NCBI GenBank assembly: GCA_029961055.1
Contig: JASBVM010000009.1
Span: 62,001 to 126,000 of the forward strand
Length of the DNA: 64,000 nt
From: Bacillota bacterium
GTDB lineage: Bacteria; Bacillota; Sulfobacillia; JAIMAT01
Direction of reading: 5' to 3'
Shown piece after piece: positions 1-64,000 of the stretch (within the stretch, counting starts at the first letter, position 1; each line of letters begins with the position of its first letter). The notes beneath the pieces are model-generated. The model did not search any database, had not been told where the DNA came from, and worked only from the letters and a program-made list of their open reading frames with translations. The translations under genes and the position numbers were made by a program.

Positions 1-1555
1 GCACCTCCAGCGCCTCGCGGGCCGGTCCCAGCGTGGAGCCCCAGGTGAGGAGCGTCACCTCCGCCTCTTCGGGCCCCACCCGGCGCGGCCCGCGCACGTC
101 GCCGGCCGCCAGCGCCGTCTCCAGCTTCCGCATCCGCTTCTCCATCATCCGCCTGCGGTTGTCCATCTCCTCGGTGATGTGGCCGGCCTCGTCATGCTCG
201 TCGCTGGACGCGCCGTAGACCGCCTGCGGGTCGCCGGGGATCACGCGCGGCGAGATGCCGTCGGCGGTGAAGGCGAAGCGGAGGTACCCGTCCCGCCTCC
301 CGGCCGAGCCGTCTTGCTGCCCGCCACCCGCCCCCCGCTCCCCGGGAAGCGGCTTCTCCCCGGGACGCCGCGTCTTCCCCCGGTCGATGGGCACCGCGTC
401 GCGCCGGAGCTGGCCGAACTCCAGCGTGCGCAGGCTCGAGGCCAGGAACTCGTCGCTGAGCACGATCACCGGCGCCTGGTACCTCTCGGCCAGGTTGAAG
501 GCGCGCATCGCCGTCTCGAAGGCGTCCACGTGGTCGCCGGGTGCCAGGACGAAGCGCGGGAAGTCGCCCTGGGAGGCGTGCAGGACGAAGAGCAGGTCAC
601 CCTGCTCGGTCCGGGTGGGCAGGCCGGTGGAGGGCCCACCCCGCTGGACGTCCACCACCACCACCGGCGTCTCCGTCATGCCGGCCAGACCCAGCGCCTC
701 GGTCATCAACGAGAAGCCGCCGCCGGAGGTGGAGCACATCGCCCTCGCGCCGGCGAAACCCGCGCCGATGGCCATACAGACGGCCGCCAGCTCGTCTTCG
801 GCGTGCTTGGTGACCACGCCCAGCGGCTCGGCGTGGGCCGTCATCCACTCCAGGATGGTGGTGGCCGGGGTCATGGGGTAGGCGGCGATGAAGCGGCAGC
901 CGGCCGCCACCGCCCCCAGGCTGAAGGCGTGGTTCCCGTGGAGGAGCATCCGCTCCGGCTGCCCCGGACGGCCGGGCAGGCGGTAGCGGAAGCGGGCGGC
1001 CTCGGGCGAGCCGGCCACCAGGGCGTAGGTCTCGCGGGCCACCGCCAGGTTCCCCTCCACCGCCGTCTCGCCCTTGCGTGCGAAGTTCCGCCGGATCACC
1101 TCCTCCATCTGCCCCAGCGGGAAGTGGAGGAGGCCGGCCGCCGCCGCCAGCGCCGCGGTGTTCATCATCACCTTGCTTCCGTGGCGGACGGCGATCTCGT
1201 TCATCGGCACCGGCACCGCCAGCCGGCCGCTCCGCTCGACGGCGGTGCGGTCGAGGCGGAAGGAGCTGTCGTAGATGACGGCGGCATCCGGCGCCAGCTT
1301 CTCCAGGTGGAGCTCCACCGACTCGGCGGTCAGGGCGAGGAGCAGCGCCGGCGGCTCCGCGTGCGAGGCGACGGGCCGTGTCGCCGCCCGGATCTGGTAG
1401 AAGTTGTGGCCCCCGCGGATGCGCGAGCGGTAGTCGGCGATGCAGAAGATGTGGTAGCCCGCCCGGGCCAGCGCGCTGGAGAAGCCGGCGCCGCTGGACT
1501 CGACGCCCTGGCCGGCGTCGCCGCCGATCACCAGGCTGACGTCCTGGTCGCGCAC
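1..1555 (-). CDS. korA: 2-oxoacid:ferredoxin oxidoreductase, alpha subunit (3' end beyond window)
   Basis: About 518 codons are visible and the C-terminus runs off the left edge. The N-terminal ~180 residues resemble the gamma-type domain of these enzymes (VIGGDAGQG near the start, then SRIRGGHNFYQIR), followed by the pyrimidine-binding alpha domain. The last visible residues EVTLLTWGSTLGPAREAL match the alpha-subunit C-terminal region. The family decarboxylates a 2-oxoacid (often 2-oxoglutarate) with CoA and ferredoxin using TPP bound by the beta subunit, which would be expected just off-window. The GTG at 1555 is the first conventional in-frame start. However, a strong AGGAGG at 1588-1593 sits 8 nt before an in-frame ACG (1577-1579), so the true start may lie upstream. 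The substrate cannot be told from sequence alone. Confidence 0.82.
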   Translation of the reverse strand, partial: MRDQDVSLVIGGDAGQGVESSGAGFSSALARAGYHIFCIADYRSRIRGGHNFYQIRAATRPVASHAEPPALLLALTAESVELHLEKLAPDAAVIYDSSFRLDRTAVERSGRLAVPVPMNEIAVRHGSKVMMNTAALAAAAGLLHFPLGQMEEVIRRNFARKGETAVEGNLAVARETYALVAGSPEAARFRYRLPGRPGQPERMLLHGNHAFSLGAVAAGCRFIAAYPMTPATTILEWMTAHAEPLGVVTKHAEDELAAVCMAIGAGFAGARAMCSTSGGGFSLMTEALGLAGMTETPVVVVDVQRGGPSTGLPTRTEQGDLLFVLHASQGDFPRFVLAPGDHVDAFETAMRAFNLAERYQAPVIVLSDEFLASSLRTLEFGQLRRDAVPIDRGKTRRPGEKPLPGERGAGGGQQDGSAGRRDGYLRFAFTADGISPRVIPGDPQAVYGASSDEHDEAGHITEEMDNRRRMMEKRMRKLETALAAGDVRGPRRVGPEEAEVTLLTWGSTLGPAREALEV

Positions 1556-1703
1556 GCCGTCACTCTCGGAGGCGGCCGTGGCGCATCCCTCCTTCCGACG
1601 CCCGCCGGCTGCGGAGAGGCCGCGCCAGGCCGAGCCTGGCCCGCGAGGCCGCACGGGCGGAGACCGACTTGATTCTTTCTCGCGAAGGGGGAAGCTATGC
1701 GAC

Positions 1704-1733
1704 GCGGGCGGCGACCCCGGGGTCGCCGCCCGC
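1704..1733. terminator. 30-bp perfect palindrome, terminator-like hairpin
   Basis: A perfect 15-bp inverted repeat with no spacer (GCGGGCGGCGACCCC and its complement) lies between tRNA-Arg and the korA-like gene. The folded stem would be very stable, but neither strand has a T-run after it. It would serve as the 3' boundary of the tRNA-Arg transcript, as a processing hairpin or as an inefficient terminator; the choice is inference. Confidence 0.45.
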
Positions 1734-1786
1734 TCACCGCCAGCCGTGAGAACCTGAAACCGCGCCGGGAAGAGGACCGGGAAAGG

Positions 1787-1861
1787 TGGTGCGCCTAGGA
1801 GGATTCGAACCTCCGCACCCGGCTCCGGAGGCCGGTGCTCTATCCCCTGAGCTATAGGCGC
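1787..1861 (-). tRNA. tRNA-Arg (anticodon CCG)
   Basis: The minus strand folds as a full cloverleaf: acceptor GCGCCTA/TAGGCGC, D-arm GCTCAGGGGATAGAGC, anticodon stem CCGGC/GCCGG with loop CTCCGGA (anticodon CCG, reading CGG), and T-arm with GGTTCGAATCC. CCA is encoded at 1787-1789. It has its own promoter 13 bp upstream. Confidence 0.97.
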
Positions 1862-1873
1862 GTCGACGGCTGC

Positions 1874-1903
1874 ATTATAGCGCTCCGCGCCGCCGGTTCA
1901 CAA
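1874..1903 (-). promoter_or_regulatory. sigma-A promoter of tRNA-Arg
   Basis: -35 TTGTGA at 1898-1903 and -10 TATAAT at 1874-1879, spacer 18 bp, ending 12 bp before the tRNA 5' end. The last three bases of the -35 box are the TGA stop codon of folK. Confidence 0.8.
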
Positions 1904-2437
1904 CGCGCCCGCCCACCAGCCGGGCGCTCGGAGCCGCCGCACCGCGGGCGCACCCGGCGCCGAACGGAGCAGCGAGGCCTGTTCCGCCGCCGTCCTTCCT
2001 CCTCCCAGGCGGAGGTCGGGTTCCAGCTCCGCCAGCGGTGCCAGGACGAAGGCTCGCTCCTGCATGCGCGGGTGAGGAAGCGTCAGCTCCGCCCCCGACC
2101 GTTCCACCCCGTCGAGCCAGAGCAGGTCGATGTCGATGGTCCGCGGTCCCCAGCGGAGCCCTCGCACCCGCCCCAGCCGCGCCTCCACCGCCAGCGCGCG
2201 CGCCAGGAGCTCCTCCGGCGGCAGCCCGGTCTCCACCTCGGCCACCGTGTTGAGGAACCAGGGCTGCTCCCGGAAGCCCAGCGGCTCCGTCTCCCAGAGG
2301 CCGGCGACGCGCCGCACCCGGATCCCCGCCTCCGCGCCGAGCAGCCGAAGCGCCGAGCGGAGCGCCTCCTCGCGCTCGCCCAGGTTGGAGCCGAGCCCCA
2401 GGAAGCCCCGCCGCACGGCCGCCCGCTCCCCGCTCAT
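1898..2437 (-). CDS. folK: 2-amino-4-hydroxy-6-hydroxymethyldihydropteridine diphosphokinase
   Basis: Protein of 179 residues, slightly longer than the usual ~160. It shows the HPPK signatures FLGLGSNLGEREE near the N-terminus, the WETEPLG and FLN segments, and the WGPRTIDIDLLWLDG motif carrying the metal/ATP-binding aspartates. The enzyme transfers pyrophosphate from ATP to 6-hydroxymethyl-dihydropterin, the step before dihydropteroate synthase in folate synthesis. The gene follows the folP-folB fusion by 18 nt, so three consecutive folate steps are encoded together. The start is ATG behind AGGCGGAG. The stop TGA lies inside the tRNA-Arg -35 box. Confidence 0.95.
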   Translation of the reverse strand: MSGERAAVRRGFLGLGSNLGEREEALRSALRLLGAEAGIRVRRVAGLWETEPLGFREQPWFLNTVAEVETGLPPEELLARALAVEARLGRVRGLRWGPRTIDIDLLWLDGVERSGAELTLPHPRMQERAFVLAPLAELEPDLRLGGGRTAAEQASLLRSAPGAPAVRRLRAPGWWAGAL

Positions 2438-2455
2438 CCGCTCCGCCTCCCCCGC

Positions 2456-3721
2456 CTAGGCCGGCCAGCGCCAGGTGGCCGCCACGTCCTCGAAGGGGTG
2501 GTGGAGCGGCGCCTCGGGCTTGTGGACCCGCACCTCCAGGCCGCGCACGCCCTGCCCCGCGAAGCGCGCCACCAGGGCCCGCCCGATCCGCGCCGCCAGC
2601 GACTCGATCAGGTTGACCGGCTCGCCCTCGACCACGCCGCGCACCAGGCGCGCCACCGCCCCGTAGTCCACCGAGTCGCCCAGCCGGTCGCCGGCCGGGC
2701 GCCCCGCCTCCAGTGCCAGCCGCACGTCGACGCGGAAGGGATGGAGCCCCTCGCGCTCGTAGGCCCGGGCTCCATGCCGGCCGTAGAAGAGGAGGCCGCG
2801 CAGCTCGAGCCCCGCCGCCCCGGTCTCGCCGCCCCCGCCGCCCCGGGCGGCACCGGCGCCCCTCCCCGCCGCCCGGACGGCGTCCGCCACGCGGAGCGCC
2901 CTGACCGTGGGGCCGACGTCGTGGACGCGGACCGCCGCCGCCCCCGCCCGGGCGGCCAGCACCGCCAGCGCCAGCGACCCCTCCAGCCTCGCCTCCGGCG
3001 GCTCGTGGAGGAGGCGTCCGATGGTGCCCTTGCGCGAGGCACCCACCAGGAAGGGGATCCCCGGCGGCATCACCTCCTCCAGGCGAGCCAGCAGGACCAG
3101 GTTCTCCTCGGCACCCTTCCCGAAGCCGATCCCGGGGTCGAGGAGGATCGCCCCCGGCTCGATCCCGGCCTCCAGCGCGTGCCGGAAGATCCGGTCGAGC
3201 TCGAGCCGCCAGCGAGCGACGGGCGCACCAACTTCCCCGGGGACGGGCGGCGGCGCGTCCGGCGCACGCCCGCCCCGGCCGCCGCCGTGGGCCAGGACGG
3301 CCGGTACCCCCAGCCGGGCCAGGGTGGCCGCCATGGCCGGGTCCCGCTCCAGCCCGCTGACGTCGTTGACCGCCGCCGCCCCGGCCTCCACCGCCGCCTC
3401 GGCAACCCTCGCCTTGTACGTGTCGACGGAGACGGGCACGCCCAGGCGCGCGCGGAGGACGGCGCGGAGCACGGGAAGGAGGCGGCGCAGCTCCTCCTCC
3501 TCCGGAACCGCGGCGGCGCCCGGGCGCGTCGACTCGGCGCCCAGGTCGATCAGGTCGGCCCCTTCCTCCACCATCGCCCGCGCCCGCTCCACCGCCCAGC
3601 CGGGGTCGAGTCCGCGCCCCCGGTCGGGACCGTCGGCGAAGGAGTCGGGCGTGGCGTTCAGGACGCCCATCACCAGCGTCCGCCCGCCCAGGTCCGGCAG
3701 CAGCTGCCGCCAGGTCGTCAT
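2456..3721 (-). CDS. folP: Dihydropteroate synthase - dihydroneopterin aldolase fusion
   Basis: One 421-residue reading frame carries two folate enzymes. Residues ~15-280 are dihydropteroate synthase (MGVLNATPDSFADG, LIDLGAESTRPG, DPGIGFGK, VGASRKGTIGRL, ending in RVHDV). After a Gly-rich linker, residues ~300-421 are dihydroneopterin aldolase (LRGLLFYGRHGA, catalytic-lysine segment VRVHKPEAP). It would make 6-hydroxymethyl-dihydropterin with the FolB half and join its pyrophosphate (made by FolK) to p-aminobenzoate with the FolP half. The ATG at 3721 gives a normal DHPS N-terminus; an upstream in-frame start at 3796 would add 25 low-complexity residues. FolB is more often separate or fused to FolK. 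No frameshift is seen at the junction. Confidence 0.93.
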   Translation of the reverse strand: MTTWRQLLPDLGGRTLVMGVLNATPDSFADGPDRGRGLDPGWAVERARAMVEEGADLIDLGAESTRPGAAAVPEEEELRRLLPVLRAVLRARLGVPVSVDTYKARVAEAAVEAGAAAVNDVSGLERDPAMAATLARLGVPAVLAHGGGRGGRAPDAPPPVPGEVGAPVARWRLELDRIFRHALEAGIEPGAILLDPGIGFGKGAEENLVLLARLEEVMPPGIPFLVGASRKGTIGRLLHEPPEARLEGSLALAVLAARAGAAAVRVHDVGPTVRALRVADAVRAAGRGAGAARGGGGGETGAAGLELRGLLFYGRHGARAYEREGLHPFRVDVRLALEAGRPAGDRLGDSVDYGAVARLVRGVVEGEPVNLIESLAARIGRALVARFAGQGVRGLEVRVHKPEAPLHHPFEDVAATWRWPA

Positions 3722-3878
3722 CGGCCCACCCGGCCTCCCGCTCCCGGCCCTTGCGGGTGCCGGCGCCGCTCTTCCTTCCTCACCGCTCGGCACCACCCCG
3801 TCCAGCCATTTTCGCCGAAAATGGCCCGGCGGGCATGCTCTGCCGGCAGCGGAACACCGTGCTCCCGATCCCCGCCCC

Positions 3879-4181
3879 TCACCACCCCAGCAGGCCGGCT
3901 GCCAGCAGCCATCCTCCCAGGATCAGGAAGGCCGCCCCCGCACCGATCTGCAGCAGGCGCTCCGGCACCGCCCTGCCCAGCGCGCCCCCGGCGACGGCGG
4001 CCAGCGCCGCGTCCAGCACCAGCGCCAGCGCGGCCGCCGCGAAGACGGTCCCGCGCGAGCGGCTCTGCGCCGAGAGGAGCAGCACGCTCAACTGGGTCTT
4101 GTCGCCCAGCTCGGCCAGGAAGACCGTGCCGAAGGCGGTCAGGAAGAGGCGCCAGTCGACGCCCGCCCATCCCACGCCCAT
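3879..4181 (-). CDS. Gdt1/UPF0016 family small membrane protein
   Basis: About 100 residues (113 if a TTG at 4220 is used) with three hydrophobic segments and the family motif E-x-G-D-K-T (AELGDKTQ) in the first. Gdt1/TMEM165 family members export Mn2+ or Ca2+ in bacteria and eukaryotes. Full-length proteins have two such repeats, whereas this is a single repeat and no partner repeat is adjacent, so it would need to dimerise. It lies 45 nt after ribU (7 nt with the longer start) and is probably cotranscribed with it. Ion specificity is inference from the family. Confidence 0.8.
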   Translation of the reverse strand: MGVGWAGVDWRLFLTAFGTVFLAELGDKTQLSVLLLSAQSRSRGTVFAAAALALVLDAALAAVAGGALGRAVPERLLQIGAGAAFLILGGWLLAAGLLGW

Positions 4182-4226
4182 CCCCCCGCGGGGAGGAGTA
4201 TGCGGGCGGGCGCCGGCCAAGGCCGC

Positions 4227-4853
4227 TCAGCGGGGGTGGCGCGCCTCCACCAGCTGGCCGCTCCAGAGCACCCGTCCTTCCCGGACCGGCACGCCCACCA
4301 CCGGCGCCAGCCGCGGGTAGAGCAGCAGCACGACGAGGCCGGAGATCCCCGCCTTGGCCAGGTTGAAGGGGAGGATGGCGCCCACCACCATCGGCGCCAC
4401 CGCCTCCGAGGGGAGACGGTAGAGGACCGGGAGAAACCAGGCGTAGTTGAGCAGGCTCAGGAGCCCGGCCATCAGCACCGCGCCGCCCGCCATGCCGGCG
4501 GCGGCGCCCGCGCGGCTGGGGAAGCGCCGCGCCGTCAGGCCCGTCACCGCCACCAGCGCCAGCCCGGCCAGGAGGTTGGGCAGGACGCCGAGCCAGCCGA
4601 ACTCCGACTTGCCGGACAGAAGGTAGAGCGCCGACTTGATCAGCTCCACCAGCGCCCCGCCCCAGGGACCCATGGCGAGCGCGGCGAAGATCGCCGGCAC
4701 GTCGCCCGCGTCGTACTTCAGGAAGGCCGGGAACGGCGGCAGCGGGACCTCCGCGAAGAACATGAGGACGAAGGCCATGGCGCCCAGCACCGCCAGGCGG
4801 ACCGTCTGCACCAGCGTCAGGCCGAAGGGCAGAGCACGCACCGATCTCTTCAC
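4227..4853 (-). CDS. ribU: Riboflavin ECF transporter substrate-binding (S) component
   Basis: 208 residues with about six hydrophobic helices. It contains the S-component features LKYDAGDVPAIFAALAMGP and GALVELIKSALYLLSG near the middle of the N-terminal half. RibU binds riboflavin and is powered by a shared EcfA-EcfA'-EcfT module; such a module is encoded at 12785-15274 in this window and none is adjacent. The assignment to riboflavin is supported by the FMN riboswitch directly upstream. GTG start behind GGAGGCGTCCGTT. The C-terminal ~25 residues after the last helix are extra. Confidence 0.92.
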   Translation of the reverse strand: MKRSVRALPFGLTLVQTVRLAVLGAMAFVLMFFAEVPLPPFPAFLKYDAGDVPAIFAALAMGPWGGALVELIKSALYLLSGKSEFGWLGVLPNLLAGLALVAVTGLTARRFPSRAGAAAGMAGGAVLMAGLLSLLNYAWFLPVLYRLPSEAVAPMVVGAILPFNLAKAGISGLVVLLLYPRLAPVVGVPVREGRVLWSGQLVEARHPR

Positions 4854-4893
4854 AACGGACGCCTCCAGGCCAGGCCGCCTCCCGGGCCCACTG

Positions 4894-4920
4894 AAAAAGC
4901 CCCGGGCATCGACCCGGGGC
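4894..4920 (-). terminator. Rho-independent terminator of the FMN riboswitch
   Basis: Minus strand: perfect 8-bp stem GCCCCGGG/CCCGGGGC with a 6-nt loop (4899-4920), followed at once by TTTTT (4894-4898). It lies between the FMN aptamer and ribU, the standard expression platform: FMN bound gives termination and low riboflavin uptake. Confidence 0.92.
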
Positions 4921-5009
4921 AGCTTTCATGGGACCAGCAGGCGAGAGCCCGCTCCTCTCCGCCGCCTGCGGGGGGCAGGCCTCGCGAGAGGTCGCGTGGC
5001 ATCGCGCCG

Positions 5010-5160
5010 CTCCTTCTCCCATCCGGACTGTACCGTCGGCACCGGGATCGCACCGGACTCCACCGCTTTCGCGGGTCGCGGGCTCGTCGGACCGCCGAGG
5101 CGGTCCGCATCACCGCCGGTCAGGAATTGGGGTCTCCGCCCCTCACCTTGCCCCGAAGGA
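5010..5160 (-). ncRNA. FMN riboswitch (RFN element)
   Basis: The minus strand carries the conserved RFN blocks in order: TTCGGGGCAAGGTGA, ATTCCTGACCGGCGGT, AGCCCGCGA, GGTGCGATCCCGGTGCCGAC, and AGTCCGGATGGGAGAAG at the 3' end. These form the six-helix junction that binds FMN. The terminator downstream and ribU beyond it fix its role in repressing riboflavin import. The 336-bp gap between ribU and btuD is filled by the RBS, this aptamer, the terminator and the promoter. Confidence 0.97.
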
Positions 5161-5189
5161 GACAGACCTGTTCGATTGGTGACTCGATC

Positions 5190-6112
<923 letters not shown>

Positions 6113-6122
<10 letters not shown>

Positions 6123-7219
6123 CGCGCCCGCCCCCCTTCCACGCGGAGCAGGATGAGCAGGAAGAAGGGCGCCCCCAGCAGGGCGGTCACCACGCCCACG
6201 GGCAGCTCGCCGGGAGCCATCAGCGTCCGTGCCAGCAGGTCGGCGCCCACCATCACCGCCGCACCGCCGGCCGCGGAGAGGGGGAGGAGCCAGCGGTGGC
6301 TGGCGCCGCTCAGGAGCCGGTAGAGGTGCGGCACCAGCAGGCCGACGAAGCCGATCATGCCCGAGAGGGCGACCGCCCCGGCGGTCAGGAGCGAGGTGGC
6401 CACCAGCAGCGCGAGGAGCTGGCGCGGCACGTCCACGCCCAGGTAGCCCGCCCGCTCTTCGCCCAGCAGGAGCGCGTCCAGCTCCCGGTGACGGGCGAGG
6501 AGGAGGCCCAGTCCCAGCAGGACCGGCGGCGCGGCCAGCGTCACCGAGCGCCATCCGGCGCCGGAGAAGCCGCCCAGGAGCCAGAAGGTGATGGGGCCGA
6601 GCCGGCTGGGCTGAAGCGTGGCGACCAGCGAGACGCCCGCGGAGAGGAGCGTCGAGAGCGCCACGCCGGCGAGGAGGAGCGTGGCCGGACCGGGCCGGCC
6701 GAGGAGGCGCCCCAGGAGGAGGACGGCACCCAGGGTGGCGGCGGCGCCGGCGAAGGCGGCCGCCGGCAGCGACCACCAGGCGAGGCCCCAGCCCGCCGCG
6801 GCGGGAAGCGCCGGCAGGAAGGCGATCACCAGCGTGGCGGCCAGCGCGGCGCCGCTGGAGACGCCCAGCACGTACGGGTCGGCCAGCGGGTTCCGGAAGA
6901 GCGCCTGCAGGGCGGCGCCCGCGGTGGAGAGCGCGGCCCCGGTCAGGGCGGCCAGCACCACCCGCGGAAGGCGGATCTGGAGCAGGATGACGGCCTGGGT
7001 ACCGTCCAGCCTCTGGAGAGGGAAGACGGGGACGGGCACGGCACCGGCGGCGGCGCCGGCCAGGAGCGCCAGGACGAGGAGGACCCCGGTGGCCAGCGCC
7101 AGGAGACGCCGGCGGTGACGGCGGGGATCGGGGCCCAGGTGGCCGGGCGGAGCCTCGCGGGGGTCCGCGCCCGCCGCGCCGCGGGCGGAGGGGGACCGAG
7201 CCGGGGGTGCGGCTTGCAC
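6113..7219 (-). CDS. btuC: BtuC/FecCD-type permease, probable cobalamin importer
   Basis: 368 residues with the roughly ten-helix FecCD fold. The N-terminus has a cytoplasmic ~45-residue Pro/Arg-rich leader and then helix 1 (LLALATGVLLVLALLAG). Family signatures are RLPRVVLAALTGAALSTAG, FRNPLADPYVLGVSSGAA and GMIGFVGLLVPHLYRLL (the coupling region). It forms the translocation pore with the ATPase encoded immediately downstream. GTG start. The Shine-Dalgarno GGAAGGAG sits in a small hairpin under the cobalamin riboswitch, so translation of this gene is likely repressed by adenosylcobalamin. A BtuF-like binding protein is not encoded nearby and must lie elsewhere if used. Confidence 0.9.
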
Positions 7220-7239
7220 GCAGGGATCTCCTTCCTGCG
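7219..7239 (-). promoter_or_regulatory. Hairpin sequestering the btuC ribosome binding site
   Basis: Minus strand CGCAGG (7234-7239) pairs with CCTGCG (7219-7224), placing the Shine-Dalgarno AAGGAG in the 9-nt loop and ending on the first base of the GTG start. It is a plausible translational expression platform for the cobalamin riboswitch; no terminator with a T-run is present between aptamer and gene. Confidence 0.5.
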
Positions 7240-7322
7240 AGCCCGTGCGGAGGACCCGGCTCCCGCCGGGCGGGGTGGCGGCACCGTCGCCCCCGAAGAC
7301 CGCGGGGGAACCGCGCCGATCC

Positions 7323-7545
7323 GGGCAGGTCTCCTGGCTTCCGTTCCTCGGATCCGGCGGCCTTCCCGCGGCGGCCGATGGCGGCCGGTGCGCAGTGGCG
7401 TCTTCGCCGGATCCTCCCGGTCACAGTGGCGGTTCCGCGCCGGACTCGCCCCGGGCCGCCTGCGCCGCCGGTGACGGCGATGGCGCCCTGCCGGGCTCAC
7501 CGGACTTCCCTATTCTCCCTCGGGGCTCGCCGCGAGGGCACCCGG
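7323..7545 (-). ncRNA. Cobalamin (B12) riboswitch
   Basis: The minus strand shows the diagnostic B12 box GCCAGGAGACCTGCC near the 3' end, preceded by GCCACTGTGACCGGGAGG. Further 5' are GGGAAGTCCGGTGAGCC and an initial GGGTGCCC. Together these are the conserved blocks of the adenosylcobalamin aptamer. It occupies the 355-bp gap between the Fur-family gene and btuC. Confidence 0.95.
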
Positions 7546-7574
7546 ATCTCCTCGTCCTTCGAACCGTGAAAGAG

Positions 7575-8027
7575 CTAGCGGCCGGCTTGCCGGTCCGCCC
7601 GGCAGCCCGCGCAGAGACCGTAGAACTTGAGTTCGCGGTCGACCACGAGGAAGCCGGTCCGCCGTTCGATCTCGCCCTCCAGCCGGGCGAGCAGCTCGTC
7701 GGGCTGGAGCTCCTCCACCCGGCCGCAACGGGTGCAGATCAGGTGGAGATGGCGCTCCCGCTCGCCCCGGTCCAGCTCGTAGCGCGAGCGCCCGTCGCCG
7801 AACTCCAGCTTGTCCAGGATTCCCAGATCGCTCAGCAGATCGAGCGTCCGGTAGATGGTGGCCAGGCCCACGTCGGGATGCTCCCGGCGCACCTCGGCGT
7901 AGACGTCGTCGGCGCTCAGGTGTTCGCCCGGATGGCGGAAGAAGACCTCCACCACCCGCCGCCGCTGGGGCGTCAGCTTCAACTCGTGCGCCGCCAGCGT
8001 CTGGAGAACGTCGTCGACGTCGAACAC
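7575..8027 (-). CDS. fur: Fur-family metalloregulator
   Basis: 150 residues: winged-helix DNA-binding domain to ~residue 85 (LTPQRRRVVEVF, recognition region GLATIYRTLDLLSDLG), then dimerisation domain with HLHLIC and two CxxC pairs (Cys98/101 and Cys139/142) for structural zinc. Fur-family members sense Fe, Zn, Mn or peroxide, and the sequence does not settle which. It lies upstream of the B12-importer riboswitch on the same strand. GTG start behind GAGGTG. A -10-like TAGAAT lies just upstream at 8048-8053. Confidence 0.92.
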   Translation of the reverse strand: MFDVDDVLQTLAAHELKLTPQRRRVVEVFFRHPGEHLSADDVYAEVRREHPDVGLATIYRTLDLLSDLGILDKLEFGDGRSRYELDRGERERHLHLICTRCGRVEELQPDELLARLEGEIERRTGFLVVDRELKFYGLCAGCRADRQAGR

Positions 8028-8047
8028 CCGAGGCCACCTCGGCTCCT

Positions 8048-8053
8048 ATTCTA
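8048..8053 (-). promoter_or_regulatory. Putative -10 of the Fur-family gene
   Basis: TAGAAT, 20 bp before the GTG start. No good -35 is visible at 17-18 bp. It lies in the divergent fur/accC intergenic space. Confidence 0.4.
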
Positions 8054-8062
8054 GCGCAGGGC

Positions 8063-8091
8063 TTGCGCTCCCCCCCTGCGAAGTCTACCTT
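8063..8091 (+). promoter_or_regulatory. Candidate promoter of accC
   Basis: TTGCGC at 8063-8068 and TACCTT at 8086-8091 with a 17-bp spacer, 55 bp before the accC start. Each box matches the consensus only in part, so this is a weak call. Confidence 0.3.
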
Positions 8092-8146
8092 CGTGGCGGG
8101 TTGGAGCCGCCTGGCGGCAGCCGGCCACGACGCGGGAGGAGAGCAC

Positions 8147-9520
8147 GTGTTCCACAAGATTCTGGTGGCCAACCGCGGAGAGATCGCGGTGCGCGTCATC
8201 CGCGCCTGCCACGAGATGAACGTCGAGGCGGTGGCCGTCTACTCGGAGGCCGACGTCGACTCGCTGGCCGTGCGCATGGCCGACGAGGCCTATCCCGTCG
8301 GCCCCGCGCCGGCCAGCCAGTCGTACCTGAACATCCCGCGGCTGGTGGAGGTGGCGCGGAGGGCGGGGGTGGACGCCGTCCACCCCGGGTACGGCTTCCT
8401 CTCGGAGAACGCGGCCTTCGCCCGGGCGGTCCAGGAGGCGGGCATCGCCTTCATCGGCCCGGCGCCCGAGGCGATCGAGGCGATGGGCGTCAAGGCCGAG
8501 GCGCGGGAACGGATGCGCCAGGCGGGCGTCCCCGTCATCCCCGGCTCGGACGGCCCCGTCCACAGCCTGGAGGAGGCGCGGCGCGTCGCCGAGCGGATCG
8601 GCTACCCGCTGCTGATCAAGGCGTCGGCGGGCGGCGGCGGCCGCGGGATCCGGGTGGTGGAGGAGCCCTCCCAGCTGGAGCCGCTGCTGGAGAGCGCCTC
8701 CCGCGAGGCGGTCTCGGGCTTCGGCTCCGGCGAGGTCTATCTGGAACGCTTCCTGCCGGCGCCGCGCCACGTCGAGTTCCAGGTGGTGGGCGACCGGCAG
8801 GGGAGCGTGGTCCACCTCTGGGAGCGCGACTCCTCGCTCCAGCGCCGGCGCCAGAAGGTGGTGGAGGAGGCGCCCAGCCCCATCGTCACCCCGGCCCTCC
8901 GCCGCCGCATGGGCGAGGCGGCGGTCCGCGCCGCCGCCGCCATCGGCTACCACACCGCCGGCACCGTCGAGTTCCTGGTGGACGCCGGCGGCGACTTCTA
9001 CTTCATCGAGATGAACACGCGCATCCAGGTGGAGCACCCCACCACCGAGTGGATCACCGGCCTCGACCTGGTCAAGCTCCAGATCCGGACCGCGGCCGGC
9101 GAACCGCTCGGTCTCACCCAGGCGGACGTGCGGCCTCGCGGCTGGTCGATCGAGTTCCGGATCAACGTGGAGGACCCGCGCCGGAACTTCATCCCCTCGC
9201 CCGGCGCCATCACCGACTACCACGAGCCGGGCGGCCCCGGCGTCCGCGTCGACAGCGCCGCCTACGTCGGCTACGCCGTGCAGCCGTTCTACGACTCGCT
9301 CCTGGCCAAGCTGGTGGTCTGGGGGAACGACCGCGAGGAAGCGCTGGCCCGCGCCGCCCGCGCCCTGGCCGAGTACCGCATCGAGGGCGTCCACACGACG
9401 CTGGAGATGCACCGGGCGCTCCTGGAGCACCCGGACTTCCGCGGCGGGCGCTACCACACCCAGTGGCTGGAGGGCGTCTTCCTGCCCGCCTTTCAGCGTG
9501 CCCCGGCGGCGCCGCGCTGA
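8147..9520 (+). CDS. accC: Biotin carboxylase (acetyl-/acyl-CoA carboxylase subunit)
   Basis: 457 residues, the normal length. It starts MFHKILVANRGEIAVRVIRA (GTG 8147, Shine-Dalgarno GGGAGGAG). It has the biotin-carboxylase N-domain, ATP-grasp lid KASAGGGGRGIRVV, and catalytic segment YFIEMNTRIQVEHPTTE, then the C-terminal domain ending before any biotinyl domain. It carboxylates the biotin on a separate carrier protein with ATP and bicarbonate. The usual partner accB is not next to it, and no carboxyltransferase is nearby, so the complex could be acetyl-CoA, propionyl-CoA or pyruvate carboxylase. It is the only plus-strand gene here, converging on cwlD with a 28-bp 3' overlap. Confidence 0.93.
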   Translation: MFHKILVANRGEIAVRVIRACHEMNVEAVAVYSEADVDSLAVRMADEAYPVGPAPASQSYLNIPRLVEVARRAGVDAVHPGYGFLSENAAFARAVQEAGIAFIGPAPEAIEAMGVKAEARERMRQAGVPVIPGSDGPVHSLEEARRVAERIGYPLLIKASAGGGGRGIRVVEEPSQLEPLLESASREAVSGFGSGEVYLERFLPAPRHVEFQVVGDRQGSVVHLWERDSSLQRRRQKVVEEAPSPIVTPALRRRMGEAAVRAAAAIGYHTAGTVEFLVDAGGDFYFIEMNTRIQVEHPTTEWITGLDLVKLQIRTAAGEPLGLTQADVRPRGWSIEFRINVEDPRRNFIPSPGAITDYHEPGGPGVRVDSAAYVGYAVQPFYDSLLAKLVVWGNDREEALARAARALAEYRIEGVHTTLEMHRALLEHPDFRGGRYHTQWLEGVFLPAFQRAPAAPR

Positions 9521-10266
9521 CTTCGCGCCGGCGGCGCCTCGGCCGGCAGCGGCGCCTCCTCCAGGAAACGGATCACCCCCAGGAAGACGCCCCAGGCGAC
9601 CTTCTTCTGGTACTCCGGATCGGTCAGCCTCCGCTCCTCCTCGGGATTGGAGAGGAAGCCGATCTCCACCGTGGCCGCCGGCATCTCCGCCCGGTTGAGG
9701 ACCAGCTGGCGGATGTCGCTGGAGATGCCGCGGTCGACCATGCCGGTGACGGCCACCAGTTCCCGCTGGATGGCGGTGGCCAGCCGCCGGTTCTGCCCCA
9801 GGGGATCGGGCCGGTAGAAGGTCTGCGCCCCCTGCGCGGAGCGGTCGGGATAGGCGTTGGCGTGGATGGAGAGGAAGAGGTCCGGGCGGAGCGCCTCGAT
9901 GATGGTCGCCCGCTGGTAGAGGTCGGTCCGGTAGCGGCGCGGGTGCCTGGCGGGAAGGCCGCTCAGGTCGCGATCGTCCTGGCGGGTGAGGACGACCGTG
10001 GCGCCGGCGGAGCGGAGGTCCCGGGCGAGCGCCAGGGAGACGCCCAGCACCACGTCTTTCTCCAGGACCCCGTTGGAGCCGACGCTGCCGGGGTCAGCGC
10101 CCCCGTGGCCGGGGTCCAGGAGGATGAGCCGCCCCGTCAGGAGGTCGGCCGTCGCCTGCCGCCGGATCCAGGGTGCGGCCACCGCCACGCCCAGCGCCAG
10201 AAACAGGAGCAGCCCGATCAACGCCAGGGAGAATGTGGAGCGCAGCCCCTTCAGGTCCAGGAGCAC
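9493..10266 (-). CDS. cwlD: N-acetylmuramoyl-L-alanine amidase, CwlD-like
   Basis: 257 residues. An N-terminal membrane anchor (residues ~10-31) is followed by an Amidase_3 domain with the zinc motif LLDPGHGGADPG, SIHANAY, and the late glutamate region TVEIGFLSNPEEE. In Bacillus CwlD with PdaA makes muramic-delta-lactam in spore cortex, and there too the gene lies just after rpsI. Position plus length support CwlD over a general amidase. The C-terminal ~15 residues overlap accC on the other strand. GTG start. Confidence 0.85.
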   Translation of the reverse strand: MLLDLKGLRSTFSLALIGLLLFLALGVAVAAPWIRRQATADLLTGRLILLDPGHGGADPGSVGSNGVLEKDVVLGVSLALARDLRSAGATVVLTRQDDRDLSGLPARHPRRYRTDLYQRATIIEALRPDLFLSIHANAYPDRSAQGAQTFYRPDPLGQNRRLATAIQRELVAVTGMVDRGISSDIRQLVLNRAEMPAATVEIGFLSNPEEERRLTDPEYQKKVAWGVFLGVIRFLEEAPLPAEAPPARSQRGAAGAR

Positions 10267-10319
10267 GCCGCTTCCTCCTCGCCTCGCGGGCCGCGCAGGC
10301 CCCGCCGACCCGGCTCACC

Positions 10320-10709
10320 TCACCGGTGCGGGTCGGGTCCGACGCTCTCGCCCTTCCGCACCTCCAGCAGGCGGTTGGCTTCGTCGACGAAGACCAGGGT
10401 AGGGACGACACCCTCGGCCTCCTCCGGCGTCACCCAGGCCAGGGCCAGCACGATGATCTCGTCGCCGGGCAGGAAGAGGCGCGCAGGCGGCCCGTTGAGC
10501 GCGACGGCCCCCGAACCCGCCGGGGCCGGCATCACGTAGGTCCGCCAGAGGGCGCCGTTGGAGCCGTTGGTGATCTGGACCAGCTCGTAGGGAGCGATGC
10601 CCGCGGCGTCCAGCAGCTCGCGGTCGATGGCGATGCTGCCCATGTATTCGAGTTTCGCCTCGGTCACCCGGAGCCGGTGGAGCTTCGCCCGGCAGACGAC
10701 CCGAAGCAC
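10320..10709 (-). CDS. panD: Aspartate 1-decarboxylase
   Basis: 129 residues from GTG 10709 (Shine-Dalgarno AGGAGG). The self-cleavage site is Gly24-Ser25 in EYMGSI, exactly where PanD proenzymes are cut to make the pyruvoyl cofactor. Lys9 (CRAKLHR), Tyr22 and the ITNGSNG and FLPGDEIIVLALAW segments are all present. It makes beta-alanine for pantothenate and CoA. panB/panC are not adjacent; the gene sits between rpsI and cwlD. Confidence 0.95.
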   Translation of the reverse strand: MLRVVCRAKLHRLRVTEAKLEYMGSIAIDRELLDAAGIAPYELVQITNGSNGALWRTYVMPAPAGSGAVALNGPPARLFLPGDEIIVLALAWVTPEEAEGVVPTLVFVDEANRLLEVRKGESVGPDPHR

Positions 10710-10829
10710 GGACGACCCCTCCTCTGCGACGCATGCGCGACGAGGGTGGCAGGGATGAAGGCCCACCCCTCGCGTCACGCATATGCGGCAGAATCGGGGG
10801 TCAAACCTGGGAGGACGTCTTGCGGAGGA

Positions 10830-11225
10830 TCAGCGCTTGGAGAACTGGGGCGCCTTGCGGGCCTTCTTCAGCCCGTACTTCCGCCGCTCCTTCTCCCGCG
10901 GATCGCGTCGGAGCAAGCCCGCCTTCTTCAGCACCGGCCGGAGCTCGGGATCCAGCGCCTGAAGCGCCCTGGCCAGCGCGTGCCGGACGGCCCCCGCCTG
11001 GCCGGAGACACCGCCGCCGCGGACGTTGACCAGCACGTCGTAGCGGCCGTCCAGCTGGGCGACCTCAAGCGGCTCGCGCACCCACTTCTGCCAATGAATG
11101 GCCGGGAAATAGTTCTCGTACGGCTTGCCGTTCACCAGAATCCGGCCGCTACCCGGCACCACCCGCAGCCTGGCCACGGCCTCCTTCCGGCGCCCGGTGC
11201 CCCAGTACTGCACCCTGTACGGCAA
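10830..11225 (-). CDS. rpsI: 30S ribosomal protein S9
   Basis: 131 residues. N-terminal [18 protein letters not shown] and C-terminal basic tail [14 protein letters not shown], ending in the Lys-Arg that reaches the P-site tRNA. The TTG start has Shine-Dalgarno GGAGG 7 nt upstream. Second gene of the rplM-rpsI pair, 30 nt after rplM. Confidence 0.97.
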
Positions 11226-11255
11226 TCGCCGCCCTCCTCTCGCTCCGACTGGGCC

Positions 11256-11696
11256 TCAGAACTCCACCGGCTCCGGCTGCTGGGCCTGGTGGGGGTGGAG
11301 CGGCCCGGCGTAGACGTGGAGCTTCCGCAACTGCGCGCGCCCCAGCCGGTTTCGCGGCATCATGCCCCGAACGGCCAGCTCGATCACGCGCTCGGGACGG
11401 GTCTTCAGCATCGTTCCCAGGCTGGTCGCCTTCAGGCCGCGCGGGTACCCGCTGTGCCGGTAGTAGAGCTTCTGCTCGGGCTTCCGCCCGGAGACCTCCA
11501 CCTTCTCCGCGTTGACGACGATGACGAAGTCGCCCGAGTCGACGCCCGGCGTGTACTCCGGCTTCGTCTTGCCCCGCAGCAGGTTGGCCACGGTCACGGC
11601 CACCTTGCCCAGCCGCTTGCCCTCCGCGTCGACCACGTACCACTTGCGGGAAAGGTCGCGAGGCTTGGCCATGAACGTCTTCTGCGTCGCCAGCAT
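11256..11696 (-). CDS. rplM: 50S ribosomal protein L13
   Basis: 146 residues, starting MLATQKTFMAKP. Typical L13 motifs: WYVVDAEGKRLGKVA, LLRGKTKPEYTPGVDSGDFV, RHSGYPRGLK, AVRGMMPRNRLGR. An early assembly protein of the large subunit. ATG 11696 with GGGGGTGAG as ribosome binding site. Preceded by a structured leader and its own promoter that overlaps the end of truA. Confidence 0.97.
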   Translation of the reverse strand: MLATQKTFMAKPRDLSRKWYVVDAEGKRLGKVAVTVANLLRGKTKPEYTPGVDSGDFVIVVNAEKVEVSGRKPEQKLYYRHSGYPRGLKATSLGTMLKTRPERVIELAVRGMMPRNRLGRAQLRKLHVYAGPLHPHQAQQPEPVEF

Positions 11697-11718
11697 CGTC
11701 TCACCCCCTCGCGCCCTC

Positions 11719-11791
11719 CAAGGGCTCCTTGCAGCAAGAGATCGCCCCGCAACCGACCCACGGGGCGTCCCGTTGGACGAGCCAGCCCTTG
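11719..11791 (-). promoter_or_regulatory. Structured rplM leader, probable L13 autoregulatory element
   Basis: Minus strand CAAGGGCT (11784-11791) pairs perfectly with AGCCCTTG (11719-11726), closing a domain that holds two further hairpins: CGTCC/GGACG and CGCCCCG/CGGGGCG. The 3' arm ends about 15 nt before the rplM ribosome binding site. L13 leaders that control rplM-rpsI are known in Bacillota; equating this with that family is inference. Confidence 0.55.
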
Positions 11792-11870
11792 TCCCTCGTT
11801 TTCCCTCGTTCCGAACCCCAGTTCCCGAACCCCGGTTCCGGACCGAACCCGAAGCTTCCGGACCGAAACC
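11792..11870 (-). repeat. Short degenerate tandem repeat in the rplM 5' UTR
   Basis: Four tandem units based on TTCGG(TCC)GGAA with changing centres: TTCGGTCCGGAA twice, then TTCGGGAA and TTCGGAA. They are followed by the doublet ACGAGGGA. Each unit is itself nearly palindromic. It lies between the promoter and the structured leader. Confidence 0.6.
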
Positions 11871-11929
11871 TCTTTCGCGGCCCGGGGCGCCTCCCCCGGG
11901 ACCGCTCCAGGGCGGAGCACAGCGCTTGG

Positions 11930-11959
11930 AGTTTATCCTTCGCCGGGAAAGGGTGTCAA
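11930..11959 (-). promoter_or_regulatory. Promoter of rplM-rpsI
   Basis: Perfect -35 TTGACA at 11954-11959, -10 TAAACT at 11930-11935, spacer 18 bp. The TAA in the -10 box is the truA stop codon. Confidence 0.78.
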
Positions 11960-12781
11960 GGCGCCTGCCGGCGGCCTGTCCGCCGCCCACGGGCACCAGG
12001 CGGCCAGCTGCCCGCGCCGCGCCTCCTCGACCGCCGGCGGATCCGGCAGCGCGTAGCGGACCTCGGCGAGGCAGAGGCCCTCCGCCGGCGCCGTGGCTGC
12101 CGCCGACCACCCCGTGACCAGCGCCTCGGCCGGCTCCTCCGGCCTCGCCCTCCCCCAGCCCACCGCCACCAGCGCGCCCACGATCCGCCGCACCATGCGG
12201 TAGAGGAAGCCGGCGCCGCCGACCCGGACCAGCAGCACCGGTCCCCGCTCCTCCACCTCCACCCGCTCCAGCGTGCGGACGGTGCTCGCCACCGGCCGGC
12301 CGGCGGCCTGGTAGGCGCGGAAGTCGTGGCGACCCACCAGCCCCGTCGCCGCCGCCCGCATGGCGCCGGCGTCCGGGCGCCGTCCCGGCGCCCAGACCCG
12401 CCCGCGCAGGAAGGGCGGCGGGACCCCTCCGACCCAGATGGCGTAGACGTACAGCTTCTCCCTCACCTGGCGCTGGACGTGGAAGTCGGCGCCCACCGCC
12501 TGCGCCCCGTAGACGCGGACCGCCTCCGGCAGCCGGGCGTTGAGCGCGCGCACCAGCTCGCCCGGGGTCGTCTCCCGCTCCAGCTCGAAGGAAGCCACCT
12601 GGCCGGCGGCGTGGACGCCGGCGTCCGTCCTTCCTGCCGGGCGGACGGGGGTCGCCGTGCCAGCCAGGGGGGCGAGCGCCGCCTCGAGGCTGCCGCGCAC
12701 CGTCGGCTCCGGGCCGGCCTGCCGCTCCCAGCCTTGGAAGGCCCGGCCGTCGTAGGCCAGCCAGATCCGCCAGCGGCCCAA
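11933..12781 (-). CDS. truA: tRNA pseudouridine(38-40) synthase
   Basis: 282 residues, slightly longer than usual. AYDGRAFQGWERQ at the N-terminus, the catalytic aspartate in AGRTDAGVHAAGQVASF, and the FLYRMVRRIVG motif near the C-terminal third. Isomerises U38-U40 in the anticodon arm of many tRNAs. Starts at TTG 3 nt after ecfT, in the usual ecfT-truA-rplM order of Bacillota. Confidence 0.95.
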   Translation of the reverse strand: MGRWRIWLAYDGRAFQGWERQAGPEPTVRGSLEAALAPLAGTATPVRPAGRTDAGVHAAGQVASFELERETTPGELVRALNARLPEAVRVYGAQAVGADFHVQRQVREKLYVYAIWVGGVPPPFLRGRVWAPGRRPDAGAMRAAATGLVGRHDFRAYQAAGRPVASTVRTLERVEVEERGPVLLVRVGGAGFLYRMVRRIVGALVAVGWGRARPEEPAEALVTGWSAAATAPAEGLCLAEVRYALPDPPAVEEARRGQLAAWCPWAADRPPAGALTPFPGEG

Positions 12782-12784
12782 GGG

Positions 12785-13588
12785 TCAGACCCCCAGCGCC
12801 CGGTCGACCAGCACGAAGAGGAGGGCGGCGGCCGCCACCGCCGTCGCCACCCAGTCTGCGCGGCCGATCCGGTACTCCCGGTAGCGGGTCCGCCCCTCGC
12901 CACCGTGGTAGCAGCGGGCCTCCATGGCCGTCGCCAGCTCGTCGGCCCGCCGGAAGGCGCTGATGAAGAGCGGCACCAGGAGCGGGACCATGGCGCGGGC
13001 GCGCCGGAAGAGGTTGCCCGTCTCGAAGTCGGCCCCCCGCGCCTGCTGCGCCTTGAGGATGTTCTGCGCCTCCTCCACCAGGGTGGGGATGAAGCGGAGC
13101 GCGATGGTCATCATCATGGCCAGCTCGTGGGCGGGCACGCCCAGCCGCCGGAGGGGACGGAGGAGGCTCTCGATCCCGTCGGTCAGCTCGATGGGCGAGG
13201 TGGTCAGGGTCAGCAGCGTGCTGGTCATCATCAGGAGGATCAGGCGGACGGCCATCTCGAGCCCGAGCCGGACGCCCTCCACCGTCGCCGTCAGCGGTCC
13301 GAGGCGGTAGAGCGGGTGGCCGGGCGTCATCAGCATGTTGAGGACGAAGGTGAGGAGCAGGACGGCCACCACCGGCCGCAGCCCCTGCCAGACCATGCGC
13401 AGCGGCAGCCTCGCCAGCAGGTAGCCGGCCAGGGGCAGGAGGGCGAGGGCGACGTAGGCGCCGGGCCGGACGGCGAAGAAGAGGATGATGACGTAGGCGA
13501 AGGTCAGCACGAGCTTGACCCGGCTGTCCAGGCGGTGGACCACCGAGTCGCCCGGCACGTAGTGGCCGATGAAGAGCGCGTCAGGCAC
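12785..13588 (-). CDS. ecfT: ECF transporter energy-coupling membrane subunit
   Basis: 267 residues. Starts DALFIGHYVPGDSVVHRLD, a typical EcfT N-terminus; about five membrane helices; the coupling helices carry ADELATAMEARCY (Ala-Arg-x signature) near residue 225. Joins EcfA1/EcfA2 to interchangeable S-components. GTG 13588 overlaps the ecfA2 stop by 8 nt, with GGGGGGAGG 8 nt upstream. The likely client inside this window is RibU. Confidence 0.95.
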   Translation of the reverse strand: MPDALFIGHYVPGDSVVHRLDSRVKLVLTFAYVIILFFAVRPGAYVALALLPLAGYLLARLPLRMVWQGLRPVVAVLLLTFVLNMLMTPGHPLYRLGPLTATVEGVRLGLEMAVRLILLMMTSTLLTLTTSPIELTDGIESLLRPLRRLGVPAHELAMMMTIALRFIPTLVEEAQNILKAQQARGADFETGNLFRRARAMVPLLVPLFISAFRRADELATAMEARCYHGGEGRTRYREYRIGRADWVATAVAAAALLFVLVDRALGV

Positions 13589-14444
13589 CTCCACCCTCCC
13601 CCCGAAAGAGGCGCAGGATCTCGTCCCGGGCTTCCTCGACCGTGATCCGGTCGGTGCGCACGTCGAAGCCGCAGGCGCGGAGCTGCTCCAGCACCTGCGA
13701 GACCTGGGGCGGCGCCAGACCGTACGCCCGCAACTCCTCCCCGCGGGCGTAGACCTCCCGGGTGCTCCCTTCCGCCACCAGGCGGCCGCGGTGGAGGACG
13801 AAGACCCGTTCGGCCAGGCGGGCCACGTCCTCCATGTTGTGGGTGACGAGCACGACGGTGATCCCCCGCTGGCGGTGGAGCCTCCGAACCTGTTCCAGGA
13901 TCTGCCGGCGCCCGCGCGGGTCGAGCCCGGCGGTGGGCTCGTCCAGCACGAGGGCACGCGGCTCCATGGCCAGGATGCTGGCGATGGCCACCCGGCGCAT
14001 TTCACCGCCGCTCAGCTCGAAGGGCGAGAGACCCCAGAGGCTCCGGTCGACGCCCACCGTCTCCAGTGCCCGCTCCGCGCGGAGGCGGACCTCCTCGTCG
14101 TCAAGGCCCAGGTTGCGGGGGCCGAAGCCGACCTCGGCCAGCACCGTCTCCTCGAAGAGCTGGCTCTCCGGATACTGCATCACCAGGCCGACCCGCCGCC
14201 GCACCTCCAGCATGCGGGTCCCGCGCCGTGCCAGGTCGAGGCCGTCCACCACCACGCGCCCGTGCTGGGGGCGGATCAGGCCGTTGAAGTGCTGGATCAG
14301 CGTCGACTTGCCGGAGCCCGTGGAACCGATGATGGCGACGAACTGCCCGTCGTCGATGCGGAGCGAGACATCCTCCAGGGCGGTCACCGGCTCGGGGCCG
14401 TTCTCGCCGTAGACGTAGCTCAGGTGTTCGACTTCAATCGGCAT
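13581..14444 (-). CDS. ecfA2: ECF transporter ATPase A2 (EcfA')
   Basis: 287 residues from ATG 14444. Walker A GSTGSGKST, Q-loop MQYPESQLFEETV, signature ELSGGEMRRVA, Walker B LVLDEPTAGLD, switch His in THNMEDV. The PESQLF segment and the long C-terminal region are characteristic of the second ECF ATPase. Overlaps ecfA1 by 25 nt and ecfT by 8 nt, so the three are translationally coupled. Confidence 0.95.
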   Translation of the reverse strand: MPIEVEHLSYVYGENGPEPVTALEDVSLRIDDGQFVAIIGSTGSGKSTLIQHFNGLIRPQHGRVVVDGLDLARRGTRMLEVRRRVGLVMQYPESQLFEETVLAEVGFGPRNLGLDDEEVRLRAERALETVGVDRSLWGLSPFELSGGEMRRVAIASILAMEPRALVLDEPTAGLDPRGRRQILEQVRRLHRQRGITVVLVTHNMEDVARLAERVFVLHRGRLVAEGSTREVYARGEELRAYGLAPPQVSQVLEQLRACGFDVRTDRITVEEARDEILRLFRGEGGGA

Positions 14445-15274
14445 AGGGCCTCGACCAGCTCCCGCGGCGCGATCAGATCCGGAGGCAGCTCCAGGCCCTG
14501 CCGCCGGAGCTCCAGGGCCAGCTCGCTCACCTGGGGCACCTCCAGCCCCAGCTGCGCCACCTCTTCGGCGTGGGAGAGGACCGCTCGCGGGGTGTCGTCG
14601 GCCACCACCCGCCCGCCTGCCAGGACCACCATCCGGTCGGCGCGGACCACCTCGTCCATGAAGTGGGTGATCATCACCACCGCGATCCCCTGCTCGCGGC
14701 GGAGTCGCTCCACCGCCTCCAGCACTTCCTGCCGGCCCGACGGGTCGAGCATGGCCGTCGCCTCGTCCAGGACGATGCAGCGGGGACGCATGGCCAGGAC
14801 GCCCGCGATGGCCACACGCTGCTTCTGGCCGCCGGAGAGCTGGTGGGGTGCGCGGCGTGCGAAGGCGCTCATGCCCACCGCCGCCAGGGAGGAAGCGATC
14901 CGCTGGCGGATCTCCGCCGGCGGCACCCCCAGATTCTCCGGACCGAAGGCGACGTCCTCCTCCACCAGCGAGGCGACGATCTGGTTGTCCGGGTTCTGGA
15001 AGACCATGCCCACGGTGCGGCGGATGGTCCACAGGTGGGTCGCGTCCCGGGTGGAGCGGCCCTCCACGAGGACCTCGCCCTCGGCGGGGAGGAGGAGGGC
15101 GTTCAGGTGCTTGGCCAGGGTGGACTTGCCGGAACCGTTGGCGCCGACGACGGCGATCCACTCGCCCTCGTCGACGGTCAGGTCGACGCCGTCCAGCGCC
15201 GTCCTCCGAACCTCGGCCCCGGCGGCCGTCGGGTAGAAGAAACGGACCCCCCTCGCCTCGATCAGGTGGCCCAT
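14420..15274 (-). CDS. ecfA1: ECF transporter ATPase A1
   Basis: 284 residues. Walker A GANGSGKST, Q-loop FQNPDNQIVASLVEEDVAFG (diagnostic of EcfA1), signature QLSGGQKQRVAIA, Walker B CIVLDEATAMLDPSG and switch His in THFMDEV. Pairs with EcfA2 to power vitamin-binding S-components. 17 nt after rplQ, so it is the tail of the alpha operon. Confidence 0.95.
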   Translation of the reverse strand: MGHLIEARGVRFFYPTAAGAEVRRTALDGVDLTVDEGEWIAVVGANGSGKSTLAKHLNALLLPAEGEVLVEGRSTRDATHLWTIRRTVGMVFQNPDNQIVASLVEEDVAFGPENLGVPPAEIRQRIASSLAAVGMSAFARRAPHQLSGGQKQRVAIAGVLAMRPRCIVLDEATAMLDPSGRQEVLEAVERLRREQGIAVVMITHFMDEVVRADRMVVLAGGRVVADDTPRAVLSHAEEVAQLGLEVPQVSELALELRRQGLELPPDLIAPRELVEALCRLKSNT

Positions 15275-15291
15275 CCGGCTTCCATCCGGGT

Positions 15292-15630
15292 TCAGATCAG
15301 CTCGACCAGCGCCATGGGGGCGGCGTCGCCCCGCCGGGGTCCCAGCCGCGTGATGCGCGTGTAGCCGCCGTTCCGTCCCGCGTAGCGGGGACCGATGGTG
15401 TCGAAGAGCTTCTTCACCACGTCCTCGCGCGTCAGGTAGGCCAGCGCCTGGCGGCGGGCGTGCAGGTCGCCCCTCTTGGCGAGGGTGACCATGCGGTCCG
15501 CGATGCGCGCCACTTCCTTGGCGCGGGTCTCGGTGGTCTCGATCTGCTCGTGTTCGAAGAGCGCCGTGCTCAGCGACCGGAGCATGGCGTTCCGGTGGCC
15601 CGTCCGTCGCCCCAGCTTGGCGTACGCCAT
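15292..15630 (-). CDS. rplQ: 50S ribosomal protein L17
   Basis: 112 residues, [20 protein letters not shown] start, [22 protein letters not shown] helix and [20 protein letters not shown] near the C-terminus. It lines the exit tunnel rim. ATG 15630. Follows rpoA after a 92-nt spacer that contains a 13-bp direct repeat. Confidence 0.97.
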
Positions 15631-15678
15631 TCCGTCCTTCTCCCTCCGCGATTCTCGTCGCCCGGTCCTCGCTGCAGG

Positions 15679-15706
15679 CCCTTCGTCCCGCGCCCCTTCG
15701 TCCCGC
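15679..15706. repeat. 13-bp direct repeat in the rpoA-rplQ spacer
   Basis: CCCTTCGTCCCGC occurs at 15679-15691 and again at 15694-15706 (plus-strand reading), a 15-bp period. It looks like a local slippage duplication in noncoding sequence; no function is visible. Confidence 0.7.
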
Positions 15707-15722
15707 CGGCGGGCCGCCCTCG

Positions 15723-16670
15723 CTACTCCTCCGAGGAGCGGAGGGAGAGCCCCAGTACCGCGAGCTTCTCCTGGACCTCCTCCAGCGACTTCCGTCCCAG
15801 GTTGCGGACCTTCATCATCTCTTCCGGCGTCTTGGCGACCAGCTCGCCGATGGTGTTGATGCCCGCGCGCTTCAAGCAATTGTAGGAGCGGATGGAGAGC
15901 TCCAGCTCGTCGATGGAGCGCTCCAGCAGCCGGTCGCGCTCGCTCACCTCGGCGGGCTCCCCCTGGCTCAGGTCCTCTTCCTGCTCCACCAAGCCGCGGA
16001 AGAGATCGAGTTGCTCCTGCAGGATGGAGGCGGCCTGCGCCACCGCCGACTTGGGATCGACGGCGCCGTTGGTCCAGACCTCCAGGATCAGGCGGTCGTA
16101 GTTGGTCACCTGGCCGACCCGGGTGTCCTCCACCCGGTAGTTGACCCGCCGGATGGGGGTGAAGATGGAGTCGACCGCGATGACGCCGATCGGCTGGTCG
16201 GGCCGCTTGTTCCGGTCTCCCGGGACGTACCCGCGCCCGTGCTCGACCGTCATCTCCATCTCCAGGTGCGCGCCCTCGCCCAGGGTGGCGATCAGCTGGT
16301 CGCCGTTGACCACCTCGACGTTGTCGGGGCAGAGGATGTCAGCTCCCCGCACCTCCCGCGGGCCCCGGGCGTCGACGCGGATGGTGGCGGGCCCGTCGCC
16401 GAAGAGCCGGAGCGCCAGGCTCTTGATGTTCAGGACGATATCCGTCACGTCCTCGACGACGCCCGGAACGGTGGAGAACTCGTGCAGCACACCCTCGATA
16501 CGCACGGTGGTGACGGCTGCGCCAGGCAACGAGGAGAGCAGCACCCGGCGCAGCGAGTTGCCCAGGGTGGTGCCGTACCCGCGCTCGAGCGGTTCTACCA
16601 CGAAGCGGCCGTAGGTGCCGTCCTCGGAGAGCTCCTCGCTCTCGATGGTCGGCTTGACGATCTCTAGCAT
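15723..16670 (-). CDS. rpoA: RNA polymerase alpha subunit
   Basis: 315 residues. The N-terminal assembly domain has [25 protein letters not shown], and the C-terminal domain has [22 protein letters not shown] and [11 protein letters not shown] for UP-element and activator contact. Alpha dimerises and nucleates polymerase assembly. Between rpsD and rplQ as in the canonical alpha operon. Confidence 0.98.
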
Positions 16671-16689
16671 CGAACGGCCTCCCCCGTGC

Positions 16690-17316
16690 TCACCTGGAGT
16701 AGTACTCCACGATCAGCTGCTCCTGCAGGCTGGAGTCGATCTCCTCGCGCCTGGGCAGCCTGAGAACGGTGCCGCCGAGGTTCTCCAGGTCGGCGCTCAG
16801 CCAGTCCGGGACCGCGGGACCCACCGGCGACTCCTTGAGCGCCTGGAACTTGGCCAGCTTCCGCGACTTCTCCCGGACCTCGATCCGGTCTCCCTCGCGA
16901 ACCTGGTAGGAAGGGATGTCGACCTTCCTGCCGTTCACCTGGAAGTGACCGTGGCGGACCAGCTGGCGGGCTTCCGGCCGCGAGCCGGCCAGCCCGAGCC
17001 GGTAGACGACGTTGTCCAGGCGCAGCTCCAGCAGCTGGAGCAGGCGCTCGCCGGTCACGCCCGGGCTCTTGGCCGCCCGTGCGAAGGTGTTTCGGAACTG
17101 GCGCTCCAGGCTGCCATAGATCCAGCGCGCCTTCTGCTTCTCGCGCAGGTGGACGCCGTAGTCCGAGAGCTTCCTCCGCGCCATGGCGTGCTGGCCCGGC
17201 GGCACGTTCCGCCGCGCCACGGGGCACTTGTCGGTGTAACACCGCGAACCCTTCAGAAACAGCTTCTCCCCGGCTCGCCGGCAGAGCCGGCAGACCGGAC
17301 CCGTATACCTCGCCAT
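16690..17316 (-). CDS. rpsD: 30S ribosomal protein S4 (zinc-binding form)
   Basis: 208 residues. The N-terminus [18 protein letters not shown]...KCP keeps four cysteines, the zinc (C+) form. S4 RNA-binding domain [21 protein letters not shown] primary 16S binder, and in some bacteria an autogenous regulator of this operon. No leader structure is evident in the short upstream gap. Confidence 0.97.
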
Positions 17317-17349
17317 CTCTTCTCTCCCTTCCGCCCCCGGACGCCGCGG

Positions 17350-17754
17350 CTAGACGCGCCGCCGCTTGGGCGGCCGGCAGCCGTTGTGCGGCACCGGCGT
17401 CACGTCCCGGATCGCGGTCACTTCCAGCCCGGCCGTCTGAAGCGAGCGGATCGCCGCCTCGCGGCCGGACCCGGGACCCTTCACCCAGGCCTCCACCTCG
17501 CGCATGCCGTGTTCCATGGCCTGGCGGGCGGCCGCCTCGGCCGCGGTCTGGGCGGCGAAGGGGGTCCCCTTCTTCGATCCCTTGAAGCCCTGCGTCCCGG
17601 CCGAACCCCAGGAGATCACGTTCCCCTGGGGATCGGTGATGGTGACGATGGTGTTGTTGAACGTCGACTGGACGTGGGCGATGCCGCGCTCGACATGCTT
17701 CCGCTCCCGGCGGCGCACATGCCCCGCAGCTGCCCTCTGCCGGCGATTGGGCAT
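17350..17754 (-). CDS. rpsK: 30S ribosomal protein S11
   Basis: 134 residues. [22 protein letters not shown] and the C-terminal [19 protein letters not shown] are standard S11. Forms the platform near the E site with S7 and S18. The first ~20 residues are very basic, a common variable extension. Confidence 0.97.
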
Positions 17755-17799
17755 CGCTTCGCCTCCACTCCCCGCTGCGGAACCCGGACGGTCCCGCGG

Positions 17800-18171
17800 C
17801 TACTTCTTGCGGCGCACCCCGACGGTACGCCGCGGACCCTTCCGCGTGCGCGCGTTGGTCTTGGTCCTCTGCCCCCGCACCGGCAGCCCGCGCCGGTGGC
17901 GGAGGCCCCGGTAGCAGCCGATATCCATGAGGCGCCGGATGTTGCGCTGCTCCTCGGCCCGCAGGTCGCCCTCGACCTTGTACTCGCGCTCCACCACCTC
18001 GCGCAGGCGCGAGACTTCGTCCTCGGTCAGGTCCCGCACGCGCGTGGCGGGGTTGACCCCGGTCTTCGCCAGGATCTCCCGCGCGCGACTCCAGCCGATC
18101 CCGTAGATATAAGGAAGCGCAGCCTCGATCCGTTTCTCCCTGGGCAGGTCGACCCCCGCGATCCTCGCCAT
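17800..18171 (-). CDS. rpsM: 30S ribosomal protein S13
   Basis: 123 residues from ATG 18171 ([16 protein letters not shown]), with GGGGG 7 nt upstream; a GTG two codons earlier (18177) is possible. [42 protein letters not shown] and a basic tail are S13 hallmarks. Located in the 30S head, contacts the P-site tRNA and L5. Confidence 0.96.
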
Positions 18172-18182
18172 GGCCACACCCC

Positions 18183-18296
18183 CTAACCCTGCCGCTGCTT
18201 GTGTTTCGGGTTCTCACAGATGACCATCACGGTGCCGTGGCGCCGGATGATCTTGCACTTGTCGCAGATCTTGCGAACGGACGGCCGCACCTTCAT
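18183..18296 (-). CDS. rpmJ: 50S ribosomal protein L36 (zinc-binding form)
   Basis: 37 residues, [15 protein letters not shown]...[18 protein letters not shown]. The Cys-Cys-Cys-His zinc ribbon is intact (C+ form). First gene of the rpmJ-rpsM-rpsK-rpsD-rpoA-rplQ block, with an extended -10 element about 55 bp upstream. Confidence 0.96.
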
Positions 18297-18349
18297 CGTC
18301 TCACCCCCGTCCGCCGCCGCAGGCGTACAGTCATAAAGTCACGAGCCCG

Positions 18350-18358
18350 ATTATAGCA
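18350..18358 (-). promoter_or_regulatory. Extended -10 promoter before rpmJ
   Basis: TGCTATAAT (TG one base before a perfect TATAAT). No -35 at 17-18 bp; the nearest TTGGCC is 21 bp away. It would give the alpha-operon genes their own promoter between infA and rpmJ, in the 181-bp gap there. Confidence 0.6.
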
Positions 18359-18477
18359 CGGTGAGCCATGCCTCGGGCCAAAAGTGCGCCCCGACCCTCC
18401 TGCGTCGCTTCGACCCGCCCTACGACTCATCTCGGCCACGCGCGCTTCACGGGTGCCCGTTCATCGTCCGCCGGTCG

Positions 18478-18705
18478 TCAACTGCGGTGCCGGTACGTGA
18501 TGCGTCCCCGGGTCAGGTCGTATGGCGACAGCTCCAGGGTGACCCGGTCGCCTGGAAGGATCCGGATGAAGTGCATGCGGATCTTCCCGGAGACGTGGGC
18601 CAGCACCCTGTGCCCGTTGTCCAGCTCGACCCGGAACATGCCGTTGGGCAGCGGTTCGATCACCCGGCCTTCGACCTCGATGGCCTCCTCCTTCGGCAAA
18701 ACCAT
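18478..18705 (-). CDS. infA: Translation initiation factor IF-1
   Basis: 75 residues (usual 72) with the OB-fold sequence [20 protein letters not shown] and [22 protein letters not shown], ending [11 protein letters not shown]. Occupies the 30S A site during initiation. ATG 18705 behind AAAGGAGGG. The N-terminal MVLPKEEA is the common variant that replaces MAKED. Confidence 0.96.
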
Positions 18706-18781
18706 CCCTCCTTTCCCGGGCCGCCGTCCGGCCCTTCGGAATCCCTGCTGCGCCGCCGCCGAGGCGGGGCGGCGGCGACCC

Positions 18782-19165
18782 TCACCCCGCGCCGCCCGGC
18801 TCGCCACCCGAGCCGGCGGCCGGCGCCTCGCCTGCTTCATCGGGGTCGGGCAACGGGGTGGCCATCCCCTCCGAATCCGCGCCGCCCGGCTCCCCCATCA
18901 GCCGTGCGATCGCCTCGCGGACCTTCCGGTTCGACCACTCGCGCGCACCGGGCGGCAGACCAGCCAGCTCCTCGGCCACCCGTTCCGTCGGCGCCAGGTG
19001 GCGCGGGTTCTTCTTCTTCGGGTGGCGGACGTCGCGCACCGAGCCGTCGGCCACGTAGACCCAGCGCGGGTCGACGGCGACCACCAGATAGGCCCTGCCC
19101 CGGTCCCGCCCCGCCCGTGAGACGACCAGCTGGCCCGGACGGTAACGCAGATCTGCACGCTCCAT
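18782..19165 (-). CDS. KOW-domain RNA-binding protein (L14e/L6e/L27e-like)
   Basis: 127 residues. Residues ~8-45 form a KOW-type RNA-binding domain ([24 protein letters not shown], then [22 protein letters not shown]), followed by a short helical part and an acidic/Gly-rich tail. Proteins of this kind sit between map and infA in many Clostridia-type genomes and are annotated as ribosomal L14e-like; their exact role is not established. 10 nt after map. Confidence 0.85.
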
Positions 19166-19175
19166 GCGGGGCCTC

Positions 19176-19922
19176 CTAGGGCAGGGTGAGCACCTCGGGG
19201 CCGTCCGGAAGGATGGCCACCGTGTGCTCGAAATGGGCCGAGAGTCGCCCGTCCGCGGTCCGGACGGTCCACCCGTCCGGCATCGTATATACCCGAAAGG
19301 TGCCCGCGTTCACCATGGGTTCGATGGCGATCACCAGGCCCGCACGCAGGCGGATGCCGTGGCCTGCCGGTCCGTAGTTGGGCACCTGGGGGTCCTCGTG
19401 CATCTCCCGGCCCACCCCGTGACCCACGTACTCGCGCACGACGGAGAAACCGTTGGCCTCCACATACTCCTGCACGGCATGGGAGATGTCACCCAGGAAG
19501 CCGCCCTCCACCGCCTTGGCGATGCCCCGCTCCAGCGACTCGCGCGTCACATCCATCAGACGGGCTGCCTCGGGGCTCACCTCCCCCACCGGGAAGGTGC
19601 GGGCGTGGTCGCCCACGTACCCCTGGTACGTGGCCCCCACGTCGATCGAGACGATGTCGCCTTCCCGAAGGCGGCGGTCGCCGGGGATGCCGTGGACCAC
19701 CTCGTCGTTGACCGAGGTGCAGATGGCAGCCGGGTAGCCCTGGTAGCCGATGAAGGTGGGCACGGCCCCATGCGAGCGGATGAACTCCTCCGCCCAGGCG
19801 GCCAACTGCCCCGTGGTCACCCCCGGCCGGATCCGGTCCTCCAGGTAGACAAGCGTCTGCGCGGCGATGCGTCCCGCCTCCCGCATCTGGCGGATCTCAC
19901 GCATCGACTTGAGAATGATCAT
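19176..19922 (-). CDS. map: Methionine aminopeptidase, type I
   Basis: 248 residues, normal length. Metal ligands are visible as the two aspartates in [19 protein letters not shown], His in [12 protein letters not shown], Glu in AIEPMV and Glu in [17 protein letters not shown] carries the substrate-site His. Removes the N-terminal Met from nascent proteins. Its ATG overlaps the adk stop by 4 nt (ATGA). Confidence 0.97.
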
Positions 19923-20566
19923 GCGATCCCCAACGCCTCTTTCAGCTCAGCCGTCACCTCGTCCGGCCTCCGGGCCGCGTCGATGCGGACCAGCCGGCCG
20001 CTCTGCTCGTAGAAACCGATCAGCGGGGCGGTCTGCGTCCGGTAGACGGCCAGGCGCGCCCGCACCGTCTCCTCGCGGTCATCCTCCCGCTGGACCAGCT
20101 GGCTCCCGCAGCGATCGCAAACGCCGGCCTGCCGGGGAGGTTGCGTATGAACATTGTAAACCGCGCCGCACTGGGGACAGCTCCGGCGCCCCGCCAGGCG
20201 CCGCACCACTTCCTCCTCGTCGACGCGGAACTCCACCGCCCGGTCCAGTGGCCGGCCCATGGCCGAGAGGATGCGGTCCAGCGCCTCGGCCTGCGCAACC
20301 GTGCGCGGGAAGCCGTCCAGGATGAAGCCGTTCTGGCAGTCGCGCGCGCGGAGCCTCTCCTCGACGATGCCGATGGTCACCTCGTCGGGGACCAGCTCGC
20401 CCGCCTCCATGTACCGCTGCGCCTCCCGCCCCAGGGGCGTCTGGTCCCGGACGGCCGCCCGGAACATATCTCCCGTGCTCACCTGGGGGATGCCCATCTC
20501 CCGGGCCAGGACCGCCGCCTGGGTGCCCTTGCCCGCGCCCGGCGGGCCGAGAAAGACCAGCTGCAC
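19919..20566 (-). CDS. adk: Adenylate kinase (zinc-type lid)
   Basis: 215 residues. P-loop [13 protein letters not shown]-binding region [18 protein letters not shown], and a LID with four cysteines (CPQC...CDRC) that binds structural zinc as in Gram-positive and thermophile enzymes. Interconverts ATP+AMP and 2 ADP. Standard secY-adk-map order. GTG start. Confidence 0.97.
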
Positions 20567-20578
20567 CGATCTTCACCT

Positions 20579-21835
20579 CTAGCGCAGGAAGCCTTCGTAG
20601 TGGCGCATCAGCATCTGGGACTCGATCTGCTTCATCGTCTCCAGAGCGACGCCCACCACGATCAGCAGGGACGTCCCGCCGAAGTTCAGGTTGGGAATGC
20701 CCACGAGGCGACCGAAGAAGAACGGCAGCACCGCGATCAGCGCCAGGAAGACGGCGCCCGCAAAGGTGACCCTGTTGAGGATCCGCGTCAGGTACTCCGT
20801 CGTCGGACGGCCCGGGCGGATTCCCGGGATGAAACCGCCGTACTTCCGGATGTTGTCGGCGACGTCCACCGGATTGAAGACGATCACCGTGTAGAAGAAG
20901 GTGAAGCCCACGATCAGGAGCGCGTAGAGCACCGGATAGATCCAGCCGTTCAGCCAGTTGTTCACGCTGTTGAAGACCGGGAAGAAGGTGGCGAGGGTCG
21001 CGGGCAGCGAGAGGATCGAGGCCGCGAAGATCACCGGGATGACGCCGGCCTGGTTGACGCGGAGCGGTATGTGCGTCGCCTGGCCGCCGTACATCCGCCG
21101 GCCGACCACCCGCTTCGCATATTGCACCGGGATGCGCCGCGCCGCCTGCTGGACCACCACCACCAGCGCGATGATGCCCAGACCCAGGACCACCATCAGG
21201 ATGATGTTGAAGACGTTGACAACTCCGCCCTGCACGTAGCGGACGACCGTGTTGAGGCCGCCGGGAAGCCTCGACAGGATCCCGGCGAAGATCAGGATCG
21301 AGATCCCGTTGCCGATCCCCTGGTCGGTGATCTGCTCGCCCAGCCACATGAGGAAGAGCGTGCCCGCCGTCAGCCCGATGACGGCCACCGCTGCGCTGGC
21401 CAGACCGGGATGGAGGAAGGCGCCCTCCCGGTTGAGCAGGACCGCCGTGCCCGTGGCCTGGATCAGGCCCAGGATGGCCGTCCCGTACCGGGTCCACTGC
21501 GCGATCTTCCGCTGCCCCTCGGCCCCTTCCTTCGACCACTCCTCCAGCCGCGGTATGACCAGTGTCAGCAGCTGCAGGATGATCGAGGCGTTGATGTACG
21601 GGATGATGGACATGGCGAAGACCGAGAGATTGCGCAGCGCTCCGCCCGAGACCACGTCCAGGAAGCCGAAGAGCGTCCCCGAGGAGAGGAGCTGCTCGAT
21701 CTTGGTGGGATCGATGCCGGGAATCGGCACGTGCGCGCCGAGCCGGAAGACCACCAACATCCCCACCGTGAAGAGCATCCGCCGGCGCAGGTCCGCCATG
21801 CGGAACGACTGGCGCAGCGTCTGGACCAGGGACAC
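20579..21835 (-). CDS. secY: Protein translocase subunit SecY
   Basis: 418 residues with ten predicted membrane helices, starting RMADLRRRMLFTVGMLVVFRLG. Contains FGFLDVVSGGALRNLSVFAMSIIPYINASI (plug region) and the cytoplasmic-loop arginine segment GFIPGIRPGRPTTEYL needed for SecA and ribosome contact. Forms the SecYEG channel with SecE encoded at 46341 in this window. GTG start 1 nt after rplO. Confidence 0.98.
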   Translation of the reverse strand: MSLVQTLRQSFRMADLRRRMLFTVGMLVVFRLGAHVPIPGIDPTKIEQLLSSGTLFGFLDVVSGGALRNLSVFAMSIIPYINASIILQLLTLVIPRLEEWSKEGAEGQRKIAQWTRYGTAILGLIQATGTAVLLNREGAFLHPGLASAAVAVIGLTAGTLFLMWLGEQITDQGIGNGISILIFAGILSRLPGGLNTVVRYVQGGVVNVFNIILMVVLGLGIIALVVVVQQAARRIPVQYAKRVVGRRMYGGQATHIPLRVNQAGVIPVIFAASILSLPATLATFFPVFNSVNNWLNGWIYPVLYALLIVGFTFFYTVIVFNPVDVADNIRKYGGFIPGIRPGRPTTEYLTRILNRVTFAGAVFLALIAVLPFFFGRLVGIPNLNFGGTSLLIVVGVALETMKQIESQMLMRHYEGFLR

Positions 21836-22279
21836 TCAGATCACCTCAGCCTTGCCGCCGGCGGCCTCGATCTTGGCCCGCGCGGCCTGGCTGAAGGCGT
21901 GGGCGCGCACGGTGAGCTGCCGATCGACCTCACCGTTGCCGAGGATCTTGATACCGTCCATCATCTTCCGGACGAGGCGGCGCTCGAGCAGCAGCTCCGG
22001 CGTCACCTCGCTGCCGGGCTCAAACAGGTTGAGCTGCGCCACGTTGACGGTGGCGTACTCCTTGCGGAAGCGAGCGTTGTTGAAGCCGCGCCGCGGCAGC
22101 CGTCGCTGCAACGGCATCTGGCCACCCTCGAAGCCGGCACCCTTGGCGCCGCCCGAGCGGGCCTTCTGCCCCTTGGTACCCCGCGTCGCCGTCTTGCCGT
22201 GTCCCGAACCGACGCCGCGGCCCACGCGCTTGGGGTGCTTCCGCGGCTGGCCCGGCCGCAGCTCGTGGATACCCGCCAT
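21836..22279 (-). CDS. rplO: 50S ribosomal protein L15
   Basis: 147 residues from ATG 22279, which has GGAGGTGAACGGG in front of it; an upstream GTG at 22288 abuts the Shine-Dalgarno and is less likely. [27 protein letters not shown] is the usual extended loop, then [19 protein letters not shown]. Directly follows rpsE; the rpmD (L30) gene that normally lies between them is absent. Confidence 0.96.
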
Positions 22280-22297
22280 CCCGTTCACCTCCTCCGC

Positions 22298-22801
22298 TCA
22301 GCCCGCGCGCTCCAGTTTCCTGTCCCGCATGGCCGAGACCTCTCGCGGATCCTTCAGCTGGCGCAGGGCGTCCATGGTGGCCAGCACCACGTTGTTGGCG
22401 TTGGACGATCCCACCGACTTGGTGAGCACGTCGGTCACGCCGGCCAGCTCCATGATCGCCCGCGTCGCGCCGCCGGCGATGATCCCGGTCCCCCGGGCAG
22501 CCGGCCGGATCAGCACCCTGCCCGCCCCGAAGTGACCCACCGCCTCGTGGGTGATGGTGGTGCCGCGCAGGGGGACCCGGATCAGGTTCTTCTTCGCCGC
22601 CTGGATGCCCTTGCGGATGGCTTCGGGGATCTCCGCGGCCTTCCCCATCCCCGCTCCGACCTGGCCGTTCCGATCGCCGACGATCACCAGCGCCGTGAAG
22701 TGGAATCGCCGCCCGCCCTTGACCACCTTGGCCACGCGGTTGATGCGGACGACGCGCTCCTCCAGCTCGCCGCCTTCGGCCTTCGCCTCCGATCGCGCCA
22801 T
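22298..22801 (-). CDS. rpsE: 30S ribosomal protein S5
   Basis: 167 residues from ATG 22801. The dsRNA-binding-like N-domain has [26 protein letters not shown]-type sequence (here [10 protein letters not shown]), then [17 protein letters not shown], and the C-domain has [21 protein letters not shown] and GSSNANNVV. Involved in decoding fidelity and helicase activity at the mRNA entry. Shine-Dalgarno GGGAGGTGAGCG. Confidence 0.97.
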
Positions 22802-22824
22802 TCGCTCACCTCCCTTCCTGTCCG

Positions 22825-23187
22825 TCAAAACTCGAGGCCCTCCGCCCGAGCCCCGTCCGCCAGGGCCTTGATGCGGCCGTGATAGAGATAGCCGCCCCGG
22901 TCGAAGCTCACCTTCCGGACGCCCTTCGTCAGTGCGCGGCGGGCCACCAGCGCGCCGACCTGCCGCGCCGCCTCCACGCTGGCGCCGTTCTTCAACAGCG
23001 CGCGGAGCTCGGGGTCGATGCTGGAGGCGGCGGCCAGCGTGTGTCCCGCCTCGTCGTCGATCACCTGTGCGTAGATGTGCTTGGAGCTCCGGAAGACGCT
23101 GAGTCGCGGGCGCTCCGGCGTGCCGACCACCTTCTTGCGCACGCGCAGATGCCGGCGCCGGCGCGCCTCGCGCCGATCAAAGGCCAT
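22825..23187 (-). CDS. rplR: 50S ribosomal protein L18
   Basis: 120 residues from ATG 23187 ([20 protein letters not shown]). [19 protein letters not shown] and the C-terminal [28 protein letters not shown] are diagnostic. Binds 5S rRNA with L5. Confidence 0.97.
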
Positions 23188-23210
23188 CACGATCCCTCCT
23201 GCCCCGCGCG

Positions 23211-23747
23211 TCACTTGCCGGTCTTGCCGGCCTTCCGGCGAATCCGCTCGCCGGAGTAGTGGATCCCCTTGCCCAGGTACGGTTCCGGCTTGCGCACCGC
23301 ACGGATGTTGGCCGCCACCTGGCCGACCTTCTGCTTGTCGGCCCCTCGGACCACGATGGTGGTGGGGTTGGGCGTCTCGATGGTCACGCCCTCGGGCGGC
23401 TCGATGCCCACCGGATGCGAGTATCCCACGCTGAGCACGAGCCTGCCGCCCTGCATGGCCGCGCGGTAGCCGGTGCCGGTGATCTCCAGCGTCCGCTCGA
23501 ATCCTTGCGAGACGCCCTGGACCATGTTGGCGATCAGCGTCCGCGTCAGGCCGTGGAGGGCCTTGCTGCGGCGCTCGTCGTCGGGGCGCTGGACCAGCAC
23601 GCGGCCGTCGTCCACCACCGCGCTCAGCGGCTCCGGGACCATGTGTTCCAGCCGACCCTTGGGCCCGCTCACGACCACCTTCCGCCCCTCGACCACCACC
23701 TCGACGCCGGCGGGGACCGGGATGGCCTGCTTACCTACTCGCGACAC
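23211..23747 (-). CDS. rplF: 50S ribosomal protein L6
   Basis: 178 residues from GTG 23747 ([16 protein letters not shown]), Shine-Dalgarno AGGAGG. Two repeated alpha/beta domains; the second contains [21 protein letters not shown] and the C-terminal [25 protein letters not shown]. Sits near the factor-binding site of the 50S subunit. Confidence 0.97.
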
Positions 23748-23758
23748 CCTGATCCCTC

Positions 23759-24151
23759 CTACCAGACGTAGCAGAGCACCTCGCCGCCCACGCCCAGGCG
23801 ACGGGCCTCCCGGTCCGTCATGATCCCCTGCGACGTGGAGACGATGGCGATACCAAGCCCGCCCAGGACCCTGGGCAGCTGGTCGTGGCTGGCATAGACG
23901 CGCAGCCCCGGCTTCGAGATCCGCCGCAGCCCCGTGATCACCCGGCGCCGCCCCGGTCCGTAGCGAAGATGGATCCGGATCGTCTTTTTGGTTCCATCCT
24001 CGATCCACTGGTAATCCTGGATAAACCCGTCACGCTTCAGGATCTCCGCGATCGCCCGCTTCGTCTTGGAACCCGGGATGTCCACCCGGTCCCGATAGAC
24101 GGTGTTGGCGTTCCGGATCCGCGTGAGCATGTCCGCGATGGGATCCGTCAT
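23759..24151 (-). CDS. rpsH: 30S ribosomal protein S8
   Basis: 130 residues, [16 protein letters not shown] start and C-terminal [26 protein letters not shown]. Binds 16S helix 21. ATG 24151 gives the family N-terminus, but a TTG two codons upstream (24157) has better spacing from AGGAGGGAG, so the start may be 24157. Confidence 0.96.
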
Positions 24152-24185
24152 GCTCAACGGATAGCTCCCTCCTCTCCCGCCTGCT

Positions 24186-24371
24186 TCACCAGCTCGCCTT
24201 GCGAATCCCGGGGATCTCACCGCGGTGGGCGAGCTCTCGGAAGCAGAGCCGGCAGAGACCGAACTTGCCGATGTACCCGCGCGGACGCCCGCACCGGACG
24301 CACCGGTTCCGCGCCCGAACCTTGAACTTCGGCTTCCGCCGTGCCTTCTCGATCATGGCCTTACGGGCCAT
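24186..24371 (-). CDS. rpsN: 30S ribosomal protein S14, type Z (zinc-binding)
   Basis: 61 residues, the short zinc form: [26 protein letters not shown] carries CxxC...CxxC, and the C-terminus is [11 protein letters not shown]. No zinc-independent paralog is seen in the window. Confidence 0.97.
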
Positions 24372-24389
24372 CTGCTCACCTCCCGACTG

Positions 24390-24932
24390 CTACGCGGCGC
24401 GGAACGGAACCCCCAGCTCCTCGAGGAGCGCCTTGGCCTCCTCGTCGGTCCTGGCGGTGGTGACCAGGGTGATGTCCATGCCGCGCACCTGATCTACCTT
24501 GTCGTACTCGATCTCCGGAAAGACCAGCTGCTCGCGCAGGCCGAGCGAAAAGTTGCCCCGCCCGTCGAACGAGTCGGGGGAGACGCCGTGGAAGTCTCGC
24601 ACCCGCGGCAGGGCGACGCTGACCAACTTCTCCAGGAAGTCGTACATCCGCTCGCCGCGGAGCGTCACCTTGGCGCCGATGCTCATCCCGGTCCGCACCT
24701 TGAACGCGGCCACCGACTTGCGGGCCTTGGTCACCAGCGGCTTCTGCCCCGTGATGGCGGCCAGGTCCCGGACAGCCCCGTCGAGCAGCTTCGGGTCGCG
24801 GGTGGCCGCGCCCACACCCATGTTGATCACGATCTTTTCCAGCCTCGGTACCTCCATGACGTTCCGGTAGCCGAACCGTCGCTGGAGAGCGGGTCGGATC
24901 TCTTCGAGGTACCGCTCCCGGAGCGCGTTCAC
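24390..24932 (-). CDS. rplE: 50S ribosomal protein L5
   Basis: 180 residues from GTG 24932. [42 protein letters not shown] and the C-terminal [20 protein letters not shown] are typical. Binds 5S rRNA and contacts S13 and P-site tRNA across the subunit bridge. Confidence 0.96.
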
Positions 24933-24961
24933 AGCCTGTACGTCACCTCCCCGGGCCCCGC

Positions 24962-25318
24962 TCAACGGTCGATGACCTCGCCGCAGCGCTTGCAGGTCCG
25001 GACCTTGCGCCCGTCGTCCAGGACGCGGTGGGCGACGCGCGTCGGCCGGTCGCAATGGGGGCAGACCAGCATCACATTGGAGGCATCGATGGGGTTTTCT
25101 TGCTCCACGATGCCGCCCTGCATCACCTGGGGCGTCGGCTTCCGATGTTTCTTGGCGACGTTGACGCCCTCCACCACCACCCGGCGAAGCCGGGGCAGGG
25201 TACGCAGGATCTTGCCGCGCTTCCCCGCGTCCTTCCCGGAGAGCACCTGGACGAGGTCGCCCTTCCTGACGGACAGCCTGGCGTTGGCCGCTTCCACCTT
25301 GGCGCCCTGCATCGTCAC
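24962..25318 (-). CDS. rplX: 50S ribosomal protein L24
   Basis: 118 residues. KOW motif [22 protein letters not shown], then [22 protein letters not shown], and a C-terminal part with CPHCDRPTR...CKRCGEVI, two CxxC pairs that could bind zinc. The GTG overlaps the rplN stop by 4 nt (GTGA), favouring this start over the ATG two codons later. An assembly initiator of the 50S subunit. Confidence 0.95.
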
Positions 25319-25683
25319 AAGACCTCCGGGGCGAGACTGATGATGCGCATGAACTCTTTCTCGCGGAGCTCCCGGGCCACCGGCCCGAAGATGCGCGTTC
25401 CGCGAGGTTCCTTCGTGTCACGCAGAATGACGGCCGCGTTGTCGTCGAACCGGATGTACGAGCCGTCCTCCCGTCGCACGGGCCGCCGCGTCCGCACCAC
25501 CACGGCATGGACCACCTCGCCCTTCTTCACCATGCCGTTGGGGGCGGCGGCCTTGACGCTGCAGACCACCGTGTCGCCCACCCGGGCGTAGCGCCGGTTG
25601 GGCCCGCCCAGCACGCGGATGACCAGCAGCTCCTTGGCGCCGGTGTTGTCGGCCGCCCGGAGGCGGGTCAGGGTCCGGATCAC
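25315..25683 (-). CDS. rplN: 50S ribosomal protein L14
   Basis: 122 residues, the invariant family length. [45 protein letters not shown] and [28 protein letters not shown]. Forms an intersubunit bridge and binds the silencing factor RsfS in other bacteria. Overlaps rpsQ by 4 nt. Confidence 0.98.
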
Positions 25684-25958
25684 GAGAGCGCCTCCCCCTT
25701 CCGGTCGAGGATCTCGACCACCCGCCAGCGCTTCTCCTTGGAGAGCGGCCGGGTCTCCATCAGCCGCACCAGGTCACCCTCGCGGCAGCGGTTCTCCTCG
25801 TCATGCGCCTTGAAGCGCTGGGTGCGGCGGACGATCTTGCCGTAGAGCGGGTCGGCGAACATCCGCTCCACGGCCACGACCACGGTCTTCTCCATCTTGT
25901 CGCTGACGACGCGGCCGACCATGGTCTTCCGCCGTCTCCGTTCCCTCGTCTGTTCCAT
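25680..25958 (-). CDS. rpsQ: 30S ribosomal protein S17
   Basis: 92 residues. [19 protein letters not shown] and the OB-fold continuation [22 protein letters not shown], then [17 protein letters not shown]. Primary 16S binder in the 30S body. Confidence 0.97.
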
Positions 25959-25970
25959 GCCTCGAACCTC

Positions 25971-26177
25971 CTAGGCTCCGCGCTGGCGGGCCAGCTCGCG
26001 CTGGCGCAAGATCGTCTGGACGCGGGCGATGTCGCGCCGGACCTGGCGGAGCCGCATCGGGTTCTCCAGCTGGCCTGTGGCATGCTGAAAACGCAGGTTG
26101 AAGAGCTCGGACTTGAGGTCGCGGATCTGCTTCTCCAGCTCCGCGTCGCTCAGTTCCGTCAACTCCTTAGCCTTCAC
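25971..26177 (-). CDS. rpmC: 50S ribosomal protein L29
   Basis: 68 residues from GTG 26177 ([18 protein letters not shown]), chosen because GGAGGTGAAGCGG precedes it; the GTG at 26186 is inside that Shine-Dalgarno. [20 protein letters not shown] and [15 protein letters not shown] form the two-helix hairpin. Lies by the exit tunnel near trigger factor's docking site. Overlaps the rplP end by 11 nt. Confidence 0.95.
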
Positions 26178-26601
26178 CCGCTTCACCTCCGCCCTCGCCG
26201 CGCCTCACGAAGCGGGTCTTGATGGGCAGCTTGTGGGAGGCGAGCCGGAACGCCTCCTGGGCCACGGGCTCGGGCACGCCGGCCAGCTCGAAGAGCACGC
26301 GCCCCGGGTGCACCACCGCCACCCAGTACTCCGGGTTCCCTTTGCCGCTCCCCATGCGGGTCTCAGCCGGCTTCTTGGTGTACGGCTTGTCGGGGAAGAT
26401 CTTGATCCAGACGCGCCCGCCGCGCCGGATGTAGCGCGTGATGGCCACGCGGGCCGCCTCGATCTGGCGGTCGGAGATCCAGGCCGGTTCCAGAGCCTGG
26501 AGCCCGTACTCGCCGTACTGCACCTCGGAGCCCCGGTAGGCGAAGCCCTTCATCCGGCCGCGGTGCTGCTTCCGGTGCTTGACCTTCTTCGGCATCAACA
26601 T
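26167..26601 (-). CDS. rplP: 50S ribosomal protein L16
   Basis: 144 residues, [19 protein letters not shown] start typical of the family. [21 protein letters not shown] is the conserved loop reaching toward the peptidyl-transferase centre. The C-terminus has an extra Gly/Glu tail. 3 nt after rpsC. Confidence 0.97.
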
Positions 26602-26604
26602 CGC

Positions 26605-27300
26605 TTACCGGCCCCCCACCGCGGCCTTCTCGGCCCTCTCGCCCGCGCCCGTGCGGGTGCCCCTGGCGGGTCGGAGCGGCGCGGCCGTCCCCCGGTTGAT
26701 CCAGACCTTGACGCCGATCTGCCCGTAAGTGGTGAACGCCTCGGCGAAGCCGTAGTCGACATCCACGCGCAGCGTGTGAAGCGGCACCGACCCCTCCGCG
26801 GTCCACTCGGTGCGCGACATCTCGGCACCACCCAGGCGGCCGGAGACCATCACCTTGACGCCCCTGGCGCCGGCGCGCATCGCCCGTTGGGCGGCCTGCT
26901 TGATGGCGCGCCGGAAGGAGATGCGTCGTTCCAGCTGCGCTGCCACGCTCTCGGCCAGGAGCTGCGCCTCGAGCTCGGGGTTCTTGACCTCGGCGATGTT
27001 GATGGAGACCTGCTTCCTGGTCAACTGCTCCAACTCGCCGCGCAGCTGCTCGATGCCCGAACCGCCCCGTCCGATCACCATGCCCGGCTTCGCCGCGTGG
27101 ATGACGATCTTGATACGGCTGGCCGCCCGCTCGATCTCCACCCGGGAGATGCCGGCGTCGTACAGCTTCTTCTTGATGTAGCGCCGGATCTCCATGTCCT
27201 CTTGGAGCAGGCCGGCGAAATCCTGCCTCGCGTACCACCGCGAGTCCCAGTCGCGGATGATCCCGATGCGAAGCCCTTTCGGGTGAACCTTCTGGCCCAT
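26605..27300 (-). CDS. rpsC: 30S ribosomal protein S3
   Basis: 231 residues. [23 protein letters not shown] start, the KH-2 domain with [16 protein letters not shown], and the C-terminal domain [22 protein letters not shown] and WINRGTAAP. Part of the mRNA entry tunnel with S4 and S5. Confidence 0.98.
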
Positions 27301-27304
27301 CCGG

Positions 27305-27685
27305 CTACCCCTCCCCTCTCTCGCGCAGGACCACCGTGATGTGACTGGTCCGCTTCAGGATGGGGAAGGCCTGGCCGCGGGCCCGGGGATGGATCCGCTT
27401 CATCACCGGTCCCCCGTCGACATAGGCCCGGTGGATGTAGAGGCGGTCCTCGTCCATGTTGTAGTTGTGGGTGGCGTTGGCCGCCGCCGACCGGATCACC
27501 TTCTCCACGATCTTCGAGGCCCGCTTGGGCACGAAGCGCAGGAGCGTCCGTGCCTCCTGCACCGACTTGCCCCGGACCAGGTCGATCACAATACGCGCTT
27601 TGCGCGGCGCGATCCGGACGTAGCGCGCGACCGCCTGCGCCTCACGCACCGGCTGCTCCACCGACTGCTCGCCGGCCGATGCCAT
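27305..27685 (-). CDS. rplV: 50S ribosomal protein L22
   Basis: 126 residues. [45 protein letters not shown] and the beta-hairpin loop [22 protein letters not shown] that lines the exit tunnel (site of macrolide-resistance changes in other bacteria). The N-terminal 14 residues are extra. Confidence 0.97.
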
Positions 27686-27709
27686 ACCGTCCCCTCCTTG
27701 CGCCGCCTC

Positions 27710-27994
27710 TCACTTGAGTGCGGTCGACCGCTCCGTCGGGTGGCCGTGCCCGCGGTAGGTCCGGGTCGGCGCGAACTCGCCCAGGCGGTGACCCACCATC
27801 TCTTCGGTGATGTAGACGGGGACGTGCTTCCTCCCGTCGTGCACCGCGATGGTCAGGCCGACCATCTCCGGAACGATCGTCGAGGCCCGCGACCAGGTGC
27901 GGAGCACCCGCCGTTCGCCGGAGCGGCGCAGATTCTCCACCTTTTCCATCAGCTTCGGGTCCACGTAGGGGCCCTTCTTCAGCGAACGACCCAA
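27710..27994 (-). CDS. rpsS: 30S ribosomal protein S19
   Basis: 94 residues. [65 protein letters not shown]-type core (read at 27750-27930). TTG start. Sits in the 30S head beside S13. Confidence 0.97.
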
Positions 27995-28028
27995 AGGTCA
28001 GCCCACCTCTCAGCGGACGCAGGCCGCC

Positions 28029-28862
28029 TCACGGTTTCCTGCGCCGGACGATCAGCTTGTCGGACTTCTTGCCCTTCTTCCTGGTCTTGTGACCCAGGGC
28101 CGGCTTCCCCCATGGGGTGACCGGGTGCTTGCGCCCGATCGGCGCCTTCCCCTCGCCCCCGCCGTGCGGGTGATCGACCGGGTTCATCACCGAGCCGCGC
28201 ACCTCCGGCCGCAGACCGAGCCAGCGAGCCCGCCCGGCCTTGCCCACGCGGACGTTCTCATGGTCGAGATTGCCCACCTGGCCCACCGTGGCGCGGCACT
28301 CCTGGAGCACCATGCGCATCTCGCCGGAAGGAAGGCGGAGGGTCGCATACTTCCCCTCCTTGGCCACCACCTGCGCGACCGCGCCCGCCGCGCGGACCAT
28401 CTGCCCGCCCCGCCCCGGATAGAGCTCGACGTTGTGGACCAGCGTGCCGGTGGGGATGCGGCGCAGCGGGAGCGTGTTGCCGACGCGGATGTCGGCATCC
28501 TCGCCCGAGACGACCGTGTCACCCACCTCGAGCCCGTCCGGGGCCAGGATGTACGCCTTCTGGCCGTCGGCATAGTGAAGCCGCGCCACGTGCGCCGTCC
28601 GGTTGGGATCGTACTCGATGGCCGCCACCTTGGCCGGCACGCCGTCCTTCTGGCGGCGGAAGTCGACCAGGCGGTAGCGCCGCTTGTGGCCGCCTCCGCG
28701 GTGGCGGACGGTGATGCGGCCCTGGCGGTTCCGGCCCGCCCGCTTCTTCAACCCCCGCACCAGCGACTTCTCGGGTTCGTCGGTGGTGAGGACCGACTTG
28801 AAGTCCAGCACCGACATGTTCCGCCGCCCCGGCGAGGTGGGCTTCAGCTTCTTGACACCCAT
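28029..28862 (-). CDS. rplB: 50S ribosomal protein L2
   Basis: 277 residues. [15 protein letters not shown] start, [18 protein letters not shown], and the C-terminal [22 protein letters not shown], which carries the conserved histidine near the peptidyl-transferase centre. Needed for subunit association. Confidence 0.98.
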
Positions 28863-28898
28863 CCCTCTATCTCCTCCCGACCAAGCTGCCTTCCGGGC

Positions 28899-29195
28899 TC
28901 AGCGGAGTCCCTCGAAGAAGTCGATCTTCTGGCCGGGTTTGAGCGTGACGACCGCCTTCTTCCGCTCGGGCGTCCAACCCTCGCTGGTCCGCTGCCGCCG
29001 CCGCTTCCCCGGCAGGATGAGGGTGTTCACCCGGGCCACCTGGACGTGGAAGACCTCCTCCACCGCCCGCCTCACCTGGCTCCGCGTCGCCTTCCGGTCG
29101 ACCAGGAAGACGTATCTTCCCTGGTCGATGCCCTTCATGCTCTCCTCGGTGACCACCGGGCGCAGGATGATGTCGTGCGCCGCTCCGGCCCTCAT
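28899..29195 (-). CDS. rplW: 50S ribosomal protein L23
   Basis: 98 residues. DIILRPVVTEESMKG, YVFLVDRKATRSQVRRAVEEVF and VNTLILPGKRRRQ. Docking site at the tunnel exit for trigger factor and SRP. Its ATG overlaps the rplD stop by 4 nt. Confidence 0.97.
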   Translation of the reverse strand: MRAGAAHDIILRPVVTEESMKGIDQGRYVFLVDRKATRSQVRRAVEEVFHVQVARVNTLILPGKRRRQRTSEGWTPERKKAVVTLKPGQKIDFFEGLR

Positions 29196-29806
29196 CCGGC
29201 CAGCACCTCCCCCGCCCGCTGCACGGCGGCCTCCTCGAAGAGGAGCTCCTTGTGGGCCAGGACGTCGTACGTGTTCAGGTCCTGCACCGGCGCGGTCTCC
29301 ACCTTCGGCAGGTTGCGCGCCGAGAGGTAGACGTTCCGCTTCAACTCCGAGGTGACCACCAGGGCGTTCTCCACGCCGATGGCCTCCAGCAGCTTCCGCA
29401 TCGCGGCCGTCCGCGGCTCCGCGAAGTCCAGCCCCCGCACCACCTTGAACTGGCCGTCCCGCACCTTCGCGGAGAGCGCCGAACGGAGTGCCGCGCGGCG
29501 GGCCTTGCGGGGAATGGCGTAGCGATAGGAGCGGGGTTGGGGCCCGAAGACGGTCCCCCCGCCCTTCCAGTGCGGCGCCCGGATGCTTCCCTGCCGGGCA
29601 CGGCCCGTGTGCTTCTGCCGCCAGGGCTTCCGCCCGCCGCCGGAGACCGCCCCCCGGGTGCGGGTGGCCACCGTCCCCTGGCGGCGGTTGGCCAGGTACA
29701 TGACCACCGCCTCGTGCATCAGCCGCTCGTTGGGCTCAACCCCGAAGACGGTCTCGGGCAGCTCCACTTCGCCCACCTGCTGGCCCTGCATATCGTAAAC
29801 AGGCAC
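29192..29806 (-). CDS. rplD: 50S ribosomal protein L4
   Basis: 204 residues from GTG 29806, 8 nt after GAGGAG; a GTG three codons upstream (29815) directly touches the Shine-Dalgarno. The long basic loop [31 protein letters not shown] reaches into the exit tunnel. In some bacteria L4 represses its own S10 operon; no S10-type leader is visible here because rpsJ follows tuf after 10 nt. Confidence 0.96.
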
Positions 29807-29879
29807 CTTCGGCACTCCTCATCCCCCCTTTCCACCCGCGTCGCCGGCAGGTGGCCCCCACCGGGGCCGCCCCCTCCGA

Positions 29880-30524
29880 TCAGGCGCGGGCCGGGATCAT
29901 CTTCCGGGTCGAGCGGATCAGCAGCAGAGCGCCCTTGGCGCCCGGCACGCTGCCTTTGATCAGCAGCAGGTTCCGGTCCGGATCGACCCGTGCCACCTCC
30001 AGGTTCTGCACGGTGGTCCGCTTGGCACCCATGTGGCCAGGCATGCCACGTCCCTTCAACACCCGGGCCGGATAGGTGGATGCACCCAGCGAGCCGACCC
30101 GGCGATGGTACTTGGAACCGTGCGACATCGGCCCACGCCGGAAGCCGTGGCGCTTGATCACGCCCTGGAATCCCTTGCCCTTGCTGATCCCGGTGACGTC
30201 GACACGGTCTCCCCGCTGAAAGACGTCCACCGTCACCTGCTGGCCGCTGCTGTAGGAGCCCGGTTCGCTCAGGCGGATCTCCCGCAGCCAGCGGCGCGGC
30301 TCCACGCCGTGGTGGGCGAAGTGGCCCGCCATCGGCTTGTTGACGCGCTTGGAGCGGATCGAGCCGAAGCCGAGCTGGATGGCGGCGTACCCGTCGCGCT
30401 CGGGGGTCTTGACCTGCACCACCTCGCACGGACCCGCCTCGACGGCGGTCACCGGGATCAGCCGGCCCTCCTCGTCGAAGAGCTGCGTGATGCCCAGCTT
30501 CCTGCCCAGTATCGCCTTGGCCAA
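29880..30524 (-). CDS. rplC: 50S ribosomal protein L3
   Basis: 214 residues. TTG 30524 ([15 protein letters not shown] follows) is preferred because GGAGGTGAACAGG precedes it; the GTG at 30533 is part of that Shine-Dalgarno. [30 protein letters not shown] is the extension to the peptidyl-transferase centre; it includes the conserved Gln that is methylated in some bacteria. Confidence 0.96.
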
Positions 30525-30562
30525 CCTGTTCACCTCCGTCCGGCTCGGCCGGCCAAGGCCGG

Positions 30563-30871
30563 CTACAGCTTGATCTCGATGTCCACGCCCGCGGGCAGGT
30601 CCAGCCGCATCAGGGCGTCGACGGTGCGCGGCGTGGGGTCCAGGATGTCGATCAGACGCTTGTGCGTCCGCATCTCGAACTGCTCCCGGATGTCCTTCTC
30701 ACCGTTGGGCGCCACCAGCACGGTGTAGACCGATCGCTCCGTAGGAAGCGGGACGGGGCCCGCCACCTCGGCACCGGTCCGCCTGGCCGTCTCCACGATC
30801 TGCCCCGCCGACTGGTCCAGGACCGCGTGGTCGAAGCCGCGCAACCGGATCCGGATCTTCTGGCGAGCCAT
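30563..30871 (-). CDS. rpsJ: 30S ribosomal protein S10 (NusE)
   Basis: 102 residues. [40 protein letters not shown] and a C-terminal [20 protein letters not shown]. Also a partner of NusB/NusG in antitermination. First gene of the S10 block, only 10 nt after tuf, so the str and S10 operons are joined. Confidence 0.97.
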
Positions 30872-30881
30872 CGCACTCCTC

Positions 30882-32084
30882 CTACTCCTCGATCTTGGTG
30901 ACCACGCCGGCGCCCACCGTGTGCCCGCCCTCGCGGATGGCGAAGCGGAGCCCCTCCTCGATGGCGATCGGCTCGATCAACTCGACCGACATGGTGATGT
31001 TGTCGCCCGGCATGACCATCTCGGTCCCCTCCGGGAGGGTGATGGTGCCGGTCACGTCCGTGGTCCGGAAGTAGAACTGCGGCCGGTACCCGTTGAAGAA
31101 CGGGGTGTGCCGCCCACCCTCCTCCTTGGTCAGGACGTAGACCTGCGCCGCGAACTTCCGGTGCGGGTGGATGCTACCCGGCTTGGCCAGAACCTGTCCG
31201 CGCTGCACGTCCTTCTTGTCGACGCCGCGGAGCAGGGTACCGATGTTGTCGCCGGCCTGCGCCTGATCGAGCACCTTGCGGAACATCTCGACGCCGGTGA
31301 CCACGGTCCTGCGCGGCTTGTCGGCCAGGCCGACGATCTCGATCTCGTCGCCCACCTTGACCGTGCCGCGCTCGACGCGCCCGGTGGTGACGGTGCCGCG
31401 GCCGGTGATGGTGAAGACGTCCTCGATCGGCATCAGGAAGGGCTTGTCGATGTCGCGCCCGGGCGTGGGGACATAGTCGTCCACCGCGTCGAGCAGCTCC
31501 CAGATCTTCCCGCACCACTGGCAGTCGCGCTGGCCGCAGCCGCACTCCAGCGCCTTGAGGGCCGAGCCGGTGATGATGGGCACCTCGTCGCCCGGGTACT
31601 CGTACTTGGAGAGCAGCTCCCGAACCTCCAGCTCCACCAGCTCCAGGAGCTCGGGATCATCCACCATGTCCGCCTTGTTGAGGAAGACGACCATGGCCGG
31701 CACGCCCACCTGCCGCGCCAGCAGGATGTGCTCGCGGGTCTGCGGCATGGGGCCGTCGGCGGCGCTGACCACCAGGATCGAGCCGTCCATCTGCGCCGCG
31801 CCGGTGATCATGTTCTTGATGTAGTCGGCGTGACCCGGGCAGTCGACGTGCGCGTAGTGGCGCTTCTCCGTCTCGTACTCGACGTGCATCGTGTTGATGG
31901 TGATGCCGCGAGCCCGCTCCTCCGGCGCCTTGTCGATCTGGTCGTAGGGCACGTACTGCGCCCAGCCCTTCTTCGAGAGCACGAGCGTGATCGCGGCGGT
32001 CAGCGTCGTCTTGCCGTGGTCGACGTGTCCGATGGTACCGATGTTCACATGCGGCTTGGTGCGCTCAAACTTTGGCTTGGCCAT
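30882..32084 (-). CDS. tuf: Translation elongation factor Tu
   Basis: 400 residues. G1 GHVDHGKT (19-26), switch II DCPGH (81-85), NKAD (136-139), SAL (174-176), then domains 2 and 3. It delivers aminoacyl-tRNA to the ribosome as a GTP complex. Just after SAL the short stretch usually reading GDxEWE is replaced by a Cys-rich segment with Cys181, 183, 188 and 191 ([12 protein letters not shown]), a possible metal site. Only one tuf copy is in the window. ATG 32084. Confidence 0.98.
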
Positions 32085-32114
32085 CGCTCAATGGACCCTC
32101 CTTGCACAAGTCCT

Positions 32115-32140
32115 TCCGACCCTCTGCCGGGTGGGTCGGA
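32115..32140 (-). other. Hairpin in the fusA-tuf spacer
   Basis: Minus strand 8-bp perfect stem TCCGACCC/GGGTCGGA with a 10-nt loop. No T-run follows, so it is more likely an mRNA processing or stability element than a terminator. Confidence 0.4.
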
Positions 32141-32151
32141 GCGTTCCGCCC

Positions 32152-34236
32152 TTACGCCTTCTGCGCCTGGGCACGGTGGTGGATCACTTCGTCCGCGATG
32201 TGTCGCGGGACTTCCTCGTAATGGTCGAACTGCATCGTGTACGTACCGCGGCCCTGCGTCTTGGAACGCAGGTCCGTCGCGTAACCGAACATCTCCGCCA
32301 GCGGGACGAAGGCGCGGATCACCTGGGCGTTGCCGCGCGGCTCCATGCCTTCGATCCGCCCCCTGCGCGCGTTGATGTCGCCGATCACGTCGCCCATGTA
32401 CTCCTCGGGCACCACCACCTCGACCTTCATCACCGGCTCCAGGAGAACGGGCTCCGCCTGCTGGGCCGCGTTCCGGAAGGCCATGGAACCGGCGATCTTG
32501 AAGGCCATCTCCGACGAGTCCACCTCGTGGTAGGAGCCGTCGAAGAGCGTCGCCCGGAGGTCCACCACGGGGTAGCCCGCCACCACGCCGTTCTGCATCG
32601 CCTCGCGGACGCCGGCCTCCACCGCCGGGATGAACTCCTTGGGCACCACGCCGCCGACGATCTTGTCGACGAACTCGAAGCCCTTGCCCGGCTCCAGCGG
32701 CTCGATCTGCAGCCAGACGTCGCCGTACTGGCCGTGGCCGCCGGTCTGGCGGACGAACCGCCCCTGGGCCTGTGCCGGACGCCGGATCGTCTCGCGGTAG
32801 GCCACCTGCGGTCGGCCGACGTTGGCCTGGACGTGGAACTCCCGCTTCAGCCGGTCGACGATGATCTCCAGGTGGAGCTCGCCCATGCCGGAGATGATGG
32901 TCTGGCCGCTCTCCGGGTCGGTGGAGACCCGGAAGGTGGGATCCTCGTCGGCCAGCCGGCGCAGCGCGTCGCCCATCCGGTCCTGGTCGGCCTGCGTCTT
33001 CGGCTCGATGGCCACCGAGATGACCGGCTCGGGGAAGTCCATGGCCTCCAACCGGATCGGCGCCTCTTCGGGGCAGAGCGTGTCGCCGGTCTTGGTGTCC
33101 TTCAGGCCGACCGCAGCCACGATCTCGCCCGCGCCCGCCTGGTCCATCTCCTCGCGGTGGTTGGCGTGCATCCGCAAAAGGCGGCCGATCCGCTCCTTCT
33201 TGCCCGTGTTGGCGTTGAGCACGTAGGAGCCGGCTGTCAAGCGCCCGGCGTAGATCCGCAGGAAGCAGAGCTTCCCCACGAAGGGGTCGGCGGCAATCTT
33301 GAAGGCCAGCGCGGTCAGAGGCTCCTCGTCCGAGGCGCGGCGCACCACCTCGTCCCCCGTCCGCGGATCGACGCCCCGAACCGGCGGCAGGTCGAGCGGG
33401 GAGGGAAGGTAGTCGAGGACCGCGTCCAGCAGCGTCTGGACACCCTTGTTCCGGTAGGCGGCCCCGCACAGGACCGGCACCGCACGCAGCTCCAGCGTCC
33501 CCCTGCGCAGGGCGGCGCGGATCTCCTCCTCTCCCATCGGCTGGCCGTCCAGGTACTTCATCATCAGGTCGTCGTCGAGCTCGGCCACCGACTCGAGGAG
33601 TTTCTCGCGCCACTCGTCGGCCTGCGCCTTCCACTCGGCGGGGATCTCCCGCTCCTCCATGCGCGTGCCCAGCTCGTCAACCCAGTAGATCGCCTTCTCG
33701 CGGACCAGGTCGACGACGCCGGCGAAGCCCTCCTCCGCGCCGATGGGGATCTGGACCGGTACGGGGTTGGCTCCCAGCCGTTCACGGATGGAGCGGACCG
33801 AGGCGAAGAAGTCCGCGCCGACGGAATCCATCTTGTTGATGAAGGCGATCCGTGGCACTCCATAGCGGTCCGCCTGCCGCCAGACGGTCTCCGACTGCGG
33901 CTCGACACCGTTCTTGGCATCGAAGATGGCGATGACGCCGTCCAACACCCGCAGCGCGCGCTCCACCTCCACCGTGAAGTCCACGTGCCCGGGCGTATCG
34001 ATGATGTCGATGCGGTGGTCCTTCCAGAAACAGGTCGTGGCCGCGGAGGTAATGGTGATGCCCCGTTCCTGTTCCTGCGGCATCCAGTCCATGGTGGCCG
34101 AGCCCTCGTGGACCTCGCCCATCTTGTGCACGCGCCCCGTGTAGAACAGGATGCGCTCCGTCGTGGTCGTCTTCCCGGCGTCGATGTGCGCGGAGATACC
34201 GATGTTCCGCACGCGTTCGAGAGGGATGCCAGGCAT
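32152..34236 (-). CDS. fusA: Translation elongation factor G
   Basis: 694 residues from ATG 34236 (GGAGG 7 nt upstream). P-loop [35 protein letters not shown], and the domain IV tip [12 protein letters not shown] region typical of canonical EF-G. Drives translocation and, with RRF, recycling. Placed rpsL-rpsG-fusA-tuf as in the str operon. A second EF-G-like protein is encoded at 58811-60883. Confidence 0.98.
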
Positions 34237-34281
34237 CACGTTCCCTCCTTTCTTCCCGAAATCAAGCCGAAATTCGCCTTT

Positions 34282-34752
34282 TCACCAGCGGTAGTGCGCG
34301 AAGGCACGGTTCGCCTCGGCCATCCGGTGCAGTTCTTCCTTCCGCCGCACCGCGCCGCCGGTGTTGTTGGCGGCATCCAGGATCTCGCCGGCCAGGCGCT
34401 GGACCATGCCGCGCTCGTTCCGCTGGCGAGCGAACTGGACAAGCCAGCGCAAGGCCAGCGACCGGCGCCGCTCCGGGCGCACCTCCAGGGGCACCTGGTA
34501 GGTGGCACCCCCCACGCGCCGCGGCCGCACTTCCAGCGCGGGCATGGCGTTGCGCACCGCCTGCTCGAAGACCTCCAACGGCTCGCGGCCGGTCCGTTCG
34601 CGGATCGTCTCCATGGCGCCGTAGAAGATCTTCTGCGCCACCGTCTTCTTGCCGTCCCGCATGAGCTTGTTGATCATGCGCGCCACCAGTTCCGACCCGT
34701 AGACCGGATCCGCTGTCACCTGCCGCGGCGGTACGGGACCGCGTCTGGGCAT
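34282..34752 (-). CDS. rpsG: 30S ribosomal protein S7
   Basis: 156 residues, normal length. [44 protein letters not shown] and the C-terminal [11 protein letters not shown]. Organises the 30S head; in E. coli it is the regulator of the str operon. Confidence 0.97.
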
Positions 34753-34782
34753 CTTCCCGCCCCCTTCCTCCAGCCCCGCCGT

Positions 34783-35160
34783 TTACTGCTTCTTGGGCCG
34801 CTTGGCCCCGTACTTGGAGCGCCCCTGGCGCCGCCGCTCCACCCCGGCCGTGTCCAGCGTGCCGCGGATGATATGGTAGCGCACGCCGGGCAAGTCCTTG
34901 ACGCGGCCACCGCGGACCAGGACCACGGAGTGCTCCTGGAGGTTGTGGCCTTCCCCCGGGATGTAGGCCGTCACCTCGATCCCGTTGGTCAGCCGCACGC
35001 GAGCCACCTTGCGCAGAGCGGAGTTGGGCTTCTTCGGCGTCTGCGTCCGCACCTGGACGCAGACGCCGCGCTTCTGCGGATTGCTGCGCAGCGCCGGGGC
35101 CGCTGTCTTCTGCAAGACCGGCTGCCGGCCACCCCGGATCAGCTGGTTGATGGTTGGCAT
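34783..35160 (-). CDS. rpsL: 30S ribosomal protein S12
   Basis: 125 residues from ATG 35160 ([14 protein letters not shown]), with GGAGGTGCGGA upstream. [20 protein letters not shown] is the decoding-centre loop with the lysine changed in streptomycin resistance, kept as wild-type KPNS here. The second such loop, [10 protein letters not shown], is also intact. Confidence 0.97.
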
Positions 35161-35253
35161 TCCGCACCTCCTCCCCATGCGCTCGGGTGGCCCGGAAGCT
35201 GCTTCCGGGCCACCGCCGATCCCGAATCCGGACCGAGCTCCCCTCCGGAACCG

Positions 35254-35511
35254 CTACGCCCCGTCGCGGAGGATCGCCGCCGCCGCCGTCCCCACGTCGA
35301 CGCCGCAATCCTGGCCGAGCTCCTTCATGTTCTCGTACCAGCTGACCTGGACGTGGCGCTCCTCGCACAGCCTGAGGAGCGGCTCGACCAGCTTCCGGTC
35401 CGCGTCCCGCGCGATGCAGACCAGGCGTGCCTGACCCCGCTGCACCGCCTTCAGCGTCTGCTTGGTGCCGACGACCCGCCGGCTCCCGCTCGCTTCGGCT
35501 ATCGGGCCCAT
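35254..35511 (-). CDS. rplGB: L7Ae-family ribosome-associated protein (YbxF-like)
   Basis: 85 residues from ATG 35511 (GGTGGAG upstream). Shows the L7Ae fold sequence GTKQTLKAVQRGQARLVCIARDADRKLVEPLLRLCEE and ends AAAAIL. YbxF/L7Ae proteins bind kink-turn RNA; this position between rpoC and rpsL is conserved in Bacillota. First gene after a clear promoter. Confidence 0.92.
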   Translation of the reverse strand: MGPIAEASGSRRVVGTKQTLKAVQRGQARLVCIARDADRKLVEPLLRLCEERHVQVSWYENMKELGQDCGVDVGTAAAAILRDGA

Positions 35512-35559
35512 GCTCGGTCTCCACCTTTCCAGGTCCGGAGCGCCGGGCAAAGCGCTAGC

Positions 35560-35589
35560 ATTCTAGCACCGCGCGAAAAAGGCCGTCAA
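35560..35589 (-). promoter_or_regulatory. Promoter upstream of the L7Ae-rpsL-rpsG-fusA-tuf genes
   Basis: -35 TTGACG at 35584-35589, -10 TAGAAT at 35560-35565 preceded by TGC, spacer 18 bp. Begins 3 bp after the rpoC stop codon. A T-run (TTTTT) lies in the spacer. Confidence 0.75.
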
Positions 35590-35592
35590 CGT

Positions 35593-39162
<3,570 letters not shown>

Positions 39163-39196
39163 CGGGACGTCCCCCTTCCTTCGCCAGGCCGGAGCC

Positions 39197-42781
<3,585 letters not shown>

Positions 42782-42987
42782 CGGCCTCACTCCTCTGCGC
42801 GAAGTTGACGATCACCACGGCGGGAACGACCCGAGTCAGCCGCTCGGCCATGTGACAGGAAGGATCCCGGCTACGGGCATCGAATGGACATCACGGGAGA
42901 CAGGTTCTGGGAGTCGCAACCGGATGAGTCACTCTCCCGGGAGAGGTTCGCGCGTGGTGCCTCCGCATCACGCTGCGGCGAGCTTCG

Positions 42988-43016
42988 AGTATACGCCCGG
43001 ACCTCCGCGGGGTCAA
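42988..43016 (-). promoter_or_regulatory. Promoter of rpoBC within the rplL-rpoB gap
   Basis: -35 TTGACC at 43011-43016, -10 TATACT at 42988-42993, spacer 17 bp. Gives rpoB a leader of about 200 nt. The 357-bp gap between rplL and rpoB holds this promoter, the hairpin at 43031 and the untranslated leader; no gene is seen. Confidence 0.8.
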
Positions 43017-43030
43017 GCGAATGCACAGGC

Positions 43031-43065
43031 CCAGCCCGTCGACACTCTCCAGGTCGACGGGCTGG
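43031..43065. other. 13-bp perfect hairpin between rplL and rpoB
   Basis: CCAGCCCGTCGAC pairs perfectly with GTCGACGGGCTGG around a 9-nt loop. Read on the minus (gene) strand no T-run follows; read on the plus strand TTGGCTTTT follows. It could be a partial attenuator or RNase III-type processing site for rplL-rpoB mRNA, or a terminator for antisense transcription. Confidence 0.6.
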
Positions 43066-43138
43066 TTGGCTTTTCAGGGGGGATCACCGCCCGCTCCGGG
43101 CCGGAGCATTGGGCCGGGCCACCATCGCACGGCCGTCG

Positions 43139-43534
43139 CTACTTGATCTCGACGGTCGCTCCGGCTTCCTCCAGCTTGGCGCGCACCGACTCCGCCTCTT
43201 CCTTGGAGACCTTCTCCTTGACCGGCTTCGGCGCCCCGTCCACCAGGTCCTTGGCCTCCTTGAGGCCCAGCCCGGTCACCTCGCGGACCACCTTGATCAC
43301 CTGGATCTTCTTGTCGCCCGCCGACTGGAGGATGACGTCGAACTCGGTCTGCTCCTCCGCCTCCTGCTCCGCAGCCGGCGCACCGCCCTGGGCGCCGCCC
43401 GCGACCGCGCCCACCATGGCCACCGGCGCGGCGGCCGAGACGCCGTACTTCTCCTCGAACCGCTTGACCAGCTCGGAGAGCTCCAGCACGGAGAGGCCGT
43501 CCACCAACTCCAGGATCTGATCCACCGCCGACAT
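43139..43534 (-). CDS. rplL: 50S ribosomal protein L7/L12
   Basis: 131 residues. N-terminal dimerisation part [22 protein letters not shown], an Ala/Gly-rich hinge, and the C-terminal domain [33 protein letters not shown] that recruits GTPase factors. Multiple copies bind L10 on the stalk. ATG 43534. Confidence 0.98.
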
Positions 43535-43614
43535 CGTCTCTCGCCTCCCTTGGAACCGTACCGGCTCGAGCCCTCGGCCCCGAGCCCCCGTTCCCGCAGC
43601 CGCTCGGGTTCGCG

Positions 43615-44154
43615 CTAAGCGGCCGCCTGCCTCTGGTCCAGCAAGCCGTGCAGCTGCGTCGCGAAGCCGCGCAGCGGCGCCGCCAGCACCGACGCCATGC
43701 TCCGCAGCGGAGCGGCGAAGCCGGCCGCCACCTGCGCGAGCAGCTGTTCGCGGCTGGGCAGGGTGGCCAGGCGCTGTACGCTGGCCGCGTCGATGATCCT
43801 TCCTTCGAGGACGCCGCCCTTGATCGCGAGGCTCTTGTGGGTGCGAAGGAAGTCGTTGACCAGCTTGGCCGCCATGACCGGGTCGGTCTCGCCGCTGAAG
43901 ACGTAGGCGTTCGGACCTTCCAGGAGCGGCTCCAGTCCGTCCAGCCCGGCAGCCGCCGCCGCGCGCCGCGTCAAGGTGTTCTTGATGACGCGGAACTCGA
44001 CGCCCTGCCTGCGGAGATCGGCCCGCAGGGCGGTGCTCTCGGCGCCGGTCAGACCGCGGAACTCCAGCATGATCACGGCTCGCGACTCCCTCAACCGCCG
44101 GCTGAGCTGCTCCACGGTCTCGGCCTTGGCTGCCAGGATGGCAGCGTTGGGCAT
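43615..44154 (-). CDS. rplJ: 50S ribosomal protein L10
   Basis: 179 residues from ATG 44154. [36 protein letters not shown], and a C-terminal helix [13 protein letters not shown] that binds L12 dimers. Preceded by an L10-type leader with attenuator, the standard autogenous control in Bacillota. Confidence 0.97.
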
Positions 44155-44238
44155 CTGTCTCCCCCCCCTTCCTCCCTCCCCGTGCCGGCGGTCCAGCAGC
44201 ACCGCCTCGAGGCGGAGAGTCCGCCGCGAAATGCAACA

Positions 44239-44260
44239 CGCCTCCCGCAGACGGGAGGCG
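44239..44260 (-). terminator. Attenuator hairpin in the rplJ leader
   Basis: Perfect 9-bp stem CGCCTCCCG/CGGGAGGCG with a 4-nt loop, followed on the minus strand by a weak T-rich run (TGTTGCATTT). It lies between the L10-binding region and rplJ, where the leader terminator belongs. Confidence 0.6.
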
Positions 44261-44261
44261 C

Positions 44262-44360
44262 CCGGACGTATTCCGGCCATGCCGGCCACGTCGCTCGCCT
44301 CGGCAGGCGACCGGCAATCGCCGGTCATTGAGCGCTGGGCGCCTGCTGTCTACGGCCAAG
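44262..44360 (-). promoter_or_regulatory. L10 leader (autoregulatory RNA of rplJ-rplL)
   Basis: The minus strand carries GCCGTAGACAGCAGGCGC and, ~50 nt later, GCCTGCCGAGGCGAGCG, the two conserved blocks of the Bacillota L10 leader that pair around a kink-turn region. L10(L12)4 binding is expected to favour the downstream attenuator. Together with the promoter and attenuator it fills the 308-bp rplA-rplJ gap. Confidence 0.85.
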
Positions 44361-44386
44361 CACGTCTCATTCGGTTGGCGGGCGCG

Positions 44387-44392
44387 AGTATA
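44387..44392 (-). promoter_or_regulatory. Putative -10 of the rplJ leader transcript
   Basis: TATACT about 25 bp before the start of the L10 leader. The -35 at 18 bp would be TGGCCG, a poor match, so the promoter is probable but not certain. Confidence 0.5.
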
Positions 44393-44462
44393 CCACAGCC
44401 GCCGTTGGCGCGGCCAGCCTCTCTCGCCACCCGGAGGCCCGCCCGCTGCCGGTACGCCCGGC

Positions 44463-45152
44463 TCAGGCCACCCGGGCCGGGTTGACGCGTACCCCGGGAC
44501 CCATGGTCGAGGAGACGACGATGGAGCGCAGGTACTGCCCCCGGGCCGACTCGGGCCGCGCCTTGACCAGGGCGTCCACGAGCGTCCGCAGGTTCTCGAC
44601 CAGCGCCTCCACCGGGAAGGAGACCTTGCCGATCGGGGCATGGATGATGCCGCTGCGGTCGGTCCGGTACTCGACGCGGCCGGCCTTGGCCTCCCGAACC
44701 GTCTCCGCGGGGTCGCTGGTGACCGTGCCCGATTTGGGGTTCGGCATCAGGCCCCGCGGTCCCAGGATCCGGCCCAGCTGCCCCACCAGACCCATCATGT
44801 CCGGGGTGGCGATGGCCACGTCGAAGTCCACCCAGCCGCCGCGGATCCGCTGCACCAAGTCGTCGTCCCCGACCACGTCGGCACCGGCCTCCTGGGCGGC
44901 CTTGGCCGCCTCGCCGCGGGCGAAGACGACCACCCGCACCTGCCGGCCCGTACCGTGGGGCAACGTGACCGCACCCCGCACCATCTGGTCCGCGTGGCGC
45001 GGATCCACGCCCAGCCGGACGGAGACCTCGACGGTCTCGTCGAACTTGGCGCGGGCAAGCTCCTTCACCGTGGCGAGCGCTTCCTCGGGATCGTAGAGCC
45101 GGTTGGGATCCACCTTTTCGGCGGCCATCAGGTAGCTCTTGCCGTGTCGCAT
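44463..45152 (-). CDS. rplA: 50S ribosomal protein L1
   Basis: 229 residues from ATG 45152 ([15 protein letters not shown]), with GGAGGTGGACAGAG upstream. [43 protein letters not shown] and [15 protein letters not shown]. Forms the mobile L1 stalk at the E site. Confidence 0.97.
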
Positions 45153-45278
45153 CTCTCTGTCCACCTCCGTGGTGCGAGCGGGCCCCTCGACCCTCCCACG
45201 CGTCCCGTTCTCCGTTCCTGAAGGCGCGTTCCCGAGGGTGGTACAACGCCGAAGCCCCTCCGGAACCGCCTCTGGAGA

Positions 45279-45707
45279 CTACCCTTCCACGACCTCGATG
45301 CCCATGCTGCGGGCGGTCCCTTCCACCATCCGCTCGGCGGCCTCCAGCGAGGCCGCGTTCAGATCGGGCATCTTGGTGCGGGCGATCTCCCGGACCTGCG
45401 CCCGGGTCACCTTGGCCACCTTCTGCGTGTTGGGGCGCGGCGACGCGGTCTCGATGCCCGCCGCCTTCTTGAGCAGCACGGCCGCCGGCGGCGTCTTGGT
45501 CACGAAGCTGAAGCTCCGGTCGGCGTAGATGGCGATGACGACCGGTATGATCAAGCCCACCTGATCCTTGGTGCGCTCGTTGAACTCCTTGGTGAACGCC
45601 ATGATGTTGATGCCGTGCGGGCCCAGGGCGGTGCCGACCGGGGGTGCCGGGGTGGCCTTGCCTGCCGGGATCTGTAGTTTGACGACGGCTATGACCTTCT
45701 TCGCCAT
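45279..45707 (-). CDS. rplK: 50S ribosomal protein L11
   Basis: 142 residues from ATG 45707. [29 protein letters not shown] carries the proline cluster of the thiostrepton/RelA-responsive N-domain; the C-domain [22 protein letters not shown] binds 23S rRNA. 28 nt after nusG. Confidence 0.97.
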
Positions 45708-45735
45708 CTCGCCGCCCAACCTCCTCGCAAACGCT

Positions 45736-46299
45736 TCACAGCTTCTCCACCTGAGTGAAGTCCAACTCCACCGGCGTCTCGCGGCCGAACATAGAGACTA
45801 GCACACGGAGCTTCCCGCTGGACGCCACCTCGTCCACCACACCGGTGAAACCGGCGAAGGGACCGGAGTTGACCTTGATGGTCTCCCCGACCTCCACGTC
45901 GATGCGGGGGCGCGGCTCCTGGCGCTGTTCCTCCTCGACCTGGCGGCCGAGGATGGATTCCACCTCCGCCTTGGTCAGGGGGGTCGGCTTCGAACCCGAG
46001 CCCACGAAACCGGTGACGCCCGGCGTGTTCCGGACCACGTACCAGGAGTCGTCGCTCATGATCATGCGCACCAGCACGTAGCCGGGAAAGATCTTCCGGC
46101 GTACGGTACGCCGCTTCCCGTCCTTGACCTCCACCTCTTCCTCGGTGGGGACCAGGGCCTGGAAGATCTTGTCCGCCATGTCCATGGATTCCACGCGCTT
46201 CTCCAGGTTGGCCTTCACCTTGTTCTCGTACCCGGAGTAGGTGTGGATCACATACCACTGCGGCTCGAGATCGTTCACCCGCTCTTCTGTCTCGGCCAT
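45736..46299 (-). CDS. nusG: Transcription termination/antitermination factor NusG
   Basis: 187 residues from ATG 46299. NGN domain with [21 protein letters not shown] and [11 protein letters not shown], then KOW domain [22 protein letters not shown]. Binds the polymerase clamp and couples to S10 or Rho. Follows secE after 41 nt. Confidence 0.97.
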
Positions 46300-46340
46300 C
46301 TTCAGTCCCTCGTCCCGCCCGCCGGCAGCCCTGTCCCGCG

Positions 46341-46526
46341 CTACAGCGAGAGCAGCAGCCGGAAGAGCCAGCTGAAAACCGTGTCGGAGACCCAGAGCAA
46401 AAGGGTGACCGCCGCCGACACGAGCAAGACCACGCCCGTATAGAGCGCGGTCTGCTGCCTCGTGGGCCAACTGATCTTGTGGAGCTCAGCCCAGACGTCG
46501 CGGAAGTACTGCACCACTCGGTTCAT
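46341..46526 (-). CDS. secE: Protein translocase subunit SecE
   Basis: 61 residues, the short single-helix form: amphipathic RDVWAELHKISWPTRQQT then a membrane helix (TGVVLLVSAAVTLLLW). Stabilises SecY. Follows tRNA-Trp by 47 nt. Confidence 0.95.
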   Translation of the reverse strand: MNRVVQYFRDVWAELHKISWPTRQQTALYTGVVLLVSAAVTLLLWVSDTVFSWLFRLLLSL

Positions 46527-46573
46527 GCCGGCCGAACCAACCCCGATCCTTCATGCTGCACTGGCAAAATGAA

Positions 46574-46649
46574 TGGCAGGCCCGGAGGGACTCGAACCCC
46601 CAACCAACGGTTTTGGAGACCGCTACTCTACCAATTGAGCTACGGGCCT
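46574..46649 (-). tRNA. tRNA-Trp (anticodon CCA)
   Basis: Cloverleaf with acceptor AGGCCCG/CGGGCCT, anticodon loop CTCCAAA, T-loop GGTTCGAGTCC and encoded CCA (46574-46576). The tRNA-Trp/rpmG/secE/nusG order is frequent in Bacillota. Confidence 0.97.
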
Positions 46650-46684
46650 GCGATGCTCTCGATTGTCGTCTGCTCCCCGACCGC

Positions 46685-46831
46685 TCAGCGCGTCTCCCGG
46701 TGCAGGGTGTGGCGCCGGCAGGAGGGGCAGTACTTCCTCAGCTCAAGCCGCGAGTTCTCCTTGCGGTTCTTCGATGTCGTGTAATTGCGCCGCTTGCACT
46801 CCTCGCAAGCCAGCGTGACCAGAACCCGCAC
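46685..46831 (-). CDS. rpmG: 50S ribosomal protein L33 (zinc-binding form)
   Basis: 48 residues: [20 protein letters not shown]...[17 protein letters not shown], with both CxxC pairs (C+ form). GTG start, GGAGG 7 nt upstream. Lies between tRNA-Thr(GGT) and tRNA-Trp, with its own promoter candidate. Confidence 0.95.
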
Positions 46832-46861
46832 CACGCCGCCTCCCAGCTGGCCACCACGGCC

Positions 46862-46891
46862 ACGTTAGCACGGCCCCGAGAGGAGCGTCAA
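46862..46891 (-). promoter_or_regulatory. Promoter candidate of rpmG-tRNA-Trp-secE-nusG
   Basis: -35 TTGACG at 46886-46891, -10 TAACGT at 46862-46867 preceded by TGC, spacer 18 bp. The -10 is a weak match, compensated by the TGn extension. Confidence 0.55.
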
Positions 46892-46933
46892 CGCCCGCCC
46901 CCTGGCGGGCCGCCCCGGGCCTGGACGCCCTCG

Positions 46934-46987
46934 GCGGGGCGTTCTCGCCCCGCTCGTCGGAAACCCGCCGACCCCCGGCGGGGTCGG
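46934..46987 (-). terminator. Two tandem hairpins after tRNA-Thr(GGT)
   Basis: Minus strand: first hairpin CCGACCCC/GGGGTCGG (46968-46987), then GCGGGGCG-AGAA-CGCCCCGC (46934-46953). Only a TTT follows the first. They separate the tRNA cluster from the rpmG promoter and may be terminators or processing barriers. Confidence 0.5.
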
Positions 46988-46994
46988 AGCCTGA

Positions 46995-47070
46995 TGGAGC
47001 TGTCGACCGGAATCGAACCGGTGACCTCCTCCTTACCATGGAGGCGCTCTGCCTGCTGAGCTACGACAGC
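46995..47070 (-). tRNA. tRNA-Thr (anticodon GGT)
   Basis: Acceptor GCTGTCG/CGACAGC, anticodon stem CCTCC/GGAGG with loop ATGGTAA (anticodon GGT, reading ACC/ACT), T-arm GGTTCGATTCC, CCA encoded at 46995-46997. Confidence 0.97.
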
Positions 47071-47083
47071 AAGGTGAGAAAGA

Positions 47084-47160
<77 letters not shown>

Positions 47161-47170
47161 ACAAATCCCC

Positions 47171-47255
47171 TGGTGGAGAGGGCTGGATTCGAACCAGCGA
47201 AGGCTGTGCCAGCGGTTTTACAGACCGCCCCGTTTGGCCGCTTCGGTACCTCTCC
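47171..47255 (-). tRNA. tRNA-Tyr (anticodon GTA)
   Basis: 85 nt with a long variable arm (class II). Acceptor GGAGAGG/CCTCTCC, anticodon stem GCGGT/ACCGC with loop CTGTAAA, CCA encoded at 47171-47173. Confidence 0.97.
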
Positions 47256-47271
47256 GCTCGCGACGGCAGCT

Positions 47272-47300
47272 ATTATAGCCGGCTCCCGGGGAGGTGGCAA
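47272..47300 (-). promoter_or_regulatory. Promoter of the tRNA-Tyr-fMet-Thr cluster
   Basis: -35 TTGCCA at 47295-47300, -10 TATAAT at 47272-47277, spacer 17 bp, 16 bp before the tRNA-Tyr 5' end. It lies between tRNA-Thr(TGT) and tRNA-Tyr. Confidence 0.8.
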
Positions 47301-47311
47301 GCACGCGGCAA

Positions 47312-47387
47312 TGGAGCTGGCGGTCGGACTCGAACCGACAACCTGCCGCTTACAAGGCGGCTGCTCTGCCCGTTGAGCTACGCCAGC
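47312..47387 (-). tRNA. tRNA-Thr (anticodon TGT)
   Basis: Acceptor GCTGGCG/CGCCAGC, anticodon stem GCCGC/GCGGC with loop CTTGTAA (reads ACA), T-arm GGTTCGAGTCC, CCA encoded at 47312-47314. It lies 37 nt downstream of sigH and is probably on its transcript. Confidence 0.97.
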
Positions 47388-47424
47388 ACGACCGTCGAGG
47401 GCGCTGGCCACGCAGCGGGCGGGT

Positions 47425-48087
47425 TCAGGCGTCCGAGGAGTCCATGGCGTGCCGGGACTCCAGGTACCGCTCCAGCTTCCTCTTCACCCGCTGCAGCGCG
47501 TTGTCCACTGATTTTACGTGCCGGTCCAGCTCGTCGGCAATCTCCTGGTAGGATTTGCCGTCCAGGTAGGCCATCAGCACCTGCCACTCCAGGTCGCTCA
47601 AGATCTCGCCCATCTTGGCCTCGATGTCACCGAACTCCTCGCGGCTGATGATCAGCTCCTCGGGGTCGCTCACCTTGACGCCGGCGATCACATCCAGCAG
47701 CGTCCGGTCGGACTCCTCGTCGTAGATGGGCTTGTTGAGCGAGACGTAGGAGTTGAGGGGAATGTGCTTCTGGCGCGTGGCCGTCTTGATGGCCGTGATG
47801 ATCTGGCGGGTCACACAGAGTTCTGCAAAAGCTCGGAAGGAGGCGAGCTTATCCTCTCGGAAGTCCCGAATCGCCTTGTAGAGGCCGATCATCCCCTCCT
47901 GGATGATGTCCTCCCGGTCGGCCCCGACCAGGAAGTAGGAGCGCGCCTTGGCTCGGACGAAATTGCGATAGCGGTAGATCATGAACTCCAGGGCTTCGGA
48001 GTCGCCCGCCCGGGCCAGTTCCACCAGGTCCTCGTCGAGCATCTCCTCGTACGCCGGCATGACGTCGCGCTGAGGGTTGGCGCTCAC
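47425..48087 (-). CDS. sigH: RNA polymerase sporulation/transition-state sigma factor SigH
   Basis: 220 residues. Region 2 has RNFVRAKARSYFLVGADREDIIQEGMIGLYKAIRDF, and region 4 has LDGKSYQEIADELDRHVKSVDNALQRVKRKLER. This is a close match to Bacillota SigH, which turns on early sporulation and competence genes. The conserved position upstream of secE-nusG supports this over other sigma-70 types. GTG start. Its sigma-A promoter lies in the tail of cysS. Confidence 0.94.
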   Translation of the reverse strand: MSANPQRDVMPAYEEMLDEDLVELARAGDSEALEFMIYRYRNFVRAKARSYFLVGADREDIIQEGMIGLYKAIRDFREDKLASFRAFAELCVTRQIITAIKTATRQKHIPLNSYVSLNKPIYDEESDRTLLDVIAGVKVSDPEELIISREEFGDIEAKMGEILSDLEWQVLMAYLDGKSYQEIADELDRHVKSVDNALQRVKRKLERYLESRHAMDSSDA

Positions 48088-48211
48088 CCGCTACCGCCTC
48101 CGTGACTGGCGAGAGGGAACTGGAGCGTGGTGCCTCCACCCGTCTCCTATGCTATGACCACGCTGCGCTGAAACCACGCGCGAATGCTGCTGGAATTGTA
48201 ATGCAAACGAC

Positions 48212-48241
48212 ATTATACGGGTGGCTCGGGAAGAGCGTCAA
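48212..48241 (-). promoter_or_regulatory. Promoter of sigH
   Basis: -35 TTGACG at 48236-48241, -10 TATAAT at 48212-48217, spacer 18 bp, about 125 bp before the sigH start. The TAA inside the -10 box is the cysS stop codon. Confidence 0.8.
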
Positions 48242-49781
48242 CGGGCCCCGGACCCGCTGGGGGCCGGGAGGGCGCGGCGGGCGGGCTCTGGCGAGGGGGA
48301 CGCGCCCAGCGCCAGTGCGGGCCGTCGCGTCGATCCTCGACGGCGATGCCCAGCTCCTGCAGGCGGCTCCGGATCAGATCCGCTTCCTTCCAGTCGCGGC
48401 GGGCGCGAGCCAGCTCGCGGACGGAGAGGAGCAGCTCGATCAGGCGCTCGTTCAAGCCGGCATCCTCGGCCGTGCTGGGCGAGGCCGCGCCGGACGGACC
48501 CCCCGCCGCCGGGGCAGAGCGGGTGTGCAGGACGCCCAGCAGCGCCGCCAGCTCCCGGAAGGCGACCCGGGCCTGGGCCAGCGCAGCTCGCTGCTCGGGA
48601 AGGCCGGCGAACTCCCGGCTCTGCAGGTGGGCGTTCAGCCGCCGCGCCAGATCGAAGAGCGCAGCCAGCGCCTCGGCGCTGTTCAGATCGTCGTCCAGGG
48701 CGGCCAGGAAGTCCTGCCGGGCGGAGGCGACGCTGGCCAGCAGCGAGGCGGTGAACGGCTCCTCCGGGTCGGGCCGGGCCTCCTCGGCCAGGTCGCCGGC
48801 CGCCTCCGCCAGCAGCTGGTCCGCGTGCTGGAGGCGCTCCTGGGCGCGCGCCGCCTCCTGGAGCGTCTCCACGGAGAAGAAGAGCGGGTTCCGGTAGTGG
48901 GTGGAGAAGATGTAGAGGCGGAGCGCCTCCGGGGAGACCAGTTCCAGCGCCCGCTCCACGGTGAAGTAGTTGCCCAGCGACTTGGCCATCTTCTCCTCGC
49001 CCACACGGACCATGCCGTTGTGGACCCAGTAGCGGGCGAGGGGGGCGCCGTTGAGCGCCTCCGACTGGGCGATCTCGTTCTCGTGGTGCGGGAAGATCAG
49101 GTCGGCGCCGCCGCCGTGGATGTCCAGCGTCGGCCCGAGGAAGCGCCGGCACATCACGGAGCACTCGATGTGCCAGCCCGGGCGGCCCGCTCCCCAGGGG
49201 CTGGGCCAGCTGGGCTCCTCGGGCTTGGCCGCCTTCCAGAGGGCGAAGTCCAGGGGGTCGCGCTTCTTCTCGCTCACCTCGACGCGGGCGCCCGCCAGAA
49301 GCTCGTCGGGATCGCGGCCCGACAGCTTGCCGTACCCGGGGTGCGTGCGCACCGAGAAGTAGACGTCGCCCTCCGAGGCGTAGGCGTGCCCTCCCTCGAC
49401 CAGCTCGCCCACCGCCTCCACGATGGCCGCCATGGATTCGGTGATGCGGACGTAGCGGTCGACCTGGTCGACACCCATCCGCCGCATCAGCTCCAGGTAC
49501 TGCCCGGCATAGCGGTCGGCCACCTCGCGGGCGGGCACGCCCTCGTCCCGCGCCCGCTGGATGATCTTGTCGTCCACGTCGGTCAGGTTGCTGACGTACT
49601 CCACGCGGAAGCCCTGGTAACGCAGGTAGCGGGCGAGGAGGTCGCCGGTCAGCGCGGGGCGGAGGTGCCCGATGTGGGTGTCCGAGTAGACCGTGGGGCC
49701 GCAGAAGTACATCCGCACCCGTCCCGGCTCCAGCGGGACGAAGAGCTCCTTCCGCCGAGTCAGGGTGTTGTACAGCTGCAC
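48213..49781 (-). CDS. cysS: Cysteinyl-tRNA synthetase
   Basis: 522 residues against ~465 usual. Zinc/catalytic start [21 protein letters not shown] (HIGH motif TxxHIGHxR), later [29 protein letters not shown] and the KMSKS variant EKMAKSLGN. The extra length is an internal Pro/Ala-rich loop near residue 430 and a Pro/Arg-rich tail of ~30 residues after HWRW. Charges tRNA-Cys. GTG start. Own promoter overlaps the ispF stop. Confidence 0.96.
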
Positions 49782-49828
49782 CCCATCGCCCCCGTCTTGG
49801 CCGCGCCTGTCGAGCGCGCCGTGCCCCG

Positions 49829-49858
49829 ACTATAGTCGGGGCCGCGCGCGGGCGTCAA
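49829..49858 (-). promoter_or_regulatory. Promoter of cysS
   Basis: -35 TTGACG at 49853-49858, -10 TATAGT at 49829-49834, spacer 18 bp. The TGA of the -35 is the ispF stop codon. The -10 sits in the middle of an 18-bp palindrome (CCCCGAC-TATA-GTCGGGG). Confidence 0.72.
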
Positions 49859-50385
49859 CGCGGGCGCGGGGCCGGTCCCGCCGGATCGAGCCCCCGGCCG
49901 GCCGTCTCCGGGCCGGGAGGCTCCAGCGCCGCCACCGCGACCGCCGCGAGCCCCCGGCCTTCGCCCGCGAAGCCGAGACCGTTCCCGCTGGCCGCCTTGA
50001 CGCTCACCCGCTCCGGGTCGACACCCAGCGCTTCGCTCAACGCGCCGACAAAGGCTTCGCGGCGCCCCGCCAGGGACGGGCGGGCCGCGATCAGCGTCAG
50101 GTCCACGTTCTCGATCCGCCACCCGGCGGCGGAGAGCCAGGCCGCCACCTGCCGCAGCATGGCCAGGCTGGAGGCGCCCCGCCAGCGCGGGTCGCCGGGG
50201 GGAAACCAGCGCCCGATGTCGCCCGCCGCGGCAGCGCCCAGAAGCGCGTCGACCAGCGCATGGCAGGCCGCGTCGCCGTCGGAGTGGCCGGCCAGGCCCG
50301 GATGACCGGGGATGGTCACCCCGCAGAGGACCAGCGGGCGCGAGGCGTCCCACGGGTGGGCGTCGTACCCCCAGCCGACCCGCAT
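49855..50385 (-). CDS. ispF: 2-C-methyl-D-erythritol 2,4-cyclodiphosphate synthase
   Basis: 176 residues. Metal-binding GYDAHPW (DxH), LAGHSDGDAACHALVDALLGA, and DIGRWFPP. Fifth step of the MEP isoprenoid pathway, cyclising CDP-ME 2-phosphate. The C-terminal ~18 residues are variable. One nucleotide separates it from ispD, so the two are coupled. Confidence 0.95.
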   Translation of the reverse strand: MRVGWGYDAHPWDASRPLVLCGVTIPGHPGLAGHSDGDAACHALVDALLGAAAAGDIGRWFPPGDPRWRGASSLAMLRQVAAWLSAAGWRIENVDLTLIAARPSLAGRREAFVGALSEALGVDPERVSVKAASGNGLGFAGEGRGLAAVAVAALEPPGPETAGRGLDPAGPAPRPR

Positions 50386-50386
50386 C

Positions 50387-51250
50387 TCAGCCGCTGCCGG
50401 CGCCGTACCGGCCCGCCCCGTCGTCGGCGTGAAGGCCGGCCTCCGGCCGTCCCGTCGCCCGCTCGTCCTCCGCCGCCTCCGGCGCCCGTGACCTCCCCCG
50501 GATCCAGGCCTCCACCAGGAAGCGGTCCACCGGATAGGTCACCTTCAGGTTCCAGGGCTCGCCCGGCACCGTCGTCACAGGCCAGCCCAGCGCCTCCACC
50601 AGGGCGGCGTCGTCGCTGGCGTCCGGCCCGCCCTCGGCCGCCGAATCCCGCCCGGGGGCCGCGGCGGCCGCCGCCGGGTTCATCAGAAGGCCGTGCGCGC
50701 GCCAGAGGAGCTCCGCCCGAAAACCCTGGGGGGTCTGCGCCAGGAAGAGCGACCCGCGCGGCACCGTCTCCGCCACTCGCTCCGCGACCACGCGCTTGAC
50801 CGTGTCCGAGACGGGGAGCACCGGGATGGCCGCCCCGCTCCGGAAGGCGGCCGCGGCCACGCGCTGCCAGAGTTCCGGCGAGGCCAGCGGCCTGGCCCCG
50901 TCGTGGACCAGCACCACCTCGAGCCCCTCCCCCCGACCCAGGGCCCGCAACCCTGCGCGGACCGAGTCGGAGCGCCGCGCGCCGCCGGGCACCACCGCCG
51001 CCGGTCGGAGGCCGAAGGGGCGGATCGCTTCCTCGAGGCAGCGGCGGACCTCGCCCTCGCCCACCACCACCACGTAGCGGCCGACGCCCGCCCGTTCCAG
51101 CCCCTGCAGGGTGTAGGCCAGGAGGGGCCGGCCCAGCACCGGGGCGAAGGCCTTGTTCTCGCCGGCGGCGTAGCGGAGGCCCCGGCCGGCGGCCACCACC
51201 ACGGCGCCGGTCCGCCGCATCTCCTGGGTCGGGGAGCGGGCGGGAGCCAT
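50387..51250 (-). CDS. ispD: 2-C-methyl-D-erythritol 4-phosphate cytidylyltransferase
   Basis: 287 residues, longer than the usual ~230. N-terminal GAVVVAAGRGLRYAAGENKAFAPVLGRPLL (CTP loop), VLVHDGARPLAS, QTPQGFRAELLWRAH and DDAALVEALG, and WNLKVTYPVDRFL at the end of the core. It has an Ala-rich insertion of ~20 residues in the middle and a ~40-residue tail. Third step of the MEP pathway. Confidence 0.94.
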   Translation of the reverse strand: MAPARSPTQEMRRTGAVVVAAGRGLRYAAGENKAFAPVLGRPLLAYTLQGLERAGVGRYVVVVGEGEVRRCLEEAIRPFGLRPAAVVPGGARRSDSVRAGLRALGRGEGLEVVLVHDGARPLASPELWQRVAAAAFRSGAAIPVLPVSDTVKRVVAERVAETVPRGSLFLAQTPQGFRAELLWRAHGLLMNPAAAAAAPGRDSAAEGGPDASDDAALVEALGWPVTTVPGEPWNLKVTYPVDRFLVEAWIRGRSRAPEAAEDERATGRPEAGLHADDGAGRYGAGSG

Positions 51251-51254
51251 CCGC

Positions 51255-52427
51255 TCAGGCGCCCGCCTCGGCGGTCGAGTCCATGGTCGCCTTGGGCCGG
51301 GCGAAGATCATCCGGCCGGCCGAGGTCTGGAGCACGCTGGTCACCTCGACCGACGTGGTCTCGCCGATGAAGCGCTTGCCGCCGTCCACCACCACCATGG
51401 TGCCGTCGTCCAGGTAGCCGATCCCCTGGCCGGCTTCCTTGCCGTCGCGGAGGATGTAGATCTCCAGCAGCTCCCCCGGCAGAACCGCCGGTTTGACCGC
51501 GTTGGCCAGGTCGTTGATGTTGAGGACGTCGACGCCGTGGAGCGCCGCCACCTTGTTCAGGTTGTAATCGTTGGTCAGCACCTTGCCCTGAAGCCGCTGG
51601 GCCAGCTCGACCAGCTTGGTGTCGACCTCCGAGGCGGTCAGCTCGCCCTGCCAGATCTGGACCGGTACGTTCAGCTCCTTCTGGATCCGGTTGAGGATGT
51701 CCAGGCCGCGGCGGCCCCGGTTCCGCTTGAGCACGTCGGACGAGTCCGCGATGTGGCGGAGCTCGTCCAGGACGAACTCCGGGATGACCAGCGGCCCCTC
51801 GAGGAAGCCGCTGGCGCAGACGTCGGCGATGCGCCCGTCGATGATGGCGCTGGTGTCCACGATCTTCGGCGGTTCCGCCACCGGCCGGAGGCTCTCCGCC
51901 GGCTCGGCGGCGGGAGGCCCGGCGGTCGCGGGCGCCACCCGGCCCGCTCGCTCCTCGTGTCCGTGCCGTCCGAGGCTGCGGAAGGCCTGCTGGATCTCCG
52001 CTCCCTTCCGGAGCCCGACCAGGCCGCCCAGGTAGGCGAACAGCAGGCTGACCAGGGTGGGGGCGACCACGCCGACGAAGGGGAGGCGCGAAAGCGGGGG
52101 AAGCAAAAGCAAGCCCAGGATGAGTCCGGTAAAGATTCCCACCGCGCCGCTGCCCAGCTCCTGCAGGGTGAGGTTGGCCACCGCCGACTCCATGCGCCGC
52201 ACCAGCCGCTCCACGCTTCGCCCCAGCCAGGGTCCGAGGAGGAAGCCGACGGTGCCCGCCACCAGGGCGAAGATCAGACCGAGAAAGGTCGGCCAGCTCA
52301 TGGGCGTGCTCCCCGGCCATGAACCGATGCGGAAGATGTCCGACCCGACGTATCGCCCGGCGTAGAAACCGCCCGTCAGCCCCAGCAGGGCCAGGACGAT
52401 ACGCGCAGCCCATATCAATGCGCTCAC
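51255..52427 (-). CDS. yacL: PIN/TRAM-domain membrane protein (YacL family)
   Basis: 390 residues. Three to four N-terminal membrane helices (residues ~5-130), then a PIN nuclease-like domain from ~190 (KIVDTSAIIDGRIADV with the acidic residues; later TNDYNLNKVAALHGV) and a TRAM domain at the C-terminus (GYLDDGTMVVVDGGKRFIGETTSVEVTSVLQTSAGRMIFA). The family is conserved in Bacillota but its role is unclear; an RNA-directed activity is inferred from the domains. 4 nt before ispD. GTG start. Confidence 0.93.
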   Translation of the reverse strand: MSALIWAARIVLALLGLTGGFYAGRYVGSDIFRIGSWPGSTPMSWPTFLGLIFALVAGTVGFLLGPWLGRSVERLVRRMESAVANLTLQELGSGAVGIFTGLILGLLLLPPLSRLPFVGVVAPTLVSLLFAYLGGLVGLRKGAEIQQAFRSLGRHGHEERAGRVAPATAGPPAAEPAESLRPVAEPPKIVDTSAIIDGRIADVCASGFLEGPLVIPEFVLDELRHIADSSDVLKRNRGRRGLDILNRIQKELNVPVQIWQGELTASEVDTKLVELAQRLQGKVLTNDYNLNKVAALHGVDVLNINDLANAVKPAVLPGELLEIYILRDGKEAGQGIGYLDDGTMVVVDGGKRFIGETTSVEVTSVLQTSAGRMIFARPKATMDSTAEAGA

Positions 52428-52497
52428 CTCCCGGCGGATCGCGTCCCATCCGTCCTGTCACCTATTCTTGCGCAGGAAGGCCCCCCCACAAACACCG

Positions 52498-52527
52498 CTG
52501 CCGGCCACGGGTGCCACGGGCCGGCAG
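52498..52527 (-). terminator. Hairpin downstream of carD
   Basis: 9-bp stem CTGCCGGCC/GGCCGGCAG with a 12-nt loop just after the carD stop; the following sequence has only TGTTTGT. A weak terminator or mRNA 3' end at best. Confidence 0.35.
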
Positions 52528-52537
52528 GATGAAAGGA

Positions 52538-53020
52538 TTATGCCAGGAGGCGGTCAAGCTCGGCGTGGGCCGCTTCCTCGTCCACGCCCTCGACCAGCGC
52601 CAGCTCCGACTCGAGGATCTGCCGCGCGCTCTCCAGCATCTTCCTCTCGCCCGAGGAGAGCCCGCGGTCGCGCTCGCGCCGCGCGAGGGAGCGAACCACC
52701 TCCGCCACCGCGTAAGGGTCGCCGCTCTTGAGCTTCTCGACGTTCGCCCGGAAGCGCCGGTTCCAGTTGGTCGTGACGATCGGAGGTTCGCCCTGCTCCT
52801 GAAGGACCTCGAGCACACGCTGAAACTCCTCGCGGGAGAGGACGGCGCGAAGCCCGCACCGCTCGGCCCCGTCGGTGGGGACCATCACCTTGATGCTCCC
52901 GCCCCGGACGGAGAGGACGTAGTACTGGCGACGTTCGCCCAGCACCTCCCGTTCCTCGACGGCCTGGATGACCCCGGCGCCATGTATGGGATAGACCACC
53001 CAGTCCCCGACTTGAAACAC
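52538..53020 (-). CDS. carD: CarD-family RNA polymerase-binding transcription regulator
   Basis: 160 residues from GTG 53020 (GGAGGTGATCTCGGC upstream). N-terminal RNAP-interaction domain FQVGDWVVYPIHGAGVIQAVEEREV and YYVLSVRGGSIKVMVPTDGAERCGLR; C-terminal helical DNA-binding domain NRRFRANVEKLKSGDPYAVAEVVRSLARRERDRGLSSGERKML-type (residues ~80-160). CarD stabilises the open complex at rRNA and other promoters in mycobacteria and Thermus. An extended -10 promoter and a striking inverted-repeat pair lie upstream. Confidence 0.93.
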   Translation of the reverse strand: MFQVGDWVVYPIHGAGVIQAVEEREVLGERRQYYVLSVRGGSIKVMVPTDGAERCGLRAVLSREEFQRVLEVLQEQGEPPIVTTNWNRRFRANVEKLKSGDPYAVAEVVRSLARRERDRGLSSGERKMLESARQILESELALVEGVDEEAAHAELDRLLA

Positions 53021-53046
53021 GCCGAGATCACCTCCACCCGACCACG

Positions 53047-53055
53047 ATTGTACCA
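53047..53055 (-). promoter_or_regulatory. Extended -10 promoter of carD
   Basis: TGGTACAAT (TGn plus TACAAT), 26 bp before the carD GTG. No -35 consensus; instead the position holds one arm of the 12-bp inverted repeat at 53070-53081. Confidence 0.6.
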
Positions 53056-53069
53056 TACCTGTCCGACGG

Positions 53070-53234
53070 AAATCGTAGATCGCGATGGCGGGGGCGGCAG
53101 GGCCAGACAGGCGCGTCCGGCCGCGACATCGGGGAGGCGGAAGCAGCCGCAGAGCGCCCGCCCAGCGGAGAAGGTGCCGGCCCCTGCCTCCGCTTCACCC
53201 ATCCCGGCCAGGCAAGCGATCTGATCTACGATTT
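53070..53234. repeat. 12-bp inverted repeat pair flanking the carD upstream region
   Basis: AAATCGTAGATC at 53070-53081 and its exact complement GATCTACGATTT at 53223-53234, 141 bp apart. Both arms are markedly AT-rich compared with the intervening GC-rich sequence, which has no gene. The carD-proximal arm covers the -35 position. Confidence 0.75.
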
Positions 53235-53284
53235 TCGACTACGGCTGGGGCGGGGCGGGTGCGGACGGAGCGGGCGCGGACCGT

Positions 53285-54013
53285 CTAGGCGTGGTGCACC
53301 CAGGCGCCCGAGCCGTCGGGATGGATCTCCCGTTTCCAGATGGGCACGACCGACTTGATCTCTTCGATCAGGAAGCGCGACTCCTCGTAGGCTTCGGCCC
53401 GGTGCGGCGACGCCACCGCGATGACGACGCTGGGCTCGCCCACCTTGAGGCGTCCGAGCCGGTGGGCCAGGGCGACCCGGCTCTCCGGCCAGCGCCGCAG
53501 CGCCCGCTCCACCAGGCCGGCCAGCTCCTGGCGCGCCATGGGCTCGTACGCCTCGTAGTCGAGCGCCACCACTTCCTGGCCGTCGCTCCGGTCGCGGACG
53601 GTGCCGAGGAAGAGGACGACCGCCCCCATCCCGGGCGCCTGTACCCGGGCGGAGCACTGGGCGACGGGCAGCTCCCCGTCACCCAGCGCGTACCACCCCC
53701 CGTCGCCCACGGGTTCCAGGGCCAGAGGCTGCGCCGTCCGGAGCCGCTCCGCAGGCGGATCTCCCTCGGAGCCGCCGCTGACCGGCGGGATCAGCGCCAC
53801 CTCGTCCCCGTCGGCCAAGTGCGCATCGCGCCCGGCATAGCGGCGGTTGACGGCCAGGAGGAGCGACGGGCCGAAGCGGGAGAGCGCCGGGTGCTCTTCC
53901 AGGAGCCGGTCGAGGAGCTGGCCGGCGGTGCTTCCTCCGGCCAGCTCCAGCTCCAGCTGGCGGGCGCCCACGGCCTCGGCAGCGCCCGCGAAGAGGCGGA
54001 CTGAGACGCGCAA
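53285..54013 (-). CDS. Molybdopterin synthase, MoaD-MoaE fusion
   Basis: 242 residues from TTG 54013. Residues 1-81 are MoaD (VRLFAGAAEAVGA, FGPSLLLAVNRRYA, DGDEVALIPPVSGG with the Gly80-Gly81 that becomes the thiocarboxylate). A ~35-residue linker follows, then MoaE from ~110: GAVVLFLGTVRD, LDYEAYEPMA, HRLGRLKVGEPSVVIAVASPHR, and lysines in IEEIKSVVPIWKRE. The complex adds the dithiolene sulfurs to precursor Z in molybdenum cofactor synthesis. For sulfur transfer the Gly-Gly end must be freed, so cleavage after Gly81 is expected, as reported for the mycobacterial MoaX fusion. No other moa gene is near; it trails clpC by 28 nt. Confidence 0.93.
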   Translation of the reverse strand: MRVSVRLFAGAAEAVGARQLELELAGGSTAGQLLDRLLEEHPALSRFGPSLLLAVNRRYAGRDAHLADGDEVALIPPVSGGSEGDPPAERLRTAQPLALEPVGDGGWYALGDGELPVAQCSARVQAPGMGAVVLFLGTVRDRSDGQEVVALDYEAYEPMARQELAGLVERALRRWPESRVALAHRLGRLKVGEPSVVIAVASPHRAEAYEESRFLIEEIKSVVPIWKREIHPDGSGAWVHHA

Positions 54014-54041
54014 AACGCCGTGACCCCCCTCCGCGCCGGCG

Positions 54042-56521
<2,480 letters not shown>

Positions 56522-56522
<1 letters not shown>

Positions 56523-57604
56523 CAGCCTTCCCCCCTCGGGGCCTGCCGCGAGGCCAGCCTTTCCCGGATCATCGCGGCTCTCCGGATATCACGCTCGGCG
56601 GGCTCCAGCAGCCGTCCCTCCCGGTACTGGACGCTCGCCGCACCGACCGCTACCATCAGCTCGTTGCAGACCTCCGGCCGCACCTGCGGGACCAGCTGCA
56701 GGTCGACCCCCAGGCGGAGCGTGGAGAGGAGCGACAGCGCCTCCTCGGAGGAGATGGCGTAGGCGTGGGTGAGCAGGCCGTAGGCCCGACCCACCTGGTC
56801 CTGCAGCTGCGTCCTCCGCTCCCGGTAGAGGAGCTCGCGCGCGCCTCGCTCGCGCTCGACCAACTGCTGCACCACCGCCTCCAGGCTTTCGATGATCTCC
56901 GACTCCGCCCGTCCCAGCGTGATCTGGTTCGAGATCTGGAAGAGGTTCCCGTAGGCCTTGCTTCCTTCGCCGTGGATACCCCGGACCACCACGCCCACGC
57001 GGGCCAGCGTGCTGACCAGCTCACCCGCCTGGTTTGAGTGTACCAGGGCGGGCAAATGCATCATCGCCGAGACCCGCATCCCGGTCCCCGTGCTGGTCGG
57101 GCAGGTGGTAAGGTACCCGAGCCGCTCGTCGTATGCAAAGTCGAGCCGCTCCGAGAGCTCGTCGTCCAGCCGGTCGGCCGCCTCCCAGGCCACCCGCAGC
57201 TGGAGCCCCGAGGCCAGGGACTGGAGGCGGAGGTGCTCTTCCTCGTTGACCATCAGGCTGAGGCTCTCGGACGGGTCGACGGCCACCGCCGCCGGCAGCT
57301 CGGTGGTCGCCAGCTGCGGGCTGATCAGGTGCTTCTCCACCAGGACCAGCCGTTCCAGCGGCTCCAGAGCCTGGAGCTCCACCAGCTCCAGGCGGCCCGA
57401 ACGGGTGGGTGGGAGCGCGTTCAGTGCCGCGCGCACCTCGTCGATCACGTGCCGCGCCTGCTCCGGCGAGAGCTTCGTCGGGAAGGGGTAGGGGCGCAGA
57501 TTCCGCGCCAGGCGGACGCGGCTGGAGACGACCACGTCCGCGGCCGGGCCCGAGCCGGTCAGCCAGGCACCGCCCGGGCTCCGCAAGACGCGCTCCAGCG
57601 ACAT
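56522..57604 (-). CDS. mcsB: Protein arginine kinase McsB
   Basis: 360 residues. Phosphagen-kinase fold with [12 protein letters not shown] near the N-terminus and the active-site cysteine segment [22 protein letters not shown]; the C-terminal part has RDIRRA, the RDxxRA motif that binds phosphoarginine allosterically in McsB. It phosphorylates arginines of CtsR and damaged proteins as a degradation tag for ClpCP. ATG overlaps the mcsA stop by one base. Confidence 0.97.
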
Positions 57605-58173
57605 CAACCCGCCCCCTTTCCCGCTGCCGTCTCCGCCTCCAGCTTTCGGATCGCGTCACGCAGCTCGGCGGCGCGCTCGTACTCCTCCGCCTGCACCGCC
57701 TCCTCCAGCTGGCGGCGCAGCCGGGCGAGCCGCTCCTGGGCGCCGCCCTGCACCGGCTGAGAGCCCGCCTCCGCGCCGGCCTGCCCGTAGCCGGCCCTGG
57801 GGCGCCGGCTCCTGGCCACCGGTCGCTTGCCGCGGTGCTGGTCGGCTCCCTGGATCTTCCTCAGGAGCGGCTCCAGCTGTGGCGCGAAAGCGGTATAGCA
57901 TTCCTCGCACCCCAGGAAGCTGGTGCGCGCGAACTCCTCGTAGGTCGTGCCGCAGGACGGGCAGCGCAGCTCGCTCCCGGATGCCGCGGAGCCCGCCAGC
58001 GGGTGGAGCAATCCTCCGAGCAGGTTATGAATCGAAAAAGGCGCCTGCGAGGAGATGCCCGGCTCGCTCGCCTCCGCGCAGGCGCGGCAGAGGTGGAGCT
58101 CCGTCTTCACCCCGTTGACGATGCGCGTCACATGCACCGTGGCCGGCCGCTCGCCGCAACGTTGGCAGAGCAT
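57604..58173 (-). CDS. mcsA: McsB activator McsA (zinc-finger, UVR domain)
   Basis: 189 residues from ATG 58173 (GGAGGTGGTCGC upstream). Two four-cysteine zinc modules: Cys3/6/29/32 and Cys71/74/89/92; a variable basic linker; and a C-terminal UVR domain (LRRQLEEAVQAEEYERAAELRDAIRKLE). Activates McsB and tethers ClpC. Confidence 0.95.
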   Translation of the reverse strand: MLCQRCGERPATVHVTRIVNGVKTELHLCRACAEASEPGISSQAPFSIHNLLGGLLHPLAGSAASGSELRCPSCGTTYEEFARTSFLGCEECYTAFAPQLEPLLRKIQGADQHRGKRPVARSRRPRAGYGQAGAEAGSQPVQGGAQERLARLRRQLEEAVQAEEYERAAELRDAIRKLEAETAAGKGAG

Positions 58174-58195
58174 GCGACCACCTCCGGATGGTTGA

Positions 58196-58678
58196 TTATA
58201 GTGCAGCCCCTTCACCCTCCACACGGCCGAGGACGCCCAGCATGGCCGCCAGGAGCCTCGCCCGGATCTGATCCCGCCAGGGCAGCTCCAGCGCCAGGAC
58301 CGAGCGGTCCACCGCCACCGCCAGGAGGATCGCCTCCCGTTCGCTCAGCAGGCGCTCGGCCCGCAGGCTCTCGATCAGGCGGAGCGCCTGGTCCTGGGAG
58401 ATGCGCTCGCCGACGGCAGCCGCCTCCTGCAGGAGCCGCCGGCCCGCCGCCAGCGCCGGAAGCCTGCGGATCCGGATGTACCCGCCGCCGCCCCGCCGGC
58501 TCTCCACCAGGAAGCCGCGCTCCGGCCGGAAGCGTGTCTCCAGCACGTAGTTGACCTGCGAGGGCGCGCAGCCGAACCGCTCGCTCAGCTCGATCCTCCG
58601 GATCTCCAGCGTCTCCCTCTCCCGGAGGCGCTCGAGGAGGAAGGCTTCGATCAGGTCTGCCAAGGTCCGCACGGCCAT
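58196..58678 (-). CDS. ctsR: Transcriptional repressor CtsR
   Basis: 160 residues. Winged-helix domain with LADLIEAFLLERL, SERFGCAPSQVNYVLETRF, and the glycine-rich wing SRRGGGGYIRIRR that acts as thermosensor in Bacillus. The C-terminal domain (ISQDQALRLIESLRAERLLSEREA) is the McsB/dimer part. Represses its own operon; a degenerate operator overlaps the promoter. First gene of ctsR-mcsA-mcsB-clpC. Confidence 0.96.
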   Translation of the reverse strand: MAVRTLADLIEAFLLERLRERETLEIRRIELSERFGCAPSQVNYVLETRFRPERGFLVESRRGGGGYIRIRRLPALAAGRRLLQEAAAVGERISQDQALRLIESLRAERLLSEREAILLAVAVDRSVLALELPWRDQIRARLLAAMLGVLGRVEGEGAAL

Positions 58679-58709
58679 TCCTGCCTCCGCTCCCGGCTCG
58701 ATCTCTGAC

Positions 58710-58726
58710 CTTGTCTGTCTTTGATC
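58710..58726 (-). promoter_or_regulatory. Putative CtsR operator
   Basis: Minus strand GATCAAA-GAC-AGACAAG directly after the -10 box. It resembles the CtsR tandem heptad consensus (A/G)GTCAAA-N3-(A/G)GTCAAA with three mismatches in 14 positions, and another GTCAGAG half follows. Position supports autoregulation; affinity would have to be measured. Confidence 0.55.
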
Positions 58727-58755
58727 ATTATAGGAAGCCCGCCCTCTCCGAACAA
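58727..58755 (-). promoter_or_regulatory. Promoter of the ctsR operon
   Basis: -35 TTGTTC at 58750-58755, -10 TATAAT at 58727-58732, spacer 17 bp. The -35 abuts the fusA2 terminator hairpin. Confidence 0.78.
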
Positions 58756-58756
58756 T

Positions 58757-58789
58757 GCGGGCAGGGGCACCGTCTGCGCCCCTGCCCGC
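58757..58789 (-). terminator. Terminator of the EF-G-like gene
   Basis: Perfect 12-bp stem GCGGGCAGGGGC/GCCCCTGCCCGC with a 9-nt loop, followed on the minus strand by ATTGTTC. It lies 22 bp after the stop codon of the EF-G-like gene. Confidence 0.7.
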
Positions 58790-58810
58790 CCCGTCTTCGA
58801 CGCGCGACCG

Positions 58811-60883
58811 CTACTCCGCCGCCACCCCGCTCAGCTGCCGGCTCCGCTCGATCACCTGCTGGGCGATGTGGGAGGGCATCTCCTCGTAGCGCACGAACCG
58901 CTGCCGGAAGCGGCCCCAGCCCCGCGTCATCGAGCGCAGGTCCACGGCATAGCGGAGCATCTCGGTCTCGGGCACCTCGGCGCGGACCACCTGGTGCTCC
59001 CCGTCCCGCTCCATGCCCAGCACCCGGCCGCGCCGCCGATTGAGATCGCCGAGCACGTCCCCCAGGTACTCCTCGGGGACGACCACCGTCACCTCGTCGA
59101 CGGGCTCCAGCAGGACCGGGTCGGCCTCGTGGAAGGCCTTCTTGAAGGCGAGGGAGGCGGCGATCTTGAAGGCCATCTCCGACGAGTCGACGGGGTGGTA
59201 GGAGCCGTCGTCGAGGGTGACGCGGACGTGGGTGACCGGGTAGCCGGCCAGCACCCCCTCCGCCATGGTCTCGCGGACGCCCTTCTCCACCGCGGGGATG
59301 TACTGGCGGGGGACCGCGCCGCCGAAGATCTTGTCGACGAAGTCGAACTCGGCCTCGGGAAGCGGGTCGATCTGGAGGAAGACGTGCCCGTACTGCCCGT
59401 GGCCGCCCGTCTGTTTCTTGTGCTTCCCCTCGGCGCGGGCGTGCTTCCGGATGGTCTCGCGGAAGGCGACCCTGGGCTCGACCAGCTCCACCTCCACCTG
59501 GAACTTCCGCCGGAGCCGGTCGCGGAGCACCTCCAGGTGGACGTCGCCCATGCCGGAGACCAGCACCTGGTGCGTCTCGTGGTTCCGTTCCACCCGGAGC
59601 GACGGGTCTTCCTCGAGGAGACGGGCCAGTCCGGCGCTCACCTTGTCCTCGTCGCCGCGGGCCTTGGGTTGGACGGCCATGGTGTAGACCGGCTCGGGGA
59701 CCGGGAGGGGCGGCACCTGGAGCCGCGCCTCCGGCGTCGTCAGCGTGTCGCCGGTCTGGGTGACCGCCAGCTTGGCCAGCGCCACGATGCTCCCTGCCGT
59801 CGCCGACGCCACCGCCTGCTGCTCCTTGCCCTTCAGGACGAAGATCTGCGCCACCCGCTCCGCCGCCTCCCGGTTGACGTTCCAGACCTGGGAGTCGGCC
59901 CGCAGGGTGCCCTGGAAGATGCGCAGGACGGAGAGGCGGCCCACGTACGGGTCGGTCTGGGTCTTGATCACCTGGGCGCAGAGGGGCGCCCCGGGATCCC
60001 CGCTCAGCTCCGCCGTCGCACCGCCGGGCCCGGAGACGGCCAGCGCCCGGCTGCGCGCCGCCGGCTCCGGCGCCAGGCGGAGGATCTGCTCCAGCGCTTC
60101 CTCCACGCCCAGATCGGAGGTGGCGGAGAGGGCGAAGGCCGGCACGAGGTCGCCCGCCCGGACGGCGGCGACGAGACCCCGCTCCAGCTCCTCGGGGCTG
60201 AGCTCGCCCGCCTCGAGATAGCGCTCCAGCATCGCCTCGTCCTGCTCGGCGGCCAGCTCGAACAGCTGCTGCCGGTACCCGGCCGCCTGCTCGAGGAGCT
60301 CAGGGGGAGCCTCGATCTCCACGCGCCTGCCGCCGGCGCGGCCCCAGGCCTGGCCGCTGAGGACGTCCAGGACGCCGCGGAAGCCCGATTCGGCTCCCAC
60401 AGGAAGGGTAAGGGGCACCAGGCGGGAGCCCGCCAGGGATCGGAGCGGCTCCAGCGCCCCGTCGAAGTGGGCTCGCTCGCGGTCCATCTTGTTGACCAGG
60501 ACGAAGCGCGCCAGACCGGCCTCGCCCGCGCGGTCCCAGGCCTGCACGCCGCCCACCTGGGGGCCGGCGGAGGCGTCCACCACCAGGGCGGCGGCGTCGG
60601 CGCCGCGGAGGGCCGCCAGCGACTCGGCGGCGAAGTCGAAGTATCCGGGCGCGTCCAGGAGCGTGAGTGGCTGGTCGTGCCAGCGCAGGGTGGCGAAACC
60701 GGTGAAGAGCGAGATCTTCCGCTGGACTTCCTCCGGCTCGAAGTCCAGGGTGGCGTTGCCGTCCTCCACGCGCCCCCGCCGGCCCACCGCCCCTGCCAGC
60801 GCCAGAACGGACTCCGCCAGGGTGGTCTTGCCGGAACCGGAGTGGCCGACGAGGGCCAGGTTGCAAGGCACCGATCTGGTCAT
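58811..60883 (-). CDS. Elongation factor G-like GTPase
   Basis: 690 residues with the five-domain EF-G arrangement: P-loop GHSGSGKT, switch II DAPGYFDF, NKMD, domain II, and domain IV with [19 protein letters not shown]. Compared with canonical EF-G, the G domain has lost the AHIDAGKT and DTPGH forms, placing it in the EF-G-like/EF-G II group whose function varies. Paralog of fusA at 32152. ATG start, and a strong terminator follows. Confidence 0.88.
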   Translation of the reverse strand: MTRSVPCNLALVGHSGSGKTTLAESVLALAGAVGRRGRVEDGNATLDFEPEEVQRKISLFTGFATLRWHDQPLTLLDAPGYFDFAAESLAALRGADAAALVVDASAGPQVGGVQAWDRAGEAGLARFVLVNKMDRERAHFDGALEPLRSLAGSRLVPLTLPVGAESGFRGVLDVLSGQAWGRAGGRRVEIEAPPELLEQAAGYRQQLFELAAEQDEAMLERYLEAGELSPEELERGLVAAVRAGDLVPAFALSATSDLGVEEALEQILRLAPEPAARSRALAVSGPGGATAELSGDPGAPLCAQVIKTQTDPYVGRLSVLRIFQGTLRADSQVWNVNREAAERVAQIFVLKGKEQQAVASATAGSIVALAKLAVTQTGDTLTTPEARLQVPPLPVPEPVYTMAVQPKARGDEDKVSAGLARLLEEDPSLRVERNHETHQVLVSGMGDVHLEVLRDRLRRKFQVEVELVEPRVAFRETIRKHARAEGKHKKQTGGHGQYGHVFLQIDPLPEAEFDFVDKIFGGAVPRQYIPAVEKGVRETMAEGVLAGYPVTHVRVTLDDGSYHPVDSSEMAFKIAASLAFKKAFHEADPVLLEPVDEVTVVVPEEYLGDVLGDLNRRRGRVLGMERDGEHQVVRAEVPETEMLRYAVDLRSMTRGWGRFRQRFVRYEEMPSHIAQQVIERSRQLSGVAAE

Positions 60884-61030
60884 GGCTCAGCCCCCTCTGG
60901 ATCGGAGGCCGAGCCCCCGGGGATCCGGGACGCCGCCCTCTCGGCTCCGACCCCGACTGCTGCTGAGTCGGTTCGGCCCCGGCACCCTGTTCCCTGCCGC
61001 CGGTCCCCTCGCAACTTCTGGCGGGAGGGC

Positions 61031-61519
61031 TTACGTCTTCTCCGCCAGCGCCCGCTCGGGCCGGTAGCCGGCGATCCCCCAGGTGAAGCTCTGCTTGAAA
61101 ATCCTCAGCTCCAGCGAGGTGGCGGTGTCCACGATGCCATCGATGGCGGCCAGATCCTCGATCAGGAAGCGCGACAGCTCCTCGTTGGAGGCGAAGTAGG
61201 CCTCGACCAGGATGTCGAAGTCGCCCGTGGCGGCGGCCACGTACCGGACCCTGGGCATGGCGCAGAGCGCCTTGACCACGTCCTCGTGGCGGTGGGTCTC
61301 GACGTTGATCCCGATCAGGGCCGGGGTGCGGAAACCGATCTGGAAGGGGTCGGAGACCGCGGCGATGTGGATGATCCCTTCCTGGACCAGGCGCTGGAAC
61401 TTCCGGCGGATGGTCCCCTCGGTGACGCCGATCCGCTTGGCCAGATCGACGAAGGACATGCGGCCGTCCTCCTGCAGGAAGAGAATCATCTCACGCTCGG
61501 TCCGGTCCAGCTCCACCAT
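61031..61519 (-). CDS. Lrp/AsnC-family transcriptional regulator
   Basis: 162 residues. N-terminal HTH (MSFVDLAKRIGVTEGTIRRKFQRLVQEGII) and a C-terminal RAM ligand-binding domain (GFRTPALIGINVETHRHEDVVKALCAM, then YVAAATGDFDILVEAYF). Ligand and targets are unknown. ATG start. A -10-like TAGAAT at 61619-61624 overlaps the stop codon of the upstream gene, but no -35 is visible. Confidence 0.92.
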   Translation of the reverse strand: MVELDRTEREMILFLQEDGRMSFVDLAKRIGVTEGTIRRKFQRLVQEGIIHIAAVSDPFQIGFRTPALIGINVETHRHEDVVKALCAMPRVRYVAAATGDFDILVEAYFASNEELSRFLIEDLAAIDGIVDTATSLELRIFKQSFTWGIAGYRPERALAEKT

Positions 61520-61621
61520 CGCTTTCGGCCTCCTCGGGCGGCCTGCGGCCGGAGGCCGCGCCCCTCCACGCTTGCGGCCACCCCGCGCCCGCCGCCGGTC
61601 TACGCTTTTCGCCTCAGTATT

Positions 61622-62944
61622 CTACCCGTCTTCCGGATTCCGCACGATACCCAGCACGGGCCGCAGCGGCGGCACCGGCTCCTCCGCCACCCGGACGCCG
61701 GCAGCCACGTGGCGCACGGCGTCCCGCGCGGCTTCCTCGTCGCGGGCGAGGAAGCGGACGAGCGGCTGCCCCTTCTCCACCCGCTGCCCGACCTTGGCCA
61801 GCACCACGGCGCCGACGCCATGGTCGACCGGATCGCCCTCGCGCCTCCGGCCGGCTCCCAGCGACATGACCGCCTCGCCCACGCGGCGGGCGTCCAGCCG
61901 CTCCAGCCAGCCGGAGGCGGGAGCCGCCAGCTCGGCCTCGACCGGCGCCAGCGGCAGGCGCTCCGGCTCCTCCACCACGCGCGGATCGCCGCCCTGCGCC
62001 TCGACCATGCGCGCCAATCGCTCCAGGCCGGCGCCCCGCGACCAGGTCTGGCGCACCTGGGCCAGCGCCGCCTCCTGGTCCGGCGCCCTGCCGGAGAGCA
62101 GGAGCGCCTCCGCCGCCAGCGCCTCGGTGCAGGCGCGCAGGTCCGGTTCGGCCCGCCCGGCCAACGCCTCGACGGCCTCACGCACCTCCAGGGCGTTGCC
62201 CACCGTCCGGCCCAGCGGCTGCTCCATCTGGGTCAGCACGCCGTGGACGGTCAGGCCCAGCTCCCGCCCCGTGGCCACCAGGCTCCGCGCCAGGCGGAGC
62301 GCCTCTTCCTCCCGGCTCATGAAGGCGCCGGAGCCCACCTTGACATCGATCACCACCGCGTCCGCACCGCCCGCCAGCTTCTTGGAGAGGATGCTGGCGG
62401 TGATCAGGGGGATGGAGTCGACGGTGGCGGTCACGTCGCGAAGGGCGTACATGCGGGCGTCGGCGGGCGCCAGCCGGGCGGAGTGGCCGGCGACCACCAG
62501 GCCGATGCGGCGGGCCTGCGCCAGCGCCTCCTCCGCCTCGAGGCGGGTGCGGAAGCCCGGGATGGACTCCAGCTTGTCCAGGGTACCGCCGGTGTGGCCG
62601 AGGCCGTGGCCGGAGAGCTTGACCACCGGCAGGCCCAGCGCCGCCAGGAGGGGAATGGCCACCAGCGTCACCTTGTCGCCCACGCCGCCGGTGCTGTGCT
62701 TGTCCACGTGCGGCCCGGGGAGGGAGCCGAGATCGAGGCGCTCGCCCGTGGCCGCCATCGCCTGCGTCAGCGCCGCGGTCTCCGCCGGACTCATCCCCCG
62801 CCAGAGCACCGCCATCATCCAGGCAGCCATCTGGGCGTCGCTCACCTGGCCGGCCATGTACGCCTCGATCCAGGCGCGGATGGCGCCTGCGGGATGCTCC
62901 TCGCCCCGCTTCTTCGCCTCGATGAAGTCGACGGGCCGGCTCAC
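61622..62944 (-). CDS. pdp: Pyrimidine-nucleoside (thymidine) phosphorylase
   Basis: 440 residues. DKHSTGGVGDKVTL and SGHGLGHTGGTLDKLESIPGF are the phosphate- and substrate-binding segments (family usual SGRGLGHTGG; here His replaces that Arg), then VIDVKVGSGAFM. Converts uridine/thymidine and phosphate to base and pentose-1-phosphate. GTG overlaps the cdd stop by 4 nt, so it is coupled to cytidine deaminase in a salvage operon. The same fold as anthranilate phosphoribosyltransferase, but motifs favour Pdp. Confidence 0.95.
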   Translation of the reverse strand: MSRPVDFIEAKKRGEEHPAGAIRAWIEAYMAGQVSDAQMAAWMMAVLWRGMSPAETAALTQAMAATGERLDLGSLPGPHVDKHSTGGVGDKVTLVAIPLLAALGLPVVKLSGHGLGHTGGTLDKLESIPGFRTRLEAEEALAQARRIGLVVAGHSARLAPADARMYALRDVTATVDSIPLITASILSKKLAGGADAVVIDVKVGSGAFMSREEEALRLARSLVATGRELGLTVHGVLTQMEQPLGRTVGNALEVREAVEALAGRAEPDLRACTEALAAEALLLSGRAPDQEAALAQVRQTWSRGAGLERLARMVEAQGGDPRVVEEPERLPLAPVEAELAAPASGWLERLDARRVGEAVMSLGAGRRREGDPVDHGVGAVVLAKVGQRVEKGQPLVRFLARDEEAARDAVRHVAAGVRVAEEPVPPLRPVLGIVRNPEDG

Positions 62945-63465
62945 CGGGAACCACCCCCGCGGCCGGGGCGGGTGGCCTCCGGGTCGGATCGGGCGTCCCG
63001 GAGCCCGGGCGGTGCCAGCCGGAAGGTGCGGGGGAGCAGCTCTTCCAGTCGCAGGAGGAGAGGGGTGCCGTCGGCCCGTTCCAGGATGACGGGCAGGTCC
63101 GGGTCGGCGAACTCCGCCAGCGTCTGCCGGCAACCGCCGCAAGGCAGGCATTCCGGGCTGTCGGGGCTGACCACGGCCAGCGCCCGGATCCGCCGGGCGC
63201 CTGCGGCCACCGCCGCCGCCACCGCAGCCTGTTCGGCACAGGTGGTCAGCCGGTAGGAGGCGACCTCCACGTTGCATCCGCTGAAGAGGCGCCCCTCCTG
63301 ATCGAGCAGCGCCGCCCCGACGCGGAAACGCGAGTACGGCGCCCAGGCGTGGAGGGCCACCTGGTGCGCCGCCTTCAGCAGTCGTTCCATCTCCTCGGGA
63401 GCCGGTCGCGGAGCAGGCGACGGCCCCCGGTCGGGGGTGCCAGCCTGCGAACCTGCGGACGCCAT
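62941..63465 (-). CDS. cdd: Cytidine deaminase
   Basis: 174 residues from ATG 63465 (GGAGGTGAGCGCGAG upstream) against ~132 usual. Catalytic zinc motifs are TTCAEQAA (Cys76-Ala-Glu78) and PCGGCRQ (Cys109, Cys112); substrate loop SGCNVEVASY. The extra residues are ~24 at the N-terminus and a ~30-residue Arg/Gly/Pro-rich tail. Feeds uridine to the downstream phosphorylase. Confidence 0.94.
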   Translation of the reverse strand: MASAGSQAGTPDRGPSPAPRPAPEEMERLLKAAHQVALHAWAPYSRFRVGAALLDQEGRLFSGCNVEVASYRLTTCAEQAAVAAAVAAGARRIRALAVVSPDSPECLPCGGCRQTLAEFADPDLPVILERADGTPLLLRLEELLPRTFRLAPPGLRDARSDPEATRPGRGGGSR

Positions 63466-63539
63466 CTCGCGCTCACCTCCGGCCACCCGCCAGCCGGCGG
63501 GCGGCGGGCGCCGGGCCTTATGTTACACCGTCGGACGCC

Positions 63540-64000
63540 TCAGCTGGGCACGCGGTCGCGGCTGGACGGGCTGGGGGGTGAGGGGGGATCCGACCTGGCC
63601 GGGGCGGCCGCCGGCGGCGCCGGCGTCTCGAGGCGGTGGTGGACGCGGTCGACGATGGTCAGCACCGCCAGGGCATACCCGCTGGGGGCGGCCCAGGTGG
63701 AGCCGGCGTTGTAGGCGGTCAGCGCCAGGGCCACGTCGCCGCCGTTCTGCCGGATCAGCCGCGCCAGGTAGGCCGTCCCGTAGCGGACGTTGGTGACGGG
63801 GTCGAACAGGGCGGAGAGCTGCAGCTCGCCCCCGCCCATCAGGTTCCGGTGGATCCAGCGGGCGGTGGAGGGGAGGATCTGCATCAGCCCGATCTCACCG
63901 GCGGCGCCGCGCGCCTCCGGGTTGAAGCCGCTTTCGTGGCGGATCACGGCGTAGATCAGCCAGGGGTCGAGCTGGTGGCGCCGCCCCTCGCGCACGATCG
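63540..64000 (-). CDS. Lytic murein transglycosylase, SLT domain (5' end beyond window)
   Basis: At least 153 residues; the N-terminus is outside the window. The goose-type SLT domain reads YAVIRHESGFNPEARG (catalytic Glu in ESGF), EIGLMQILPSTA, NVRYGTAYLARLIRQNGGDVALALTAYNAG. Cleaves peptidoglycan glycan strands to 1,6-anhydro ends. The C-terminal ~30 residues are Pro/Ser-rich. Confidence 0.92.
   Translation of the reverse strand, partial: IVREGRRHQLDPWLIYAVIRHESGFNPEARGAAGEIGLMQILPSTARWIHRNLMGGGELQLSALFDPVTNVRYGTAYLARLIRQNGGDVALALTAYNAGSTWAAPSGYALAVLTIVDRVHHRLETPAPPAAAPARSDPPSPPSPSSRDRVPS

Follow-up and report, generated by a model that had tools for sequence, protein, structure and literature searches.

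Proposed two-site control and the regulation of carD

The carD product is an RNA polymerase helper protein that sets the stability of the open complex at many promoters. In the lac and gal systems of E. coli, a strong operator close to the promoter works together with a weaker, auxiliary one set a defined distance away; the proteins, of the LacI family, are identified, and the loops have been demonstrated. The candidate sites described here upstream of carD would resemble such auxiliary operators, with a strong proximal and a weaker distal copy separated by a set interval. A documented Gram-positive case is plasmid pLS20 of B. subtilis, in which RcoLS20 has two operators, OI and OII, one of which overlaps a promoter, with a loop between them; the spacer measures 75 bp and carries a static bend, each operator contains several sites, and regulation depends on the precise distance between the operators, since a 5-bp insertion destroyed it (PMC4207663). 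The carD element would likewise comprise paired sites for one regulator, here putative, with one site overlapping the promoter, while it differs in having one dyad per site, a distance of 162 bp from start to start and a G+C-rich interior instead of a 75-bp bent spacer (PMC4207663). We regard this likeness as an apparent analogy of working, not as membership.

Mycobacterial carD is controlled by the SigF-dependent antisense RNA AscarD together with Clp proteolysis (PMC8820732). The target is common to both cases, an RNA polymerase regulator whose level is controlled, or here would be; mycobacteria employ antisense RNA and protein degradation, whereas the present locus has paired candidate DNA sites upstream of the promoter (PMC8820732). 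Among titles and listings, the literature on carD promoters and expression covers mycobacterial control and holds nothing on Bacillota, and the control of carD outside mycobacteria appears little studied. The same level of search returned no description of a CTACGA/TCGTAG operator and none of carD in a clpC-radA neighbourhood, and no literature was found on conserved spacing of this kind. We tentatively favour, as quite possible, that the region upstream of carD is a two-site transcriptional control element, with one putative dimeric regulator most likely binding both sites.

The carD locus and its promoter

The window analysed here, a stretch of 64,000 nucleotides, belongs to a 2.28 Mb assembly that is 96% complete (G000). 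It was compared with the congeners G001 and G002; these three genomes of the order, all of one genus, make up the comparison set, and every argument from conservation is one from n=3. The carD gene (Pfam domains CarD_TRCF_RID and CarD_C) occupies 52538..53020 on the minus strand of the window, with a GTG start at 53020 (MFQVGDWV...). The ORF finder also gives a longer frame beginning at ATG 53056. This is an unlikely carD start because it falls inside the promoter, while the GTG follows a ribosome-binding site, GGAGGTGATC (53026..53035, minus strand), that is invariant in the three genomes, and is common to the G001 and G002 orthologues. Across the leader GGAGGTGATCTCGGCGTG (53018-53035), every position is invariant in the three congeners, which exceeds the needs of a ribosome-binding site alone.

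The promoter has an extended -10, TGGTACAAT, at 53047..53055 on the minus strand, which reads TGN-TACAAT in all three congeners with G, T and C as the variable base; its hexamer TACAAT lies at 53047-53052. The sequence-only reading of this DNA had noted that carD has no -35 consensus, and this is borne out by the hexamers at spacers of 16, 17 and 18, which match TTGACA at 0, 0 and 2 of 6 positions. Many other carD upstream regions carry TTGACA-like -35 boxes (judged by eye, uncounted); the -35 box of many related families is missing from the carD promoter of this lineage. The distance from the -10 to the carD start differs by 1 bp between G000 and the two congeners, so indels do occur nearby.

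Upstream of carD in G000 lies a moaD-moaE fusion (53285..54112, minus strand; Pfam ThiS and MoaE), whose stop is 264 bp from the carD GTG, an interval that contains the inverted repeat described below. This MoaD-MoaE fusion sits in a ctsR-mcsA-mcsB-clpC neighbourhood. The gene order is moaDE-radA-carD in G001 and G002, with radA located between moaDE and carD (L044 3655-5031; L045 3849 to about 5280) and, in G001, with a radA start that overlapped the end of moaE. G000 has no radA between moaDE and carD (interval 53235-53290), and none was found elsewhere in the 96% complete assembly.

An inverted repeat with one arm at the -35 position

Both arms of the 12-bp inverted repeat first noted here are present and are exact complements, AAATCGTAGATC lying at 53070..53081 on the plus strand and again at 53223..53234 on the minus strand. 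The gap between them, an interior of 141 bp (53082..53222), had been called G+C-rich and has 75.9% G+C against 70.8% for the window. Allowing one mismatch extends the repeat to 15 bp per arm (53067-53081 and 53223-53237). The proximal arm does occupy the -35 position, as had been stated, with its near edge 17 nt upstream of TACAAT, but the distance of 18 bp given from the extended -10 has to be corrected, since the arm is 14 nt upstream of TGGTACAAT.

The repeat had also been thought unlikely to arise by chance. When 53057-53284 was dinucleotide-shuffled 400 times, 2 of the shuffled sequences had a 12-bp inverted repeat; the whole window, however, holds nine inverted repeats of at least 12 bp with loops of 3-200, where 30 shuffles gave a mean of 3.0 and at most 6. 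The repeat by itself therefore proves little and, taken alone, is at best moderately unusual. What lifts it beyond chance is that congeners, G001 in particular, have conserved it, and the comparison of congeners adds much to a repeat that statistics from a single genome had left undecided.

Conservation of the sites and of their spacing

Conservation, together with a 12-mer that is not scattered through the genome, favours the earlier idea of operators that a regulator might bridge, but each of the arms fits an imperfect dyad of 15 bp, of the CTACGA-N3-YCGTCG type (consensus about CKACGA-N3-YCGTMG), more closely than a half-operator of 12 bp. A dyad of some 15 bp has the shape expected for the site of a dimeric regulator. 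The proximal site, CTACGATTTCCGTCG, lies at the -35 position (53064..53078, minus strand) and reads CTACGA-TTT-CCGTCG in G000 and G001 and CGACGA-TTT-CCGTCG in G002; its ACGATTTCCGTCG is invariant in the three genomes and is 24 nt from TACAAT, start to start, in each. The distal site, CTACGATTTTCGACT (53226..53240, plus strand), is inverted relative to the proximal one, begins 162 bp from it (start to start) and matches it at 12 of 15 positions. Its sequence is CTACGA-TTT-TCGACT in G000, CTACGA-ATT-TCGTCG in G001 and CTACGA-ATC-TAGTTC in G002. Measured from the distal TCGTAG, the proximal ACGATTTCC lies at 155 bp in all three genomes.

For each genome, 380 upstream positions were then scanned with the complement of the proximal 15-mer of that genome. 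The best match fell at offset 162 in both G000 (12/15, runner-up 8) and G001 (13/15, runner-up 9). In G002 the same offset gave 8/15 and ranked fourth, with a better match of 10/15 at offset 193, and the half TCGTAG survives. Shuffles as good at the fixed offset of 162 numbered 0/5000 for G000, 0/5000 for G001 and 186/5000 for G002; anywhere in 230 bp, they numbered 5/5000 for G000 and 0/5000 for G001. In an ungapped three-way alignment, the distal TCGTAG forms a run of six invariant columns, which was matched in 3 of 5000 shuffle sets. Of the arms that the sequence-only reading would have conserved among relatives, the proximal one is thus kept in three of three genomes and the distal one at the same offset in G001, but only by half in G002.

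Equal spacing has to be read against the surrounding genome. Among syntenic inter-gene spacers of 90-600 bp used as controls, exactly the same length was found in 2 of 22 for G000/G001 and in 4 of 22 for G000/G002, so equal spacing alone is moderate evidence. The main strength of the case, as judged from the sequences, is that the second site was found at the predicted place, not that the spacing is equal. The same observations bear on the possibility that the repeat is accidental and that the proximal conservation is ordinary promoter conservation. The nine repeats in the window, the equal spacer lengths among the controls and the weak distal site of G002 all speak for such an accident; given that the offset predicted from G000 yields 13/15 in G001, where none of 5000 shuffles did as well, we hold it to be highly doubtful.

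The distal site of G002 calls for caution. The G002 RadA extends about 18 residues past the end of the G001 RadA (L045 3849-3905), and the last three bases of its distal TCGTAG are the stop codon of this extended radA. Survival of the half-site is therefore not clean evidence for an operator and may be partly coding. Most of the evidence for a distal site thus comes from G000 and G001. The distal site starts 29 bp past the radA stop in G001 and overlaps that stop in G002, while in G000 the distal arm is 50 bp past the moaDE stop. The element stands beside carD with or without radA upstream, and so goes with carD rather than with any particular upstream gene.

Between the sites, the DNA has diverged and the sequence of the interior is not conserved among congeners. 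Its ungapped identity is 34-37%, compared with 33-35% expected from composition, and none of the gapped alignments among the three genomes was better than those of shuffles. Conserved paired sites and a conserved spacing around diverged DNA point to one putative regulator that would use both.

A small mobile or invertible DNA element, either a MITE-like insertion or an inverton that flips the upstream region, could also have this shape, with inverted ends of 12-15 bp enclosing 141 bp, and the ends of a small insertion had been offered earlier as a second explanation. This now appears very improbable. The genome contains two exact copies of the 12-mer, both at this locus, and one copy with a single mismatch on another contig, so the exact pair is single copy. 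It occupies the same place relative to carD, with the same spacing, in the three genomes, no congener has an empty site, and the arms were kept while the interior became saturated with change. As for an inverton, the interiors match no better in reverse complement than in forward orientation, both at shuffle level, a comparison weakened by saturation; moreover, the -10 lies outside the repeat, so that inversion would leave the promoter unturned.

DNA sites or an RNA stem

Alternatively, transcripts of the carD strand that read through from moaDE or radA might contain a structured RNA of about 178 nt, such as an attenuator or a processed leader, whose closing stem would be formed by the arms. 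In G000 and G001 the arms do pair in the predicted folds (z -2.84 and z -1.79, respectively), but the stem is absent from the fold of G002, which scores at the level of shuffles (z 0.02). For the 17-pair stem of the arms, 73.5% of cells are paired across the three sequences; no pair out of 17 has both sides changed, and the departures in 9 of 17 consist of unpaired cells only. This lack of compensatory change makes DNA-binding sites likelier than an RNA stem, and an invariant proximal core with a varying distal one is more readily explained by sequence-specific DNA sites that differ in strength than by a helix. Together, these features are an indication, from three sequences, that the arms are DNA sites rather than an RNA helix. 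The interior is not conserved, an Rfam scan of 52000-54500 gave nothing at gathering score (six weak matches were listed), and the promoter is downstream of the 3' arm, which leaves the stem out of any transcript begun at that promoter. We therefore judge an RNA stem to be quite improbable. No tRNA was detected by a tRNA scan, and none of the elements sought was found in a consensus promoter and terminator scan.

Confinement of the motif to carD

Exact matches to CKACGAWTTYCGTMG in the three genomes are found at this locus only, at four sites, the G000 distal site having two mismatches to it. This confinement to the carD locus makes the putative regulator seem to have one target. The pattern of promoter plus site likewise has one match per genome, always carD, and no further member of a regulon emerged among those motif matches elsewhere in the three genomes whose contexts were viewed.

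In addition, 72 other carD upstream regions were examined out of 89 loci, with duplicates possibly among them. None has a comparable inverted repeat: where one arm lies close to the promoter, the repeat scores 14/15 in G000 and 13/15 in G001, against at most 12/15 in the 72 other regions. The core CGATTTCC or its complement occurs once in these regions, at an unrelated position.

These distributions are relevant to another explanation, in which the proximal motif alone is functional, as a lineage-specific promoter element (one activator site, or a substitute for the -35 box), whereas the distal copy has no function and is either decaying or there by coincidence. The motif is placed exactly as a -35 box would be, in a promoter that has none, and it is invariant in all three genomes, while the distal site is degraded in G002, where the remaining half contains the radA stop. 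Against this, the distal copies of G000 and G001 stand out at an identical offset from saturated surroundings, and no other promoter of the three genomes combines the motif with an extended -10, so the motif is not a general substitute for the -35 box. We consider this explanation unlikely, although it deserves serious attention.

A possible mode of action

In the two-site control that we tentatively favour, the 15-bp imperfect dyad overlaps the -35 position in a promoter that has an extended -10 and no -35 box, the second, weaker inverted copy lies 162 bp upstream (start to start), and one putative dimeric DNA-binding protein would occupy both. At the proximal site, this protein may act as a repressor that blocks sigma region 4 or as an activator of the class II type that replaces the missing -35 contact. 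The distal site would be auxiliary and raise the local concentration of the protein, possibly through a loop or by cooperative binding. We infer the protein, the sign of its action, the cooperativity and the loop from the arrangement of the sites. Two copies of the site, one of them overlapping the promoter, are present at the level of sequence in G000 (12/15) and G001 (13/15), with 8/15 in G002. The spacing of 162 bp corresponds to 15.4 turns at 10.5 bp rather than to an integral number, and an in-phase loop of the simple kind does not readily follow from it.

A more specific proposal is that the element is a dedicated carD-specific switch confined to this high-G+C Bacillota lineage, in which the putative regulator would set CarD dosage through a fixed-length loop between the -35-overlapping site and the auxiliary site. 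We regard this as rather unlikely. If true, it would place the dosage of CarD, a global RNA polymerase factor, under its own dedicated switch. The pair of sites at a constant distance in saturated DNA may in any case offer a handle for finding the regulator of carD.

Among the motif matches elsewhere, contexts were opened for 13 among the best of 98 matches, and for other matches as well; most of those viewed lie within long open frames. A coding stretch, AYDFRR, carries a match and recurs in G000:C5 and G001:C2, and one match (L057), confined to G000, occupies the spacer of a promoter with TTGACA. Within the moaDE coding region, at 53914-53948, there is a G+C-rich 12-bp inverted repeat with a microRNA-family match far below gathering score.
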